From: Ignavibacteriales bacterium
GTDB taxonomy: Bacteria > Bacteroidota > Ignavibacteria > T3Sed10-11
DNA length: 64,000 nt
Assembly: GCA_003562775.1 (NCBI GenBank)
Contig: PWTU01000190.1
Span: 42,381-106,380, forward strand
Direction of reading: 5' to 3'
The notes under the pieces were generated by a model. The model did no database searches, was not told the origin of the DNA, and was given only the letters and a program-made list of their open reading frames with translations. Both the position numbers and the translations under genes were made by a program. Shown piece after piece: positions 1 to 64,000 of the stretch. Position 1 is the first letter of the stretch, and every line of letters starts with the position of its first letter.

Positions 1-156
1 ATATTTATCTTCGTCGATCATCTGTTGTATCATAAAAGCGTGACCGCGAACCAGACGGCATTCCTCATGCAATTCTTGTATTTTTTCTTTGACCTGTGCT
101 AAGGTGGGTAGAATCAGCAGTCCGAAAAGGATGATATAGAGTAAGTATCTTATCAT
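1..156 (-). CDS. Truncated secreted protein of unknown function (5' end only)
   Basis: The reverse strand reads from an ATG at 156 to the window edge without a stop, giving 52 residues. The product begins with a short basic start (MIRYLLY), a hydrophobic stretch and an alanine-containing end (LPTLAQ), a typical Sec signal peptide. It then becomes a charged helix (VKEKIQELHEEC). A strong GGAGGGG ribosome binding site lies just upstream at 160-166, although its spacing to the ATG is short. The rest of the gene lies outside the window, so no family can be assigned. It is divergent from the SRP RNA gene. It is missing from the ORF track because it is short and open-ended. Confidence 0.6.
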   Translation of the reverse strand, partial: MIRYLLYIILFGLLILPTLAQVKEKIQELHEECRLVRGHAFMIQQMIDEDKY

Positions 157-250
157 TTTCCCCTCCATTTAAAGTGAGTCTCCAATAACAATATATTCTC
201 TAATTCAATAAAAAACAAATACCTATAGGAATTATTACATTGAAAAATAA

Positions 251-279
251 TTGATTATCCAAAATTATATTTGTATCTT
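251..279 (+). promoter_or_regulatory. Candidate sigma70-type promoter for the SRP RNA
   Basis: TTGATT and TATCTT are separated by 17 bases, placing a start near 286, a little ahead of the first SRP stem strand at 301. The region is very AT-rich, so chance matches are possible. A Bacteroidota-like TAnnTTTG element (TATATTTG) also occurs at 266-273, but without a well-spaced -33 TTG. Confidence 0.4.
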
Positions 280-300
280 ACTCTATTGTAAAATTTTTTC

Positions 301-407
301 AGAGAGGTCAAGTGCTGTGCAACGGTAACGTGCCGAACCCCGCCAGGCCCGGAAGGGAGCAGCGGTAGGCATTGTTTATTGTGTGACACAGCGAGCTTGG
401 CCTCTCT
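301..407 (+). ncRNA. ffs: Small bacterial signal recognition particle RNA (4.5S-type)
   Basis: The sequence contains the conserved SRP domain IV hairpin, including CCAGGCCCGGAAGGGAGCAG with its GGAA-type tetraloop and asymmetric loop, which binds Ffh. The ends AGAGAGGTCAAG and CTTGGCCTCTCT pair to close one long rod, giving about 107 nucleotides, the usual size for short Gram-negative SRP RNAs without an Alu domain. A T-run follows the 3' strand and could serve as the terminator. The RNA works with Ffh and FtsY in co-translational membrane targeting. Confidence 0.93.
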
Positions 408-410
408 TTT

Positions 411-703
411 ATGTTCTATTTGAAAACTTTGGCTTAAATATTTACTTGAAACAAAACTCGATAAGTGTTACATTTAAACTAATTATATAATTTGAGGCTT
501 TGTCAAAAAATTAAGCGTATTAATGAAATTTTCATTCCAAATATTTATTCTAAAATTAATTGTCTTAATCGACCGCTGGGTTGCGACATATATTTTTGTT
601 AACAACGAAGTAGCTTATAATATTCCGTCTTTAGCCCGCGCGGGAGAGTTAAAATTATACTATTCTAATAGGGTGCCCGGAAGGGCAGAGGATTTTTGTC
701 ATA
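411..703. other. Intergenic region, AT-rich leader of the rng gene
   Basis: No convincing gene is seen in these 293 bases. The ORF track entry beginning at 523 lacks a ribosome binding site and runs through rng in another frame. A perfect TATAAT occurs at 616-621, but the nearest -35-like TTGTTA (596-601) is only 14 bases upstream, so I do not call a promoter firmly. The base composition shifts from very AT-rich to GC-richer at about 630, which may mark the start of the rng 5' untranslated region. Confidence 0.5.
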
Positions 704-2350
704 ATGAAAAAAGAAATAATTATGAATGCAACCGCCAAAGAGACCCGGATTGCGATTACAGAAGACGGTCGATTGGCGGAATTGTATGTAGAAACCCCCG
801 AAACCGAACGTATGGTGGGGGATATTTACCTTGGCAGGGTTGCACGTGTTTTACCCGGTATCAAGGCGGCGTTTATAGATATCGGTCATAAGCAGGATGC
901 TTTTCTCCATTTTTCGGATATTGGTAAAAATGTAGATCAATATGCGACGTTGTTCGAAGACGAAGATGCGGATGTCGATTCGGATGATGACGACGAGGAA
1001 GAATCTGTAGTTGGTAATTCCCGGCAGACCTCAACTGTGACTGCCGAGCCGACCCGAACGGCACGACGCGGGTTTAAGAGAAAACAGCACCCGCAAGAGA
1101 GAACAACGGAACCGTCCTATGATGTTAATCTCAAAAAGGGACAGGATATCATTATCCAGATCATCAAGGAACCGGTTGCCAATAAGGGAGTTCGGGTTAG
1201 TTCCGAAGTTTCATTACCCGGAAGATACCTTGTGTTAATTCCGTTCGGGGGAGGGAGAGTCGGAGTATCGCGCAAGATTACAAACTACAAAGAAAAGCGA
1301 CGCCTGCGACGTATTGTCCGGTCGTTATTACCGGGCAACTACGGTGCGATCATAAGGACCGTTGCCGATGGGCGGGACGAAAACGCGATTAAAAACGACC
1401 TGAGGGATTTGCTCGATACATGGCAGGAGATCGAGCAAAGCGTTAAAAGCGAATCGGCGCCTACATTGCTCTATAAAGACGTGAGTACAACCTCGAGTGT
1501 GATTCGGGATTTATTCCAGAGTGATGTGGCACGCGTGGTTGTTGACTCCAAAAAACTTTACCGGGAAATAAGAACATATGTAAAGTGGTTTGCCCCGCGA
1601 TTGGTGGATAAACTCGAGCTATATCGTGGGCGCGAGCCGGTGTTTGACGTATTCGGTGTTGAAAAGGAAATAGCGAAATCGTTACAAAGAAAGGTCTGGC
1701 TGAAAAGCGGAGGATATATTATTATCGAGCCGACCGAAGCGATGGTGGTTATTGACGTCAATAGCGGTCGATATGCTGCAAATCAGTCCCAGGAGTTGAA
1801 CTCGTTGCGGACCAACCTTGAGGCGGCGCGGGAAATTGCACGTCAGGTCAGGTTACGCGACATTGGGGGTATAATCGTTATCGATTGTATCGATCTTGAG
1901 GATGAGAAAAATCAGAAAAAAGTATATGATGAGTTTAAAAAAGAATTAAGAAAGGATAGGGCTAAGTCGACCGTATACACGATGACCGAGTTGGCGCTTG
2001 TGCAGATAACACGACAACGTATTCGGCAGAGTATATTGCACAGCTTTGCCGAGCCATGCCCGACATGCGGCGGCGGAGGTCTCGTTGCTTCGAAAATGTC
2101 AATTGTTAATCGCATTGAACGATGGCTGAGACGAATGGCTTCGGATTCAAAAGAATTTAAGTGGACATTTTATGTAAGTCCGATTCTTGCGGATTATTTA
2201 AATGACGGCTTTTTCAGTAAACTTATAAAACTACAATTAAAATACCGTGTCAGGTTAGTATTGCAGCCGGATTCAAATCTTGCTATTGATGAATTCAGAT
2301 TCATCTCACATAAGCAGAAAAAAGATATTACGGAAAAATACATTGAATAA
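704..2350 (+). CDS. rng: Ribonuclease E/G family endoribonuclease (RNase G)
   Basis: Single-strand-specific endoribonuclease for rRNA maturation and mRNA decay. The start MKKEII...ETRIAITEDGRLAEL matches the family N-terminus. The S1 domain (IYLGRVARVLPGIKAAFIDI) is followed by the RNase H-like and DNase I-like catalytic core. The magnesium-binding aspartates correspond to D351 in VVIDVNSGRY and D394 in GIIVIDCIDLED. The zinc-link CPTC is at 452-455. At 548 residues it is RNase G length, with no long RNase E scaffold tail. The S1 domain is interrupted by an acidic then basic low-complexity insert (about residues 85-145). An ATG at 722 is an alternative start, but the residues from 704 match the family better. 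The next gene, gcvT, starts 12 bases downstream. Confidence 0.93.
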   Translation: MKKEIIMNATAKETRIAITEDGRLAELYVETPETERMVGDIYLGRVARVLPGIKAAFIDIGHKQDAFLHFSDIGKNVDQYATLFEDEDADVDSDDDDEEESVVGNSRQTSTVTAEPTRTARRGFKRKQHPQERTTEPSYDVNLKKGQDIIIQIIKEPVANKGVRVSSEVSLPGRYLVLIPFGGGRVGVSRKITNYKEKRRLRRIVRSLLPGNYGAIIRTVADGRDENAIKNDLRDLLDTWQEIEQSVKSESAPTLLYKDVSTTSSVIRDLFQSDVARVVVDSKKLYREIRTYVKWFAPRLVDKLELYRGREPVFDVFGVEKEIAKSLQRKVWLKSGGYIIIEPTEAMVVIDVNSGRYAANQSQELNSLRTNLEAAREIARQVRLRDIGGIIVIDCIDLEDEKNQKKVYDEFKKELRKDRAKSTVYTMTELALVQITRQRIRQSILHSFAEPCPTCGGGGLVASKMSIVNRIERWLRRMASDSKEFKWTFYVSPILADYLNDGFFSKLIKLQLKYRVRLVLQPDSNLAIDEFRFISHKQKKDITEKYIE

Positions 2351-2362
2351 GATGGTTCAGAT

Positions 2363-3466
2363 ATGAAAAAGACTCCTTTTTTTGATGCCCACGTTGCGGC
2401 AGGTGCAAAGATTGTAGATTTTAATGGTTATGCAATGCCTGTACAGTTTTCAGGCATCATTGAAGAGCATAACCGGGTACGAGCTACTGCCGGTGTTTTC
2501 GATGTCTCACATATGGGGGAGATAGAGATTGGAGGCGAAAATGCGAGGGAATTTGTTCAGTATATAACTCTCAATGATGTAACAAAAATAGCTGAAGGTC
2601 GCGCGCAATATACGGCAATGACATACGAAAACGGCGGATTAATCGACGATTTGCTGGTATATCATCTTGGCGACAAATATATGATGGTTGTTAATGCGGG
2701 GAATAAAGAGAAAGACCTTGCCTGGATTCAAAAACAAGCTGCGAGGTTTGGCGGTGTTACTATAAAAGATATCAGCGATCAAACTGCATTGATTGCAGTG
2801 CAGGGTCCGAAATCCCGCGAGATTTTACAGCGTCTTACCGACGTGGATTTATCCGAGGTGAAGTTTTATCATTTGATAAAAGGTAAAATTGAAGATACCG
2901 AAATGATAATATCGAGAACAGGATATACGGGAGAAATTGGATTTGAATTATATTACGACGCTGCCGCTGCCGATAACATCGGTATCTGGAATACCATATT
3001 GGAAGCGGGAAAACCTGAAGATATTGCTCCTGCCGGCCTTGGAGCGCGTGATACCTTACGGCTTGAGATGGGTATGCTGCTTTACGGAAACGATATGGAT
3101 GAAGAAACCAACCCTCTCGAAGCGGGACTCGGCTGGATTACAAAATTTGAAAAGGAAGACTTTATCGGGAAGGAAGCATTGTTAAAAATGAAAGAAACCG
3201 GTGTAAAACGTAAATTAACCGGTTTCAAGATTATCGATGAGCAAATGGCACGGCGAGCTATTCCTCGCCACGGATTTACTATCACTTTGAATGGAAAAGA
3301 AATAGGGCGTGTTACAAGTGGTACTCTATCGCCTACATTGCAAACAAGTATTGCGATGGGCTATATAGACCGGGAACATTGTGATGAAGGGAATGAAGTG
3401 AAAATATCAATTCGGGGGAAAGAGATGGCCTTCTCGGTAACAAAACCGCCTTTCATACGTCGATAA
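2363..3466 (+). CDS. gcvT: Aminomethyltransferase, glycine cleavage system T protein
   Basis: Transfers the methylene group from the aminomethyl-lipoyl H protein to tetrahydrofolate and releases ammonia. The 367-residue length is typical. Family signatures include the N-terminal KKTPFFDAHVAAGAK, FDVSHMGEIEI and the folate-site segment SRTGYTGEIGFELY, followed by GLGARDTLRLEMGM and the C-terminal barrel (GRVTSGTLSPTL, IAMGYI). The other cleavage system genes (gcvH, gcvP) are not in this window. The gene sits 12 bases after rng and 21 bases before the ComB homologue. The ribosome binding site is weak, suggesting coupling to upstream translation. Confidence 0.95.
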   Translation: MKKTPFFDAHVAAGAKIVDFNGYAMPVQFSGIIEEHNRVRATAGVFDVSHMGEIEIGGENAREFVQYITLNDVTKIAEGRAQYTAMTYENGGLIDDLLVYHLGDKYMMVVNAGNKEKDLAWIQKQAARFGGVTIKDISDQTALIAVQGPKSREILQRLTDVDLSEVKFYHLIKGKIEDTEMIISRTGYTGEIGFELYYDAAAADNIGIWNTILEAGKPEDIAPAGLGARDTLRLEMGMLLYGNDMDEETNPLEAGLGWITKFEKEDFIGKEALLKMKETGVKRKLTGFKIIDEQMARRAIPRHGFTITLNGKEIGRVTSGTLSPTLQTSIAMGYIDREHCDEGNEVKISIRGKEMAFSVTKPPFIRR

Positions 3467-3487
3467 ACTAAATAGGGGACATAAATA

Positions 3488-4252
3488 ATGCATATAGATC
3501 TGCTGATAACACCGGTAGGTACGAATGAGTTATTTTTTCGCGATAAAAATGTTGTTGTCATCGATGTTTTACGGGCAAGTACGTCGATAGTGACTGCCCT
3601 GAATAACGGCGCACGGGAAGTGATACCGGTTGAAAGTGTCGAAAATGCCGTAAAAGTTTCCGGTAGTCTGTTTGGTGACGTTGTTCTCCGCTGTGGTGAG
3701 CGGGAGGGGAAAACCATACCCGGTTTTAATCTCGGGAATTCTCCCCTCGAGTATTCACCCGAAGCGGTTGAAAATAAATCACTGATTTTTACGAGTACGA
3801 ATGGCTCACTTGCAATGGTGATAGCTAAATTTGCACGCCAGATAGTCGTTGCCGCATTCGTGAACATTACATCGGTTGTCGATTATTTGAAGAAACTAAA
3901 CGAAGATTTTATAATACTGTGTGCAGGGAAGGAACATCATTTTTGTATCGAAGATGTCGTGTGTGGTGGAATGATAGTTCAAATGCTCGAAAAGAAAAAT
4001 ATCGCGTTAGACTTGACCGATGCGGCGCAGGCCGCTCAAATTATGTACAAATCCTATAGTCGTTCTATTAATAAAATGTTGCGGAATTCGGACCATGGGC
4101 AATATCTTATTACAATCGGTTTCGAGAAAGATTTGAAGGTCTGTGCAGAAGTAGACAGTGTGCCGGTGTTGCCGGTCTTTGATAAGGGCGCGATTAAGCT
4201 GCTTAATAAGAAAGCATCGAGTACTGTTAAAAAGAGCGCAAGCACCACATGA
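3488..4252 (+). CDS. comB: 2-phosphosulfolactate phosphatase family protein (ComB-like)
   Basis: The 254-residue protein matches the ComB family, magnesium-dependent acid phosphatases that in methanogens convert 2-phosphosulfolactate to sulfolactate in coenzyme M synthesis. Visible signatures are VVVIDVLRASTSIVTAL near residue 25, LRCGEREGKTIPGFNLGNSPLEY around residues 65-85 and the TSTNGSLAM segment near 105. An AGGGGA ribosome binding site precedes the ATG. No other coenzyme M genes are present, so the bacterial role is probably sulfolactate metabolism or an unrelated phosphoester; the substrate is inferred from the family only. It is followed by ftsK after 49 bases. Confidence 0.85.
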   Translation: MHIDLLITPVGTNELFFRDKNVVVIDVLRASTSIVTALNNGAREVIPVESVENAVKVSGSLFGDVVLRCGEREGKTIPGFNLGNSPLEYSPEAVENKSLIFTSTNGSLAMVIAKFARQIVVAAFVNITSVVDYLKKLNEDFIILCAGKEHHFCIEDVVCGGMIVQMLEKKNIALDLTDAAQAAQIMYKSYSRSINKMLRNSDHGQYLITIGFEKDLKVCAEVDSVPVLPVFDKGAIKLLNKKASSTVKKSASTT

Positions 4253-4301
4253 TGTAGAATACGGTAAATTATATCTGGGTGGATTTTAGAATGTCGAGCG
4301 T

Positions 4302-6755
4302 ATGAAACAGGTAGTTAAAAAAAACAGGCGAGTAAAAATAAATAATGCTCGCACACGGGTGTCCCCGAAACAAAAACGTGCTGTTGCAGCAATTGCAATT
4401 ACCGTAATTGGTATCCTCGTGCTGTTAAGCATCGTCTCGTATACACCGGCTGATGAGCCGATTACCGGTGTGTCCTTTTTAGAGTTGTGGAAGGTATTCG
4501 GAGGCGATCCCGATATCCAGGCGAAAGCAGATATAGCCCAAAACTGGCTTGGTCTCATTGGAGCAATTATTTCACATTTTCTCATTAATTCCGCATTTGG
4601 CTATCCGGTTATCTTTATCCCGCTCCTTATTATTATCTGGGGATGGTATATACTTCGCAGTAAAGATATTCGCAATCTCATCGTACTTACTAATTACACA
4701 CTTGTCATTATTGTACTTGCTGCGACAATGTTCGGGCTTATACGGTTAATGACTGAAGAACCGTTGTTGGCAATGGATTGGTCGGGTATGGTCGGCGATT
4801 ATCTTGCCAGGTCAATGTCGAATCTGATAGGTATGATTGGCAGTACTATTGTAACGCTAACATTACTTTGTATGACCATTATTTTTGTTGTCGATCTTGA
4901 TCTGCAACGATCGTTTGACAGGGTGCGCCAACTCTTCGCTTTGATAGCGGTTAGGAAGAATCGCGGGGTAAGTCGTTGGCGACAGAAATCTGCTGCCCGC
5001 AAAGAAAAGCGTCGTCTTGACAAGGAAAATCGTAAACGTGAAAGAATGAAGGCGGTAAAGGAAGAAGAAAAGGAGGGGAGAAAAAAAGACCGCCAGCCTA
5101 TTTTTGTGCATGTCGATGAAGAAGAACGGGAGGAACCCGCGCAGTCGCATGTGGCCAGCTCTGATGAAGATATCGAATTAACAATCAAAGAAGGCGTACG
5201 GGAAGAAGAAGCAGATCCAAAAAAAACTCCAAAATCGTATATCGCTGTAGATGATGAAGAAGAGATAGATTATGTCTTTCCATCAATTGATCTGCTCGAA
5301 CCCGGATCGGCCTCGGCTCAGGTTGACGAAGAAGAAGTAAAAACAAATGCAGAACTCCTGCAGGCAAAACTTGCTGATTTCGGCGTGGAAATTGAAAGCG
5401 TCAGTGTAACGCGTGGCCCTGTATTAACATTGTATGAACTTGTCCCTGCGGCAGGAGTTAAAATAAGTAAAATTACCAGTTTATCGAACGATCTTGCACT
5501 TGCACTACAGGCGAAGGGTATTCGCATCCTTGCACCGATCCCCGGTAAAGGCGCAGTAGGGGTTGAAATTCCGAATCACAACCCATCGATTGTTACATTC
5601 AGAAGTGTAATCAATAGTAAAAAGTTTCATGAATCAAAATTTATGCTCCCGATGGCGATGGGTAAAACTATATCCGGTGAGATATATGTCGATGATCTTG
5701 CGCGGTTGCCGCATCTTCTGATCGCCGGGTCAACAGGGTCCGGGAAGAGTGTTGGTATCAATACAATTATTGCAAGTTTTCTATACAGATTGCATCCCTC
5801 GGATATAAAATTCGTCATTATCGATCCTAAAAAAATTGAATTGACGCCGTACCGTAAGGTCGATCGCCACTATCTTGCGGTATCTCCGGACATTGATGAA
5901 AAGATTGCAACCAATGCACAGAATGCAGTTACCGTATTACGGGGTGTTGAGTTGGAAATGGAACAGCGGTATGATCGACTTGCGAGTGCAGGGGTGCGGA
6001 ATGTTCAGGATTATAATAAAAAAGTGGCTGCCGGTCAGATCAAATCCAGTCAAGGTGTAACGCATAAAAAGCTTCCGTATATGATTGTCATAATTGATGA
6101 ATTAGCCGATTTGATGTTGACAGCAGCGAAAGATGTAGAGGATCCGATTGCACGACTGGCGCAGCTTGCCCGTGCGGTTGGTATTCATCTAATACTTGCA
6201 ACACAACGCCCGTCGGTCGATGTAATTACCGGAGTAATAAAGGCGAACTTCTCCGCACGTATTGCGTATCAGGTAGCACAGAAAAATGATTCGCGAACGA
6301 TACTTGATATGAACGGCGCCGAACAGTTAATCGGCAACGGCGATATGCTCTATCTGCCAAGCGGCAGTCCGAAACCATTGCGGTTACAGAATTCATTCTT
6401 ATCAAGTGATGAAGTCGAACGCTTAACGTCGCACATAAAAAAACAACCCGGTTATTCAAAACCGTACTATCTGCCGTCGATTGTCGAAAGAAAAAAATCG
6501 GCTTACGGCGGAGGGGACGATGCCCGCGATGAACTATTTGAAGAAGCAGCGGAACTGGTTGTACGTCATCAACAGGGATCGGTATCGTTAATACAACGTC
6601 GGCTGAAAGTGGGATACTCCCGCGCTGCCCGGATAATAGATGAACTCGAAGCAGCGGGAATAGTCGGTCCTTTCGATGGAAGTAAAGCCCGACAAGTCCT
6701 TGTTGAAACCGACGGCGAATTAAATGTAATTTTAGAATCACTTAAGCAATCGTAA
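4302..6755 (+). CDS. ftsK: DNA translocase FtsK/SpoIIIE
   Basis: Septal hexameric ATPase that pumps chromosome termini apart during division. The N-terminal region has about four membrane segments within residues 25-205. A long, highly charged linker follows (about 225-340). The motor has Walker A GSTGSGKS near residue 476, the FtsK signature DPKKIEL, Walker B MIVIIDELADLM and LATQRPSVDVITG. The C-terminal gamma winged helix (SLIQRRLKVGYSRAARIIDELE) reads orienting DNA motifs. At 817 residues it is the compact SpoIIIE-like size. An upstream out-of-frame ATG at 4291 overlaps the start region, and the ribosome binding site is weak. It is followed closely by lolA. Confidence 0.95.
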   Translation: MKQVVKKNRRVKINNARTRVSPKQKRAVAAIAITVIGILVLLSIVSYTPADEPITGVSFLELWKVFGGDPDIQAKADIAQNWLGLIGAIISHFLINSAFGYPVIFIPLLIIIWGWYILRSKDIRNLIVLTNYTLVIIVLAATMFGLIRLMTEEPLLAMDWSGMVGDYLARSMSNLIGMIGSTIVTLTLLCMTIIFVVDLDLQRSFDRVRQLFALIAVRKNRGVSRWRQKSAARKEKRRLDKENRKRERMKAVKEEEKEGRKKDRQPIFVHVDEEEREEPAQSHVASSDEDIELTIKEGVREEEADPKKTPKSYIAVDDEEEIDYVFPSIDLLEPGSASAQVDEEEVKTNAELLQAKLADFGVEIESVSVTRGPVLTLYELVPAAGVKISKITSLSNDLALALQAKGIRILAPIPGKGAVGVEIPNHNPSIVTFRSVINSKKFHESKFMLPMAMGKTISGEIYVDDLARLPHLLIAGSTGSGKSVGINTIIASFLYRLHPSDIKFVIIDPKKIELTPYRKVDRHYLAVSPDIDEKIATNAQNAVTVLRGVELEMEQRYDRLASAGVRNVQDYNKKVAAGQIKSSQGVTHKKLPYMIVIIDELADLMLTAAKDVEDPIARLAQLARAVGIHLILATQRPSVDVITGVIKANFSARIAYQVAQKNDSRTILDMNGAEQLIGNGDMLYLPSGSPKPLRLQNSFLSSDEVERLTSHIKKQPGYSKPYYLPSIVERKKSAYGGGDDARDELFEEAAELVVRHQQGSVSLIQRRLKVGYSRAARIIDELEAAGIVGPFDGSKARQVLVETDGELNVILESLKQS

Positions 6756-6775
6756 ACAATGTTGAAGGGAGGAAC

Positions 6776-7402
6776 ATGCGCGCAATAATCCTGAGGTTCG
6801 GTATACTTCTTGTGGGAGTGTCGATACTTTCTGCCCAGCAAAATGTTGTGCAGAATGTGCAGAGAATGTATCAAACCATTGACAATGCGGTGATAGAATA
6901 TGAACAGATAGTAGAATTTCCGGTGACGCGAACGGAGCAGACCTTCGAGGGGGTAGTGTATATGATAAGACCGGATTATTATCGCATCGAATCGGAGCAA
7001 CAAACAGTAGTAACCGACGGGAAAACAATTTGGTCGTACAATCCTTTTACCGAACAGGTGATTGTTGACCTTTTCAAGGATGATGAACAAATGTTTACGC
7101 CGGACCGTTTTTTATTAAATATTCCCGATGATTTTTATGTAACCGTCGGAGACAGAGAAAATGTAGATGGGAAGTCGCTTATATCATTGCGGCTCGTCCC
7201 GAAAGACGATCATCAGTTTGTACGCTCAATGCGTATGTGGGTTGATGAGAGCGGATGGGTTGTTCGCAAGGCAGAGGTAGTCGATCTAAATGAGAACAAG
7301 ACCACGTATCGCGTCCGTGACGTTCAAATTAATGTGGGTGTTGATATGGATTTATTTTCCTATCAACCGCCGGAAAATGCTGAAATTATAGATTTACGTT
7401 AA
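6776..7402 (+). CDS. lolA: Outer-membrane lipoprotein carrier protein (LolA family)
   Basis: Periplasmic chaperone that ferries lipoproteins from the inner-membrane LolCDE exporter to the outer membrane. It starts after a strong AAGGGAGG site and has a signal peptide ending in SILSAQ. The mature part shows the LolA pattern: an initial helix (VQNVQRMYQTIDNAVIEYEQ), then RTEQTFEGVVYMIRPDYYRI, TVVTDGKTIWSYNPFTEQVIV and the C-terminal beta strands. Its 208 residues fit the family. Sequence similarity in this family is low, so the call relies on overall pattern. The ftsK-lolA order is common in bacteria, which supports it. Confidence 0.87.
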   Translation: MRAIILRFGILLVGVSILSAQQNVVQNVQRMYQTIDNAVIEYEQIVEFPVTRTEQTFEGVVYMIRPDYYRIESEQQTVVTDGKTIWSYNPFTEQVIVDLFKDDEQMFTPDRFLLNIPDDFYVTVGDRENVDGKSLISLRLVPKDDHQFVRSMRMWVDESGWVVRKAEVVDLNENKTTYRVRDVQINVGVDMDLFSYQPPENAEIIDLR

Positions 7403-7417
7403 CAAAACCGATAACGG

Positions 7418-8506
7418 ATGACATATCGTTTACGCACACTCACCAATTTCATAATAGGTATTATTCTCACCGGTATATTGCTTTCTGTTGCATTTCGTGG
7501 TACGGATTTTTCCGCGCTATGGGATATAATACAAAACGTCAATTTTTGGTGGATATTAACTGCTTTTCCGCTATTGATGCTCAGCCATTATGTAAGGGCG
7601 TGGAGATGGCAGCTTTTGCTTGTTCCGGTGAAAGATCGTGTTGAGAGAAAAAATGCATTCTCATCACTGCTTATCGGATATATGACAAACAATGTTGTTC
7701 CCCGGGTCGGAGAATTTCTTCGTCCGTATATGTTGGGGAAAATTGAAAACATATCAAAGGCATCCGCGTTCGGTTCGGTATTTATCGAACGAATGATCGA
7801 TTTGATATCGCTGCTTCTGGGTATCGGTCTATTGTTCGTTATATTTCAAAAAACCATAACGGATCAGTTTCCCTGGTGGGGAACGCTTATCGTGACGGTG
7901 GTCGTAATCACTATCATTGCAATAATTACAATATCGCTTCTATTGTACAAGCGGGAATTGATATTTAATATTGCAAAAATATTTTTGTTTCCTTTTTCAG
8001 ATCGTATTAAACAAAGAACTGAGGAAATATTTCACTCATTCGTCGACGGAATGATGATAATACGTCAACGCAGAAATATGATATCGATTATTGTGTTGAC
8101 TTTCGCTATGTGGGCTCTATACATTCTAACGGCATACCTTCCGTTGTTTGCGTTTGATCTGGGGGATGCTCCGATTAATATTGTAACCGGTTTTGTACTC
8201 ACTATGGTGACTTCAATAAGCGTCATAGTACCGACTCCCGGAGCAACGGGATCGTATCATACATTTACCGTTGAGATGTTAACACGAGTTTACGGTATTC
8301 AGCGGGAGGTTGCCCTCGGGTATGCTACGCTTACGCACGCGGTCGGATATTTTTCCGTTATAATTGTTGGATTATGCTATGTTTTTCGTCTGAAGCTTCG
8401 GTTTCAAGATTTTCTTCGACAGGTTGACACAGATAATCAGGACGGGGAGCCGGAAATTGATCATGTATCAGCTTCGCAATTTGATATAAAGAAACCCTAT
8501 GATTAG
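7418..8506 (+). CDS. Lysylphosphatidylglycerol synthase transmembrane-domain (UPF0104) protein
   Basis: A 362-residue polytopic inner-membrane protein with about eight predicted helices. The family pattern is seen in LLMLSHYVRAWRWQLLL, NNVVPRVGEFLRPYML and VPTPGATGSYHTF, which match the flippase-like domain of MprF and the AglD/UPF0104 proteins. It has no soluble lysyl-transferase domain, so it is not a complete MprF. A lipid-flipping or lipid-modifying role is inferred from the family; the substrate is unknown. The last 8 bases overlap the next gene, indicating translational coupling. The product may act on envelope lipids together with UppP, encoded just downstream. Confidence 0.8.
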   Translation: MTYRLRTLTNFIIGIILTGILLSVAFRGTDFSALWDIIQNVNFWWILTAFPLLMLSHYVRAWRWQLLLVPVKDRVERKNAFSSLLIGYMTNNVVPRVGEFLRPYMLGKIENISKASAFGSVFIERMIDLISLLLGIGLLFVIFQKTITDQFPWWGTLIVTVVVITIIAIITISLLLYKRELIFNIAKIFLFPFSDRIKQRTEEIFHSFVDGMMIIRQRRNMISIIVLTFAMWALYILTAYLPLFAFDLGDAPINIVTGFVLTMVTSISVIVPTPGATGSYHTFTVEMLTRVYGIQREVALGYATLTHAVGYFSVIIVGLCYVFRLKLRFQDFLRQVDTDNQDGEPEIDHVSASQFDIKKPYD

Positions 8507-9191
8507 AAGAATTGTATATATTGTTCTCTTTGCAACAATTTGCTGGGGTTTCGCTGCCGCTCAAACAAATGGTACGAGTGATCAGACGGTTTTCGGTTAC
8601 CGGTTTGGTGTCGGAGGTGGAATGGGCGTCAGTGCAATCAGCATCAATGATCTGACATCGTATTTAAATGTAATTCACGTACCGGATATAATTAATAGAG
8701 TCTCGGAGTTTAGTGCCGCCGTGGAATTTTTCGGATCATTTGATTTGTTTTTGCATACCGATTATGGGGCAGGGTTGGAATATTCCTATTTACTCGGCTC
8801 CCATACTATTGAAACCGGTTTTGGATCCAACGTATTTAGTTATTCATATCATATGCCCTTGTTGCTGGGCCACTACATTGTTGCCGGTTCGGAGTATTTT
8901 TTCAAATTCGGCGGTGGCATTGGGTATATTCTGTCACGGTATAAAGAGGATGTGACCGAGTTCCCGGAGCCATTAATATATACCGGCGGTGGCGTCGGCG
9001 GGAAATTGCAAGCAGTTGGTCATACGCCGTTTGGTGAAAGTCTCTTCGGATATATAGGCGTAGAAATGCGTTTTGCATTACCCGGTTCAGTAACCGACGA
9101 TGAAGGGAACACGCTAACCGACGGACGCGAAGATGTGTCTCTGAATTTTTTTTCTTTTGGTCTTAAATTCGGATTAATGTTCTATTTTTAA
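8499..9191 (+). CDS. Predicted outer-membrane beta-barrel protein, function unknown
   Basis: I do not recognise a named family. The 230-residue protein has a signal peptide (MIRRIVYIVLFATICWGFAAAQ) and then alternating amphipathic strands rich in glycine and aromatics (FGYRFGVGGGMGVSAI, FFKFGGGIGYIL, LFGYIGVEMRFALP). It ends in FGLKFGLMFYF, the aromatic terminal strand typical of BAM substrates. This resembles small porin-like or OmpW/OmpX-type barrels. The start overlaps the flippase-like gene by 8 bases and uppP follows 11 bases later, so it belongs to the same transcript. Confidence 0.65.
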   Translation: MIRRIVYIVLFATICWGFAAAQTNGTSDQTVFGYRFGVGGGMGVSAISINDLTSYLNVIHVPDIINRVSEFSAAVEFFGSFDLFLHTDYGAGLEYSYLLGSHTIETGFGSNVFSYSYHMPLLLGHYIVAGSEYFFKFGGGIGYILSRYKEDVTEFPEPLIYTGGGVGGKLQAVGHTPFGESLFGYIGVEMRFALPGSVTDDEGNTLTDGREDVSLNFFSFGLKFGLMFYF

Positions 9192-9202
9192 AAAGGAGGG
9201 AT

Positions 9203-10018
9203 ATGTCATATTTCGATGCATTTATTCTCGGATTGGTACAAGGATTAACTGAATTTTTGCCCGTGAGCAGTTCAGGACATCTGGTGCTCGGGCAGGAAGT
9301 ACTTGGTGTTCTTCAAGCAGATAATATTACATTTGAGGTATTTGTACATTTTGGGACCCTATTCAGCATACTTGCAATTTTTTGGAAAGATGTTCTCCGG
9401 ATATTATCGTCGCTATTTAAAGGAGTTAAACAACCGTCAAAGATTTCATCATTTTTAAAGGAAGATGAACACTTCAAACTTGCCGTACTTATTGTAGTCG
9501 GTTCTATACCCGCTGCGATAATCGGCCTCTCATTCAAGCCATACGTGGAGCGGGCTTTTTCGGATGTTAATCTTGTCGGTGTTATGCTCATGGTCACGGG
9601 TTTGGTACTATTTCTTACCCGACTTGCGAGGCCGAAACCCGATAAATTGGTCGGCTGGGGAACCGCTATATTTATCGGATTTGCCCAGGCATTAGCCGTT
9701 ATGCCGGGAATTTCAAGAGCCGGGATGACTATTAGCGCCGGTCTATTTGCGGGTGTCGCACGGGAAGAAGCTGCGCGTTATTCATTTCTTTTAGCACTGC
9801 CTGCAATATTCGGAGCAACATTACTTGAAACGTTTGAGATAACCTCAGCGCCTCTCGAAAAACAATTTATTATCGTATTGATTATCGGGACCATAGCAGC
9901 ATTTATTGCCGGGTATATTGCAATCAAAACCATTTTTATTGTATTGAAACGCGATAAGTTTAGCTATTTTTCATTTTATTGTTTAACTGTAGGTTTAATT
10001 GTTATATTAGTATCATAA
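9203..10018 (+). CDS. uppP: Undecaprenyl-diphosphatase UppP (BacA)
   Basis: Inner-membrane phosphatase that converts undecaprenyl pyrophosphate to the monophosphate, recycling the lipid carrier for peptidoglycan and O-antigen synthesis. Both family motifs are present: GLTEFLPVSSSGHLVL (residues about 14-29) with the catalytic glutamate and serines, and MPGISRAGMTISAGL (near residue 168) with the essential arginine. About eight hydrophobic segments and 271 residues fit the family. The start has an AAGGAGGG site at ideal spacing. The lipid-related context (flippase-like gene upstream) fits. Confidence 0.95.
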   Translation: MSYFDAFILGLVQGLTEFLPVSSSGHLVLGQEVLGVLQADNITFEVFVHFGTLFSILAIFWKDVLRILSSLFKGVKQPSKISSFLKEDEHFKLAVLIVVGSIPAAIIGLSFKPYVERAFSDVNLVGVMLMVTGLVLFLTRLARPKPDKLVGWGTAIFIGFAQALAVMPGISRAGMTISAGLFAGVAREEAARYSFLLALPAIFGATLLETFEITSAPLEKQFIIVLIIGTIAAFIAGYIAIKTIFIVLKRDKFSYFSFYCLTVGLIVILVS

Positions 10019-10034
10019 ATGATCGGAGGTGTGT

Positions 10035-10661
10035 ATGTTCAACAAAATTTTCTTAATCATGGCAATTGTTACATCGCTTGCGATAATCGTTGCTTGCGGA
10101 CAACAAGAGAATGGAAATGATATGGAACGGGAACAAAGAATGCCCGGTGAACCGGTAACCGATGATTCGCTTGTCGTGATTGAAACGACAAAAGGTACGA
10201 TTCAAATTGAATTGTTCACCGAACAGGCGCCGAAGCATTCAGATAATTTTAAAAAGCTTGCACGCGAAGGTTTTTATAATGGTACGATATTTCATCGCGT
10301 AATTCCCGGATTCGTTGTACAGGGCGGCGACCCGAATTCCCGGTCGGAAGATCGAGCTTTACACGGCCGTGGCGGGCCCGGCTATACGATTCCCGCGGAA
10401 ATCGGTATCGACCACAAACGAAGCTATGTTGCAGCGGCGCGCCTCGGTGATCAGGTAAATCCCGAACGCGAGTCCAGCGGCAGCCAATTTTACATTTGCC
10501 TTACCGATCTTCCTAACCTCGACGGTGCGTACACCGTATTCGGACGCGTTGTCGAAGGGATGGATGTTGTCGATGCAATTGCACAAGTTGAGACGGATAT
10601 GAACGATAATCCCGTCGAACGAATTGAAATGGTACAAGTATCACTAATTCCGAAAGAATAA
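10035..10661 (+). CDS. Cyclophilin-type peptidyl-prolyl cis-trans isomerase, lipoprotein
   Basis: Catalyses proline isomerisation during folding of envelope proteins. I place the start at ATG 10035 rather than the GTG at 10029 given by the ORF track: CGGAGG lies five bases before 10035, and the GTG overlaps that site. The product then has a short lipoprotein signal with lipobox IVAC (Cys21). The mature enzyme carries the cyclophilin core: FHRVIPGFVVQGGDP, the SGSQFYICLTDLPNLDG segment and YTVFGRVVEGMDVVD. It is predicted to be periplasm-facing and membrane-anchored. The NSS transporter gene begins 3 bases after the stop. Confidence 0.93.
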   Translation: MFNKIFLIMAIVTSLAIIVACGQQENGNDMEREQRMPGEPVTDDSLVVIETTKGTIQIELFTEQAPKHSDNFKKLAREGFYNGTIFHRVIPGFVVQGGDPNSRSEDRALHGRGGPGYTIPAEIGIDHKRSYVAAARLGDQVNPERESSGSQFYICLTDLPNLDGAYTVFGRVVEGMDVVDAIAQVETDMNDNPVERIEMVQVSLIPKE

Positions 10662-10664
10662 ATT

Positions 10665-12152
10665 ATGAACAACCGTCAAGAATTTTTCACCTCACGGTGG
10701 GGAATGATTCTTGCGGTGATTGGGATTGCGGTGGGAACCGGCAATATCTGGCGTTTTCCCCGCATCGTTGCACAGAATGACGGCGGATCATTTCTTATAC
10801 CCTGGGTAATTTTTCTTTTCATCTGGTCGATCCCGCTAATTATTACCGAGATCGCTATAGGTAAGAAAACACGTAAAGGAACCGTCGGAGCGCTTTCCGA
10901 GATGGCCGGAGAGAAATTCGGGTGGATGGGTGCTTTTGTCGGATTCGTTGCAACCGCTATAATGTTCTATTATGCAGTGGTGGCTGGATGGTGTATTAAA
11001 TATTTATATACATCATTCACCGGGTCAATTGTTACGACGGCGGATCATGTTGCATTATGGGATTCCTTCACGGCCGGTTATCAACCGTTGTTTTTCCATG
11101 CAATTGCAATGCTGGTCGGTGTCTATATAATTTACCGGGGTGTGGTTGAAGGCATCGAACGGTGGAATCGTATTCTTGTTCCCTCGCTGCTGGTGATGTT
11201 GTTGATACTGGCTGTACGTGCGATCACACTCGACGGTGCGATGGAGGGGATCGTCTATTTATTCACGCCGAATCTCGAGCGATTATTCGATCACCGGATC
11301 TGGCTGCAAGCGCTTACGCAAAATGCCTGGGATACAGGCGCCGGTTGGGGTTTGATCCTGACATATGCTATTTATCTCAGGAAACGGGAAGATATGGCGC
11401 TTAATGCTGCGGTAACCGGGTTAAGCAACAACTCGGTTTCGCTGCTTGCAGCTATTATCGTTTTTGCTACGATATTCGGGATCGCAGGAGCGGCGGGGGT
11501 CGAAGAGCTTGAAATCGGAACGGGAAGCACGAACATCGGAATGGCATTTATCTTTTTACCGCAATTATTCACGCAGATGCCCGGCGGCGTCATTGTCCAA
11601 AGTTTTTTCTCCAGCATCTTCTTTTTATCACTCAGTGTCGCGGCGATTAGTTCGTTAATTTCTATGATCGAGCTTGCCGTTCGCGTTTTTATGGATATGG
11701 GATTACACCGCCGTAATGCAATAGTAATCGTCGGTTCGTTAGGATTTCTCTTTGGAATCCCTTCAGCGCTAAGTTTGACCGTTTTTTATAATCAGGATTG
11801 GGTATGGGGCATTGCTTTGATGATAAGCGGTGGATTTATCTCTTTTTCGGTGATTAAATACGGTGTCGATAAATTCCGGCGTGAAGTCGTCAACGGTGAG
11901 GGTTCGGATGTAAAAATCGGAAAATGGTATAATATAGTTATAGCGATTCTTATACCACTGCAGGTGATCGTGTTGATCGTATGGTGGCTTTATTCATCCA
12001 CGCAATGGGACCCCGATGGCTGGTGGAATCCGTTCGGTGCTGAAACGCTCGGCACCTGTTTGTTTCAATGGGGAATCATCCTCGCATTATTTATAGGTTT
12101 CAATAAGATTATAGTCCGCCGTACTATGAATCACACAACAAAAAAAACATAA
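10665..12152 (+). CDS. Sodium-dependent neurotransmitter:sodium symporter (NSS) family transporter
   Basis: Sodium-coupled secondary importer of the LeuT fold, probably for amino acids. The hallmark first helix GIAVGTGNIWRFP (unwound sodium/substrate site) is at residues 20-32. About twelve hydrophobic segments follow in 495 residues. The substrate cannot be told from sequence alone. A 39-residue membrane peptide of the MetS type follows 7 bases later, as in two-component NSS systems such as Corynebacterium MetP-MetS, which favours methionine or alanine as substrate. Confidence 0.92.
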   Translation: MNNRQEFFTSRWGMILAVIGIAVGTGNIWRFPRIVAQNDGGSFLIPWVIFLFIWSIPLIITEIAIGKKTRKGTVGALSEMAGEKFGWMGAFVGFVATAIMFYYAVVAGWCIKYLYTSFTGSIVTTADHVALWDSFTAGYQPLFFHAIAMLVGVYIIYRGVVEGIERWNRILVPSLLVMLLILAVRAITLDGAMEGIVYLFTPNLERLFDHRIWLQALTQNAWDTGAGWGLILTYAIYLRKREDMALNAAVTGLSNNSVSLLAAIIVFATIFGIAGAAGVEELEIGTGSTNIGMAFIFLPQLFTQMPGGVIVQSFFSSIFFLSLSVAAISSLISMIELAVRVFMDMGLHRRNAIVIVGSLGFLFGIPSALSLTVFYNQDWVWGIALMISGGFISFSVIKYGVDKFRREVVNGEGSDVKIGKWYNIVIAILIPLQVIVLIVWWLYSSTQWDPDGWWNPFGAETLGTCLFQWGIILALFIGFNKIIVRRTMNHTTKKT

Positions 12153-12159
12153 TTATCCT

Positions 12160-12279
12160 ATGGAACTTGCTACTTTACTTACAATGATTTTCACACTCGG
12201 CGTTGTCTGGGGCGGATGTATATTTGTCGTTCTGCTCGCAATGAAACGTGAGAGGATTAAAAAAGATAATGAAAAGTAG
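12160..12279 (+). CDS. metS: MetS-like small subunit of the NSS transporter
   Basis: A 39-residue ORF missing from the ORF track. It reads MELATLLTMIFTLGVVWGGC, then a short hydrophobic continuation and a positively charged tail (MKRERIKKDNEK). The single membrane helix with a WGG motif and a basic C-terminus is the pattern of MetS-family NSS small subunits, which are required for transport in Corynebacterium. It lies 7 bases after the large subunit, and its last 11 bases overlap the holA start. Position, size and pattern all agree; a chance ORF is unlikely. Confidence 0.8.
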   Translation: MELATLLTMIFTLGVVWGGCIFVVLLAMKRERIKKDNEK

Positions 12280-13336
12280 GAGACCGAAAAAACCTCCGCG
12301 GCTTTCAATCGATGATTTGCAGGAGGCGGTGAAACAAAATAACATTGCACCGTGCTATTTGTTTGCCGGGCCTGAGCTCTTCACGACGGATGAGGCGGTA
12401 ACACTGCTATGCGACGCGATCGTTCCGGTTGAACAGCGAAGTTTTAATTATGACGTTTTGTACGGATATGAAGTGGATGTGAACGAAGTGATAGCTCTCG
12501 CTTCGTCGTATCCGATGATGGGAGAGAAGCGGATGGTCGTGGTGAAGGAGCTCGATAAATTAAATAAATCCGATATGCTGACGTCCTATATAAAGAACCC
12601 ACTCGATTCAACCGTTTTAATTCTTATTAGTGAATCACCCGATTTCCGGAAGAATCCGTTTCGCATTTTTGATGAGAAGAGAATACTTGATTGTAAACCC
12701 GTGTACGATAATCAGGTGCCGCAATGGATAATGAAACGAGTTAAACGATACAAGAAGTCCATACTACCGGAAGCGGCGACAATGCTTGCAGCATATACCG
12801 GAACGGCTCTTCGGCAGGTTGCGAATGAACTCGAAAAACTGGATATTTATACGGCGGATCGGAAAGAAATTTCCATAGACGATGTTCATGCAGTGGTCGG
12901 AGTTACGAAGGCGTTTAATATTTTTGAACTCTATAAAGCTATAGGATTCAAAGACGCATCGAATGCAATTAATATCCTGGACAGAATGCTCGAACGTGGT
13001 GAAAGCCCGGTGATGATAATAACTATGCTTACGCGTCTTTTCTCACAGATAGCCAAGCTTGGCGATCTCGAATCGAAAAATGTTCCGAAACAGAAGATCG
13101 CGAGCGACTTGAAAATTAACCCTTTTTTTCTCGATGAATATTTCGGTTATCTGAAAAAACATCCGCCGGACTCGATCGCCGGCAGATTTAAATCTTTGCT
13201 GAGTGCGGATACAGCATTAAAAACTACAAATAAAGACCCGCGCCTTATTTTATCGATACTTATATATCATCTAATGGATAAGGATACCGGTTCTCTTGAT
13301 ATAATTAACGAATTAGAAGGTCAGTTCATTGGGTGA
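12269..13336 (+). CDS. holA: DNA polymerase III delta subunit
   Basis: Clamp-loader subunit that opens the beta sliding clamp. The product begins MKSRRPKKPPRLSIDDLQEAV and continues with the delta AAA+ fold: APCYLFAGPELFTTDEAV, the central region SSYPMMGEKRMVVVKELD and the C-terminal oligomerisation domain (FNIFELYKAIGFKDASNAI). I prefer ATG 12269 over the GTG at 12248 in the ORF track: the extra seven residues would be read from the metS tail, and an AGAGGA motif lies upstream of 12269. The gene overlaps metS by 11 bases and the next gene by 8, suggesting tight coupling. Confidence 0.9.
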   Translation: MKSRRPKKPPRLSIDDLQEAVKQNNIAPCYLFAGPELFTTDEAVTLLCDAIVPVEQRSFNYDVLYGYEVDVNEVIALASSYPMMGEKRMVVVKELDKLNKSDMLTSYIKNPLDSTVLILISESPDFRKNPFRIFDEKRILDCKPVYDNQVPQWIMKRVKRYKKSILPEAATMLAAYTGTALRQVANELEKLDIYTADRKEISIDDVHAVVGVTKAFNIFELYKAIGFKDASNAINILDRMLERGESPVMIITMLTRLFSQIAKLGDLESKNVPKQKIASDLKINPFFLDEYFGYLKKHPPDSIAGRFKSLLSADTALKTTNKDPRLILSILIYHLMDKDTGSLDIINELEGQFIG

Positions 13337-14885
13337 GATTCGGTCATTTTTTGATTTTTCAGGAACAGCATCTGCCGAGTGGCGTTTGTTCTTATTGATG
13401 TTAATCGGATTATTTTTATTTGTAGTGATTGCAGAAGTGCTCCGGAAGATAACATCGCTCACCGGGAATACGACGAGGAAAATAGTTCACATACTTGTCG
13501 GGATATTCGTATTTTTCGTACCAATTCTGTTTATCTCACCGGTTCCGGGCCTTCTGATGTCGGTGCTTTTTATTTGTATGAATTATTTTTCCGTACGTTT
13601 TCGTTTGTTTAAAGGGATGGATGATACAACCCGTCAAACATATGGTACCGTGTATTTTCCGCTTGCCTTTTTTATACTCATTCTTTTTTTCTGGAATTCT
13701 TATCCTGTTATAATTTCAACATCAATTCTCATTCTCGGACTTGCTGATGCGGCAGCATCTTTTGTGGGGGAAAGAGTAAGAAATCCACGGTTTTTTACTT
13801 TTACCGCTGACAGAAAATCATTACAGGGAAGCAGTGCAATGTTCATCGTTGCATTCATTGTCACGGCAGGATGTCTTTTATGGTATCCTTTTTCAATGCC
13901 GTCCGAAGCTCTGCTTGCCGGCTCATCGGTTGCTTTTATACTTGCATTGTCGTTTGTTGTTGCATCGGTCGCTACCGTTGTCGAAGCTCTTTCCGTCAGA
14001 GGGTTTGATAATCTGTTTATACCGCTGAGTGCTTCGATAATATTGTATGTCGGTCTGGAAGGAGCGGGATCAATTGAAATACAATTGTTTGTCGGATTTG
14101 TCTTTGCTGCATTGATTAGTATAGCATCGTTGCGGGTGGGTTTTCTTTCACCCAACGGCGCCGCAGCAACATTTCTGATGGCTGTGATTATATTCGGTAT
14201 CGGTGGATGGAAGTGGACTATCCCGATGCTTACATTTTTTATGCTGTCGAGTATAATCTCCAGGATGAAAAGCAAACGGAAGGAAGCCGCTGAACTTGTT
14301 TTTGAGAAATCACACCGCCGCGATATGTGGCAGGTAGCTGCAAACGGAGGTCTTGCATCGGTTTTTGTGTTATTGGAATTTATTATGCCACATCCTGTGT
14401 GGTATTTTGCTTATCTCGGTGCGGTTGCGGCGGCAACGGCGGATACGTGGGGTACGGAATTCGGAGTATCATTCAGCTCGGGAGCGAGGAGTATTATTAC
14501 GTTTCGAAAAGTACCGCTCGGAACGTCGGGAGGAGTATCGATTACCGGTACCGTTGCGGGACTTGCAGGAGGTGCAATAATTGCATTAAGTGGCTACACC
14601 TGGTATCACCAGACTATAGAAATAATACCATCGTCGTTTATTCTCGTCGGGTTAATAGCCGGTTCAGGTGTTGCGGGAAGTTTATTCGATAGCTATCTTG
14701 GCGCTATGTACCAGGCAATATACAAATGTCCGGAATGTGAAAATCTGACCGAGCGGAAACACCACTGCGGAAAACCGACAAAAAGGGTGCAAGGATTTAC
14801 CTGGATTACGAATGACTATGTTAACTTTGCCTGCACATCGATGGGATCGTCCGTTGCTATTCTGTTATATTTTATGCATATCTGA
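13329..14885 (+). CDS. Fused phytol/dolichol kinase-like and DUF92 (phytyl-phosphate kinase-like) membrane protein
   Basis: A 518-residue polytopic protein made of two known enzyme families. The N-terminal half (about 1-220) has the CTP-dependent phytol/dolichol kinase pattern: TTRKIVHILVGIF, YGTVYFPLAF, ILGLADAAASFVGE and DRKSLQGSSAMF. The C-terminal half (about 260-518) is DUF92/TIGR00297, the family of plant VTE6: GGWKWTIPML, AAVAAATADTWGTEFG, PLGTSGGVSITGT, DSYLGAMYQ and ITNDYVNF. In plants VTE5 and VTE6 phosphorylate phytol in two successive steps; a single bifunctional isoprenoid-alcohol kinase is inferred here. The substrate is unknown. The start is a TTG overlapping the holA stop, with AGAAGG about nine bases upstream. 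Confidence 0.82.
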   Translation: MGEIRSFFDFSGTASAEWRLFLLMLIGLFLFVVIAEVLRKITSLTGNTTRKIVHILVGIFVFFVPILFISPVPGLLMSVLFICMNYFSVRFRLFKGMDDTTRQTYGTVYFPLAFFILILFFWNSYPVIISTSILILGLADAAASFVGERVRNPRFFTFTADRKSLQGSSAMFIVAFIVTAGCLLWYPFSMPSEALLAGSSVAFILALSFVVASVATVVEALSVRGFDNLFIPLSASIILYVGLEGAGSIEIQLFVGFVFAALISIASLRVGFLSPNGAAATFLMAVIIFGIGGWKWTIPMLTFFMLSSIISRMKSKRKEAAELVFEKSHRRDMWQVAANGGLASVFVLLEFIMPHPVWYFAYLGAVAAATADTWGTEFGVSFSSGARSIITFRKVPLGTSGGVSITGTVAGLAGGAIIALSGYTWYHQTIEIIPSSFILVGLIAGSGVAGSLFDSYLGAMYQAIYKCPECENLTERKHHCGKPTKRVQGFTWITNDYVNFACTSMGSSVAILLYFMHI

Positions 14886-14945
14886 TTAGCATATAGTATA
14901 GTTTTTATCATTCATTACCATTACTAATATCGGAGGAGCAACGCT

Positions 14946-15614
14946 ATGGGACAGTTTAACGGTATATTCGAATCATTGAATCAATTCTGGATCGATGTCG
15001 GGGGCTTTCTTCCGAACCTACTTGTTGCATTTGTACTGCTTATTGTCGGATGGATAATTGCGAAAGTGGTGAGGAGTATAACTATCCGGGGACTCCGGTT
15101 TCTCCGGGTGGATGTGTTTGCGGAACGCTCGGGTATTGAAGGTTTTCTGCTCAAAGGAGGAGTTCGTTTTACGGCCGTTACACTTATTGCCGCGTTAGTT
15201 TATTGGACAATATTTTTTGTTGTTTTTCTTGCGGTGTTAAATACTCTCGGTCTTGATATCGCGGCGGAGTTGTTCAATCAAATTATACTGTATATTCCCA
15301 ATGTAATTGTTGCAATTGCATTGCTTATTTTTGGAACACTCTTTGCTCAATTTATTCAAAGTGCATTATTTACCTATCTGAATAATGTGGGGGTAGGCGG
15401 TGCGCGTCTCGTGAGCGGTATCGCAAAGTATGCTATCATCGTTTTTGTCGTCTCTATCGTGCTTGAACAACTTGCTATCGGAGGGGAAATACTCGTCTCC
15501 GCATTTCAGATAGCTTTCGGCGCCCTCTGTTTGGCTCTTGCTTTGGCTTTCGGATTGGGTGGGAGAGACTGGGCCGCACGTGTTATTGATAATGCCGCGA
15601 AGAAGGCAAATTAA
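14946..15614 (+). CDS. Conserved TM-helix repeat protein, mechanosensitive-channel-like
   Basis: A 222-residue membrane protein with about five hydrophobic segments. Two repeats of the conserved TM_helix motif are visible: LPNLLVAFVLLIVGWIIAKVV (residues 23-43) and IPNVIVAIALLIFGTLFAQFI (near residue 120). The C-terminus has an FGLGGRDWAARVID signature. Such proteins (CmpX-like) are related to the N-terminal helices of some MscS channels, but no MscS beta domain follows, so channel activity is not established. It has an excellent GGAGGAG site and is followed by the amidohydrolase gene after 12 bases. Confidence 0.8.
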   Translation: MGQFNGIFESLNQFWIDVGGFLPNLLVAFVLLIVGWIIAKVVRSITIRGLRFLRVDVFAERSGIEGFLLKGGVRFTAVTLIAALVYWTIFFVVFLAVLNTLGLDIAAELFNQIILYIPNVIVAIALLIFGTLFAQFIQSALFTYLNNVGVGGARLVSGIAKYAIIVFVVSIVLEQLAIGGEILVSAFQIAFGALCLALALAFGLGGRDWAARVIDNAAKKAN

Positions 15615-15626
15615 CGGGAGAGACAT

Positions 15627-16475
15627 ATGATTCTGGATTGCCATGTACATATCAACAATTATTCGGATGAAACAAAAGATGCAACTGCGAACACATTCGA
15701 AGAATTACAAAACACAATGCGCAGGAATAGAATCGACGCTGCAATGATTTTGACATCGTATAAAGTTAATCCCGGCCGTCCGTCAACAAAGCAGGTAGTT
15801 CGACTCACTGAAAACCTGAACCATATCTATGTCGTTGCGGGTATCAGCTATCTGAATTTTCATTTGGATTATCTTGTCGAATTGCGGGATTATTTAAAGG
15901 ACAGAACGGTACGGGGATTGAAATTATATCCGGGATATGAGCCGTTCTACCCGAACGACGAGATCCTTCACCCCGTGTATGAGCTTGCGGAGGAGTTCGA
16001 TGTGCCGGTCATGATTCATACGGGCGACACCTATTCCCCGACAGGAAAAATTAAATACTCACATCCGATCCATGTCGATGATGTGGCCGTCGATTTTCCG
16101 AATGTGAAATTTATTATCTGTCATCTCGGGAATCCGTGGACCCGCGATACAATGGAAGTGGTATATAAAAACGAAAATGTGTATACCGATGTTTCCGGGC
16201 TTGTACTTGGTAATTTTACCGATCGGTTCGAGGTCTTTATGCGGAAACAATTGCAGGAAATGATTTTATATGGTGTTAATCCGAATCATGTGTTATACGG
16301 AACCGATTGGCCTATCTGTACGATGGAAACGTATCTCAAATTTATCAATGAGCTAAAACTCCCGCTGGATGATAAGAAGAAAATATTCTGGGAGAACGGT
16401 GCAAAATTATTCAAACTTTCTCGATCTGATTCCCAGCTTAATAGAGGATCCATGTGGGATTTTCTGAAAACCTGA
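15627..16475 (+). CDS. Amidohydrolase-2 family metal-dependent hydrolase
   Basis: A 282-residue TIM-barrel protein. Expected metal-ligand positions are visible: the HxH motif in DCHVHINN (H6, H8), MIHTGDT, IICHLGNPW and the strand-8 aspartate in LYGTDWPI. This is the ACMSD/amidohydrolase-2 group, which includes decarboxylases and lactone or C-C hydrolases. The substrate cannot be deduced. It is 12 bases after the TM-helix gene and 16 bases before the SDR gene, so the three may be co-transcribed. A GGGAGAG site precedes the ATG. Confidence 0.87.
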   Translation: MILDCHVHINNYSDETKDATANTFEELQNTMRRNRIDAAMILTSYKVNPGRPSTKQVVRLTENLNHIYVVAGISYLNFHLDYLVELRDYLKDRTVRGLKLYPGYEPFYPNDEILHPVYELAEEFDVPVMIHTGDTYSPTGKIKYSHPIHVDDVAVDFPNVKFIICHLGNPWTRDTMEVVYKNENVYTDVSGLVLGNFTDRFEVFMRKQLQEMILYGVNPNHVLYGTDWPICTMETYLKFINELKLPLDDKKKIFWENGAKLFKLSRSDSQLNRGSMWDFLKT

Positions 16476-16491
16476 AATTTAAGGATATGAA

Positions 16492-17265
16492 ATGATGCAA
16501 TTGAAAAATAAAATAGTTCTTATTACCGGAGCAAGCAGCGGCATAGGTAGGGCATGTGCACAGCGGTTTGCCGAAGCCGGAGCAAAACTTATCCTTGCTG
16601 CTCGAAGGAGAGAACGTCTTATTGAGTTGGTGAATGCTATCCGGGAAAAACATGCTACTGAAGTACATATTCTCACCCTTGATGTACGCGATCAAAAAGC
16701 AGTTGAGACGAGTATCAGGTCATTACCCGATGCATGGAATGAAATAGATATACTCGTAAATAACGCCGGCTTGAGCCGGGGTCTGGATAAGTTTCACGAA
16801 GGAAAATTTGAGGATTGGGAGGAGATGCTCGATACAAATGTCAAAGGACTGCTGTATGTAAGCAGGATGGTCATTCCGGGAATGGTAGAACGCAAAAGAG
16901 GAACGATCGTAAACATCGGCTCGATAGCAGGGAGGGAAGTGTATCCAAAGGGTAATGTGTATTGTGCTTCAAAATTTGCCGTTGATGCGTTGACCAAAGG
17001 TATGCGTCTTGACCTTGTCGATACTCCGGTTCGAGTTTGCACGGTCGATCCCGGTTTGGTGGAGACGGAATTCAGCCGGGTTCGATTTCGCGGCGATTCC
17101 GAAAAAGCTGAAAAAGTCTATCAGGGATTAACACCGCTAACGGGAGACGATGTTGCCGATGCCGTCGTATTTGCTGCCAGCCGCCCGTCTCATGTGCAGT
17201 GTGCCGAGATATTGTTGCTGCCAACCGATCAGGCATCACCGACGGTCGTTCATAGAACAGAATAA
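16492..17265 (+). CDS. Short-chain dehydrogenase/reductase (YdfG-like)
   Basis: A classical NAD(P)-dependent SDR of 257 residues. The Rossmann cofactor motif is TGASSGIG near residues 13-20, with an arginine cluster (AARRRERL) after beta-2 favouring NADP. The NNAG motif is in ILVNNAGLSRGLDKF. The catalytic serine is in NIGSIAG and the YxxxK pair is Y157/K161 in VYCASKFAV. The pattern resembles YdfG/serine 3-dehydrogenase type enzymes that oxidise 3-hydroxy acids, but substrate assignment is an inference. Two adjacent ATGs (16492, 16495) could start it; AAGGAT is upstream. Confidence 0.9.
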   Translation: MMQLKNKIVLITGASSGIGRACAQRFAEAGAKLILAARRRERLIELVNAIREKHATEVHILTLDVRDQKAVETSIRSLPDAWNEIDILVNNAGLSRGLDKFHEGKFEDWEEMLDTNVKGLLYVSRMVIPGMVERKRGTIVNIGSIAGREVYPKGNVYCASKFAVDALTKGMRLDLVDTPVRVCTVDPGLVETEFSRVRFRGDSEKAEKVYQGLTPLTGDDVADAVVFAASRPSHVQCAEILLLPTDQASPTVVHRTE

Positions 17266-17280
17266 CAGAAGAGGACCAAT

Positions 17281-17652
17281 ATGCAACGCATATTTTTTAT
17301 TCTCGGAGCTTCGTTTGCGTTTCTCGGTGTTGCTGCCGGCGCATTCGGTGCTCATTCATTGCGTGATATGATTTCAAGTCACTACCTCCAAATATTTGAA
17401 ACTGCGGTCCGCTATCAAATGTATCACGCATTCGCACTGATAATAACGGGGTGGGCGCTTGATAGACGGGAAAATACCTATTTTCGTTTTGCCGGCTGGA
17501 TGTTTGCAATAGGGATATTTTTGTTTTCAGGTAGTTTGTATATCTTATCGTTGACCGCTGCCGGATGGTTGGGAGGAGTAACACCGTTTGGCGGCGTTTC
17601 ATTTCTTGCCGGTTGGGTATTATTGGTAGTCGGTTTTGTAAATTCGAAGTAA
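17281..17652 (+). CDS. DUF423 family small membrane protein
   Basis: A 123-residue inner-membrane protein with four hydrophobic helices. The DUF423 (YgdD) signature is clear: AAGAFGAHSLRD near residues 19-30, the FETAVRYQMYHAFALI segment near residue 40, and TPFGGVSFLAGWVLL at the C-terminus. The biochemical function is unknown for the family. It follows the SDR gene by 15 bases with an AGAGGA site and is the last gene of the long plus-strand run before a promoter-bearing gap. Confidence 0.92.
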   Translation: MQRIFFILGASFAFLGVAAGAFGAHSLRDMISSHYLQIFETAVRYQMYHAFALIITGWALDRRENTYFRFAGWMFAIGIFLFSGSLYILSLTAAGWLGGVTPFGGVSFLAGWVLLVVGFVNSK

Positions 17653-17675
17653 TCATGGTTTAACTCGCCGGTCGT

Positions 17676-17704
17676 TTGTGATTTGATATGAAGGTAAATA
17701 TAAT
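17676..17704 (+). promoter_or_regulatory. Candidate promoter of the S9 peptidase gene
   Basis: TTGTGA and a perfect TATAAT are separated by 17 bases, about 53 bases before the ATG at 17758. It lies in the only gap of about 100 bases in this part of the window, which supports it as a real transcription start. Confidence 0.5.
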
Positions 17705-17757
17705 ATCATTTACTTTGTTAAATATCTTTTTTATGAATAGTAGAGGGTGCTAATACT

Positions 17758-20085
17758 ATGAAAAATTTACCAGTACTTCTGTCCTTGCTTCTCATATTTG
17801 GAATTATTTTAACTGTAAAAGCAGATGAACCTTCACGTGGTTGGCTGACGGTCGATTTAATTATGCGCGATGCGGCGTGGATGGGAATATCCCCGGGCGA
17901 TGTATTCTGGTCGGAAGACGGATCGGGTATTTATTTTCGGTGGAGAACAGAGGGGGATGATGGTGATTCACTTTATGTTGTGTCCGCTGAAGGCGGTATC
18001 CCGGAACGGGTATCAATTGAAGAATTTCGAAACCTTCCGTCGCAAAGGGGCGATTATACCCGGGACCGTTCGCAGAAGGTATATGATAAGCATGGTGATA
18101 TTTTTGTCTATGATGTTAACCGGAGAACTGAACGCCGGATAACGAACACTCTCGATCGAAAATCCAATCCCCGGTTTACTTTCGGTGAGAGAAAAATAAC
18201 ATTCGAAAGCGGAAGCAATCTATTTATGTATGATCTTGAATCGGGCTTGCTGTCCCAGCTTACCAATATCCGCAGCGGCTCACCGGCGCAAGAGGAGGGA
18301 CTTACAGAAAAGGAAGAATACTTACGGGATAGGGAACTCGAGTTATTCGAAGTGCTGCGTGAAAGAAAAAGAAGACGTGACGAGGAGGAAGCATTTCGTG
18401 AAGCCGTACGCCCGGAGCGTCCATCACCGTATCACAGAGGAAATAAATCGGTATCAAATTTTGTGCTCTCTCCGGATGAGCGGTATATTTCGTTTGTTTT
18501 GACGGAACAGGAGCGACGCACAAAGCCGACGGAGGTTCCGAATTACGTCACCGAAAGCGGTTACATGGAAACGATTCGAAGCAGGGCTAAAACCGGTTAC
18601 CCTCAGATTACTATGTCAATGCATATCTTTGATGCCGTCGGGGATACGGTAAGGGATATACAAGTTGATATGCTCAATAATGAAGATCGTTCCCGGAAGC
18701 CGTCGGAACTTATGTATGGTCCTGTCATCTGGTCGCCCGACGGAAAAAACGCAATATTTCAAATATTTTCTCAGGATAACAAACACGGGTGGATTGTCGG
18801 CGTCGATCCGGCAAAAGCAGCCGTAACCGATATCCTCGAGTATCAGTATGATGAGGCATGGTTAGGCGGACCGGGTATTAGAGGTTGGGGCATGCGATCA
18901 TCGATCGGCTGGATGCCCGATTCGGAACGAATTTATTTTCAGTCGGAAGAAACCGGCTATTCTCATCTGTATGTCGTCAACAAAGACGGCGCCGGTAAAC
19001 GACCATTGACGGAGGGAGCGTTCGAAGTATACAGCGCGGAAATTTCCCGCGATGAAAGCGTGTGGTATTTAATTACAAACGAAAAACATTTCGGTGAACG
19101 ACACCTTTACACAATGCCTCTCGAAGGCGGCGTACGCACTAAAATAACTTCGATGGAAGGGAGAAACGATGCATTTATCTCTCCGCGGGAGGATCGTATC
19201 GCGATTCTTCATTCATTTAAAAATAAAATGCCTGAGTTGTATGTTATGGATAATCAACCGGGCGCCGTTCCCGTTCGGATTACTCAATCACCGTCTGCGG
19301 AATTTTTATCATACGATTGGCGTATACCCGAACTTATCCTTTTTGAAGCACGCGACGGCGTCAAGGTTCCGGCGCGTTTATATTCTCCCGATGAACCGAA
19401 CGGCGCAGCAGTCATTTTTGTCCACGGTGCGGGGTACCTGCAAAATGCTCACCGGTGGTGGAGTAGATATTTCCGCGAATATATGTTCCATAACCTGCTC
19501 GCCGATATGGGATACACCGTTCTCGATATCGATTACCGCGGTAGTGCAGGGCTCGGCCGGGATTGGCGTACGGCAATATATACACATATGGGGGGCAAAG
19601 ATCTCGACGATCATATCGACGGAGCAAACTATCTTGTCGAAGAGCACGGAATCGATCGGGATCGCATCGGAATTTACGGAGGATCCTATGGTGGGTTCAT
19701 TGTGTTTATGGCGATGTTCACGGAACCGGGTGTCTTTGCAGCCGGTGCAGCTTTGCGTCCCGTAACCGACTGGGCTCACTACGCGCACTGGTATTCTTCG
19801 AACATTCTCGATATTCCGTTTGAAGATCACGAGAATTACCGGAGAAGTTCTCCCATATACCATGCCGAAGGATTTGAAGGTTCGCTGCTCATTACAGCGC
19901 CGATGGTCGATACCAATGTTCATTTTCAGGATGTGGTCCGGCTTTCACAACGTTTGATTGAACTGGGAAAAGAGAATTGGGAAGTCGCTCTTTATCCTGT
20001 AGAAGACCATGCTTTTATCGAACCGTCAAGCTGGAAGGATCAGTACAGAAGAATTTTACAATTGTTCGAGAATACATTGCATTAG
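17758..20085 (+). CDS. Secreted S9 family (prolyl oligopeptidase/DPP IV-like) serine peptidase
   Basis: A 775-residue exported peptidase. The signal peptide (LPVLLSLLLIFGIILTVKA) is followed by a beta-propeller with repeated WSPDGK/SRDES type blades. The C-terminal alpha/beta hydrolase has nucleophile S643 in GGSYGGF, probable acid D718 in MVDTNVHFQD and H751 in EDHAF. It probably cleaves peptides from the N-terminus in the periplasm or at the surface, supporting protein feeding. A highly charged segment (ELFEVLRERKRRRDEEEAF, about 195-220) interrupts the propeller and is unusual. It has its own candidate promoter and is followed by fabH after 22 bases. Confidence 0.92.
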   Translation: MKNLPVLLSLLLIFGIILTVKADEPSRGWLTVDLIMRDAAWMGISPGDVFWSEDGSGIYFRWRTEGDDGDSLYVVSAEGGIPERVSIEEFRNLPSQRGDYTRDRSQKVYDKHGDIFVYDVNRRTERRITNTLDRKSNPRFTFGERKITFESGSNLFMYDLESGLLSQLTNIRSGSPAQEEGLTEKEEYLRDRELELFEVLRERKRRRDEEEAFREAVRPERPSPYHRGNKSVSNFVLSPDERYISFVLTEQERRTKPTEVPNYVTESGYMETIRSRAKTGYPQITMSMHIFDAVGDTVRDIQVDMLNNEDRSRKPSELMYGPVIWSPDGKNAIFQIFSQDNKHGWIVGVDPAKAAVTDILEYQYDEAWLGGPGIRGWGMRSSIGWMPDSERIYFQSEETGYSHLYVVNKDGAGKRPLTEGAFEVYSAEISRDESVWYLITNEKHFGERHLYTMPLEGGVRTKITSMEGRNDAFISPREDRIAILHSFKNKMPELYVMDNQPGAVPVRITQSPSAEFLSYDWRIPELILFEARDGVKVPARLYSPDEPNGAAVIFVHGAGYLQNAHRWWSRYFREYMFHNLLADMGYTVLDIDYRGSAGLGRDWRTAIYTHMGGKDLDDHIDGANYLVEEHGIDRDRIGIYGGSYGGFIVFMAMFTEPGVFAAGAALRPVTDWAHYAHWYSSNILDIPFEDHENYRRSSPIYHAEGFEGSLLITAPMVDTNVHFQDVVRLSQRLIELGKENWEVALYPVEDHAFIEPSSWKDQYRRILQLFENTLH

Positions 20086-20107
20086 AAAACACACGTAAAG
20101 GATAATT

Positions 20108-21103
20108 ATGCGAAACAGCCGGATAACAGGGATAGGGCGTCACGTACCGGATCGTGTTATTACGAATTTCGACCTTGAAAAGATGATGGATACCAGCGAT
20201 GAGTGGATTCGGGAACGAACCGGTATACAAACACGACATTGGGTGCGTGAAGGCGACACTTTATCGGGGTTAGCGTATAATGCAACAATGAAAGCGCTTG
20301 ATATGGCTGGAAAGAAACCCGGTGAAATTCAATTCATAATATTTGCGAGTCTCGCGTCGGATCACGAATTTCCCGGCGGAGGATGTTTTCTGCAGAAGAA
20401 GTTGGGCATACCTGGTGTGCCGGCGATGGATATACGCAATGCGTGCAGCGGGTTTGTCTACGGACTTTCCGTTGCCGATCAGTTTATTAAAACCGGAATG
20501 TACGATACGATACTTCTCGTCGGTGCCGAGATCCAGAGTACCTCACTTGATCTCACAACCCGCGGACGCGATGTGTCGGTTATCTTCGGCGACGGAGCGG
20601 GCGCTGCCGTTATTACACCGACGGAGAAAGAAGAAAAGGGTGTGTTGACAACCCATCTCCACGCCGACGGAACATTTGCAGATAAATTATGGGCCGATGC
20701 TCCTTCGGTTAACGATAATCCGCGTATATCGAAAGCGCTGGTTGAGACCGATCGGATTTATCCCAAGATGGAAGGACGTTTTGTGTTTAAACATGCAGTC
20801 ACCCGTTTTCCCGAGGTTATTCACGAAGCTCTTGCCGCTGCGGGGTATACGAAGGATGATCTCGATCTGGTGATTCCTCATCAGGCAAACAGGCGAATCA
20901 CCGAAGCCGTAGCACATCAATTGCAACTGGGGATGGATAAAGTGTACAGCAACATCGAACGGTACGGGAATACGACCGCTGCATCGATTCCTATTGCAAT
21001 AAGTGAAGCGGTGGAGCAGGGACTGATAAAGGAAAACTCACTGGTATGTCTGGCATCTTTCGGCGCGGGATTTACATGGGCGTCAGCGTTGATCAGATGG
21101 TAG
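20108..21103 (+). CDS. fabH: 3-oxoacyl-ACP synthase III
   Basis: Condenses acyl-CoA with malonyl-ACP to start fatty-acid synthesis. The catalytic triad is visible: C113 in RNACSGFVYGL, H258 in IPHQANRRI and N288 in YGNTTAASIP. The 331-residue length and the N-terminal GIGRHVPDRVITNFDLEKM are typical. No other fab genes are nearby, so this could also be a dedicated homologue, but the match to housekeeping FabH is close. The 3' end overlaps the convergent metalloprotease gene by 21 bases. Confidence 0.93.
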   Translation: MRNSRITGIGRHVPDRVITNFDLEKMMDTSDEWIRERTGIQTRHWVREGDTLSGLAYNATMKALDMAGKKPGEIQFIIFASLASDHEFPGGGCFLQKKLGIPGVPAMDIRNACSGFVYGLSVADQFIKTGMYDTILLVGAEIQSTSLDLTTRGRDVSVIFGDGAGAAVITPTEKEEKGVLTTHLHADGTFADKLWADAPSVNDNPRISKALVETDRIYPKMEGRFVFKHAVTRFPEVIHEALAAAGYTKDDLDLVIPHQANRRITEAVAHQLQLGMDKVYSNIERYGNTTAASIPIAISEAVEQGLIKENSLVCLASFGAGFTWASALIRW

Positions 21104-22015
21104 GTCATCGTATTCATCTTCCTCCTCAGACTGACCGCGACGTTGAAGTATCGCCTTTATAAATGCAACGATTACAAGAATAGCCGCAATCAGGAAAAGG
21201 AATTGAAACATATTCCGGCTGATATAGGTAAACCACGAAACTTGCGCTTGAATATGATTTACCCAGTTATATTCGACCTGCCGCAAAGTATGTGGAAGAA
21301 CTGTAGCAAATGCCCGGTCGGCAGAGGCACCGTGCCGCATTTCGTGAAGAACCTCGATCAATGCTCTTTCACCATATACATCTACAATGTTTTCAATAAA
21401 GCTTAAGCTTTGTTGATACGCGAGCATCGTTTCGCTTCTGCCTGAGGGGAAGGAAACAAGCTCGTCAAAGCGGTACAGGTTATCGCGCATCGCAGCGCTT
21501 TCAAGCACCGACCACCCCGGGTCGGTTGCCAGCTCACTGATTCCCCCTGTTACCCACTGAGAGACTCCTTCATCAAGCCAGCGGGGCAGTATATTCGAAT
21601 CGATATGATGGTGCAAAACCAAATGGGATAACTCATGTTTTAATGTGCTTCGAAGTCTGAACGGATTGTCGACCATTCGTGTATAGTCGATGACCATGAG
21701 ATTTTGAGCCGGTATTGCAACTGCGACGACCATATCGCTGCCGAATGTGTCCCGAAAGCGTTTTCGGTCGTTCATAATAAAGATATTCGGTTTGAAGCTA
21801 ACCGGTAGGTGTAAGGTTTGTTCAAGCTCCATCTTGACCGGGGGGTAGATTCTTCCTATTTGTTGTGCAATATTATCAAGACGTGGAGGAAAGTGTATAA
21901 TTGCGTCTTCGGTTTCCAAAATTTTAAATTGATTATCATTAGCAGAAACAGGTATACCGCTTCGGTGTATGAATATCAGGAGTATCGCGAAAAACAAAAA
22001 TTTTAGCATATTCAT
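21083..22015 (-). CDS. Membrane-anchored peptidase MA-like (gluzincin) metalloprotease
   Basis: A 310-residue protein with an N-terminal signal (LKFLFFAILLIFIHRSG) and the zinc motif HELSH (H127, E128, H131). WLDEGVSQW supplies the likely third ligand E149, the arrangement of peptidase-MA-like proteins. A C-terminal membrane helix (FQFLFLIAAILVIVAFIKAIL, about 270-290) is followed by an acidic cytoplasmic tail. The protease domain therefore faces the periplasm. Substrates are unknown. The gene is convergent with fabH and overlaps its last 21 bases; it reads away from the tRNA cluster. Confidence 0.85.
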   Translation of the reverse strand: MNMLKFLFFAILLIFIHRSGIPVSANDNQFKILETEDAIIHFPPRLDNIAQQIGRIYPPVKMELEQTLHLPVSFKPNIFIMNDRKRFRDTFGSDMVVAVAIPAQNLMVIDYTRMVDNPFRLRSTLKHELSHLVLHHHIDSNILPRWLDEGVSQWVTGGISELATDPGWSVLESAAMRDNLYRFDELVSFPSGRSETMLAYQQSLSFIENIVDVYGERALIEVLHEMRHGASADRAFATVLPHTLRQVEYNWVNHIQAQVSWFTYISRNMFQFLFLIAAILVIVAFIKAILQRRGQSEEEDEYDDLPSDQR

Positions 22016-22067
22016 ACCTATAATATAATAAAAAAATGTATACCTATGTAAATGATTATTTAAATAC

Positions 22068-22096
22068 TTGCGTTCTTTACTGGAATTTTATATATT
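22068..22096 (+). promoter_or_regulatory. Candidate promoter of the tRNA-Gly/Cys/Leu cluster
   Basis: TTGCGT and TATATT are spaced by 17 bases, predicting a start near 22103 and a leader of roughly 100 bases before tRNA-Gly. No gene lies between. Confidence 0.45.
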
Positions 22097-22204
22097 TTAT
22101 GTGATTGATAGCTTCAGTGGAAATTGCTTCCCGATATACAGCATCGGGAGTGGAGCGTTCCGATTTATCGGTAATGTCGAGCGGGTACTGAGTGCAAAGC
22201 TAAA

Positions 22205-22277
<73 letters not shown>

Positions 22278-22399
22278 CTGCCCACGCGAAGAGGGATCTG
22301 TGGGCATAGTGATACCCTGAAAATTCAGGGTATAAAGTAAACAACCTCATTATATTTAAGCTGCCCCGCCGCCCACCCCACCAGGCGGTGGGGTTTTAG
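22278..22399 (+). terminator. Hairpin-rich trailer and terminator after tRNA-Gly
   Basis: Three hairpins follow the tRNA in order. TGCCCAC (22279-22285) pairs with GTGGGCA (22300-22306). ATACCCTGAA (22312-22321) pairs with TTCAGGGTAT. CCCCACC (22376-22382) pairs with GGTGGGG (22387-22393), followed by TTTT. Only the last has a T-run and looks like a rho-independent terminator; the other two may be processing stems. Confidence 0.6.
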
Positions 22400-22498
22400 T
22401 TATTGATTATTGAATAATGATTATTGAGAAAATATCTGACAGAAGTATGGTGGGACGCGCGAACAAATAATAAATAATCATTATTCAATAATCAATAA
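22400..22498. repeat. Perfect 26-bp inverted repeat around a 47-base spacer
   Basis: The arm at 22400-22425 (starting TTATTGATTATTGAATAATG) is exactly complementary to 22473-22498. The arms are themselves built of short ATTGA/ATAAT palindromes. The spacer contains no ORF and has different composition (GTGGGACGCGCG). This could be a small palindromic mobile-type repeat or a strong transcript-end stem; it sits between two tRNA genes. Confidence 0.75.
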
Positions 22499-22502
22499 AA
22501 AA

Positions 22503-22574
22503 GGCGCCGTACCCAAGTGGTAAGGGAGAGGTCTGCAAAACCTTTATGCGGCGGTTCGAATCCGCCCGGCGCCT
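22503..22574 (+). tRNA. tRNA-Cys (anticodon GCA)
   Basis: Acceptor GGCGCCG pairs with CGGCGCC, the anticodon loop is CTGCAAA, and the T arm is GGCGGTTCGAATCCGCC. The D loop is short, as usual for tRNA-Cys. No CCA is encoded. The last 16 bases recur downstream as part of a direct repeat. Confidence 0.96.
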
Positions 22575-22727
22575 CAGTAGAAAACTCTTAGTAAAATGCT
22601 GAGAGTTTTTTGTTTATTGTACGTTGAAAAGATCACGGCGGATCACCCGAAGGAGAGGAATGTGCGGAGCGGGTAATCCGCCCGGCGCCTCAGTAGAAAA
22701 CTCTTAGTAAAATGCTGAGAGTTTTTT
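22559..22727 (+). repeat. 53-bp direct repeat of the tRNA-Cys 3' end plus its terminator
   Basis: Copy one (22559-22611) and copy two (22675-22727) are identical over 53 bases: the last 16 bases of tRNA-Cys, a short linker and the terminator hairpin (AAAACTCTTAG / CTGAGAGTTTT with a T-run). They are offset by 116 bases. The 63 bases between them are unrelated to the tRNA but form an imperfect stem: GGCGGATCACCC (22637-22648) faces GGGTAATCCGCC (22671-22682), so copy two's tRNA portion is sequestered. The second copy has no 5' tRNA half and cannot be a functional tRNA. Confidence 0.88.
22581..22611 (+). terminator. Rho-independent terminator of tRNA-Cys
   Basis: An 11-bp stem with one G-T pair (AAAACTCTTAG / CTGAGAGTTTT), a 7-base loop and a run of T. 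An identical hairpin recurs at 22697-22728. Confidence 0.85.
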
Positions 22728-22728
22728 T
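22697..22728 (+). terminator. Second copy of the tRNA-Cys terminator
   Basis: Same stem-loop as at 22581-22611 with a slightly longer T-run. It is part of the 53-bp direct repeat and lies before tRNA-Leu, so tRNA-Leu probably depends on readthrough or its own start. Confidence 0.8.
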
Positions 22729-22787
22729 ATTGATTCTCCCCCATTTTTTTCGTATTTTTATATTCTATGAAAATTCTCAACCACCAT

Positions 22788-22876
22788 GCCGGGGTGGCGG
22801 AATTGGTAGACGCACAGGACTTAAAATCCTGGGTCCTGCAAAGGACGTGCCGGTTCGACTCCGGCCCTCGGTACCA
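22788..22876 (+). tRNA. tRNA-Leu (anticodon TAA)
   Basis: A class II tRNA of 89 bases including an encoded CCA. Acceptor GCCGGGG pairs with CCTCGGT through two G-U pairs. The D arm has TGGCGGAATTGGTAGACGC, the anticodon loop is CTTAAAA (TAA), a long variable arm (GGGTCCTGCAAAGGACGT) is present, and the T arm is CCGGTTCGACTCCGG. Confidence 0.96.
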
Positions 22877-22951
22877 AGTTAGTATTGTTCCACAAATTAA
22901 CTCGCCGTTTATTACCTGTCTATTATTTACATAATTAAGAGCGAGGGTGTT

Positions 22952-25021
22952 ATGAAATCACATTTTCGAATATATTGTACTTCATTAATTATACTTATTA
23001 TATCTTTCACCTTTTCCGGTTTCTCACAGGAAAAGGTGCCGCTCACACCAACCGATATGTGGGAATTGAAACGCGTCGGTTCGCTCAATGTTTCACCCGA
23101 CGGAAATAACGCCGCATTTACAGTAACCACTTTTGACATAGAAAAAAATCGGGGATCATCGGATATTTATATGCTCCGACTTGACGGCAGTGAGCCGTTC
23201 CGGTTTACACGTCATCCTGCATCGGATAGTTCACCCGTTTTCAGTCCGGATAGTAAAAACCTTGCATTTGTTTCGCGAAGGAATGGCAGCTCGGCACAAC
23301 TTTTTATTATCCCTGTCGATGGTGGTGAAGCAAGACAGGTTACCGAACTCCCGGTCTCTGTCTCTGCTCCGAAATGGTTTCCCGATGGTAAACGGATTGC
23401 ATTTGTTGCATCGGTGTACCCCGGCTATGATGGTGACTTTGATAAATTGAAATCTATGATTGAAGAGAACCGGGAAAGCAAAGTATCGGCAAAAGTAACG
23501 GAGAACAGAATTTACCGGCATTGGGATCGATGGTTAACCGACGGTATGTATCCAAGATTGTTTTCGGTCAATATCGAGACCGGTAAAGTGAAGGATCTTA
23601 TGCCCGGCACATCTGTATATTTTTCTATGATGGGCGGAGCGCAATATGATATTTCGCCCGACGGCAACGAGATTGCAGTATCAATCAACAGCACCGAACC
23701 GCCATACGAGCGATTGAATTACGATGTCTATTTGCTTAAAACAGACGGAAGCGGTGAAATGAAAAATATTACCGGCCACAATCCTGCCAACGACATTAAT
23801 CCGGTTTATAGCCCCGATGGTCGGACGATCCTGTACGGCAAGCAGCGATCGACTCATTTTTATGCAGACAAGGTACGATTGGTTCGATACGATTGTCAAA
23901 CAGGCGAACGTACGGTTCTTACCGAGGATATCGATTTTTCATTTCAGCAATGGGTGTGGTCGGAAAACGGTGAAACAATCTATTTTCACGCGGAGGATAG
24001 GGGAAAAAAATCTATTTTCTCACTTCCTGCTAACGGCGGAAGCGTTACCGAGATATTCCGGGGTGGAACAAACGATGCGGTTCAAATCGCGAGCAATAAC
24101 CGGCTGATCTTTTCTCACCAATCGTTTACACAACCACCGGCAATATTTGAAATGAAACGAGCCGGTCACGATTTAAAACAATTAACCTTTTTCAATAAAG
24201 AAATACTTGACAGGATAAAATTCGGTAACGTAGAAGATGTGACGTATAAAGGCGCGAATGACGCCAATGTGCAAATGTATATAGTCTATCCACCGGATTT
24301 TGACGCATCGAAAAAATGGCCGTTAGTGCATATGATACACGGCGGTCCGCACGGCATATTCGGTGATTTTTTCCATTTCAGATGGAATGCACAGCTATTC
24401 GCAGCGCCCGGTTATGTCGTAGCAATGTCGAACTTTCACGGTTCAACAAGTTTTGGTCAGGAGTTCGCTGAATCGATTCACGGCGCACATTCCGATAAGC
24501 CCTTCCGTGATATTATGAAAGCAACCGATTTTATGATCGATCGTGGGTACATAGATAAAACGCGAATGGCTGCAACCGGTGGCAGCTATGGGGGATATAT
24601 GGTGAGCTGGATTGCAGGACATACCGATAGATTTGCAGCACTGGTAAATCACGCCGGTGTATACAATATTATGGGACAATTTGCATCGGATGTAACTGCA
24701 CATAGGGCATATGCATACAGCGGTTCTCCCTGGGATGGCCTTGAACAGATGCAGGAGTGGAATCCCGCACTTCACGCTGAAAATTTCGTAACACCTATGC
24801 TTATTATACACGGCGAGCTTGATTACCGTGTACCCGTTACACAGGGACTTGAGGTGTACGGTGTGTTTAAAGGAAAAGGTACGGATGCGCGGTTGGTATA
24901 TTATCCCGACGAAAATCACTGGATACTGACACCGCAGAATTCGATATTTTGGTACGACGAACTCTATAGCTGGCTCGAACGTTATATTGGAAAAGGGCCT
25001 CTCGAGCTGACAAGGGACTAA
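22952..25021 (+). CDS. Secreted S9 family peptidase (acylaminoacyl/dipeptidyl peptidase type)
   Basis: A 689-residue exported serine peptidase, distinct from the one at 17758. It has a signal peptide (LIILIISFTFSGFSQ), then a WD40-like propeller with blades such as NVSPDGNNAAF, FSPDSKNLAFVSRR, YDISPDGNEIAVS and YSPDGRTILYG. The alpha/beta hydrolase has S545 in GGSYGGYMVSW, D624 in HGELDYRVP and H656 in DENHWI, and starts with the oxyanion segment MIHGGPHG. This is the layout of bacterial dipeptidyl/oligopeptide peptidases such as DPP5/AARE. GAGCGAGGG precedes the start. It follows tRNA-Leu by 75 bases. Confidence 0.94.
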   Translation: MKSHFRIYCTSLIILIISFTFSGFSQEKVPLTPTDMWELKRVGSLNVSPDGNNAAFTVTTFDIEKNRGSSDIYMLRLDGSEPFRFTRHPASDSSPVFSPDSKNLAFVSRRNGSSAQLFIIPVDGGEARQVTELPVSVSAPKWFPDGKRIAFVASVYPGYDGDFDKLKSMIEENRESKVSAKVTENRIYRHWDRWLTDGMYPRLFSVNIETGKVKDLMPGTSVYFSMMGGAQYDISPDGNEIAVSINSTEPPYERLNYDVYLLKTDGSGEMKNITGHNPANDINPVYSPDGRTILYGKQRSTHFYADKVRLVRYDCQTGERTVLTEDIDFSFQQWVWSENGETIYFHAEDRGKKSIFSLPANGGSVTEIFRGGTNDAVQIASNNRLIFSHQSFTQPPAIFEMKRAGHDLKQLTFFNKEILDRIKFGNVEDVTYKGANDANVQMYIVYPPDFDASKKWPLVHMIHGGPHGIFGDFFHFRWNAQLFAAPGYVVAMSNFHGSTSFGQEFAESIHGAHSDKPFRDIMKATDFMIDRGYIDKTRMAATGGSYGGYMVSWIAGHTDRFAALVNHAGVYNIMGQFASDVTAHRAYAYSGSPWDGLEQMQEWNPALHAENFVTPMLIIHGELDYRVPVTQGLEVYGVFKGKGTDARLVYYPDENHWILTPQNSIFWYDELYSWLERYIGKGPLELTRD

Positions 25022-25072
25022 TAATCTAAGAAACTAACTAACAATCATAATAATAAACGAGAGGAGTGGCGA

Positions 25073-25600
25073 ATGAATTATAATCAAGTAATCAAAAATA
25101 TTGTTGCGGTGTTGTTGTTGTTCTCCGGCGGACTTGTTTTTGCGCAAACGCAAGATGAAGAGTTTCAACAACTCTACCAGGAGTATATGGAATTAAATCA
25201 GCGCCTTCAGCAAATACAGCAGCAAGCTTTGCAAGATGAAAATGTCGCGGAACACGCAGAAGAATATTCTGCCTTCGTTGACGAGAAATTGAGAGAAATC
25301 GATCCGCGTGCAGGCGATCTCGTTGAACAACGGGAAGAGACAATAGATTTAATTCAGGCCGCACAAGCGGAGGGAGATTTCGAGTCGATTCAGGAACTCC
25401 AGCAAGGATATGAGCAAATCAGCCAGCAATTACAGCCATATATGCAACAGGCGATGGCAGATGAAGAAGTGCAGGAACGGCGGAACGAATTTGAAGAGAT
25501 CCTCGTAGGAAAAATGGAGGAAATAGACCCCGAAACGGTTCCGCTATTTAACAGAATGGCTGAACTGTCGGAGAAATTAGATAGAATGATGCAGCAATAG
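25073..25600 (+). CDS. Secreted glutamine-rich coiled-coil protein with an internal duplication, function unknown
   Basis: No family recognised. The 175-residue product has a signal peptide (LLLFSGGLVFAQ) and is otherwise almost entirely helical, rich in Q and E. Two repeats are visible: QQALQDENVAEHAEEYSAFV followed by DEKLREIDP (about residues 45-83), and QQAMADEEVQERRNEFEEIL followed by VGKMEEIDP (about 124-158). The shared pattern is LQ-QQAxxDExVxExxxE with KxxEIDPxxxxL. It may be a periplasmic scaffold or chaperone. It has a GAGAGGAGTGG site 51 bases after the peptidase and a strong terminator behind. Confidence 0.75.
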   Translation: MNYNQVIKNIVAVLLLFSGGLVFAQTQDEEFQQLYQEYMELNQRLQQIQQQALQDENVAEHAEEYSAFVDEKLREIDPRAGDLVEQREETIDLIQAAQAEGDFESIQELQQGYEQISQQLQPYMQQAMADEEVQERRNEFEEILVGKMEEIDPETVPLFNRMAELSEKLDRMMQQ

Positions 25601-25622
25601 ACAGTCAATGTCGATCCTGTCT

Positions 25623-25671
25623 AAATCAGGCAAATACGCGGGCATATACGGTATTTGCCTGATTTTTCTTT
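25623..25671 (+). terminator. Rho-independent terminator after the coiled-coil gene
   Basis: A perfect 15-bp stem, AAATCAGGCAAATAC with GTATTTGCCTGATTT, around a 13-base loop, followed by TTCTT. Confidence 0.85.
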
Positions 25672-25692
25672 CCAATTCAGAAATTATTTTTC

Positions 25693-25721
25693 TTGAATAA
25701 TTTTACCAAAATATGTATATT
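25693..25721 (+). promoter_or_regulatory. Candidate promoter of tRNA-Val and the thrS block
   Basis: TTGAAT and TATATT are separated by 17 bases, about 47 bases before tRNA-Val and just after the previous terminator. Confidence 0.5.
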
Positions 25722-25767
25722 AAGTATTCTTAGCTTAGAAGCGAGAAGAAGAATTATAGTGCTTCGC

Positions 25768-25841
<74 letters not shown>

Positions 25842-25853
25842 CGTTAAGATTAT

Positions 25854-25878
25854 AAATCGGAGTTTACTCCGATTTTTT
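25854..25878 (+). terminator. Terminator between tRNA-Val and thrS
   Basis: A perfect 10-bp stem, AAATCGGAGT with ACTCCGATTT, a 2-base spacer as loop centre, then T-run. It ends only 27 bases before the thrS ATG, so either thrS has a very short leader start or it is expressed by readthrough. No T-box features are present. Confidence 0.75.
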
Positions 25879-25905
25879 ATTGCCAATATTTATTCTGTGA
25901 GGTGC

Positions 25906-27828
25906 ATGGAAAAAGTAACAATCAGTCTTCCGGACGGTTCGCAAAAGGAATATCCGAAGGGTGTAACGGCGTATGAAGTAGCTGAGTCGATCAGCAAAGG
26001 ACTTGCAGAGGAAGCGCTTGCTGCGATGCATAATGATAACGTGATCGATCTGCATCGCCCTATCAAAGAGGACGGATCGTTGCGTTTGTTGACATTCGAT
26101 GATCCGGAAGGGAAACATGTCTACTGGCACAGTACCTCGCACGTTATGGCCCATGCGATCGAAGAGCTATATCCCGGCGCGAAATTCGGTGTCGGGCCGG
26201 CAATTGAGAACGGGTTTTACTACGATATCGATATCGATGCGCGTTTATCGGACGATGATCTAAAACGCATCGAGGAGAAAATGCGTGATATCGTCGAGCG
26301 TGGTGAAATATTCGAACGTGAAGTGCTTCCGAAAGACAAAGCAATCGAATACTTCAAGAAAAAAAACGATCCGTACAAACTGGAGCTTCTTGAGGAAATA
26401 GACGGCAATAGCGAAATAGTCAGCTTGTACCACGAGGGATCATTTACGGATCTGTGTCGCGGTCCGCATCTTCCGAATACAAAGAAGATAAAGCATTTTA
26501 AATTGTTAAGTGTCTCGGGGTCGTATTGGCGGGGCAGCAACGACCGGCAGATGTTGCAGCGCGTATACGGCGTTTCATCGCCGAAGAAAAAATATATCGA
26601 TGAATATATCGAACGGCTTGAAGAAGCAAAACGACGGGATCATCGAAAGCTCGGCAAAGAGCTCGAACTATTTATGTTCAACGAGATTTCTCCCGGGGCA
26701 CCGTTCTGGCTGCCGAAAGGTATGATAATTTTCCGGGAACTTGAAAAATTCATTCGCGAAGAGCTTGACAATACCGGCTACGACGAGATTAGCACGCCGA
26801 TTTTAGTGAAAAAAAAGTTATGGGAGCAATCGGGACACTGGGATCATTATCAGGAAAATATGTTTCTGTTAAATGTCGATGATGAAACGTTTAGTATTAA
26901 GCCGATGAACTGTCCCGAAAGTACATACGTATATAAAATAAAAGTTCGCAGCTATAAAGATTTACCAATCCGGCTTTCTGAAATTGGGCGATTACAACGG
27001 AACGAGATTTCGGGTGCTTTAGGCGGGATGTTCCGCGTACGGCAAATTACGATGGACGATGCGCATCTTTTCGTGCGACCCGATCAGATACTCGATGAGA
27101 TTGACAAACTCATTGAACTCATTACTAAAGTATATAATATATTCGGATTCGAACCGACATTTAGTCTTGCAACGCGGCCCGAGGATTCAATGGGTGATCC
27201 CGAATTATGGGATAAAGCCGAGCAGTCGCTTGAAGAAGCCCTCAAGCGAAATAAAATCGATTTTTCTCTTAAAGAGAAAGACGGCGCATTCTACGGACCT
27301 AAGATCGATGTACAGATTAAAGATGCACTCGGACGGATGTGGCAGCTTGCAACAATCCAGCTCGATTTTCAGATGCCCGAGCGATTCGACCTGGAATATG
27401 TAAACGAAGACGATGAGCGTGTGAGACCGGTTATGATTCATCGGGCCGTCTTTGGTTCCTTTGAGCGTTTTGTCGGTATTTTGGTCGAACATTTCGCGGG
27501 AGCGTTTCCGACCTGGTTATCGCCGGTACAGGCGGTGGTGCTACCGATCAGCGGTGCACATCACCAGTATGCGGAATGGGCGAAAGACCGTTTAAAAGAA
27601 TCGGGTATACGCGTTGAAATCGATAAGCGCAATGAAAAAGTCGGGTATAAAATTCGCGAATGGGAAAATCGAAAAGCACCGTATATGCTCATAGTTGGAA
27701 ATAAAGAAATGGAGAATAAAACAGTCTCCGTACGAAAGCATCACATAGGCGATACCGGAGCAATGGATTTAGACGAATTTATTTCGGTGATTACCGAAGA
27801 AATTCGGAAGAAAAAATTGTCTAACTAA
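25906..27828 (+). CDS. thrS: Threonyl-tRNA synthetase
   Basis: Charges tRNA-Thr. It has an N-terminal TGS domain (VTISLPDGSQKEYPKGVTAY), the editing domain with HSTSHVMAHA and the cysteine in DLCRGPHL, the class II catalytic core and the C-terminal anticodon domain (VVLPISGAHHQYAEW). The zinc ligands are the cysteine in KPMNCPES and the histidines in MDDAH and MIHRAVFGSFERF. The MNCPES variant replaces the usual CPGH, a form also known in some other phyla. I start it at ATG 25906 instead of the GTG at 25897, because the latter overlaps the only GAGGTG site. It begins the thrS-infC-rpmI-rplT-pheS-pheT series. Confidence 0.96.
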   Translation: MEKVTISLPDGSQKEYPKGVTAYEVAESISKGLAEEALAAMHNDNVIDLHRPIKEDGSLRLLTFDDPEGKHVYWHSTSHVMAHAIEELYPGAKFGVGPAIENGFYYDIDIDARLSDDDLKRIEEKMRDIVERGEIFEREVLPKDKAIEYFKKKNDPYKLELLEEIDGNSEIVSLYHEGSFTDLCRGPHLPNTKKIKHFKLLSVSGSYWRGSNDRQMLQRVYGVSSPKKKYIDEYIERLEEAKRRDHRKLGKELELFMFNEISPGAPFWLPKGMIIFRELEKFIREELDNTGYDEISTPILVKKKLWEQSGHWDHYQENMFLLNVDDETFSIKPMNCPESTYVYKIKVRSYKDLPIRLSEIGRLQRNEISGALGGMFRVRQITMDDAHLFVRPDQILDEIDKLIELITKVYNIFGFEPTFSLATRPEDSMGDPELWDKAEQSLEEALKRNKIDFSLKEKDGAFYGPKIDVQIKDALGRMWQLATIQLDFQMPERFDLEYVNEDDERVRPVMIHRAVFGSFERFVGILVEHFAGAFPTWLSPVQAVVLPISGAHHQYAEWAKDRLKESGIRVEIDKRNEKVGYKIREWENRKAPYMLIVGNKEMENKTVSVRKHHIGDTGAMDLDEFISVITEEIRKKKLSN

Positions 27829-27843
27829 AAAGGAGAATACCTT

Positions 27844-28380
27844 ATTAAAGAAAAGCGGTTACGGGTTAATGATGAAATTCGCGCTCCCCGTGTGCGAGTT
27901 ATTGATGAAAACGGGAATCAAATTGGTATAATTGCAGTTCAAGAGGCGAGACGAACGGCAGAGGAGAGAGGGTATGATTTAATCGAAATATCGCCGAATG
28001 CCAATCCGCCGGTATGCAAATTTCTCGATTATGGGAAATACCGTTACGAACAGATGAAAAAAGAAAAATTGCAGCGAAAACACCAGCAACAGACACAGGT
28101 AAAAGAAATTCGCTTGCATCCAAATACGGACGATCATGATTTTGAATATAAAGCTCGGCACGCCCGCAGGTTTCTGGAAGAGGGAAATAAGGTGAAAGCA
28201 ACGGTAATTTTTAAAGGACGCGAAATTACGTATCAGGATCAAGGAAAAGAAATCCTGCTGCGTCTGTTGGAGAAAGTTGAAGACCTTACGAAAGTTGAGC
28301 AAGAGCCGAAGATGGAAGGCCGGAGTATGATAATGATGCTGGCGCCCGAGAAGAAAAAAGGCGGGGGTAAAAAAAATTAA
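27844..28380 (+). CDS. infC: Translation initiation factor IF-3, AUU start codon
   Basis: Binds the 30S subunit, blocks premature 50S joining and checks the start codon. The ORF track begins at 27892 inside the gene. Reading upstream in the same frame gives IKEKRLRVNDEIRAPRVRVID, the conserved IF-3 N-terminus, beginning at an ATT codon (27844) that sits eight bases after AGGAG. No ATG, GTG or TTG lies in frame between them. AUU initiation is the known autoregulatory device of infC in enterobacteria and others. The full product has 178 residues with the typical linker (YRYEQMKKEKLQRKHQQQ) and C-terminal domain (IRLHPNTDDHDF). Confidence 0.93.
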   Translation: MKEKRLRVNDEIRAPRVRVIDENGNQIGIIAVQEARRTAEERGYDLIEISPNANPPVCKFLDYGKYRYEQMKKEKLQRKHQQQTQVKEIRLHPNTDDHDFEYKARHARRFLEEGNKVKATVIFKGREITYQDQGKEILLRLLEKVEDLTKVEQEPKMEGRSMIMMLAPEKKKGGGKKN

Positions 28381-28427
28381 TTGTATTTATTCGTATCTTA
28401 TTATTTATTAACTAAGAGGGAAGCGTC

Positions 28428-28619
28428 ATGCCAAAGATGAAATCAAACCGAGGCGCTGCAAAAACGTTCAAACGAACTGCCTCCGGTAGATACAAACGCA
28501 TGAAAGCGTATAAAAGTCACATTTTAACTAAGAAATCCCGGAAGAGGAAACGTAATTTACGTAAAGCAACGATCGTACATCCGACCGATCAGAAGCGAGT
28601 GAGCCGGATGGTGGGATAA
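28428..28619 (+). CDS. rpmI: 50S ribosomal protein L35
   Basis: A 63-residue, strongly basic protein of the large subunit. It starts [20 protein letters not shown], the L35 signature, and contains [16 protein letters not shown]. An AGAGGGAAG site precedes the ATG. It lies between infC and rplT, the conserved order in most bacteria. Confidence 0.97.
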
Positions 28620-28667
28620 TAACAAGCAATAGAATGTTAGAAAAGACTAATGCAGGAGTAATATTTC

Positions 28668-29015
28668 ATGCCACGTTCAAAAAATAGTGTAGCATCAAAA
28701 AATAGAAGAAAGAAAGTACTGAAACAGGCAAAGGGTGCATTCGGTGCACGCAGCAAGTTGATTTCGGTAGCAAAACACCATGTCGAAAAGTCATTGCAAT
28801 ACGCGTATCGGGATCGGCGCGCGAAGAAACGATCTTTCAGACAGTTGTGGATTACCCGTATCAACGCTGCCGCCCGTATGAACGGAACAAATTATTCGAA
28901 ATTAATTGAAGCGCTCGGCAATAAAGATATGCAGATTAATCGTAAGATACTTGCCGATTTAGCAGTGAATCATCCAAAAGCATTTTCCGAAGTAGTGAAA
29001 TTTGCGATGGCATAA
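28668..29015 (+). CDS. rplT: 50S ribosomal protein L20
   Basis: A 115-residue 23S rRNA-binding assembly protein. The N-terminal [20 protein letters not shown] tail and the globular part [23 protein letters not shown] are canonical. In enterobacteria L20 represses its own operon by binding mRNA; I did not find a clear operator here. GCAGGAG precedes the start and a long terminator hairpin follows. Confidence 0.97.
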
Positions 29016-29024
29016 TACCGGGGT

Positions 29025-29094
29025 AACTCCCATTACGGATCATAAAACTCCTGCGTATTATGCAGGGAATATGATGTAGTAATGGGAGTTTTTA
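29025..29094 (+). terminator. Long terminator hairpin after rplT
   Basis: AACTCCCATTAC (29025-29036) pairs perfectly with GTAATGGGAGTT (29079-29090), followed by TTTAT. Inside, CATA/TATG and CCTGC/GCAGG continue the stem with internal loops. It separates the ribosomal protein genes from pheST, or works as an attenuator. Confidence 0.75.
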
Positions 29095-29121
29095 TATTTA
29101 AACCTAACAATACAGCTTGTC

Positions 29122-30138
29122 ATGAATCTAACATCCGTCCACGAAACTCTTGAAACCCTGAAAGCCGAGATTCAATCGGTTTCAACGAAAGAAGATCTTG
29201 AACAATTCCGCCTGAAGTATCTTGTGCGGAAAGGTATTGTACAACAAATGTTTGAAGGTCTCAAGACTGTAGCTCCTGAGGAACGGCCGCTTCTTGGCAA
29301 AGCGCTCAATGAACTTCGTCAGACTGCCCAACGACTTTTTGATGATAAGAAAAATGAACTTGAACAAGTGCAAATGGCAGCAAAAGATGAAGTCGACCTT
29401 ACCATTCCGGGACGCCGCCGTCCCATCGGCACAAAGCATCCGATTACGCAGGCGCTCGATGATATGGTCGCTATATTTAAATCGATGGGATTTGCCGTCG
29501 CGCTCGGGCCGGAAATCGAGGACGATTTTCATAATTTTGAGGCGCTCAATTTTCCGCCCGATCATCCCGCGCGAGATATGCAGGACACCTTTTTTCTCGA
29601 TGACACGGCACTTCTAAGAACGCATACCTCACCGGTACAGATTCGCATAATGATGAACCGGAAACCTCCGATACGGCATATTATGCCCGGCCGGGTGTAC
29701 CGCAACGAGGCAATTAGCGCACGCAGCTATTGTATGTTTCACCAACTTGAAGGTCTTGCTGTTGATGAGAAAATTACCTTTGCCGAATTAAAGGGGACAC
29801 TTGCTGCATTCGCAAAGAAATTCTTCGGCTCAAACGTAAAATATGTTTTTCGCCCGAGCTTTTTCCCGTTTACCGAACCAAGCGCAGAAATGGATATCTC
29901 CTGCTTTCTATGTGACGGTAAGGGATGTCGAGTTTGCAAACAGTCCGGCTGGCTTGAAATTCTCGGCTGCGGTATGGTGGATCCAAATGTATTCAAAGCG
30001 GTGGGCTATGATCCGGAGGAGGTCACCGGTTACGCTTTCGGAATGGGAATCGACCGCACTGCGTTGCTTCTTTATGGCATAGACGATATCCGTTTGTTAT
30101 ATGAAAATAATGTTCGCTTACTTAATCAATTCACGTAA
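29122..30138 (+). CDS. pheS: Phenylalanyl-tRNA synthetase alpha subunit
   Basis: Catalytic subunit of the alpha2-beta2 enzyme that charges tRNA-Phe. The N-terminal coiled coil binds tRNA (residues 1-90). The class II core shows HPITQALDDMVAIFKSMGF, the motif 2 region RVYRNEAISARSYCMFHQLE and motif 3 GYAFGMGIDRTALLLYGI. A cysteine-rich insert, CFLCDGKGCRVCKQSGWLEI, is present as in many FCB bacteria. The ribosome binding site is weak. pheT starts 18 bases after the stop. Confidence 0.96.
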   Translation: MNLTSVHETLETLKAEIQSVSTKEDLEQFRLKYLVRKGIVQQMFEGLKTVAPEERPLLGKALNELRQTAQRLFDDKKNELEQVQMAAKDEVDLTIPGRRRPIGTKHPITQALDDMVAIFKSMGFAVALGPEIEDDFHNFEALNFPPDHPARDMQDTFFLDDTALLRTHTSPVQIRIMMNRKPPIRHIMPGRVYRNEAISARSYCMFHQLEGLAVDEKITFAELKGTLAAFAKKFFGSNVKYVFRPSFFPFTEPSAEMDISCFLCDGKGCRVCKQSGWLEILGCGMVDPNVFKAVGYDPEEVTGYAFGMGIDRTALLLYGIDDIRLLYENNVRLLNQFT

Positions 30139-30156
30139 TCGTACTGTACGTAGTCT

Positions 30157-32565
30157 ATGAATATATCCCTTAACTGGCTCCAGGATTATGTAAAAATAAA
30201 TGAATCACATAACGAGATCGCGGATCGCCTTACGATGATCGGTCTCGAAGTCGAATCAATACGTTCTACAAAAGAAATATATAAAGATTTTGTTATCGGT
30301 GAAGTCCGCGACGTACGTCAACATCCGAACGCCGACCGCCTGACGGTATGCGATGTGTCTGATGGAAAGACAAAACACACTGTTGTCTGCGGTGCACCGA
30401 ACGTTGCAGCCGGGCAGAAGATTGCTTTTGCCCGGGTTGGATCGATCGTTCCGTCAAGTGGAATGGAAGTTCGAGCGGTTGAGATACGCGGGCAATTATC
30501 GGCGGGGATGATCTGTTCCGAATATGAACTCGATATCGGCGACGATCACAAAGGTATACTTGTTTTGCCGGATGATGCAAATCCTGGTGATCCGTTTTCC
30601 CGGTATTATTGGGATGATGATGTCGTATTCGAGATCGGTATTACGCCTAATCGCCCGGATTGTTTATCGCACATCGGTGTTGCACGTGATATAGCAGCGC
30701 TATATAAACGGCGGCTCAGGATTCCGGATATTTCTATAAAAGAATCCGGAAAACCGGTAAAATCGATATTGAGTATAGAAATAAAAGATGCTGATCATTG
30801 TCCGCGATATGTCGGCAGGATAATTGAAGGTATAAAAATCTTACCATCGCCGGAGTGGATGCAGCGCCGTCTAAAAATGATAGGCGTTCGTCCGATAAAT
30901 GTTGTCGTCGATGTGACGAACTATGTGATGATGGAATACGGACAACCGCTCCATGCATTCGATTTTAATTTAATCGATGGCAACAAAATCATTGTTCGAC
31001 TTGCAAAGGACGGTGAAACGTTTGTTACACTCGACGATAAGGAACGGAAACTGACGAAAGAAAATTTATTAATTTGTGATGCAAAACGTCCGGTTGCGAT
31101 TGCTGGTGTAATGGGTGGTTTAAATTCCGAAATAAATAACGACACAACAACCGTTCTTATTGAAAGCGCATATTTTACGCCGTTCTCGGTCCGGCACACA
31201 TCCCGGCATCTGGGATTGGTTTCCGAATCTTCGTATCGATTCGAACGCGGCGTCGATCCTTCTCATACGGCTGATGTTGCCGATCGTGCTATACGGTTAT
31301 TACAGCAACTGACCGGAGGTAACGTATATCGTGGTCGGGTAGATTCATATCCGAATAAAATAAAACCGGTGCGGGTATCATTCAGGAGAGAACAGGTCGA
31401 GCGGGTACTTGGCATTACAATTCCAGCCTCCACGGTGAAAGGAATTCTCACACGTCTCGGTGTTGAAGTGAAAGATACCGGTAAAAGAAATGAATGGCGA
31501 TGTGTGATACCGACGTCTCGTCCCGATCTTGAACGCGAAATAGATCTGGTCGAGGAAGTTGTTCGAATATACGGGTATGATAAAATTCCTGCACAGGAAC
31601 GTGCATCTATACGTTTCATAGAGGACGATGTTCGGCCGGGAACTCAGGACCGGATTCGCGAGTGGTTTGTCGGCGCCGGATACAACGAGATAGTGTGCAA
31701 CAGCATGGTGCCGGAAAAATATAATACATTTGCGGGCAAGCCGGCAGTGAAAGTAAACAATCCACAGAATCAGGATATGAACGAACTTCGTTCTTCGCTT
31801 ATACCCGGAATGCTACATGTTGTGAAACATAACCTCAATCGCGGGAATGAAAATCTCCGCCTCTATGAAATCGGGACTATATTTTCCGGGGATGCGTTTC
31901 ATGGTTCGACGAACTATATCAACGATTACCACGAAGGTGAATCGCTCGGAATTATCTTAACCGGCCTGCGAAACCCGCATGACTGGCTGTTAAAAGACGC
32001 TAAATACGACTTTTTCGACCTGAAAGGCGAAGTAGAATCGTTATTAAGCAAGTTTAGTCTTGACAAAATTGAATATAATATTTATCATAGTACTAGTAAC
32101 ACTTTAATTGATGAAGCGATTGGTATTGAATATCAAGGGGTTTTGCGGGGATACTTTGGTAAAATTGCAAGTGAGGTGCTGAAATCATTTGATATTGAGA
32201 GCGATGTGTATGGAGCGGAAATTGATATAGCATTGTTGCAAAACATTATCAGTGGAGAAAAGAAGTACACTGAAGTACCAAAGTACCCGCCGGTTCACCG
32301 TGATCTTGCATTTATACTCGACGAAACGGTCTCATACCGGGATCTCGAAAATATAATACGGAAAAGCGGCAAACCGTTGATTCAATGGGTTTCATTTTTT
32401 GATATATACCGTGATGAGAAAATAGGCAACGGGAAAAAAAGTGTAGCGGTAGCATTGGAATTAGTGTCGAATGAGAAGACGTTGACGCAGCCAGAGATCG
32501 AAAATACTGTTACGCAGATTGTACGAGCTGTTGAGCAAAATCTTGGCGGTGTGTTGCGTTCATAA
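30157..32565 (+). CDS. pheT: Phenylalanyl-tRNA synthetase beta subunit
   Basis: The 802-residue partner of PheS. Domains in order: the N-terminal MNISLNWLQDYVKI, an EMAPII-like tRNA-binding OB fold (about 39-150), the B3/B4 editing region, the B5 domain, the inactive core with the RGVDPSHTADV segment, and the C-terminal ferredoxin-like anticodon-binding domain (YPPVHRDLAFILDETVSY). All parts are present and uninterrupted. It is followed by a coiled-coil gene and zapA. Confidence 0.96.
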   Translation: MNISLNWLQDYVKINESHNEIADRLTMIGLEVESIRSTKEIYKDFVIGEVRDVRQHPNADRLTVCDVSDGKTKHTVVCGAPNVAAGQKIAFARVGSIVPSSGMEVRAVEIRGQLSAGMICSEYELDIGDDHKGILVLPDDANPGDPFSRYYWDDDVVFEIGITPNRPDCLSHIGVARDIAALYKRRLRIPDISIKESGKPVKSILSIEIKDADHCPRYVGRIIEGIKILPSPEWMQRRLKMIGVRPINVVVDVTNYVMMEYGQPLHAFDFNLIDGNKIIVRLAKDGETFVTLDDKERKLTKENLLICDAKRPVAIAGVMGGLNSEINNDTTTVLIESAYFTPFSVRHTSRHLGLVSESSYRFERGVDPSHTADVADRAIRLLQQLTGGNVYRGRVDSYPNKIKPVRVSFRREQVERVLGITIPASTVKGILTRLGVEVKDTGKRNEWRCVIPTSRPDLEREIDLVEEVVRIYGYDKIPAQERASIRFIEDDVRPGTQDRIREWFVGAGYNEIVCNSMVPEKYNTFAGKPAVKVNNPQNQDMNELRSSLIPGMLHVVKHNLNRGNENLRLYEIGTIFSGDAFHGSTNYINDYHEGESLGIILTGLRNPHDWLLKDAKYDFFDLKGEVESLLSKFSLDKIEYNIYHSTSNTLIDEAIGIEYQGVLRGYFGKIASEVLKSFDIESDVYGAEIDIALLQNIISGEKKYTEVPKYPPVHRDLAFILDETVSYRDLENIIRKSGKPLIQWVSFFDIYRDEKIGNGKKSVAVALELVSNEKTLTQPEIENTVTQIVRAVEQNLGGVLRS

Positions 32566-32596
32566 ATTGATTATCCACTAACATTGGTTTCTTGTA

Positions 32597-32932
32597 GTGA
32601 ACGATAAACAAGAACATAATATTATAACGCAGGATATTCAGCAATTGGAATCGACGCTTCGCGGCCTGTGGGAACAAACAAATCACGCCGTGGAAATGAT
32701 ACAAACGTTGCGCGAGAATAACCGTTCGCTTAAAAAAAATGTTGATGAGCTGGAAGCGAAAATAGAAGCGTTACAAGCAAAACTAAATCAACGTGAAGAA
32801 GAAAAGCACGTAATGCAGCAACAACTCCGAGAGATAAAGAGCAACGGCCTGGGTCTGTTGGATCAAAGTGCAAAAGCAGAGCTTCGGAAACAAATTATAA
32901 GTTTAATAGATAGAATTAATTCACATTTGTAA
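32597..32932 (+). CDS. Small coiled-coil protein, possibly ZapB-like, next to zapA
   Basis: A 111-residue soluble protein almost entirely predicted to be coiled coil (VEMIQTLRENNRSLKKNVDE and KIEALQAKLNQREEEKHVMQ). The end, LRKQIISLIDRINSHL, resembles the tail seen in small proteins encoded between pheT and zapA in FCB genomes. A ZapB-like division role is inferred from position, not sequence identity. The start is GTG at 32597 with no clear ribosome binding site, so the exact N-terminus is uncertain. Confidence 0.65.
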   Translation: MNDKQEHNIITQDIQQLESTLRGLWEQTNHAVEMIQTLRENNRSLKKNVDELEAKIEALQAKLNQREEEKHVMQQQLREIKSNGLGLLDQSAKAELRKQIISLIDRINSHL

Positions 32933-33006
32933 ATGTATCTGTTGTTGCAGCATACCACCGATGCGGCATTAATGTATTGCTCATTCAAAATAGAGGGCAG
33001 GAAATT

Positions 33007-33294
33007 GTGAAAAGTCTACGTGTTAAAATATTTGGGTCGGAGTACCCGTTACGCGGGGAAGACGAAGAAATGACAAGGCGTGTAGCTACGTATGTAGACG
33101 AGATGATAGAGCGTATTCACGAAAAAATACCGGATCATCCTCCTCTTACTATTGCAGTGCTCACTGCATTAAATGTAACCGAGGATATGATGAAAGATAG
33201 AGAGAAAAGCCATGTTGTATTGCAAAATTTAAACGGTGAGTTACAAAAAATGACCAAGCATCTCACAGACGTCATGAATGAAGCCGGAGAGTGA
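33007..33294 (+). CDS. zapA: Cell division protein ZapA
   Basis: Bundles FtsZ filaments at the division ring. From the GTG at 33007 the product reads VKSLRVKIFGSEYPLRGEDE, the conserved ZapA N-terminus, then MTRRVATYVDEMIERIHEKI and a C-terminal coiled coil (DREKSHVVLQNLNGELQKMT). The ORF track start (TTG 32977) adds ten residues without family similarity and has no ribosome binding site, whereas GGCAGGA precedes the GTG. The 95-residue length fits the family. Confidence 0.88.
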   Translation: MKSLRVKIFGSEYPLRGEDEEMTRRVATYVDEMIERIHEKIPDHPPLTIAVLTALNVTEDMMKDREKSHVVLQNLNGELQKMTKHLTDVMNEAGE

Positions 33295-33372
33295 TCAGTA
33301 TTTTCGTGGTTAGAAACCATCGGTGTTCTTTTTCATAAGAGTTTTGCGTTAAATTAAATTGTGCTTTTCTAT

Positions 33373-33599
33373 AACCGCACAGTGCAGCCGCAGCAACATT
33401 TAAATGAAGAACTAACAGTCTCATTTAGAGGGAGCTTGACTCATGGCGTTGACTGCAGGCCACATTCTTATCACGACCCGTCGGGATGAGAAACCGGTAA
33501 TCCGGTCAGTGGAAGCGGAATGCGTTCAGGCAGGTTCCCACAATGTCTTGAAGGAGTTCTTCCAGGCAATGACTGCGGTTGTGTTTGTGCGGTTTTTTT
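33373..33599 (+). ncRNA. ssrS: Structured non-coding RNA between zapA and rny, probably 6S RNA
   Basis: The 349-base gap between zapA and rny has no ORF but strong structure. AACCGCACA (33373-33381) pairs with TGTGCGGTT (33586-33594), then after a 3-by-4 internal loop CAGCCGCAG (33385-33393) pairs with CTGCGGTTG (33573-33581). The 3' strand runs into seven T, a terminator. Inside is a large open region plus apical stems, such as ACCGG-taat-CCGGT. A closed rod of about 225 bases with a large central bubble downstream of zapA matches 6S RNA, which binds the sigma70 holoenzyme. The 6S identity is an inference from size, form and location. Confidence 0.6.
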
Positions 33600-33643
33600 A
33601 TATCTCAGATTAGAGCTATGATAGAATTTGTACCGGAGGATTT

Positions 33644-35206
33644 ATGAATTTATTTGTGGCGATATTGATTGGTGTTGCCGGGTTGGCTATTGGCTTCGGA
33701 ATAGGTTGGTGGCTCCGACTCCGAACGGAGCGAAATCTGGTTCAATCGGCTGAAATACGCGCTAAAAAAATTATCGATGATGCGGAAAAAGAAGCAGCTA
33801 CGCTAAAACGGGAGAAAATTCTCGAGGCAAAAGACGAGTGGTATAAAAAGAAACAGGAATTCGACGCCGACGTTTCAAGGCAGCGGAGCAAACTTCAAGC
33901 ACAGGAAAAGCAGCTCCAGTCCCGAGAACAAAATCTCGACCGCAAACTCGAACTCTTTATAAAGAAAGAGAAAACATTACAAGAATATGAGCATAACCTG
34001 CAGCGTAAAATAACCATTGCCGAACGCCGTGAGAAAGAATTGGAATCGATGATCACAGAACAAAATAGCCGGCTTGAGCGAATCAGCAGTATGACGATCG
34101 ATGAAGCGAAAAAAATGCTGTTTGAGAATTTGATTAACGAAGTGAAAGCGGAAGCAGCACAACACCTGCGTGAGATTCGGGATCAAACACGGATTGACGC
34201 AAAAAAAGACGCACAGCGGATAACCGTGCAGGCGATACAACGGACTGCCGTCGATCATTCGGTCGAAACGACCGTTAGCGTTCTCAACATTCAAAGTGAT
34301 GAAATGAAAGGGAGAATTATCGGAAAAGAAGGCAGAAATATTCGGGCATTTGAAGCGGCGACCGGCGTCGATGTCATTGTTGACGATACTCCCGAAGCGG
34401 TCATTCTATCTGCTTTTGACGGATTCCGGCGTGAAGTCGCAAAGATTGCCCTCGACCGTCTGATCTCCGATGGCCGGATTCACCCTGCGCGGATTGAAGA
34501 GGTTGTTGCAAAAGTTCGTGAGGAGCTTGAAGAAGAAACCGTTAAGATCGGTGAAAATGCGCTTATCGAATTAGGGCTTCACGGCGTTCATAACGATTTA
34601 TTACGACTGCTTGGTAAAATGAAATTCCGTTCAAGCTATGGACAAAATATGCTGCAGCACAGCATCGAAGTGGGATTTCTTACCGGTTTTATGGCGGCAG
34701 AACTCGGGCTCGATACAATGCATGCCAAACGAGCCGGATTACTTCACGATGTAGGGAAAGTAGTCGATCGCAACATAGAAGGACCGCACGCGTTGATCGG
34801 TTACGAACTTGCAAAAAAATATAACGAACATACCGATGTAGCAAATGCAATCGGTTCGCATCACGAAGATATCCCCATGGAAACACCGATTGCTGCTTTG
34901 GTTCAGGCAGCAGATGCGATAAGCGGAGCACGACCGGGTGCACGGCGTGAATCGGTGGAAGCGTACGTAAAACGACTTGAGAAACTTGAAGATATTGCAA
35001 GATCGTTTAAAGGTGTCGCAAATAGCTATGCTATACAAGCAGGGCGCGAGATAAGGGTCGTTGTCGAGCCGGATAAAATCGATGATATACTTGCGGATCA
35101 GCTATCACACGATATTGTGGCGAAGATCCAAAAGGAAATGGAGTATCCGGGCCAAATCAAGGTAACCGTGATTCGGGAAGTTCGATCTGTCGCTATGGCA
35201 AAATAA
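33644..35206 (+). CDS. rny: Ribonuclease Y
   Basis: Membrane-anchored endoribonuclease that initiates mRNA decay. A single N-terminal helix (FVAILIGVAGLAIGFGIGWW) is followed by a long coiled coil (about 30-200). The KH domain (GRIIGKEGRNIRAFEAATGV) is next, and then the HD metal phosphodiesterase domain with LLHDVGKVVD and IGSHHEDI. The C-terminus (QIKVTVIREVRSVAMAK) is the canonical ending. At 520 residues it is full length. ACCGGAGGA precedes the ATG. Both RNase G and RNase Y are thus present in this genome. Confidence 0.96.
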   Translation: MNLFVAILIGVAGLAIGFGIGWWLRLRTERNLVQSAEIRAKKIIDDAEKEAATLKREKILEAKDEWYKKKQEFDADVSRQRSKLQAQEKQLQSREQNLDRKLELFIKKEKTLQEYEHNLQRKITIAERREKELESMITEQNSRLERISSMTIDEAKKMLFENLINEVKAEAAQHLREIRDQTRIDAKKDAQRITVQAIQRTAVDHSVETTVSVLNIQSDEMKGRIIGKEGRNIRAFEAATGVDVIVDDTPEAVILSAFDGFRREVAKIALDRLISDGRIHPARIEEVVAKVREELEEETVKIGENALIELGLHGVHNDLLRLLGKMKFRSSYGQNMLQHSIEVGFLTGFMAAELGLDTMHAKRAGLLHDVGKVVDRNIEGPHALIGYELAKKYNEHTDVANAIGSHHEDIPMETPIAALVQAADAISGARPGARRESVEAYVKRLEKLEDIARSFKGVANSYAIQAGREIRVVVEPDKIDDILADQLSHDIVAKIQKEMEYPGQIKVTVIREVRSVAMAK

Positions 35207-35216
35207 ATAGAAGATA

Positions 35217-35831
35217 ATGTTACGGATTGGAATTACCGGCGGATACGGCAGTGGTAAAACTACAGCAGCACAATATTTTCGAAAGAAGAATTATCCGGTG
35301 ATTTACGCCGACCCGCTTGCGAAAAAGTTGATGTCCGAAAATTTGGAACTCCGGAAAAAGCTGATCAGTCTCCTCGGTGAAAAGGCATATCATGCAGACG
35401 GTTCTCTCAATAAACACCATGTTGCACAAATTATATTTACCGAGCCGGGGAAGAGACGTGAAGTGGAGCGGATTGTTCATCCTGCAGTGCTTGCCTCGAT
35501 AGAAGATGACTTATCTCAAATCGCAGCACAGAGAACTTCACCGCTCGCATTTGTCGAAGCTGCTTTGCTGTTTGAAGCGCGAATGGAAGCGATGCTTGAT
35601 TATGTCATTGTTATCATCGCGCCTATAGAGAATAGGATACGCTGGGTTGCAAAACGCGATAAAGCGAGTGATGAGGAGATACGGAAACGGATAGCTGCAC
35701 AGCGATCCGATGAGTACCTGAAAAATCGTGCGGATTTTGTTATTGAGAATACCGGCGATATTCACTTTCTACACAAACGATGCGCATTTCTCGAAAATCT
35801 CTTTCTAACGCTGGAATCATCAGATGAATAA
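35217..35831 (+). CDS. coaE: Dephospho-CoA kinase
   Basis: Catalyses the last step of coenzyme A synthesis, phosphorylating the ribose 3' hydroxyl. The P-loop GGYGSGKTTAAQYF is at residues 8-21, followed by the family segments VIYADPLAKKLM, IVHPAVLASIE and FVEAALLFEARME. The LID region is RWVAKRDKASDEEIRKRIAA. Its 204 residues are typical. It starts 10 bases after rny and its last 8 bases overlap the aminotransferase gene. Confidence 0.94.
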   Translation: MLRIGITGGYGSGKTTAAQYFRKKNYPVIYADPLAKKLMSENLELRKKLISLLGEKAYHADGSLNKHHVAQIIFTEPGKRREVERIVHPAVLASIEDDLSQIAAQRTSPLAFVEAALLFEARMEAMLDYVIVIIAPIENRIRWVAKRDKASDEEIRKRIAAQRSDEYLKNRADFVIENTGDIHFLHKRCAFLENLFLTLESSDE

Positions 35832-36999
35832 TAAAGAATACGAATCGACACATTTTTTTCAAACATATAAACGGTTGCCGGTGGAAATAGCGCGTGGCGA
35901 CGGTTGTTACTTTGTCACGAAAGACGGCAGACGCATTCTGGATTTTTTCGCGGGATTGGCTGTAAACGTACTCGGGTACGGAGACCGCGATGTGTTGCGT
36001 GCAATCATATATCAAACAAAAAATTACCTGCATCTATCGAATTTTTATCTTCAGGATGCACAGATAGAACTTGCGCGCATATTACTGGAGAAAAGTGGGT
36101 ATGATCGTGTGTTTTTCTCCAATAGCGGCACCGAAGCAATAGAAGGAGCGATAAAACTCGTAAGACGGTGGGGAAAAACCCGTCAGAAGCATACGATTGT
36201 ATCGCTGCAGAAGGCATTTCACGGGCGTACCATGGGATCGCTATCGTTAATGGACCGGAGAAAATATCGTGATGGATTCGAGCCCTTTCTACCGGATGTA
36301 AGACACGTTCCTTTAAACGATACAGCGGCGCTTGAAGAAAATGTTGATGAGCACACAGCCGGATTTTTCTTCGAACCGGTGCAGGGGGAAGGCGGTGTAA
36401 GACCGGTCACGGCAGAGTTTATCGATAAATTGCTTGAGTTGAAGAAACGTTTCGGTTTTCTTATCGTGGCGGATGAAATACAAACCGGCATCGGTAGAAC
36501 GGGTACGTTCCTTGCCTGTAAACAATTTTCCTTTAAACCTGATATAACAATTATTGCAAAAGCACTCGGGGGCGGATTGCCCGTTGGTGCAATTCTCGCT
36601 GTTGAGGAATTAAACGAGGTTTTTCCGACAGGAACACATGGAACAACATTCGGCGGGAATCCGGTTGCATGTGCAGCAGGAAAAGTCGTGGTAACGAAAG
36701 TTTCGGACGAAGGTTTTCAAAAAAGTGTTCAGAATAAGGCAGAACGCTTACGTAATCAGTTGCTTGAATTGCAAAATCAGTATCCTGATATTATAAAAGA
36801 AATTCGAGGAATGGGATTGATGATCGGTGTCGATCTCCATTTACCGGGTGCACCGTTTGTAGAAAAATTACTCGAAAAAGATGTGCTGATCAACTGCACA
36901 GATGAAACCGTACTGAGATTATTGCCGCCGCTTGTGATAGGGGAAAAAGAGATAGATAGGTTTGTGAAGGTGTTTGAAGAGATATTGGAAACAATATAA
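35824..36999 (+). CDS. argD: Class III aminotransferase, acetylornithine aminotransferase-like
   Basis: PLP-dependent omega-amino transaminase of 391 residues. The PLP lysine is K246 in IIAKALGGGLPVGAI. The cofactor-binding segments FFSNSGTEAIEGAIKL, FHGRTMGSLS, FEPVQGEGGVRP and VADEIQTGIGRTG are all present. The C-terminal NCTDETVLRLLPPLVI resembles ArgD. Related enzymes act on N-acetyl-lysine or ornithine, and no arginine genes are in the window, so substrate is tentative. It overlaps coaE by 8 bases and faces the cytochrome gene across a shared terminator. Confidence 0.82.
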   Translation: MNNKEYESTHFFQTYKRLPVEIARGDGCYFVTKDGRRILDFFAGLAVNVLGYGDRDVLRAIIYQTKNYLHLSNFYLQDAQIELARILLEKSGYDRVFFSNSGTEAIEGAIKLVRRWGKTRQKHTIVSLQKAFHGRTMGSLSLMDRRKYRDGFEPFLPDVRHVPLNDTAALEENVDEHTAGFFFEPVQGEGGVRPVTAEFIDKLLELKKRFGFLIVADEIQTGIGRTGTFLACKQFSFKPDITIIAKALGGGLPVGAILAVEELNEVFPTGTHGTTFGGNPVACAAGKVVVTKVSDEGFQKSVQNKAERLRNQLLELQNQYPDIIKEIRGMGLMIGVDLHLPGAPFVEKLLEKDVLINCTDETVLRLLPPLVIGEKEIDRFVKVFEEILETI

Positions 37000-37066
37000 T
37001 CTTCAAAAAAGTTAAGTGAATTATGTCTTAGGCGCAAGCTCAGCAGGTAAGATTGGCATCAATATA

Positions 37067-37100
37067 AAAAAGGGACGCCCATATATTGGGCATCCCTTTT
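37067..37100. terminator. Bidirectional terminator between argD-like and cytochrome genes
   Basis: A stem of AAAAGGGA and GCCCA against TGGGC and TCCCTTTT with one mismatch and a TATAT loop. T-rich sequence follows in both directions, fitting the convergent genes at 36999 and 37128. Confidence 0.85.
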
Positions 37101-37127
37101 ATCTCAAAACAGAGGTACAACCTCAAT

Positions 37128-39203
37128 TTATTTGATAAACACCATTCGCTTCGTTTGTACGAAACTACCCGCCTGGATGCGGTATAGGTACACGCCGCTG
37201 CTGACGAGTTGTCCGTTTGAGTTTCTTCCATCCCATGTTGCGGTGTATGTTCCCGTACCCAATACTTCATTTACCAGTTGCGTTACTTCACGTCCGGTAA
37301 TATCGTAGATCGTGAGTGTTACGTTTGATTGCTCCGGTATCGAGAATTGGATTTGCGTTGTCGGGTTGAACGGGTTCGGATAGTTTTGCGTGAGCGCAAA
37401 TTTCATCGGAACATCCGGTGTGTTTTCAAATCTGACATTTGTTATATTTTCAATCGATCGTTGTAACAATGCCACGACGTATTTCGGGTTGTGGATACCG
37501 AGACTTTGATCGCCATATACATATCGATAGTTCCAGTAAGCACCCTTCATTTTAATGTCGTCATTGTCGATTTGCTGCCAGCTAATGGTCGGTTCACCGA
37601 CAGGAGGGAGTGATTCCGCGAGCATTGTTAATAATCCCTGGACTTCATCCATAAACGGTTCAACGGTACCGCTCATATTGTAATCGGCGCCCTTTATATC
37701 GGCAAAGCTCGTGATACCGGCATGACATGTTTGGCAAGCTTCGACAAGATCTCTGGTATTTCCTTCATCATCGGTATATCTCATCTTCCAGGAATGATCA
37801 CCAAGAAGATTGCGGAATTCACCACCTGCGGAACTCATATGACAATCGACGCAGGCATTCCCTTGATGGAGATGCGCCATACTGGTCGGCAACTGGGATT
37901 CAAAATCATAGCCACCTTTACCGAGCATTACGTCTGTTGCCCCGGCGTAGTGTGGGCCAAAACGGCTATAAATGTCTGTATACATTACCTCGTTGTACCC
38001 GTCACCGCGGAATTTATGACAATCGGTACAGGTTGCGCCCGCACCGAATATAGACGGATCATACGCAAATCCACCGGCGAGAGTATCGGCTGATGCCGGA
38101 GCTTTACGCAACCCACCTTCATGAGGATCATGGCAAGCTTCACAGGTTATTGTTACAAATGTATCCGGTCCGTAAACATCCGCGGAGGTGTTTGTACCGA
38201 CCCCTTTAGTGAAGTTTACATAAGCACGACCGTCATGACAACGCACGCAATCACTCAGGCTGTTAGATCCGTCGCGGTTTCTAAAGCTGTTTGACCATAC
38301 CGCATCGATATGACCGCTTCTTCTGAATGAATGAAACTGTGCAGTAGGCCGTGTTGCGTCGTGACACGACATACACGATTGTGACCGGAATTGAGCTGCC
38401 ATATAATCCCGATCACGCCAGAATGAGGTACCTCCCGTGTGCACGCTGCCGGCTCCGTGGCATGATTCACAACCGATTGTGGCAACTTGCGCTAATTCCG
38501 GGTGGTCATCGACTAATGCATCAAAAGTTCCGGGGGCGGGTGTTGCTGGAAATTCCCAACCGGTTTCGGCTTTAAGAGAGAAATAGCTGTTGTTTTGAAG
38601 GTCGATTGTAGCCAATCCGGTTGTGGCAGTTCTTTGTCTTCCTGCTCCGAAACCCGGTATTTGGCCGTCGACGCCGCGTTGGAACGCTGTTGCGTGATCG
38701 GTGGTTATCCATTTTTGTAAAATATCATTATGGCAGGTACCGCATTGTGGAAAAAGAGGATCAACTTCGCCAACACCGCCGGCGCCGAGATACATGTTCC
38801 CGGAAAAGACACGCTCGGTGGAATTTGTTCCTTCGTCGGTCGTGATGGTCAATTTTACTACGAACCGACCCACGACATCGGCGGTAAAGTAGTAAATTCC
38901 TTCTTCTTCAGCTACAGGAGTAATCTCTGCGGTTGATCCATCGGGTAGTGAGGCGAATTCCCAGGTATAATCCGTAATTTCATTACCGTCTTGATCGTGT
39001 GCACGCAGGTATACGTGCTCCCCTTTTCCGACGTTTTGAAGGCCTGTCGAGGGGAAAAATTCTGCTCCGAGGCCAAGCTGACTTTGTAATAATGGAGACA
39101 TCGGTACAATTTCAATATAAGGAGATTGTGCTGATGATATTCCCCCTATTACAAAAACCAGTATGACGGCAGGGAGTACTAATTTAATAAGTGAATGCTT
39201 CAT
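37128..39203 (-). CDS. Secreted octahaem c-type cytochrome with type IX sorting domain (copy A)
   Basis: A 691-residue exported protein. A signal peptide (LPAVILVFVIGGISSAQ) is followed by an Ig/PKD-like beta domain (about 55-145, EHVYLRAHDQDGNEITDYTW). Eight CxxCH haem-attachment motifs follow: CGTCH, CESCH, CMSCH, CVRCH, CEACH, CTDCH, CVDCH and CQTCH. Additional histidines (FHSFRRSGH, DHSWKM) may be distal ligands. The last 80 or so residues are a type IX secretion C-terminal domain (NYPNPFNPTTQIQFSIPE, then SSGVYLYRIQAGSF). This predicts a surface or extracellular electron-transfer or redox protein. It is a paralogue of the gene at 39566. A GAGGTGATA site precedes the start. Confidence 0.9.
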   Translation of the reverse strand: MKHSLIKLVLPAVILVFVIGGISSAQSPYIEIVPMSPLLQSQLGLGAEFFPSTGLQNVGKGEHVYLRAHDQDGNEITDYTWEFASLPDGSTAEITPVAEEEGIYYFTADVVGRFVVKLTITTDEGTNSTERVFSGNMYLGAGGVGEVDPLFPQCGTCHNDILQKWITTDHATAFQRGVDGQIPGFGAGRQRTATTGLATIDLQNNSYFSLKAETGWEFPATPAPGTFDALVDDHPELAQVATIGCESCHGAGSVHTGGTSFWRDRDYMAAQFRSQSCMSCHDATRPTAQFHSFRRSGHIDAVWSNSFRNRDGSNSLSDCVRCHDGRAYVNFTKGVGTNTSADVYGPDTFVTITCEACHDPHEGGLRKAPASADTLAGGFAYDPSIFGAGATCTDCHKFRGDGYNEVMYTDIYSRFGPHYAGATDVMLGKGGYDFESQLPTSMAHLHQGNACVDCHMSSAGGEFRNLLGDHSWKMRYTDDEGNTRDLVEACQTCHAGITSFADIKGADYNMSGTVEPFMDEVQGLLTMLAESLPPVGEPTISWQQIDNDDIKMKGAYWNYRYVYGDQSLGIHNPKYVVALLQRSIENITNVRFENTPDVPMKFALTQNYPNPFNPTTQIQFSIPEQSNVTLTIYDITGREVTQLVNEVLGTGTYTATWDGRNSNGQLVSSGVYLYRIQAGSFVQTKRMVFIK

Positions 39204-39565
39204 TATATCACCTCTTTGTATTTATGTATTGTGTATAAATACTACATGTTCTGTGAAAAATACAGCAATTTAAATGCCATATATCATTTTTTATGAAAAA
39301 CGTTATAGATTCCAAGTAATGAGGATATGATGTTTCAAGAATAGGAAAATGCAATATTCTTTTTTGCAAATATAGTAATTTGAAAGTCATCTAACAAATA
39401 AATCTGAATTAGATAATAAGACCTGTTAGTATGAATAAATTCTTTTGGGTCCATGTCGGTGTTGATATATACAACAGTGCATAATAAAAAACCCGCAATG
39501 AATGGAACAACATACAATGCGGGTTCGATTATGTCCTCTTTAAATATGTGTAGGTAAAATTTTCC
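39204..39565. other. Intergenic region between the two cytochrome genes
   Basis: These 362 bases hold the leader of copy A and the terminator of copy B. On the minus strand a TTGCTG and a TAGTAT separated by 18 bases occur about 50-80 bases upstream of copy A, so copy A may have its own promoter; this is a weak match. No ORF with a ribosome binding site is seen. Confidence 0.45.
39486..39525 (-). terminator. Terminator of the copy B cytochrome gene
   Basis: On the minus strand AACCCGCA pairs with TGCGGGTT, with further pairing broken by a mismatch, and the stem is followed by TTTTTATTAT. It lies 41 bases after the stop at 39566. Confidence 0.8.
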
Positions 39566-41641
39566 TTATTTGACGAACACCATCCGTTTTGTTTTAATGA
39601 AACTACCTGCTTGAATACGGTAAAGATATACGCCGCTGCTGACAAGCTGTCCGTTATAATTGCGTCCATTCCACTCTGCAGTATAGGTACCTGCAGATAA
39701 TACTTCATTAACCAATTGTGTTACCTCGCGCCCGGCTATATCGTAAACCGTGAGTACTACGTCTGATTGTTCGGGTATTGAGAATTGAATATGCGTTGTA
39801 GGATTAAACGGATTGGGATAATTCTGGGCAAGTACAAATTCTGCCGGAATATCCGGAGTATTTTCAAATTCAATGCCGGTCAATGTTCGAAGTGATCTTT
39901 GAAGTAATGCAACCGTGTATTTTGGATTGTGAATGCCTTTGCTCTTATCGTTTCTTACAAAAAGATAATTCCAATACGCTCCTTTTTGATCGAGATCGTT
40001 GTTGTCAATTTCTCCGGGATTTACTGTCGGTTCACCCAGCGGTGGTAATTCCATAGCAAGCCAATCGAGTAATCCCTCTACTTCATCAACAAAAGGTTCT
40101 ATGATACCCGACATATTATAATCTGCACCCATAATGTCTGTAAAGCTGTTGATGCCGCCATGACATGTTATACATGATTCAACAAGGTCGTTTCGCATCC
40201 CGTCAATGTCCGCACTCATACTCCAGGAATGATCACCTATATGGTTTCGAAGATCGCCGCTTGCGGTTGTCATATGGCATCCCACACAAGTATTTTCAAT
40301 ACCCTTGTGCGCCTGGCTGCGTGGTGTTTCGGTATCAAATTCATAGCCGCCATTCCCGAGCAACATATCGGTTGCGCCGGCATAGTGTGGTCCCCAGGGC
40401 GGCCCCGGAACACGTATCGCTATATTTGGTACGGCATGTTCACCGGAGGCACGAAACTTATGACAATCTGCACAGGTAGCACCCATTCCAAGATTGATAT
40501 CTGCATAGCTAAATCCGGATGACAGGGTATCCGATTCCGCGGGACTTGTTCGCAAACCGCCGGCGTGAGGATCATGGCATGATTCGCAGCTTATGAATAC
40601 ATGATCATTTTGTGAATAGACATCTTGCCGGGTATCGGTACCACTTCCTTTCGTAAAGTTTATATACCCACGACCGTCGTGACAGCGGACGCAATCCTGT
40701 AAACTATTTGATCCATCACGATTTAAAAAACTGTTATGCCATATTGGATCGGAGTGACCGCTTCTTCTAAAAGAATGAAATTGCGCGGTTGGTCTTGAAG
40801 CATCATGACACGATTGACAGGATTCCGATGTGTATGAGACTTTTAATAAATTTCTGTTATGAAAATCTCCGGTGTGTAGACTGCCGGCTCCATGACAGCT
40901 TTCACAACCGACAGTTGCAACTTGCGCTAATTGAGGATGATTTTCTACCAGATCATCGAATGTACCGGGAGCTGGAGTTGAGGGAAATTCCCAACCTGTT
41001 TCTGCTTTAAGAGAAAAATAGCTGTCGTTTGAGAGATCGGTGTCTGCAATGCCGGTGGTTGATGTTCGTTGTCTGCCTGCGCCGAATCCCGGCACCTGTC
41101 CGTCAACCCCGCGCTGGAATAAAGTCGCATGATCGGTAGATACCCATTCCAACATAATATCGTTATGACAGGTGCCGCATTGAGGAAACAAGGGAGGAAC
41201 ATCACCGACACCACCAACTCCTTTGTACATATTTGCTGAGAATACCTGTTCGACACTATCTGTGCCTGAGTCGGTAGTTATGGTTAAACGAACAATGTAT
41301 TGTCCGATAACATCGGCTGTGAAATAATAAATTCCTTCTTCCTCAACGGCGGCTGCTATTTCGGAAGACGAGCCATCCGGTATAGAAACAAGTTCCCAGA
41401 TATATTCGTTAATTTCGCCGCCATTGATGTCCGTTGCACGAAGATATATATGCTCACCTTTTCCTACGTTCCGAAGTCCCGTTGAATGAAAGAACTCGGC
41501 AGTAAGACCGAGTTGCTCTTTTAGCAATGGAGACATCGGTACAACATCAATGCGGGCGTTCTGTGCCATAAGAAGACCGGACAATGTCAGTGTGCTTGAA
41601 AGGAAATAAACATAGAATGCGGTAACAATTCGTTTTGACAT
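39566..41641 (-). CDS. Secreted octahaem c-type cytochrome with type IX sorting domain (copy B)
   Basis: A 691-residue paralogue of copy A with the same domain order: signal peptide (ending LLMAQ), Ig/PKD-like domain, eight CxxCH motifs (CGTCH, CESCH, CQSCH, CVRCH, CESCH, CADCH, CVGCH, CITCH) and a nearly identical type IX sorting tail. Between haems 2 and 3 it has a shorter loop (GDFHNRNLLKVSYTSESC) than copy A, and after haem 6 a slightly longer one (SGEHAVPNIAIRVPGPPWGP). The length is equal by compensation. Haem-motif spacing and flanking residues are conserved, so a shared fold is expected. It is divergent from the TetR gene. Confidence 0.9.
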   Translation of the reverse strand: MSKRIVTAFYVYFLSSTLTLSGLLMAQNARIDVVPMSPLLKEQLGLTAEFFHSTGLRNVGKGEHIYLRATDINGGEINEYIWELVSIPDGSSSEIAAAVEEEGIYYFTADVIGQYIVRLTITTDSGTDSVEQVFSANMYKGVGGVGDVPPLFPQCGTCHNDIMLEWVSTDHATLFQRGVDGQVPGFGAGRQRTSTTGIADTDLSNDSYFSLKAETGWEFPSTPAPGTFDDLVENHPQLAQVATVGCESCHGAGSLHTGDFHNRNLLKVSYTSESCQSCHDASRPTAQFHSFRRSGHSDPIWHNSFLNRDGSNSLQDCVRCHDGRGYINFTKGSGTDTRQDVYSQNDHVFISCESCHDPHAGGLRTSPAESDTLSSGFSYADINLGMGATCADCHKFRASGEHAVPNIAIRVPGPPWGPHYAGATDMLLGNGGYEFDTETPRSQAHKGIENTCVGCHMTTASGDLRNHIGDHSWSMSADIDGMRNDLVESCITCHGGINSFTDIMGADYNMSGIIEPFVDEVEGLLDWLAMELPPLGEPTVNPGEIDNNDLDQKGAYWNYLFVRNDKSKGIHNPKYTVALLQRSLRTLTGIEFENTPDIPAEFVLAQNYPNPFNPTTHIQFSIPEQSDVVLTVYDIAGREVTQLVNEVLSAGTYTAEWNGRNYNGQLVSSGVYLYRIQAGSFIKTKRMVFVK

Positions 41642-41693
41642 AAGTCACCTCAAAGTAGATTTGGAATGATGGTAAAAAGCGATTAAATAAAAT

Positions 41694-41723
41694 ATATTAA
41701 TTTTTTATTAAATATACATACAA
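41694..41723 (-). promoter_or_regulatory. Candidate promoter for the copy B cytochrome gene
   Basis: On the minus strand TTGTAT and TAATAT are separated by 18 bases, about 50 bases upstream of the ATG. The AT-rich context makes chance matches likely. Confidence 0.35.
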
Positions 41724-41751
41724 GTTTTCCACATTAGTATCGGTCTATTTC

Positions 41752-41780
41752 TTGACATATCATTTTCTAATTCGTATATT
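41752..41780 (+). promoter_or_regulatory. Strong sigma70-type promoter of the TetR-efflux operon
   Basis: A perfect TTGACA and TATATT separated by exactly 17 bases. The predicted start is near 41787, about 23 bases before the tetR ATG. Confidence 0.75.
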
Positions 41781-41781
41781 G

Positions 41782-41807
41782 GAAACTATTAATACGGATT
41801 TAGTTTC
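41782..41807 (+). promoter_or_regulatory. Candidate TetR-family operator overlapping the transcription start
   Basis: A dyad of GAAACTA and TAGTTTC with a 12-base centre lies directly after the -10 box and over the predicted start. Position and symmetry suit autorepression by the regulator encoded immediately downstream. Confidence 0.6.
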
Positions 41808-41809
41808 TA

Positions 41810-42454
41810 ATGTTTCATTATTCCGAAAATATGCCGGATAATACTAATAATTCAATTCGAAATCGCATTATATTGAAGTGTACGGATATATTTGCAAGCC
41901 GAGGTTTCGGAAAAATATCGATGGATGAAGTTGCTCAGTCGCTTGGTATGAGCAAAAAAACAATATATAAACATTTTTCAAGTAAAGAGGAACTTGTAAA
42001 ATCAGTCATTCTGAATTTTCAGGATACGACACTTTCCCGTATTAAGTCTGTATTACAAGACAATACCCTGGATCAACACATTCGTCTTGTGAAGGTCCTT
42101 GAAATCACGGGTCAGCAATTATCCCAAATCCAGAAACCGATTCTTGAGGATTTAAAAAAGTATTTGCCGGAGTTCTGGAAGGAAATAGAGGAAAGACGTC
42201 GATTGATTCTTAAGCAAGTATATGGAAAATTACTATTAGACGGAAAGAAGTCGGGCATCATCCGTAGGGATATAGACGTCGATTTCTTTATTCTTATGTA
42301 CATAAGTTTGGTCACTTCAATTGTTAATCCTGATGTGATGTCAAAAATATCATACAATCCGGCCCAGGTTTTTCACGCCATAGTAAAAACGTTGTTTACG
42401 GGTATCCTGACCGATGAAGCCCGTGGAAAGTATGAGAATAATTATTTTTCGTGA
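41810..42454 (+). CDS. TetR/AcrR family transcriptional regulator
   Basis: A 214-residue repressor. The N-terminal helix-turn-helix is clear: RNRIILKCTDIFASRGFGKI, then SMDEVAQSLGMSKKTIYKHF and SSKEELVKSVI. The ligand-binding C-terminal half is divergent, as usual. The start could be 41810 or the ATG at 41831 (MPDNTNNS), and neither has a clear ribosome binding site. With a leader of only about 23 bases the first is nearly leaderless-like. It heads the HlyD-ABC-ABC-permease-permease operon, the same order as cecR (ybiH)-ybhGFSR in E. coli. Confidence 0.92.
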   Translation: MFHYSENMPDNTNNSIRNRIILKCTDIFASRGFGKISMDEVAQSLGMSKKTIYKHFSSKEELVKSVILNFQDTTLSRIKSVLQDNTLDQHIRLVKVLEITGQQLSQIQKPILEDLKKYLPEFWKEIEERRRLILKQVYGKLLLDGKKSGIIRRDIDVDFFILMYISLVTSIVNPDVMSKISYNPAQVFHAIVKTLFTGILTDEARGKYENNYFS

Positions 42455-42471
42455 AAGGAAGGAATACTGGT

Positions 42472-43455
42472 ATGCAAAATATTAAACTTATTCTCACCAG
42501 TCCGATGTTCCCGCTTATTGTACTGTTTATTGCATGTGGAGATAATCATACAGGAGAGATTGCGGCGACCGGTACCATCGAAGCGGTACAAGTGCGTATT
42601 GCATCAAAAGTAGGAGCAAATGTAGAAGCTATTTTTGTAGATGAAGGAAGCATCATAACGGAAGGCGACACGATCGTTATTCTTGATCATTCTACTTTCA
42701 ACGTACAATTACGACAGGCAAAAGCCGGTGTTGATCTCGCACAGGCGCAACTCGATTTGTTTTTGAAAGGCGCACGCGATGAGGATATTCGCTCGGCAGA
42801 GGAAGGGCTGCGGCAAGCGGAAGCAAATCTACGGATAGCACGTGAAGACCTTCGACGCGCCCGGAATCTATATGAATCCAAAAGCGTACCTCGGAAACAG
42901 TTAGACGATGCGGAAGCACGATTTACAGTCGCATCGGCGCAGTATAATTCCGCACAACAAAATCTTGAAAAGCTCCGGGAGTTTTTCCGCCCGGAAGAGA
43001 TCCGTGCTCAGCAGTCGCAATTAGAGCATGCAATAGCATCGGTAGATTTGGTTTCAAAAAATATTACAGACAGCTATATACTCTCCCCGGTCAGCGGCGT
43101 CGTTACAAATAAATTGGTGGAACGCGGCGAACTCGTACGACAAGGATCGCCAGTAGCAGTAATTTCAAAACTCGATACCGTTCGGTTAACGATTTATTTG
43201 ACGGTAGTCGAGGTCGGACGAATCCGGTTGGGGCAGGAAGTCGATGTGTCAATTGATGCATATCCCGATAAAATATTTACGGGACAAATAACGTATATTT
43301 CACCGTCGGCGGAGTTTACTCCCCGTAATATTCAGACGAAGGAAGAGCGGGTAAAGCAGGTATTTGGGGTCCGGGTAGAGATACCGAATCCTGACGGAGT
43401 GTTGAAACCCGGGCTGCCGGCAGATGCGGTGATAAGAACGAATGGCGAATTATAA
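42472..43455 (+). CDS. HlyD-family periplasmic adaptor (membrane fusion) lipoprotein, YbhG-like
   Basis: Links an inner-membrane ABC exporter to an outer-membrane channel. I start it at ATG 42472, eight bases after AAGGAAGGA, not the GTG at 42451 of the ORF track, which would begin within the tetR stop. The signal ends in lipobox FIAC (Cys22), so the protein is lipid-anchored. It contains a barrel-sandwich hybrid half (EAVQVRIASKVGANVEAIFV), a long alpha-hairpin (about 75-180, LDLFLKGARDEDIRSAEEGL) and the second lipoyl half with ILSPVSGVVTNKLVERGELV. No TolC-like gene is in the window. Confidence 0.92.
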   Translation: MQNIKLILTSPMFPLIVLFIACGDNHTGEIAATGTIEAVQVRIASKVGANVEAIFVDEGSIITEGDTIVILDHSTFNVQLRQAKAGVDLAQAQLDLFLKGARDEDIRSAEEGLRQAEANLRIAREDLRRARNLYESKSVPRKQLDDAEARFTVASAQYNSAQQNLEKLREFFRPEEIRAQQSQLEHAIASVDLVSKNITDSYILSPVSGVVTNKLVERGELVRQGSPVAVISKLDTVRLTIYLTVVEVGRIRLGQEVDVSIDAYPDKIFTGQITYISPSAEFTPRNIQTKEERVKQVFGVRVEIPNPDGVLKPGLPADAVIRTNGEL

Positions 43456-43465
43456 ATCAAAATAA

Positions 43466-44410
43466 ATGTCAGCAACTGCGATTACGATACATAACCTGTC
43501 GAAGAAATTCGGCAACGTGACTGCTGTCGATAAGCTCGATTTATCGATAAAGCGGGGAGAGTTGTTTGCATTGGTAGGTCCCGACGGCGCCGGTAAAACG
43601 ACGACCATTCGGATATTATGCGGTATAATTCCGCCCGACGAAGGTACTATCTCTGTACTCGGGTTCGATCTTCAAAAAGATAAAAAAGAGATCGTCAATA
43701 GGATTGGCTATTTCTCACAACGTTTCAGTTTGTACGGTGATTTAACGATTGACGAGAACATTGAGTTTTTTGCCGGGATACATAATGTGCGGGATTATCA
43801 CAAACGGCGTGATGAGTTGCTTGAATATATGCGATTGTCTCAGTTCCGGTCCCGTTATGCCGAACAACTGTCGGGAGGGATGAAACAGAAACTTGCTCTT
43901 GCATGTACGCTTATACATGAGCCGGAGATCATTTTTTTAGATGAACCGACAACCGGTGTAGATCCGGTATCACGAAGAGATTTCCGGGAAATATTAGCAG
44001 GTCTCTTAAAGAGTGGAATTACCATTGTCATGACGACTCCGTATCTCGACGAAGCCGAACGATGCCATCGCGTCGGATTAATGAACAACGGTGTTGTTAT
44101 GATTGCGGATTCTCCGGTGAATGTCAAAAATATGATGGATGGCGTCATAGTAGAAATACTGTGCGATGAGATATATAACGCCGCTAAAATACTCAAAGAA
44201 CTGGAATCAGTACGCGAAGTACAAACATTCGGCGATCGCATAAATATCGTTCTGGAAGATTACGATACCGTCTATCCTGTTGTCGATCGCACCTTAGAAG
44301 CGAACAACATAACGGTATATTCATCCCGTGTTATATCACCGTCGCTTGAGAATGTTTTTATTTCTCTTATGCAAAGTGATGCACCGCAACTCTCTGTGTC
44401 GATACGTTAA
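43466..44410 (+). CDS. ABC-2 exporter ATPase subunit 1 (YbhF N-terminal half-like)
   Basis: A 314-residue ATPase of the DRA subfamily. Walker A is GPDGAGKTTT, the Q-loop YFSQRFSLYGDLT, the signature LSGGMKQKL (canonical), and Walker B IIFLDEPTTG with the catalytic glutamate. The switch (H-loop) position reads TTPYLDEAE, with proline where histidine is expected. About 80 residues after the core form a small regulatory domain. In E. coli YbhF the two ATPases are fused; here they are separate genes 15 bases apart. It likely pairs with the next protein as a heterodimer. Confidence 0.93.
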   Translation: MSATAITIHNLSKKFGNVTAVDKLDLSIKRGELFALVGPDGAGKTTTIRILCGIIPPDEGTISVLGFDLQKDKKEIVNRIGYFSQRFSLYGDLTIDENIEFFAGIHNVRDYHKRRDELLEYMRLSQFRSRYAEQLSGGMKQKLALACTLIHEPEIIFLDEPTTGVDPVSRRDFREILAGLLKSGITIVMTTPYLDEAERCHRVGLMNNGVVMIADSPVNVKNMMDGVIVEILCDEIYNAAKILKELESVREVQTFGDRINIVLEDYDTVYPVVDRTLEANNITVYSSRVISPSLENVFISLMQSDAPQLSVSIR

Positions 44411-44425
44411 TGTATTGGAGATTTT

Positions 44426-45166
44426 GTGATTCAAAACGATCATGCAATAACCGTAGAAAACCTGACAAAGAAATTCGGCGACTTTACCGCCGTCGATAAA
44501 GTCAGCTTCAGGGTAAAGGAAGGAGAGATATTCGGATTTCTCGGCGCGAACGGAGCGGGTAAGACAACGGTCATTCGAATGCTGTGCGGGTTGCTTACCT
44601 CCACCTCAGGTAATGCCAACGTTGCAGGTTACGATATAAATACTCAATCGGAGCAGGTAAAGCGAAACATCGGTTATATGTCGCAAAAGTTTTCGCTTTA
44701 CAACGACTTAACCGTTATGGAAAACTTGCTTTTTTTCGGCGGGGTATATGGGATTACAAGTAAGATATTACAAGATCGAATATCCTGGGCAATTGATATG
44801 GCTGGATTGCAGGATCGTACCTCGCTGTTGACCGGGTCATTACCGGTAGGATGGAAACAGCGGCTCGCGCTGGGGTGCGCACTCTTACATCGTCCGAAGA
44901 TTGTTTTTCTTGACGAACCGACCGGCGGTGTCGATCCGATTTCACGACGGCGATTCTGGGAGCTGATCCATACCCTCACCAATGAAGGTACGACCGTTTT
45001 TGTTACAACACATTATCTCGATGAAGCGGAATACTGTAACACGATAGTGCTTCTTCACGCCGGTAAATTAGTTGCAGAAGGGAGTCCGCAGAAATTGAAG
45101 ACCGGGTATAACGTTCAGTCGCTTGAAGATGTGTTTATTCATCTCGTCAACCGGGAGTCGGATTAA
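44426..45166 (+). CDS. ABC-2 exporter ATPase subunit 2 (YbhF C-terminal half-like)
   Basis: A 246-residue ATPase. Walker A is GANGAGKTTV, the Q-loop YMSQKFSLYNDLT, Walker B IVFLDEPTGG with catalytic glutamate, and the H-loop is canonical (TTHYLDEAEYC). The signature is degenerate: GSLPVGWKQRL in place of LSGGQ. The degeneracy complements that of subunit 1. The start is GTG 44426 preceded by TTGGAG. The stop overlaps the start of the first permease (TAATG), showing tight coupling. Confidence 0.93.
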   Translation: MIQNDHAITVENLTKKFGDFTAVDKVSFRVKEGEIFGFLGANGAGKTTVIRMLCGLLTSTSGNANVAGYDINTQSEQVKRNIGYMSQKFSLYNDLTVMENLLFFGGVYGITSKILQDRISWAIDMAGLQDRTSLLTGSLPVGWKQRLALGCALLHRPKIVFLDEPTGGVDPISRRRFWELIHTLTNEGTTVFVTTHYLDEAEYCNTIVLLHAGKLVAEGSPQKLKTGYNVQSLEDVFIHLVNRESD

Positions 45167-46305
45167 TGTTCAACCGGATCATTGCAATAACGCGTAAGGA
45201 ATTCAGACAGATCGGACGCGATAGAAGATCTCTCGGGATACTGATTTTCATCCCCGCATTTATGCTTTTGATGTTCGGGTATGCGGTGAACTTCGATGTC
45301 CGCGATATTTCGCTTGCCGTCTATGATGAAGATGAAAGTACCCTGAGCAGGGAATTTATCGATGCATTTGTTCATTCCGGTTATTTCGATCTGAGATATC
45401 ACCTCGATTCACCGGGGGAAATCGACCGGCTTCTCGATCGTGGTATAGTTCGGATTGCGATAGTGATCCCGCCGGATTTTTCGGAACGAATTCATACCGG
45501 TCGCGATGTACACGTTCAGGTCCTCATCGACGGTGCGAATGCAAGTGCTGCTGCCACGGTGGTGGGTTATGTGAGTACTATTTTTCAGAATTTTTCGATG
45601 GAATTGATGGCTGCTGAGTTTCTTACCGCAACAGGTGCGGCTATTGTTCATCCAATAGATTATCATCCGCGTGTATGGTATAATCCCGAGTTGCGAAGTC
45701 CCGTATTTCTTATACCCGGTTTAATTGCGTTTATTTTGATGGTAACATCGGCCGTCTCGACGTCATTATCGATCGTACGCGAAAAAGAACTCGGCACGAT
45801 GGAACAGATAGCCGTTTCGTCAATTCATCCGGTGGAATTGATACTTGGAAAAATTCTGCCGTTTGTGGTTACATCGATTATCTCGACGGTATTTATATTA
45901 ATCGGCGGTTATGTATTATTCGGCGTCGGCGTTGCCGGTAGTTTTCTTTTATTAAGTATTTTAATCTTACTGTTTCTATTCGTTGCGCTTGGATGGGGAT
46001 TGATGATTTCGACGACGTCGGATACGCAACAGGTTGCATTTATGAAAGCGTTAACAACGACGATGCTGCCGACGTTTATATTGTCTGGTTTTGTTTTTCC
46101 GATTCACAATATGCCGGTTGCAATTCAGGTGATTACGTATGCAGTACCTGCCAGATATTTTCTCGACGCACTTCGGGCGATTATGGTAAAGGGAGTAGGA
46201 TTGACATTTTTCTGGGAGCAGATTATTGCATTAAGTATTTTCGGATTTATCCTGGTCATCGCGAGCACAATCCGTATGAATAGACGGGGATATGTAACCA
46301 TATGA
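45166..46305 (+). CDS. ABC-2 type permease 1 (YbhS-like)
   Basis: A 379-residue inner-membrane subunit. A cytoplasmic start (ITRKEFRQIGRDRRSLGILI) and one helix are followed by a large periplasmic domain (about 45-180). Five more helices lie in the C-terminal half. The family signature VREKELGTMEQIAVSSIHPVE and the loop SGFVFPIHNMPVAIQVITY are the ABC2_membrane pattern. It overlaps the ATPase gene by one base and the second permease by four. It probably heterodimerises with the next product to form the export channel. Confidence 0.92.
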   Translation: MFNRIIAITRKEFRQIGRDRRSLGILIFIPAFMLLMFGYAVNFDVRDISLAVYDEDESTLSREFIDAFVHSGYFDLRYHLDSPGEIDRLLDRGIVRIAIVIPPDFSERIHTGRDVHVQVLIDGANASAAATVVGYVSTIFQNFSMELMAAEFLTATGAAIVHPIDYHPRVWYNPELRSPVFLIPGLIAFILMVTSAVSTSLSIVREKELGTMEQIAVSSIHPVELILGKILPFVVTSIISTVFILIGGYVLFGVGVAGSFLLLSILILLFLFVALGWGLMISTTSDTQQVAFMKALTTTMLPTFILSGFVFPIHNMPVAIQVITYAVPARYFLDALRAIMVKGVGLTFFWEQIIALSIFGFILVIASTIRMNRRGYVTI

Positions 46306-47429
46306 GAGTCATCATTCATTTGCTGAAGAAAGAATTTGCACAATTCAAGCGCGATAAAAGTATGATCGCAATTGTGTTGCTCGCTCCGATGATACAACTG
46401 ATCATTTTAGGATACGCAGCAAATATGGATGTACTAAATATTCCTATGGTCGTTCTCGATATGGACAATAGCGTAGAGAGCAGACAATTGATTGGCAGCT
46501 TTTCCAATTCCGGATATTATTCTATTGTAGAATACGCGGAATCTATGAACGATATCGATAGGTACCTCGACCGCGGAGTCGCCGGCGTAGCGCTTGTGAT
46601 ACCCCGGAATTTCGCCGGGGATCTGCTTGGCGAAAAATACCCGCAACTACAGCTTATAGTAGACGGTACGGAAACAAATACCGCAACTACCGGTATGAAT
46701 TTTGCCTCGATGATTATTTCCCGTTATTCACAAAACATTGTTATCGATCGACTTGAGCGGTCGTCGATGATTACAACGCCGCCGAAGGTAATACCCGGGA
46801 TTCGCATCTGGTACAATCCGGATCTCGCAAGCCGCAATTTTATGATTCCCGGAATTGTCGGAATGCTGTTGATGGTAATTACGATCAATCTCACGTCGCT
46901 TTCGATTGTTAAAGAGAAAGAGATTGGTACATATGAACAACTGGTAGTAACTCCGATAACTGGGTATCAGTTGCTGGCCGGCAAAACAATTCCGTTTATG
47001 ATTATCGGTATGGCAGACGTTATGCTTGTTGTCTCTGTTGCGTTTTTACTATTCGGGATTCCGGTTAAAGGCAGTATTGTACTCTTGTTTGTTTTGAGCT
47101 TGATATTTTTGTTGACGACAATGGGACTCGGTTTGTTTGTTTCCACAATTTCACGAACGCAGCAACAGGCAATGATGACTTCGGTATTTTTCGTGATGCT
47201 GCCGATGATCTTTTTATCCGGATTTGTTTTTCCGATCGAGAATATGCCGGCAATATTTCAGAAAATTTCATATCTTTTGCCCTTGCGATATTTCTTCGAG
47301 ATAGTGCGGGGAATATTTCTCAAAGGAACCGGCATTGCCGAATTATGGGCTCAGGCGTTGTTGCTCTCAATTTTCGGCGTTGCGATCTTCATATTGAGTG
47401 CCCTTCGATTTCGAAAGAAAATCGGTTAA
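46302..47429 (+). CDS. ABC-2 type permease 2 (YbhR-like)
   Basis: A 375-residue partner of permease 1 with the same layout: LLKKEFAQFKRDKSMIAIVL at the start, a periplasmic domain, the VKEKEIGTYEQLVVTPITGY motif and the SGFVFPIENMPAIFQKISYL loop. It overlaps the first permease by four bases and is the last gene of the operon. Transport of drugs, lipids or cations is possible; E. coli YbhGFSR is linked to cephalosporin and chloramphenicol sensitivity and to sodium/lithium efflux, but substrate here is unknown. Confidence 0.92.
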   Translation: MRVIIHLLKKEFAQFKRDKSMIAIVLLAPMIQLIILGYAANMDVLNIPMVVLDMDNSVESRQLIGSFSNSGYYSIVEYAESMNDIDRYLDRGVAGVALVIPRNFAGDLLGEKYPQLQLIVDGTETNTATTGMNFASMIISRYSQNIVIDRLERSSMITTPPKVIPGIRIWYNPDLASRNFMIPGIVGMLLMVITINLTSLSIVKEKEIGTYEQLVVTPITGYQLLAGKTIPFMIIGMADVMLVVSVAFLLFGIPVKGSIVLLFVLSLIFLLTTMGLGLFVSTISRTQQQAMMTSVFFVMLPMIFLSGFVFPIENMPAIFQKISYLLPLRYFFEIVRGIFLKGTGIAELWAQALLLSIFGVAIFILSALRFRKKIG

Positions 47430-47453
47430 ATTAATGGAGTTTGTTAGTTCAGT

Positions 47454-47488
47454 GGCTTGTTTGAGCAAATTGGCTCGTTTGAGCAAAT
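47454..47488. repeat. Tandem 17-bp direct repeat upstream of the toxin-antitoxin-like pair
   Basis: GGCTTGTTTGAGCAAAT (47454-47470) recurs with one change as GGCTCGTTTGAGCAAAT (47472-47488), period 18. GAGC and GCTC also form a small dyad across the junction. It may be an operator for the downstream pair or a chance microrepeat. Confidence 0.6.
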
Positions 47489-47508
47489 AGTCTGCCTGTT
47501 GAAATTTC

Positions 47509-47536
47509 TTGATAATTATTATAAATTTAATATAGA
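47509..47536 (+). promoter_or_regulatory. Candidate promoter of the toxin-antitoxin-like pair
   Basis: TTGATA and TATAGA are separated by 16 bases, about 32 bases before the ATG at 47568, in an AT-rich stretch. Confidence 0.4.
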
Positions 47537-47567
47537 TATGTAAATATAAAATAGGTGACAATCTTTT

Positions 47568-47837
47568 ATGGAAATGTATGAATTAGTAATCGAAATGAAA
47601 TTACTTGAACGGCGTTTAATGTTGTACGAGGAAAAATATGGCGTTTTAAGCGATGATTTTTATAACGCATTAATGACCGGAAAACTTGAACGCTATGATG
47701 AGTATGATGAAACGAGAAACGATTTCAGCCGTTGGAAGGGTTTATATGAAACTTGGAAAAGGCGTAAACAAGAATATGATGCGCAAATAAAGGAAAAAGA
47801 TATATCCGGTTCACTTCGTATTAATCCTGCCTATTAA
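47568..47837 (+). CDS. Putative antitoxin partner of the TumE-like protein
   Basis: An 89-residue, mostly helical charged protein. I do not recognise a named family with certainty, but the pattern [20 protein letters not shown] then [20 protein letters not shown] and a W-rich end ([18 protein letters not shown]) resembles small proteins often encoded just before toxin genes, in which KYG-xSxxFY-xxxxGxL motifs recur. It has an AGGTGA site and its stop overlaps the next start (TAATG), so the two are translated together. An antitoxin role is inferred from this arrangement. It has no evident helix-turn-helix. Confidence 0.6.
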
Positions 47838-48256
47838 TGGAGACTAACCCGCTAGGATCATTATCAGAATATAGTCGATATATTGTAGAAGTATTGAATA
47901 GATCTTCTGTTAAATATTCAACCGTGAAGACCTGGTCGACCAGCCCCTATACGGGCATAGCAGAGGGTGAAGTATATTTTGTCAACGATATTCGTTTACG
48001 ATTAAGAGAAGAACTCGACTTCAATGACAATTTAATTACAGCGTACGGTTATGAAATTTATCAAAAAGGGAAAAAACTCTATTGGTATGATGACTTTCCA
48101 CATCCACATGACCCCAATTTGGCTTCAACATTTCCCCATCACAAACACGTCGAACCCAACATCAAAAATAATCGAGCTCCGGCGCCAGGAATTAGTTTTA
48201 AAAAGCCAAATATACAACAAATTATTGAAGAAATAGAAAAATTTATTGAAAGATAA
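47837..48256 (+). CDS. TumE-family (DUF6516) toxin-like protein
   Basis: A 139-residue basic protein with the TumE/DUF6516 pattern: a beta-sheet core ([39 protein letters not shown]) followed by the histidine-rich signature FPHPHDPN and [10 protein letters not shown], then a C-terminal helix ([14 protein letters not shown]). Proteins of this family are predicted or shown to be toxins of type II systems and resemble small RNases in pattern, but activity here is inferred. The gene lies in an isolated pair flanked by non-coding gaps, the usual context for mobile toxin-antitoxin modules. Confidence 0.7.
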
Positions 48257-48547
48257 GCGGATGACTTTAGCTTATGAAGACTTCAAAAGCCCTGAAACAA
48301 TTAAACGGTAAAATATTTTCATCAATGGATGGAACATACCTGAATATTTTAATATATTCTGTTCATTTCGTATTAATCATATCTACCCGGCATTCGATGC
48401 TATAATTCTTATTCGTGGGAGTTCCATTTTCGTGGGAGAACTCCCCATGTAGAATTCCCCACCAAACCTTGCCACATTACTACTCTTTTCTTACATTAGA
48501 ATAAACCAACATAAGAAAATTTCTATTCAATTAAGACGGGGTTTACA
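48257..48547. other. Intergenic region between the TumE-like gene and transaldolase
   Basis: No supported gene. A short ORF from the ATG at 48273 lacks a ribosome binding site and family features. One hairpin stands out: GGGAGTT (48417-48423) pairs with AACTCCC (48439-48445), and TTCGTGGGAG occurs twice within it. There is no T-run right after it, so terminator function is uncertain. Confidence 0.5.
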
Positions 48548-49693
48548 ATGACGCCTTTACACCAAATTGCACAACTCGGACAAAGCATCTGGATGGATAA
48601 TATCAGCCGCGGTATGATAAAACGTGGCGAATTGCGAAAAATGGTCGATCAGGGACTGCTCGGTGTTACTTCCAATCCGACCATTTTTGAAAAAGCAATC
48701 AGCGGCAGCGATGATTACGACGATCAGATCCGTGAACTCGTTGAAAAAAACCCGGATATCGATGCCGGTGAAATTATTCAGGAATTAATGATAGAAGATA
48801 TCCGTATGGCGTGCGATATCCTGAAGCCGGTTTATGAAAAAACCGGGGGTGCAGATGGATTTGTAAGCATTGAAGTTACCCCGCGAAAAGCACACGATAC
48901 AGAAGCAACTATAGAGGAAGTACGGTATGTGTGGGATAGAATAAATCGCCCGAATCTGATGGTAAAAATACCGACAACCGATGAAGGCCTACCCGCGATC
49001 GAGCAAATGATCTATGAAGGTAAAAATATCAACGTTACATTGATATTTGCCGTTGAGCGATACAAGCAGGTTGCAGATGCCTATATTTCCGGTATTGAAA
49101 AGAGGGTACATGAAGGTAAACCGGTTGATCATGTCTCATCCGTTGCGAGTGTGTTTGTCAGTCGAATTGATACACTCGTCGACACATTGCTTGACCAAAA
49201 AATAAAGGAAGTCCCCGAAGACCTTGAAAAAGAGCAATATAAAAATTTAATGGGCATTGCAGCAGTGGCAAATACCAAACTGGTTTATCAGGCATATAAA
49301 GAAAAGTTCACCGGACAACGATTCGTTCGTCTGACTGAAAAAAAAGCGAAGGTACAACGCCCGCTCTGGGGGAGTACAAGTGCGAAAAATCCCGATTATG
49401 ATGATCTTAAATACGTCGCATCGTTGATCGGTCCGGATACCGTAAATACCGTGCCGCCGAATACCTATGAAGCGATTCTTGAAAAAGCCAGACCTGACAA
49501 AACAATCGAGAAAAACGTCGAAACTGCGCGTGAACAAATCGAGGAACTTAAAAAAGCAGGCATCGATACGGATTGGGTGATGAAAAAGCTTGAAGATGAC
49601 GGGGTTGCGGCGTTTGAGAAATCGTTTGATGGGTTGTACAAAAAGCTTAAGGATAAGAAGAAAGAATTTACCGCCTCATCGGTTAATTCATAG
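48548..49693 (+). CDS. tal: Transaldolase, long bacterial form
   Basis: Pentose phosphate pathway enzyme moving a dihydroxyacetone unit between sugar phosphates. The Schiff-base lysine is K140 in NLMVKIPTTDEGLPAIE. Other signatures are SIWMDNISRGMI, LLGVTSNPTIFEKAI near residue 40 and NVTLIFAVERYKQVADAYI. At 381 residues it is the longer transaldolase type often found alone or fused to glucose-6-phosphate isomerase; no isomerase domain follows here. tamB starts 20 bases later. Confidence 0.95.
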   Translation: MTPLHQIAQLGQSIWMDNISRGMIKRGELRKMVDQGLLGVTSNPTIFEKAISGSDDYDDQIRELVEKNPDIDAGEIIQELMIEDIRMACDILKPVYEKTGGADGFVSIEVTPRKAHDTEATIEEVRYVWDRINRPNLMVKIPTTDEGLPAIEQMIYEGKNINVTLIFAVERYKQVADAYISGIEKRVHEGKPVDHVSSVASVFVSRIDTLVDTLLDQKIKEVPEDLEKEQYKNLMGIAAVANTKLVYQAYKEKFTGQRFVRLTEKKAKVQRPLWGSTSAKNPDYDDLKYVASLIGPDTVNTVPPNTYEAILEKARPDKTIEKNVETAREQIEELKKAGIDTDWVMKKLEDDGVAAFEKSFDGLYKKLKDKKKEFTASSVNS

Positions 49694-49713
49694 AGCATAA
49701 TTAGAGACTGTGT

Positions 49714-52700
49714 ATGCGTAAAGTGTTGAAAATAGGATTGTGGGTTAGTGCGGCGGCTCTGCTTTTATTTTTACTATTTATTATTGCTCTTCAGACTGCT
49801 CCCGTTCAGAATTATATTGCGCAAAAATTAAGTCAACAGCTATCGAATAATCTTGATACAAAGATTTACGTTGACAGGGTGAGGATTCGTGTACCCCGGT
49901 CCATATACCTCGATGGATTGTATATCGAAGACCAGCAACAGGATACGCTCTGGTATAGCGAAACTCTCGCTCTGGAACTCGATATGTTCGGACTTATTCG
50001 CAACAAGCTGAACATCCACTATTTCTCGCTTGAAAATGTTACCGCGAATGTTTATCGACTCGAACCCGGGGGGAAATTCAATTTCGATTTTATTTTGGCG
50101 GCTTTTACTGATGAAGAACCGCCGGAGGATGTCCCGGGAAAAGAACCCGGAAAACCCTGGAATATTGTAATCGACCGAATATCATTGAAAAATTTCAATA
50201 CTCAATTTGCAGACCAAACAGCGGAAGAAGAAGTAAAAATCCGTTTTGAAAATTTAAATCTTAAACTTAACGATATACGTTTTTCTTCTCTCGATAATGT
50301 CGTGAAGGCAGAATCGTTGGAGCTCGGTATTGCGGAAATGGCGTATCATTCTTCAAATGGAGAGAATGAGATTCCGCAAGAAGGGGTTGATTTTACCAAT
50401 GTGCGGTTATCGGATATTAAAGTTGATATCAGGGAGATGTTTTTTGGCGGTGAGGGTGGTTCCGCTAATATTCACTCTTTTACGTTGATGGAGCAGCGTG
50501 GATTCTCATTAAAAGATTTCACGGCATTAATATCCGTCGATGAGCAAAGCACAAGCATTGATAACTTATATATTGAAACGGGTCATTCAATTATTGATGC
50601 TTCTTTTCTGGCTGAATTTCAATCTTTCGAAAGTGCACGCAATAATCCCGAGTTGATACATATTGATTTTATACTTAAGGAATCTTTTCTCGGTTTCGGA
50701 GATGCACTGTTTTTTCAACCGGATCTAATCGAACGATTCCCGCTGGAGAAATCTGCCGGAGTAACAATAGTCGCCTCGGCTAAAGGCGCTTTGAACGATC
50801 TTACCATTCAGGAGATAGCAGCACATATGCTGGATGATACGAACTTAAAGATGTACGGCCGCATTACGGGGATGCCGGCATTCGATGAGGCATCGTTCGA
50901 TATTACGATGGAAGAATTCACCACCGGTCGAAACGACATAGTTCGACTCCTCGCCCCGGATATGCTTCCCGGCGATATTATAATTCCACCTTTAATCAAT
51001 TTGACCGGTGTGTACAATGGATCGGTTGATCGGTTCGATACATTCGTCGATGCTCGGACAACATTCGGTCGGGCAACTGCTACAGTAAAAATGGATATTC
51101 GTGATGGACGGGAGCGCTATAATGGAAGCATCGTTGTGAGCCGGTTGGATGCAGGACGGCTGCTCGATCAATCGGATCAATTAGGCGCCGTATCACTTAC
51201 TGCTTCGATAGAGGGGAGCGGATTCGACCTGGAAACTATCGATGCATACCTTGATGCAACGATCGATCAGATATACTTCCAGGGATATGATTATACCGAT
51301 ATGCACATTGACGGACGATTTCGAACTCACCGGTTTACCGGTTATGCGGGAATGGATGATCCGAATCTGACATTTCGTTTTAACGGAGATGTGGAATTTG
51401 CCGATGATGAACCGGCGCTTGCATTTGAATTTGAGCTGGACAATGTCGATCTCCAGGCACTGGGATTTTTAGACGAAGAAATGACTATTCGAGGCGCCAT
51501 CCATGCAGATTTTACCGGAAGTACCATTGAGACAATCAATGGGACGGCGCGAATGAAGGATGTTCTTATTGTACACGAAGGACATCGGTTTCCGATCGAC
51601 TCTCTTATTGTAACGGCAACATCGCAGCCCGGTCTATACCGGATTTTAGTTGAGTCTGATCTCATCGCAGCTTCATACGCTGGAAATGTCAATCTGCTTG
51701 AATTACCGCCTCTTTTAACCGACCATGTTAATTATTATTTCGATCTTCATCATCTGGAAACTATCGATGAAGTACAGAATCGTCATTTCACATTCAGTAT
51801 TGAGTTGTTGAGTCCCGAGTTGTTATTTGAGGTGTTTTTACCGGAGCTCCACGATCTTTCACCAGCTGCGGTGAGGGGTAATTATACCGGTGAAAATCGA
51901 ACTTTAAATATCGAGGTCGATGTACCGTCGGTAACTTACGGAACGTACCTCATCGACTCAATGCGCGTTCACTTTACCTCCGACCGCGATCGCATCGAGT
52001 ACGATATACGTGCCGCTCATGTTGAGATGACCTCGATGAAATTTACAGCCCCGGAAATATCCGGAAATATCCGCGAAAATATTGTATCAACCAATATTGT
52101 TCTTTATGATAACGAATTTGAAACGTTTTTTGCATTGGGTGGTTTGTTCGAAAGTTCGGATACTGTATACACATTTAGCTTAATACCCGGAGATTTGATA
52201 TTGAATTATGTTCGCTGGCAGCTCCCTGAAGAAAATTATATCCTGTTCGGCGATGGTTTATTATATGTATATAATGTTCGTTTGGAACGTGAAGGCAGCC
52301 GGATTGTAGCTCAAAGCCGGGATGATGGATCACGAACGCCGCCCGTAGAGATCATAATCGATGAATTTGATATCTCGGATATTCCGCGAATGATCCGGGA
52401 CGACGATCTTCATATCGCCGGGAATCTCAACGGAAATATTTTACTAACCGATGTATTGACCGAATTGAAGTTGAATATCGGTCTGATTCTTGAAAATTTG
52501 GTTTTCGACCGGCATAAAGTCGGCAGCATTGCATTGAACGTAAGCCAGGAAGTACCCGAGAGATATGACGTAAGCGTCGCTATGAGCCAACAGGATAATC
52601 GGGCTGCGATTACAGGATTTATAAGCACGGGGAATGAAGAGAATGAATTAAATCTCGATATGAATATCGAAAATTTAAATCTTGCTTCGATCGAAGGTTT

Positions 52701-54366
52701 TACATTCGGCGAATTGAAAGATATGAGTGGATCGATTACGGGCGATCTGTCTATTACCGGTTCATCCGTGTCGCCCGATGTGAACGGATCAATAACCTTC
52801 CGGGATGCCTTATTTACGGTTACACAACTGAATTCACAGCTTCGTTTGGCGCAGGAAACTCTCACGTTCAATCGCGACGGCGTTATATTTCCGGATGTCA
52901 CCATTCTCGATTCTGCCGGTAATAGAGCAATTATCACCGGCAGTATTTTTACGGCGGATTTTTCGGATTTCCGTTTTGCCCTTGATGTGCGGTCTTCAAA
53001 TTTCATGTTGATGAATACGTCGCGTCAGCATAACGAATTATTTTACGGACGAATTCTGATCGACAGCGATATACGAATTCGGGGAGACCAGCGTTTGCCC
53101 GTTATTAATGCTTCCATCGGTTTGAAGGATGGAACGAGTATTAATGTTATTGTTCCCGAACAGGATCCCGAAGTAATCGAGCGTGCGGGCATTGTAGAGT
53201 TTGTTAAGATGGATGGAAACCACCAGCCCGTTTATGAGGTAGATGAACGACCGGATACCATCCGTACCGGACTTCAGGGACTGGATATTACGGCAAATAT
53301 CGATGTCGGCTTACAAACCGTACTACGGGTTCTCATCGATGAACAGGCGGGTGATTATCTCCAGGTACGTGGAGGAGGCACATTGAGTTTTGGGTTGGAT
53401 CCGAGCGGATTAATGAGTCTTGCCGGCAGGTATGAGATAACACAGGGATCTTACCAGATGACTTTCTATGAAATATCCCGTCGGCGATTTGACATTCGAC
53501 CGGGAAGCAACATTATATGGACGGGCGATCCGGTGGATGCTGAAATAGATATGACCGCAATATATACCGTTCGGGCATCGGCAGTTGATCTTGTCGCGGA
53601 TCAGGTAGGAGATGATGCACGACCGCAATTCCGGCGTGTACTTCCTTTCCAGGTCCATTTAAATATGAAAGGGAAGCTGATGGCGCCGGAGATTGGTTTT
53701 GAACTTGATATGCCAGAAGAACAACGGGGTGTATTCGGCGGAGTAGTATATCAACAGATACAGCAAATTAATCAAAATGAAACGGAACGTAATAAACAAG
53801 TTTTTGCACTCCTTGTACTTAACAGGTTCTTGCCCGAAAACCCGTTTGAATTCGGTGAGGGCGCCGGTTTAACGGGAACTGCACGGGCAAGCGCAAGTAA
53901 ATTGTTGACGCAACAGTTAAATGCATTATCGGGCAGGTATGTCCGGGGGATGGATATACGGTTTGATGTCGAGTCCTATGAAGAATTTACCGAAGACGGA
54001 CCGGCAGGTCGCACGGCGCTGCAACTGCAAGTCTCCCGCCGGTTTCTCGAAGATCGTTTAATTGTTGAGCTTGGTGGACAGTTTGATATCGAAGGGGAGC
54101 GGGCGCGTCAAACGGAAATAAGCGATCTTGCAGGAGATGTTGCGGTTGAATATATGTTGACTATGGATGGACGATTTCGCGTTCGTGGTTTCAGAAAAAC
54201 CGAACTCACTACACTCGGGGAGGGTGAAATAATATATACCGGCTTATCGCTCGTCTATGCACGGGAATTTAACCGGTTTATGGATCTCTTCAGAAGATCG
54301 CGCGATGTCGATCCCGCACCGGAAGAGGAAATTATTGGAAGCGATGAGCGGGATGGCAAGGAATGA
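49714..54366 (+). CDS. tamB: Translocation and assembly module protein TamB
   Basis: A 1550-residue inner-membrane-anchored protein spanning the periplasm. One N-terminal helix (LLLFLLFIIALQTAPVQNYI) is followed by AsmA-like sequence (IYVDRVRIRVPRSIYLDGLY) and a very long series of short beta strands that form a hydrophobic groove. The C-terminal DUF490/TamB domain (about 1180-1500) includes ITQGSYQMTFYEISRRRFDI and VFALLVLNRFLPENPF. TamB proteins move phospholipids or help insert outer-membrane proteins. Its last four bases overlap the TamL gene (ATGA), confirming a functional pair. Confidence 0.93.
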   Translation: MRKVLKIGLWVSAAALLLFLLFIIALQTAPVQNYIAQKLSQQLSNNLDTKIYVDRVRIRVPRSIYLDGLYIEDQQQDTLWYSETLALELDMFGLIRNKLNIHYFSLENVTANVYRLEPGGKFNFDFILAAFTDEEPPEDVPGKEPGKPWNIVIDRISLKNFNTQFADQTAEEEVKIRFENLNLKLNDIRFSSLDNVVKAESLELGIAEMAYHSSNGENEIPQEGVDFTNVRLSDIKVDIREMFFGGEGGSANIHSFTLMEQRGFSLKDFTALISVDEQSTSIDNLYIETGHSIIDASFLAEFQSFESARNNPELIHIDFILKESFLGFGDALFFQPDLIERFPLEKSAGVTIVASAKGALNDLTIQEIAAHMLDDTNLKMYGRITGMPAFDEASFDITMEEFTTGRNDIVRLLAPDMLPGDIIIPPLINLTGVYNGSVDRFDTFVDARTTFGRATATVKMDIRDGRERYNGSIVVSRLDAGRLLDQSDQLGAVSLTASIEGSGFDLETIDAYLDATIDQIYFQGYDYTDMHIDGRFRTHRFTGYAGMDDPNLTFRFNGDVEFADDEPALAFEFELDNVDLQALGFLDEEMTIRGAIHADFTGSTIETINGTARMKDVLIVHEGHRFPIDSLIVTATSQPGLYRILVESDLIAASYAGNVNLLELPPLLTDHVNYYFDLHHLETIDEVQNRHFTFSIELLSPELLFEVFLPELHDLSPAAVRGNYTGENRTLNIEVDVPSVTYGTYLIDSMRVHFTSDRDRIEYDIRAAHVEMTSMKFTAPEISGNIRENIVSTNIVLYDNEFETFFALGGLFESSDTVYTFSLIPGDLILNYVRWQLPEENYILFGDGLLYVYNVRLEREGSRIVAQSRDDGSRTPPVEIIIDEFDISDIPRMIRDDDLHIAGNLNGNILLTDVLTELKLNIGLILENLVFDRHKVGSIALNVSQEVPERYDVSVAMSQQDNRAAITGFISTGNEENELNLDMNIENLNLASIEGFTFGELKDMSGSITGDLSITGSSVSPDVNGSITFRDALFTVTQLNSQLRLAQETLTFNRDGVIFPDVTILDSAGNRAIITGSIFTADFSDFRFALDVRSSNFMLMNTSRQHNELFYGRILIDSDIRIRGDQRLPVINASIGLKDGTSINVIVPEQDPEVIERAGIVEFVKMDGNHQPVYEVDERPDTIRTGLQGLDITANIDVGLQTVLRVLIDEQAGDYLQVRGGGTLSFGLDPSGLMSLAGRYEITQGSYQMTFYEISRRRFDIRPGSNIIWTGDPVDAEIDMTAIYTVRASAVDLVADQVGDDARPQFRRVLPFQVHLNMKGKLMAPEIGFELDMPEEQRGVFGGVVYQQIQQINQNETERNKQVFALLVLNRFLPENPFEFGEGAGLTGTARASASKLLTQQLNALSGRYVRGMDIRFDVESYEEFTEDGPAGRTALQLQVSRRFLEDRLIVELGGQFDIEGERARQTEISDLAGDVAVEYMLTMDGRFRVRGFRKTELTTLGEGEIIYTGLSLVYAREFNRFMDLFRRSRDVDPAPEEEIIGSDERDGKE

Positions 54367-56696
54367 ATATCGTCATGTTATATCCTATGTATAAGTTATA
54401 TATATATTGCGTGTCTATCATTATATTAGCAATATCCATCACAGGATGCAGCACTACACGGTATCTCGCCGAAGATGAAAAACTGTATACCGGTGCAGAT
54501 ATAAAACTTGAGTCTGAGGAAAAAATAGAAAATAGACGTGCTGTTGAAAGGGAGCTCGAGGAAGTTGTCCGTCCGCGTCCTAACGACAAACTGTTCGGTT
54601 TATTCCGTCATCGTCTCTGGTTTTATTCTGTAGCAGGAGAAGAAGCAGATCGTGGTTTGAGAGGATGGATTAAAAACCGGCTGGGACAACCGCCGGTGTT
54701 GGTCGAACACGCGAACCCGGAAAATACATCTATCCTTATGAGCAACCGTCTTCAGAATCTCGGTTATTTTAATGCGAAGGTTGCATACGAAATAAGCGAA
54801 CGAAAACGCACGGCGAATATACTATACACGGTACAACCGCATCATCCTTATCGAATCAATGATATTCACTTCCCTGAACCCGATATGGAATTAACCGAAG
54901 AAATACGGAACACAAAAGATGAGACCCTCCTTCGTGAAGGAGAGATATTTAATCTTTCGGATCTCCGTGCTGAACGTGAACGAATCGATGCGGTGTTAAA
55001 AAACAGGGGGTTTTTCTATTTTAACGTCGATTTTATGCGCTTTCGCGCAGATAGTACGATAGGCAACAATCAGGTAGATTTATTTCTAACGGTGCGTGAA
55101 GATGCGCCGAGGGCGGCGCAATATCGGTACAGAATCGGAAATATATATCTGTATCCCGACTATATTCTTGACCGGGATGTAATCTCCCTTCCGTCGGATA
55201 CAATCTACACTGATGGTATGTATATAATCCAGCATGAGAATAGATTTCGTCCGGAAATATTTGATCGTTATGTATTTTTTAATACGGGAGATTATTATAA
55301 CAGACAGGATCACTTGCTAACCATCAACAGGTTGATGGGACTCGGCATGTTCAAATTCGGAAATGTACGGTTTCGTGAAACCGACAACGTTGAACAACCG
55401 TCGCTCGACGCACATATATATTTGACGCCGGTTACCGAACGTTCGCTGCGCGCGGAATTTCGAGCGGTGAGTAAGTCGAACGATCTTGCCGGTCCGGGAT
55501 TAAGTATGGGGTACCGCAACCGGAATCTGTTTCGCGGGGCGGAATTGTTTACTGCGGATATCAATACGAGTTTTGAAACCCAACTGGGTGGAGGCCAGCG
55601 CGGACTTGCATTGTATCAAATCGGTGTGGAAACGGAGCTGCAAATACCGAGAATCATATCACCGATACCGATATTTACCCGTGAAAGTTTGTTTGTGCCG
55701 AGGACACGTATTCGATTCGGTTACGATATACTCCATCGTGTCGATTGGCTCAGGATTAATTCCTTTTCGACCCGATTCGGTTATGTCTGGATGAGCGGGC
55801 GATATGTCCGCCAGGAATTGAATCCGATCGGTTTAAATTATTTTCGCAGTACTGTTATAAGTTCAGAGTTGGAGGATGATCTAACGGAGAATCCGGCGCG
55901 GCGTCGTAGTCTCGAATCCCAGTTTATTATCGGGACAACCTATTCGTTGTTTTTTAACAATCAAACTGATGCTCAAAGGCGAAATCACGTGTACTTCAAT
56001 TTCAATGTAGACCTTGCGGGTAATACGATTAATCTTCTTCAATCGTTATTCCGGTCCGGTGCAGCGACCGAAGACGAGCCGTTTACAATGTTCGGTATTC
56101 CATATTCACAGTATGCGCGTGCGGATTTTGATCTGCGATATTATTTACGCACCGGTGAAAAATCTCAAATCGTAACGCGGTTAATTGCAGGCGTCGGTGT
56201 ACCTTACGGTAATTCAACCTCAATGCCGTATGTTAAACAATATTTCAGCGGTGGTTCCAACAGCATTCGGGCATTTCCCGCCCGGTCGCTTGGTCCGGGA
56301 ATCCTTCCGCCACCGGAGGACGACGGTTTCATCACGGATCGGACAGGTGATATCCGGTTGGAAGCCAATCTTGAATATCGATTTCCGTTTGTAAGCATTT
56401 TAAAGGGCGCATTATTTATTGATGCGGGAAATATCTGGATGGTCCGGCAGGACGAAACGCGCGAGGGCGTTGTATTCGATTTCAATGCCTTTGCGGGCGA
56501 ACTTGCAGTTGGAACCGGATTCGGTTTGCGCCTTGATGCCTCGTTTTTCGTTATCCGGTTCGACATAGCATTTCCGCTCCGGAAACCATATTTGCCGCGC
56601 GGTGAACGCTGGGTGACCGATGAGATTGATTTTGGTAATTCTCAATGGCGACGCGATAATCTGGCGTTTAATATTGCAATCGGGTATCCGTTTTAA
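54363..56696 (+). CDS. tamL: TamL: lipoprotein BamA/TamA-family outer-membrane protein
   Basis: A 777-residue Omp85 protein. The signal peptide ends in lipobox ITGC (Cys29), a feature of the Bacteroidota-type TamL rather than proteobacterial TamA. POTRA-like domains occupy roughly residues 60-400 (FNLSDLRAERERIDAVLKNR is typical). The 16-strand barrel follows, with the Omp85 motif region GGSNSIRAFPARSLGPGILP near residue 635 and a C-terminal FNIAIGYPF strand. It overlaps tamB by four bases. Alternative starts at the later in-frame ATGs would shorten the signal peptide but keep the lipobox. Confidence 0.92.
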   Translation: MNIVMLYPMYKLYIYCVSIIILAISITGCSTTRYLAEDEKLYTGADIKLESEEKIENRRAVERELEEVVRPRPNDKLFGLFRHRLWFYSVAGEEADRGLRGWIKNRLGQPPVLVEHANPENTSILMSNRLQNLGYFNAKVAYEISERKRTANILYTVQPHHPYRINDIHFPEPDMELTEEIRNTKDETLLREGEIFNLSDLRAERERIDAVLKNRGFFYFNVDFMRFRADSTIGNNQVDLFLTVREDAPRAAQYRYRIGNIYLYPDYILDRDVISLPSDTIYTDGMYIIQHENRFRPEIFDRYVFFNTGDYYNRQDHLLTINRLMGLGMFKFGNVRFRETDNVEQPSLDAHIYLTPVTERSLRAEFRAVSKSNDLAGPGLSMGYRNRNLFRGAELFTADINTSFETQLGGGQRGLALYQIGVETELQIPRIISPIPIFTRESLFVPRTRIRFGYDILHRVDWLRINSFSTRFGYVWMSGRYVRQELNPIGLNYFRSTVISSELEDDLTENPARRRSLESQFIIGTTYSLFFNNQTDAQRRNHVYFNFNVDLAGNTINLLQSLFRSGAATEDEPFTMFGIPYSQYARADFDLRYYLRTGEKSQIVTRLIAGVGVPYGNSTSMPYVKQYFSGGSNSIRAFPARSLGPGILPPPEDDGFITDRTGDIRLEANLEYRFPFVSILKGALFIDAGNIWMVRQDETREGVVFDFNAFAGELAVGTGFGLRLDASFFVIRFDIAFPLRKPYLPRGERWVTDEIDFGNSQWRRDNLAFNIAIGYPF

Positions 56697-56727
56697 GATA
56701 TGTGCGGGCACGTGCGTCCCACATTTA

Positions 56728-59583
56728 TCACCCGGTATTTCTCAATCCCGCCGCTATTCCATTGATACTCAGAAATATTGCCAGCTTGAGTTTCTGATAC
56801 TCTTCATCGGAAATTGATTCATCGCGTAACCGGCGGAGCAGTTCAACCTGAATATAACTCATCGGGTCGACATACGGGTTTCTCAATCGGATCGACCGCT
56901 GCAACGTTGGGTTATTATCCAACAATTTCTTTTCACCCGATATTTTTGTCACCAATTTAGCTGTTTCATCAAAAGCCTGCATTATCCGCCTGCTCATTAA
57001 TTTATGTATTTTTCGATTCTCAACGAGAGTACCGTACTCAAGCGCGATTGCCTTGTCTGCTTTCGATAGCGTCATCTCGATATTATCGATCAATGCTTTA
57101 AAATAAAACCACCGATTGTAAGCGTCGCGCAGTAATTTTAGATGCTTGCGCGAGGAACCGATATATTTTCCTAAACCGGCATGACTGCTGTACCAGCCGG
57201 GAATGATATGCCGCGATTGCATCCACGCAAATACCCAGGGTATTGCGCGCATGTCCTCTACACGCTTTGTTTGTTTGCGCTTTGCCGGACGGGAACCGAG
57301 GCGTAATTCCGATATTTCATGAATCGGCGTTGCAGCGTAAAAGTATTCAACAAACTTATCGGTAATATATACTAAGTTGCGATATTCCTTCCGTGCGATT
57401 GTTGCAATTTGTTCCATCGCTTCCGACCAATGCGGATTTTCAAGTTCATTATCCAGTGAGCGGAATTCGGGAGGCAGACTGACACGGAAAATTGCAGCTA
57501 TGTCAAGCTCGAGGGTTCGCTGGGCTATTGCCGGATGTGCATATTTAAGTGAAATGACCTCTCCCTGTTCGGTAATTTTGATTTTACCGTTGACTGTCCC
57601 CGTCGGTTGACCGAGAATCGCCTGATGTGAAGGACCTCCGCCGCGTCCGACCGTTCCGCCTCTCCCATGGAAAAATAATACAGTCACGCCGTGCTTATCT
57701 GCAGCGTGTGACAGTGACCGCTGCGCTTTATACAATTCCCACGATGAGGCAGCAACGCCGCTATCCTTCCCGCTGTCCGAATAACCTATCATTATTTCCT
57801 GATGACGCTTTCGTTTATCGAGATGTTCCTTATAGATCGGATGTTGAAAGAGTCGTTGCATTGTTCCGGGAGCATTGTGGAGATCGTCAACTGTTTCGAA
57901 CAGCGGTGCGATATCGACCGGGCTTCTAATAATACTTGTATTGTCCGTTTCGATAGTTCCGGCTATTTTCATTAGAAGAAGAACTTCAAGTACGTCGCTC
58001 ACCGATTCACACATACTGATAATATAAGTTCGAATCGATTCTTGTCCGAAATCGTTGTGACACTGTTTTATAGTAGTTATTGTGTCCAGAACATTTTTTG
58101 CCCGGTGGGATAGATTGTCTTTTATCGTAATTGTATCATAGAAATATTTTTCGATGACGGCAGTTCGTTCGGAATCGTTTAGTTGTTCATATTCCGGAAC
58201 GACTCCCGATAGAAGCTCGGCAACGGTCGTATGGTGTTCGTCCCGATGCTGGCGAACGTCGAGCGTCGCCAGATGGAAACCGAATATTTCGACCTGTCTA
58301 ATGAGACGTGCAAGATTACCGTCGGCAAGATATGATCCGCCGTTTTCGCGTAAGCTGTTGTCGATAATACGGAGTTCTTTAAGATATTCGTCACTATCGG
58401 TGTAATAAAAACCGGAGTGATCATTTTTCGATGTAATCGCATCGAGTGTACTTTGTAGCTTTATCGATATTAGCCGTAACTTTTGCCGGTGCACCTCTGC
58501 GGGATTTCGTATTGACGCACGCTCATGAACTTTAGGTGAAAGCTTCTTGAAATCGGTTTTAATAGAGTCTTCGAGTTCTTCGGTCACACCTATCAGTCGC
58601 TTTGATTCACTGTATTCGAGGTATAGCTCTTCTGTTCGTTCAATGTAGAGTTGCAGAGCAAGTTCTTTGTGGCGCCGGAGCGTTTCATAGGTAATATTCG
58701 GTGTTACAAACGGATTTCCGTCCCGGTCTCCGCCAATCCAGCTCCCGAACCGCAGAAAAGGTGGAATACTAAACCCGTATTCCGGATAATATTTTTTGAG
58801 TTGTCTTTCGAGCTCTTCATAAACATCGGGGACCGCATCGAATAATATTTCGCGAAAATAGTGGAGCCCATTCGTTACCTCATCGAGCACTGAAAATTCG
58901 AATAACCGTATCTCGTCGGTCAGCCAGATGCTCATAATCTGTCGTCGAATATCGTCGATGATTTGGTCCCGGTCCGGTTTGGCTAATTGCGGGTTTTCGA
59001 GTGATTCCAGGTTTTTCCAGATTCGAAGATGTTTTAATAAAAGCGTTCTACGTGTGGCTTCGGTTGGGTGTGCGGTAAAAACCGGAACAATTGATAGTGA
59101 ATTTATCGTTTCTTGTAATACCGGTGGAGGAATTCGTTGATTGTGAAATTCCTTAATATAGTGTTCAATCGAACCTTGTTGGGGTTGAGCATTCGGATGA
59201 AGCCGGTACTGTTTTCTTCGATAAATGCGGTGATTTTGTTCGGCGATATTTGATAGTTGAAAGTAAATCGAAAAGGCGCGGATGATTTTGGAGAGAGTCG
59301 AGACATCGAGAGATGCAATTTTCTTTTTAAGGGTTCGAAGTCGCGATGGTGAATGTTTCTCCCGTAATGATTTCGTGGTGAGGCGGATGTATTCCTCCAG
59401 ATCGAAGAATTTTTTCCCCTCAAGTTCGATGATTACGTCTCCGAGTAAATTTCCGAGCAAGCGGATGTTATCGCGAAGCGGTTTCAGTTTGTCATCTTTG
59501 GACGGTGGCGATCTTTTTATTTTCATGTGTTTTAACCGTGCAGTTAATATCTTTATAATTAACATATTATCGAAAAAATGCAA
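56728..59583 (-). CDS. ppc: Phosphoenolpyruvate carboxylase
   Basis: Carboxylates PEP to oxaloacetate, replenishing the TCA cycle. All catalytic blocks are present: VFTAHPTEATRRTLLLKH, GSWIGGDRDGNPFVTP, IGYSDSGKDSGVAASS and FFHGRGGTVGRGGGPSH. The C-terminus is the canonical NGIAAGLRNTG. The ORF is 951 residues, but the true start may be the ATG 19 codons in (MKIKRSPPSKDDK), since the first residues look unlike the family and neither start has a good ribosome binding site. It is convergent with tamL, leaving only 31 bases between them. Confidence 0.96.
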   Translation of the reverse strand: MHFFDNMLIIKILTARLKHMKIKRSPPSKDDKLKPLRDNIRLLGNLLGDVIIELEGKKFFDLEEYIRLTTKSLREKHSPSRLRTLKKKIASLDVSTLSKIIRAFSIYFQLSNIAEQNHRIYRRKQYRLHPNAQPQQGSIEHYIKEFHNQRIPPPVLQETINSLSIVPVFTAHPTEATRRTLLLKHLRIWKNLESLENPQLAKPDRDQIIDDIRRQIMSIWLTDEIRLFEFSVLDEVTNGLHYFREILFDAVPDVYEELERQLKKYYPEYGFSIPPFLRFGSWIGGDRDGNPFVTPNITYETLRRHKELALQLYIERTEELYLEYSESKRLIGVTEELEDSIKTDFKKLSPKVHERASIRNPAEVHRQKLRLISIKLQSTLDAITSKNDHSGFYYTDSDEYLKELRIIDNSLRENGGSYLADGNLARLIRQVEIFGFHLATLDVRQHRDEHHTTVAELLSGVVPEYEQLNDSERTAVIEKYFYDTITIKDNLSHRAKNVLDTITTIKQCHNDFGQESIRTYIISMCESVSDVLEVLLLMKIAGTIETDNTSIIRSPVDIAPLFETVDDLHNAPGTMQRLFQHPIYKEHLDKRKRHQEIMIGYSDSGKDSGVAASSWELYKAQRSLSHAADKHGVTVLFFHGRGGTVGRGGGPSHQAILGQPTGTVNGKIKITEQGEVISLKYAHPAIAQRTLELDIAAIFRVSLPPEFRSLDNELENPHWSEAMEQIATIARKEYRNLVYITDKFVEYFYAATPIHEISELRLGSRPAKRKQTKRVEDMRAIPWVFAWMQSRHIIPGWYSSHAGLGKYIGSSRKHLKLLRDAYNRWFYFKALIDNIEMTLSKADKAIALEYGTLVENRKIHKLMSRRIMQAFDETAKLVTKISGEKKLLDNNPTLQRSIRLRNPYVDPMSYIQVELLRRLRDESISDEEYQKLKLAIFLSINGIAAGLRNTG

Positions 59584-59715
59584 TAGCTGAAGTACTTTCG
59601 AAATATTTTTTTAAAAATACTTTTCGTTTTACTTGAAATCAGTTTTTTTATACTGTACATTGAATTGTTCAAACCATTTAAAAAATAGGGAGAGATATTC
59701 GCTACGAGAACGAAT

Positions 59716-62268
59716 ATGTCACTGTTGAGGAGGAACATTCGATTTGCTCGCCCGGTTCAAATTATGAGGTTGAGTCTGTTTCTGTTTTTAATCGGTACTC
59801 TTGGATTGGTTTCTTGCTCGCAACTGATGTTTTGGAGGTCGGTGAGCAAGGAAGAAATCAGGAACGCTGAAGAACAGCTCATTCAGAGAATTGAAGCTCT
59901 ACTGGAAAGCGATCCGGAAATCGATCCCGGTAACTATCATGATAACCGGGTTGCATTTGAGCGGGCGTTAGCGGCGTATATAGCAATTACGGGTAAGCGG
60001 GATCGCTCAATAATACATGTCGATTATAAAGGTGCAAATGTCATAATTCCGGTCCGGCGAATCGGGTATTACGACGATCTTGTTGAAGGATTACTTGCCG
60101 ATACGGTGGGCACCATATGGCGGAATGTGGGACCGGTTTTTCGAGATGAAATTATTGATATTACTACTATCAAAAGAAGAGAAGGATATGTTGTAGCAGC
60201 ACTTTTCTCAGATTCAATTGCATTTTTTCCAATAAACGATTACAAAAGCACATCGTCGGTACTGCATTTTCCACGTGAGAATATAAAAAATATCCGTTCA
60301 CAGAAACCGGCAGGCATAATTGACCGGGATAGTGATAATAAATATTATTTCCTGACAACGCACCTTGATACTGTGTTTAAGATAGACGCATTGGATAGCA
60401 ACGAACTTGCGGTTGAGTATGAATATCCGGTTGCACTGAGTCCGGTAGCGGGAAGATCTTATTTTTTATATAACCGTGAAGGCATTACTCATGCTTTCAG
60501 CGTAAGAGATATAGCAGATGATGACAGAACTATTGTGCTCGATAATCGGGGGTTTTTGTATCTCAAAGCAAACGAAGATGAATCGATAATATGGAGGTCT
60601 GATCGCTCCTGGGGAGATCGGTTATTCCGGCTTGAGGATAAAAAATTTGCGGTAAGTCACCCGTATGATAATCGTTTTATGCTGTTTGAAGTACAACCTG
60701 AGCGAATTGATTATAAGGGACTATCCCCCCGATTTCACGGTCGTGTCGGGGCAATTACAGGAATAATGCTTGCCGGCAGAAATGGATATCTTGCCAGCAT
60801 AACCACGGAGAAGAGAAATGCAAGTCGGTATAGTCAATTACATTTTGTACCTGAAGAGTTTGTTCGTTGGCATGATCCTGATACGATATCACAGCCGGTT
60901 TTTCCGGACTACGATTCTCGATTAGTCATCGCCGATAATATTGGTGATATATTCGACCGGGCTCATATCGAGCGGAATCTTTCTCAGGTAGTTTGGAACA
61001 ATATATATGAAACGATGTTTCGTTATAATGCGATTGGTGATCTGGAGCATAATCTGGCTGCATCGATTTCGTCGGATGAGAATCAACGTCAGTGGACTGT
61101 ACAACTTAAACCTGATGTACGATTTTCGGATGGGACATACCTTTCTGCAGAGATTGTCCGTGATGCCTGGATGAGAAACTTCGATGTGTGTGAAAAAAAA
61201 GGCTGCACATTGCGTTGGTTATCAATAAACATAGATGACATTCGAATAATTGACAATCATACGTTCGAGATACATCTCGATCGTGCTCTGCCGAATTTTC
61301 CGGAACACCTTACGGCGCCTTGTTTTCAAGTGGCTAAAGAATCTGATCAGGGTCAGTGGCTTATCGGAACCGGCCCGTATATCATAACTGATGCAGATCG
61401 ACCACAATCTCCGAGGAGTGTAGTCAGTATTAGAAATCCCTTCTTTCATGGTGGATTGCCAATGTTTGAGGAGGTAATTTTTATTGATCGTCGCGCAAAT
61501 ATAATAGATTATTTAGTCGATCGATCCGACGCCGGTGCGTTGCTACGAAATCCGCGTGCGATAGATTTTTTCAGGGGAATTGATGACTACAGAGAAGTAA
61601 AAGCTAAAAACGAATCGATTTATTTTCTTGCACTAAATCCCGGCTCACCCCGATTACGATCTCTTGATTCCCGAAAGAGAATTGTCAATGCATTTGAAAG
61701 ACAGGCAGTGGTGACGGTTGTGACGGAAGCGCGTTCGGAACTTGCCGTCTCATTTTTTAAAAATCCGGAATCGTATGAGAAAACGGTATTTCCGAGATCC
61801 ACACTTCCGGGAGGAAATTCTTTACGAATTTATTATACCCGCCAGGACCCCGTTGCTGAACAAATTGCACTACGCTTTGCGGTCCGTCTTCAACAGGAAG
61901 GGATAGCCGCTCAATCTCCTACAGGACTTTCAATGGAAAGGTTGCAACAGATTCGCGCGGCAGGACAATACGATATACTTATCGATTCCTTTCTGCCGAG
62001 GTTTTCGTCAGATGTATATAATATGTATGATTTGCTACAACGTGGATATTTGTTCGACGAATACCTTAACCAAAAGGCGGATACGTTATTAGTAACGGAG
62101 GGTGACGAAACTATTCTTGAGATCGAACAATATCTTGTGGACCAACGTTATCTGTATACACTCATCCGAACCTCACTGTACGCTATCGTTCCCCGGGAGC
62201 TGAATGATATTGAGTATTTAGATTTACTGACTTTGGATTTATCAAGAGCCTGGTTTCCAAACCAATAA
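59716..62268 (+). CDS. Lipoprotein with probable beta-propeller and SBP_bac_5 (peptide/nickel-type) binding domain
   Basis: An 850-residue envelope lipoprotein with lipobox LVSC (Cys34 from this start). The N-terminal 370 or so residues are not recognised; a helical segment (about 40-85) precedes short beta repeats resembling a propeller (YVVAALFSDSIAFFPI, KYYFLTTHLDTVFKID, RTIVLDNRGFLYLKANEDES). From about residue 410 it is an SBP_bac_5 domain: VVWNNIYETMFRYNAIGDLE, WTVQLKPDVRFSDGTYLSAE and GTGPYIITDADRPQSPR. No ABC permease or ATPase genes are adjacent; a histidine kinase follows 15 bases later, suggesting ligand sensing. ATG 59764 (MRLSLFLFL) is a possible start giving a normal-length signal; the GGGAGAG at 59688 is far from either. 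Confidence 0.78.
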   Translation: MSLLRRNIRFARPVQIMRLSLFLFLIGTLGLVSCSQLMFWRSVSKEEIRNAEEQLIQRIEALLESDPEIDPGNYHDNRVAFERALAAYIAITGKRDRSIIHVDYKGANVIIPVRRIGYYDDLVEGLLADTVGTIWRNVGPVFRDEIIDITTIKRREGYVVAALFSDSIAFFPINDYKSTSSVLHFPRENIKNIRSQKPAGIIDRDSDNKYYFLTTHLDTVFKIDALDSNELAVEYEYPVALSPVAGRSYFLYNREGITHAFSVRDIADDDRTIVLDNRGFLYLKANEDESIIWRSDRSWGDRLFRLEDKKFAVSHPYDNRFMLFEVQPERIDYKGLSPRFHGRVGAITGIMLAGRNGYLASITTEKRNASRYSQLHFVPEEFVRWHDPDTISQPVFPDYDSRLVIADNIGDIFDRAHIERNLSQVVWNNIYETMFRYNAIGDLEHNLAASISSDENQRQWTVQLKPDVRFSDGTYLSAEIVRDAWMRNFDVCEKKGCTLRWLSINIDDIRIIDNHTFEIHLDRALPNFPEHLTAPCFQVAKESDQGQWLIGTGPYIITDADRPQSPRSVVSIRNPFFHGGLPMFEEVIFIDRRANIIDYLVDRSDAGALLRNPRAIDFFRGIDDYREVKAKNESIYFLALNPGSPRLRSLDSRKRIVNAFERQAVVTVVTEARSELAVSFFKNPESYEKTVFPRSTLPGGNSLRIYYTRQDPVAEQIALRFAVRLQQEGIAAQSPTGLSMERLQQIRAAGQYDILIDSFLPRFSSDVYNMYDLLQRGYLFDEYLNQKADTLLVTEGDETILEIEQYLVDQRYLYTLIRTSLYAIVPRELNDIEYLDLLTLDLSRAWFPNQ

Positions 62269-62283
62269 ATTAGCAGGATAATT

Positions 62284-64000
62284 ATGGCACGAAAAGTAAA
62301 AATTCCGCTTTCAACAAAGTTCGCGTTGACATTTGTTCCGCTCATTCTCCTGGTTATGCTGATGACGATATATGCTGTACATAGAACCGTTACAATGCAA
62401 TTTACCGAACGGTACCAAAATGATTTGCAAATGGCGGTTAAAGAAATTGAACGCGAGCTTATTAACAGGCAGGAAGCCATAGAACTACAGCTCCGGCAAC
62501 TTGTATTGAGAATTCAGGAGGATTACGAATTTCGTTTACAGGCAAGCGTGCTTAATAACCTCAATCATCCTTATATTGTAGACTATGCACCGATGTATAT
62601 GGCAACTATGGGATTACAGGCGCTTGAAATTATAGACGAGTATGGTGTGGTACTCAGTTTAGGGCAGTATAGGAGTGCATTCGGTGGTAATGCAGCCGGT
62701 TTAGTTAGAAATATCGTTGAATCCGATACGGGAATTACTTTTGTGCGGTTTGATCATCCCGATGGTTATATACTGTGCCTTTCTGCAATGGAAACCTTCA
62801 GAGTGGGGAATCGCACCTATTATGTCGTTGGAGGTATCGAGGTAAACGAACTGTTTCTAAGGGGATTACAGGCCCATGCACGCAATATTGTATTGCTGCG
62901 TACACCTGATCATTTTCTTTCATCAGATCCGGGGCGTGTCGAGCCCGCCGTTCTCACGGAATTTGATCTGACCGAGGAAGCAAGTGATCCGCCTGAAGCA
63001 TTACAGGAAGAATACTCTTTTTCACATCTGATGGCATCGGTAGCCGGCAGAGACACGACAGCAAACGGTGGAATATACCTATTACATTCCCGGAAAGAAC
63101 ATTTACAACTCCTTCAAACTCTTAATGAAAAGATTGCTGCAATAACAATTGTCGGTATTATATTTGTCATTATCCTTGCTTTCTGGCAGGCAGGCAATAT
63201 AGCACGGCCGCTTCGTCGTCTCGCAAATAAAGCATCGGATATATCGCTTGATTCGCTTGACGATATCTTTGTTGTTAAAAGTAACGATGAGGTCGGAATA
63301 CTCAATGATGCGTTAAAGACAATGGTGCAACGGTTGCGAAAAAGTCGGCTTGATCTGGCAATTGCCGAACAAAAAGCTGCCTTTGCTGAAATTGCACGCA
63401 AGGTGAATCACGATATAAAAAATGGTTTTATACCGATACGCAACGTGATGCAACACTGGAGTGAGGTCGCCGATTCTAATCCGGAGGAACTGGTAAGTAT
63501 ATTTAAAGAAAGAAGAGAAACAGTAAATGAAAGTATTCACTATCTGCAGGATCTGGCACAGAATTACGCCAGATCGAGCTCAAAGATGGAAATTAAACCG
63601 GTCAACGTGCATGAACTAATCGATACCGTTGTCCGTAATTACAGGGATTTGCCCGGCAAACGTATCCGCATTGAATCCAACTATGCCGTCGAAGCTTTGT
63701 TTGTACAGGCAGAAAATCATAAACTACGGCGAGCAATCGAAAACGTTGTATGTAATGCGGTAGATGCATGCGGCAATGAGGGAAACGTTATGATAACTAC
63801 CGAGAAAAGTGATGATTCGATTGTTATTTTGATCGAAGACACAGGTGACGGGATACCGCCGGAGATACGGGATCAATTGTTTCACACACACGTAACAACG
63901 AAAACTGACGGAACGGGGATCGGATTATTAAGTGCACAATCTATTATAAAAGAATATAACGGTACCATTTCACTCGAAGAGCGAAAAGAGGGAGGAACAC
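62284..64000 (+). CDS. Membrane sensor histidine kinase, NtrY-like (C-terminus cut by window end)
   Basis: This gene is absent from the ORF track because it runs off the window. From ATG 62284 (AGGATAATT upstream) I read 572 codons without a stop. There is an N-terminal helix (FALTFVPLILLVMLMTIYAV), a periplasmic sensor region (about 40-280) with PAS/Cache-like strands, a second helix (AAITIVGIIFVIILAFW), then HAMP (ARPLRRLANKASDISLDSLD). The phosphoacceptor is H376 in ARKVNHDIKNGFIPIRNVM. The ATPase domain has the N box ENVVCNAVDACGN, G1 EDTGDGIPPE and G2 GTGIGLL. Only the end of the domain is missing. It is probably co-transcribed with the SBP lipoprotein. Confidence 0.9.
   Translation, partial: MARKVKIPLSTKFALTFVPLILLVMLMTIYAVHRTVTMQFTERYQNDLQMAVKEIERELINRQEAIELQLRQLVLRIQEDYEFRLQASVLNNLNHPYIVDYAPMYMATMGLQALEIIDEYGVVLSLGQYRSAFGGNAAGLVRNIVESDTGITFVRFDHPDGYILCLSAMETFRVGNRTYYVVGGIEVNELFLRGLQAHARNIVLLRTPDHFLSSDPGRVEPAVLTEFDLTEEASDPPEALQEEYSFSHLMASVAGRDTTANGGIYLLHSRKEHLQLLQTLNEKIAAITIVGIIFVIILAFWQAGNIARPLRRLANKASDISLDSLDDIFVVKSNDEVGILNDALKTMVQRLRKSRLDLAIAEQKAAFAEIARKVNHDIKNGFIPIRNVMQHWSEVADSNPEELVSIFKERRETVNESIHYLQDLAQNYARSSSKMEIKPVNVHELIDTVVRNYRDLPGKRIRIESNYAVEALFVQAENHKLRRAIENVVCNAVDACGNEGNVMITTEKSDDSIVILIEDTGDGIPPEIRDQLFHTHVTTKTDGTGIGLLSAQSIIKEYNGTISLEERKEGGT

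Follow-up and report, generated by a model that had tools for sequence, protein, structure and literature searches.

Tandem multihaem cytochromes with type IX sorting tails in an Ignavibacteriales genome: relation to OcwA and loss of haem 2

Two adjacent genes of an Ignavibacteriales bacterium encode multihaem cytochromes ending in type IX sorting domains, which raises the question of whether such proteins could be displayed outside the cell by this route and what they would do there. The window analysed here is a stretch of 64,000 nt (assembly GCA_003562775.1, contig PWTU01000190.1, positions 42,381-106,380, forward strand) from a metagenome-assembled genome (MAG) with a completeness of 85% and a contamination of 7%.

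The gene pair and its domains

The initial annotation described a pair of 691-residue proteins with a signal peptide, an Ig/PKD-like domain, eight CxxCH motifs and a type IX tail, and this architecture was recovered in both cytochromes, which share 66% identity. Coordinates are those of the window.

37128..39203, minus strand: cytochrome A, 691 aa, eight haem motifs (open reading frame and CxxCH scan)
39566..41641, minus strand: cytochrome B, 691 aa, eight haem motifs, 5' of A and in the same orientation (open reading frame and CxxCH scan)
39126..39203, minus strand: signal peptide of A, residues 1 to ~26 (by eye; basic start, hydrophobic core, lipobox cysteine absent)
41564..41641, minus strand: signal peptide of B, residues 1 to ~26 (by eye)
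38787..39125, minus strand: PKD/Ig-like domain of A, residues 27-139 (AlphaFold, Foldseek, weak Pfam PKD_4 match)
41222..41560, minus strand: PKD/Ig-like domain of B (weak PKD_4 match and homology to A)
37404..38786, minus strand: multihaem domain of A, residues 140-600 (CxxCH scan, family alignment, profile match)
39842..41221, minus strand: multihaem domain of B (CxxCH scan, family alignment, profile match)
37068..37100, minus strand: intrinsic-terminator-like hairpin after A, 14-pair stem and T run (terminator scan)

The eight CxxCH motifs lie at residues 154, 245, 277, 319, 354, 392, 451 and 490 of A and at 155, 246, 275, 317, 352, 390, 452 and 490 of B; no other open reading frame of more than 80 codons in the 64-kb window carries such a motif, and composition-matched shuffling of the residues produced a mean of 0.01 motifs with a maximum of two. 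The signal peptides of both proteins, neither with a lipobox, are by-eye calls from the sequence. The N-terminal domain scored 17 bits with Pfam PKD_4, under the cut-off of 27. AlphaFold nevertheless modelled the first ~110 mature residues of A with confidence (pLDDT mostly 70-94), and a PKD domain was the top Foldseek match of this model. For the haem domain of A the same prediction, made from a five-sequence input, gave helices with a pLDDT below 50, and the usable model is that of the PKD domain only. Among the terminator-like sites found on the minus strand none lies between B and A. Matches in the promoter scan stayed at chance level.

A nine-haem family and the loss of haem 2

A family profile built from 36 homologues found its best match in OcwA (6i5b, E 8.5e-30) and its second in a Carboxydothermus multihaem protein (6qvm, E 1.1e-21), which on the basis of its PDB label we take to be an OmhA-type 11-haem cytochrome; NrfA, octahaem nitrite reductase, MccA and c554 all ranked behind these two. 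Of the 396 genomes available for the phylum, 62 carry a homologue. Nine haems are present in each of the 32 aligned members that fall outside the clade of the window proteins (in two, the first motif is CxxxCH). A and B fall within a large family, apparently not yet described, whose members are nine-haem relatives of a known cell-surface metal reductase. Where it could be measured dN/dS was low, with values of 0.03-0.08 across haem domains, tails and whole genes. The earlier label of octahaem cytochromes holds for the number of haems, but the nearest solved relative is a nonahaem protein and the eight-haem state is derived. Identity with the octahaem tetrathionate or nitrite reductases was rejected because the relation to OcwA is far stronger and CxxCK is absent.

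In Thermincola potens OcwA acts at the cell surface as a nonahaem terminal reductase (6i5b; PMC6703420). Its motifs come in the same order, with a c554-like front and an NrfA-like rear; homology between the family profile and 6i5b covers both of these haem parts, and the C-terminal G-H-N motif is conserved in OcwA and the window proteins alike. OcwA has a Gram-positive host, nine haems and a His-His pair over haem 2, whereas the window proteins are without haem 2 and the pair and carry in addition the PKD domain and the type IX tail. The OmhA-type surface cytochromes of Carboxydothermus (11 haems; PMC7829351) are related terminal Fe(III) reductases but have more haems, a monoderm host and no sorting tail. 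With NrfA and the octahaem nitrite reductases the rear haem pair and the following helical region can be aligned; the catalytic haem of those enzymes is of the CxxCK type, which neither A nor B has, and by motif the two are not such reductases.

The clade of the window consists of A, B and their orthologues in two other MAGs, and it is exactly haem 2 that is missing (present in 32/32 outgroup members, absent in 5/5 of the clade). OcwA has active sites with open coordination at haems 2 and 5, of which haem 2 is capped by HH281/282 (PMC6703420). The corresponding positions are:

38625..38639, minus strand: lost haem 2 site in A, RQRTA in place of the CxxCH of 32 nonahaem relatives (family alignment)
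41060..41074, minus strand: lost haem 2 site in B, RQRTS (family alignment)
38331..38357, minus strand: stretch of A aligned with the OcwA haem 2 His-His pair, the His replaced by T287 (alignment)
40775..40801, minus strand: same stretch in B (alignment)

A His aligned with the haem 2 pair occurs in 23 of the 32 nonahaem members and in none of the five clade members, all of which have T or S instead. Loss of this haem together with the distal His would remove one of the pair of reactive sites known from OcwA, namely the first, and the protein would have moved closer to a conductor or surface reductase than to a small-molecule enzyme. Two further loci, L078 and L085, were dropped as additional octahaem members because their first motif is CxxxCH. 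In the tree the octahaem clade forms a single branch (support 100/100) nested within the nonahaem family; as read from the alignment and this topology, a single loss of haem 2 came before the tandem duplication, and both copies were then retained. The duplication had also been proposed to reflect specialisation through loop changes between haems 2 and 3 and after haem 6. The loop after haem 6 does separate A from B in the relatives, but the longer haem 2-3 loop was found in the A of the window only and is missing from the orthologue L044; following the duplication it is the haem domains and one loop that have separated between the copies.

The family alignment contains eight near-invariant His residues outside the motifs. 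It should be noted that the description of all eight haems as bis-His was not adopted, since no distal ligand could be assigned to the OcwA haem-5 equivalent. This same gap leaves some room for A and B being exported enzymes with soluble substrates (nitrite, hydroxylamine, NO, tetrathionate or sulfite) and the haem-5 equivalent as reactive site: they share a superfamily with NrfA, octahaem nitrite reductase and MccA, most members of the NrfA/HAO/MccA superfamily act in this manner, and OcwA itself also reduces nitrite and hydroxylamine (PMC6703420). We consider this unlikely, although it is the best placed of the alternatives, as every motif is CxxCH and none CxxCK, haem 2 is missing along with its distal His, neither A nor B has a His at the position of the OcwA haem-5 pair, and the genome encodes, apart from these two, an NrfA that has CxxCK and lies beside an NrfH-like gene.

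Sorting tails and secretion machinery

Both tails match the type A sorting domain model, whose cut-off is 23 bits:

37131..37391, minus strand: C-terminal type IX (type A) sorting domain of A (TIGR04183, 46.9 bits)
39569..39829, minus strand: C-terminal type IX (type A) sorting domain of B (TIGR04183, 42.3 bits)

They also exceed the cut-offs of Pfam Por_Secre_tail and FlgD_ig. The tail was retained at the C-terminus of 30/30 search matches inspected, loci which had been chosen without filtering on it, in agreement with the identity first given to it. A search for type IX and cytochrome maturation genes had been named as the test that could overturn the export proposal; it found SprA, two PorU, PorV and 115 sorting tails in the same genome, along with Ccm-type haem lyases on the same contig as A and B. 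SprA was present in 73/73 genomes tested, whether or not they carry the family, and its co-occurrence with the family therefore carries no information. GldM/PorM gave no match in this genome or in 12 genomes, a search made uninformative by control genomes that were equally silent; the gap nonetheless leaves the secretion motor unaccounted for and counts against export.

That the C-terminal domain is instead a structural FlgD-like Ig domain, the cytochromes residing in the periplasm or attached to the periplasmic side of the outer membrane, would fit the FlgD_ig score and the missing PorM/GldM, subject to the silence of the controls. We regard this as improbable given tails above the sorting-domain cut-off, their abundance in this genome, their retention in every homologue inspected and the presence of SprA, PorU and PorV together.

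The same surface job is expected of MtrC/OmcA and the porin-cytochrome conduits. MtrC and OmcA are lipoproteins exported by type II secretion, not type IX, and they belong to another fold family, MtrC having matched the profile only weakly (0.003). A and B have eight haems, not ten, and score 18.2 bits with TIGR03507 against a cut-off of 209. The initial annotation proposed that the proteins reach the surface by a route other than such a conduit. Type IX secretion could indeed put the protein outside, but electrons must still cross the outer membrane. A literature search, with most subscription journals outside its scope, found nothing on type IX secretion and multihaem cytochromes.

A putative surface role in extracellular electron transfer

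We favour, with a probability of about 60%, the reading of A and B as outer-surface c-type cytochromes for extracellular electron transfer, displayed by the type IX system and with the haem 2 pocket removed. The Sec system would carry the chain to the periplasm, where the Ccm system would attach the eight haems to a domain built as in OcwA from a c554-like tetrahaem part and an NrfA-like pentahaem part. The type IX system would then read the C-terminal tail and move the folded holoprotein across the outer membrane, and the PorU sortase would cut off the tail and fix the protein on the surface. Electrons would arrive from inner-membrane and periplasmic multihaem cytochromes and leave to an extracellular acceptor. 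What the sequence itself establishes is the family, its haem motifs and tails, the loss of haem 2 ahead of the duplication and the presence of secretion and maturation genes; the electron-transfer role, the loading of haem and the export are inferred. Assembly after export into filaments like those of OmcS or OmcE would suit the tandem copies and a conductive chain with a conserved non-motif His per haem, but is very improbable given a negligible OmcS match (E 0.16) and a fixed tail and PKD domain that better fit single surface display.

The genomic setting counts against a surface electron-transfer role in this genome, where A and B neighbour a TetR gene and an efflux operon and no electron-transfer cluster. 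The two nearest nonahaem relatives of the octahaem clade (G338 and G228) adjoin cytochromes with 13 and 19 haems as well as genes for cytochrome b561, and two further copies (G307 and G272) adjoin an 18-haem cytochrome and a b561 gene. The genome of the window also encodes a 19-haem/b561 fusion, a decahaem lipoprotein and a third octahaem cytochrome with a sorting tail; its multihaem genes were listed through matches to Pfam PF09699, and the list may be incomplete. No match to an MtrB-type porin (PF11854) was obtained in 12 genomes.

According to a proposal made in the OcwA study, octahaem cytochromes descend from nonahaem ancestors that lost either haem 2 or haem 5 (PMC6703420). A broader proposal, which we hold tentatively and at somewhat less than even odds, is that a whole class displays OcwA-type reductases by type IX secretion instead of lipoprotein export, and that the lineage of the window went from nonahaem reductase to octahaem conductor through loss of haem 2 and its distal His, as a present-day case of that proposed step.

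If the surface reading is true, type IX secretion would offer multihaem cytochromes a way out of the cell, and a family of terminal reductases whose known structures come from Gram-positives would reach many Gram-negative genera. It would also raise the question of how electrons reach a type IX-exported cytochrome where no MtrB-type porin is found. Because nonahaem sisters survive next to the well-supported branch on which haem 2 was lost, the effect of removing this site would be measurable by comparing close relatives.

The tandem genes and their family

The two cytochrome genes lie in the following order:

39566-41641, minus strand: gene B, 691 residues, precedes A
37128-39203, minus strand: gene A, 691 residues, after B

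The initial annotation had described these as tandem octahaem cytochromes with an Ig/PKD-like domain and a sorting tail, and all of these parts were found in both genes: each product starts with a signal peptide and ends in a type A sorting domain, with a PKD-type domain and eight CxxCH motifs (a number far above chance expectation) in between. The proteins are 66% identical over their full length. The predicted PKD domain was confirmed by structure comparison and may, speculatively, act as a spacer or as a partner-binding module. A terminator-like hairpin is present 3' of A, and none was found in the interval between B and A. A TetR gene with an HlyD/ABC efflux operon lies divergently upstream of the pair, and downstream of A follow an aminotransferase gene, coaE and RNase Y (the latter two named by eye). 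The order TetR-B-A-aminotransferase recurs in the Ignavibacteriales MAG T3Sed10_11, where it was assembled from two contigs, and TetR-B-A in MAG CSSed162cmB_234; going by their names, both MAGs presumably originate from soda-lake sediment. At 49714-56696 of the window a TamB-like gene adjoins Omp85/POTRA genes.

Of 396 genomes from the phylum, 62 were found to carry a homologue with a profile built from five sequences; some of the weakest matches in this count are to shorter ORFs of about 350-420 codons, full-length members being fewer. The class of the window accounts for 61 of the 62, and carriers occur in 48 of the 172 genera sampled. In all 30 best-match loci the matching ORF ends in a sorting tail of the type NYPNPFNP...SG.Y...K, as read before any tail-based filter was applied; for the alignment of 37 complete or nearly complete members the tail was required for membership. 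Neighbouring second nonahaem copies in other lineages (L106 in genome G378 and L111 in G224) indicate repeated tandem duplication within the family.

The best solved relative of the family profile is 6i5b (E 8.5e-30), the structure of OcwA, the nonahaem cell-surface terminal reductase of Thermincola potens, followed by 6qvm (E 1.1e-21) and, further down, by NrfA, octahaem nitrite reductase, MccA and cytochrome c554. Nonahaem OcwA relatives have previously been noted in Gram-negative bacteria (PMC7829351), and there are known Ignavibacteria that are rich in multihaem cytochromes and carry porin-cytochrome genes (PMC7399161); among the papers searched, none links type IX secretion to multihaem cytochromes.

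Haem 2 and its pocket

All 32 aligned members outside the octahaem clade have nine haem motifs, the first of which is CxxxCH instead of CxxCH in L078 and L085. In all five members of the clade (A, B, L044, L045, and L046) haem 2 is absent, with RQRTxTTG in place of the CxxCHxxG of the others and the remaining motifs in register. A tree from which the two stretches at issue were omitted places these five on one branch with 100/100 support, nested in the nonahaem family; on this branch A is joined to L044 (99/95), and B to L045 and L046 (99/97). A single haem loss thus preceded the duplication, and the lineages split afterwards. Loss is a simpler reading than gain, since the outgroup OcwA has haem 2 (CAGCH in the profile alignment).

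On superposition, haems 1-4 of OcwA match those of cytochrome c554 and haems 5-9 those of NrfA; the distal position is open at haems 2 and 5, with HH281/282 above haem 2 and HH380/381 above haem 5 (PMC6703420). The haem-2 pair, residues 252-253 of the chain (after position 247; the offset of 29 from the paper's numbering was computed by hand), aligns with a region following haem 4; there, 23 of the 32 nonahaem members have His and all five octahaem members T or S. The clade has thus lost haem 2 and its pocket His together. Four residues beyond the replaced position stands a His that is specific to the clade (H291 in A). At the second pocket, where the picture is less clear, a His occurs six or fewer residues before a conserved PH in 14/32 nonahaem and 0/5 octahaem members. 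Eight non-motif His (170, 255, 298, 361, 418, 444, 470, and 571 in A) are conserved in 36 or 37 of the 37 sequences, which on sequence grounds would be enough for eight bis-His haems.

Most dN/dS comparisons were saturated at synonymous sites; among the unsaturated ones, whole genes, haem domains and tails had ratios of about 0.03 to 0.08 and the PKD domain of one pair a ratio of 0.16, so that both copies look to be under constraint. The haem domains follow orthology (A-B 66% versus B-L045 76% identity), whereas the tails (37131-37391 and 39569-39829; 84% versus 68%) and the PKD domains (38787-39125 and 41222-41560; 66% versus 53%) do not, a pattern at the ends of the tandem copies which looks like gene conversion. 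By contrast, the tail of A is 91% identical to that of its orthologue L044.

Genes for secretion and haem maturation

The type IX machinery assumed for export was recovered in the main. The window's own genome (G000) has SprA (924 bits), 115 sorting-tail matches, and two PorU genes (>1000 bits each) directly adjoining PorV (316 bits) on a single contig:

G000:C140, locus L059, 8675-16983: pair of adjacent PorU-type sortase genes, next to PorV

The PorM/GldM component had no match to the models in this genome, nor to the Pfam model in eleven relatives, and the control genomes were silent too. Cytochrome maturation genes were likewise located, with Ccm-type haem lyase domains on the window's own contig, in a stretch where a CcmA/B-like pair comes before CcmC-, CcmE-, and CcmF-like ORFs (by eye). 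SprA was present in 73/73 genomes tested, cytochrome carriers or not, and the secretion system is therefore a property of the class.

A possible electron-transfer context

Four of the 20 neighbourhoods inspected showed a multihaem/b561 context. L063 (G338) and L077 (G228), the nonahaem relatives closest to the clade, have 13- and 19-haem cytochromes as well as cytochrome b561 genes within a few kilobases, with a second sorting-tailed octahaem gene in between in G228 (L105, 5218-6786); two further copies, L064 (G307) and L065 (G272), have an 18-haem cytochrome as well as a b561 gene nearby. Genes for PAS kinases and sigma54-type regulators are often found near members of the family (by eye). 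Other multihaem genes of the own genome lie at these loci:

G000:C165, locus L133, 5469-8201: 911-aa fusion of 19 haem motifs and a cytochrome b561 domain
G000:C352, locus L134, 2644-4155: octahaem cytochrome of another family, the third with a sorting tail
G000:C344, locus L135, 1-3653: CxxxxCH/CxxCH cytochrome end, decahaem lipoprotein and rhodanese lipoprotein in a row

We take the b561 fusions to resemble the CbcL-type quinol oxidases of Geobacter. The third octahaem cytochrome is without a PKD domain and keeps the haem-2 motif, and the G228 gene is similar to it. The L135 row is like a portion of the Ext-type clusters of Geobacter, with a weak match to ExtM; it may be part of an outer-membrane conduit whose porin lies beyond the end of the short contig. 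Together with the neighbourhoods, these genes make an electron-transfer role for A and B plausible; a separate NrfA in the own genome, which has a CxxCK motif and an NrfH-like gene beside it, suggests that ammonia-forming nitrite reduction is left to another gene.

By their signal peptides A and B would be exported through Sec, and the Ccm products would attach the haems; type IX secretion would then carry the proteins across the outer membrane and PorU would remove the tail, as the tail and the genes present suggest. A search of 12 genomes found no MtrB-type porin; electrons would enter A and B from periplasmic cytochromes through a conduit, and both proteins, to judge from OcwA and the genomic context, would reduce an extracellular acceptor.
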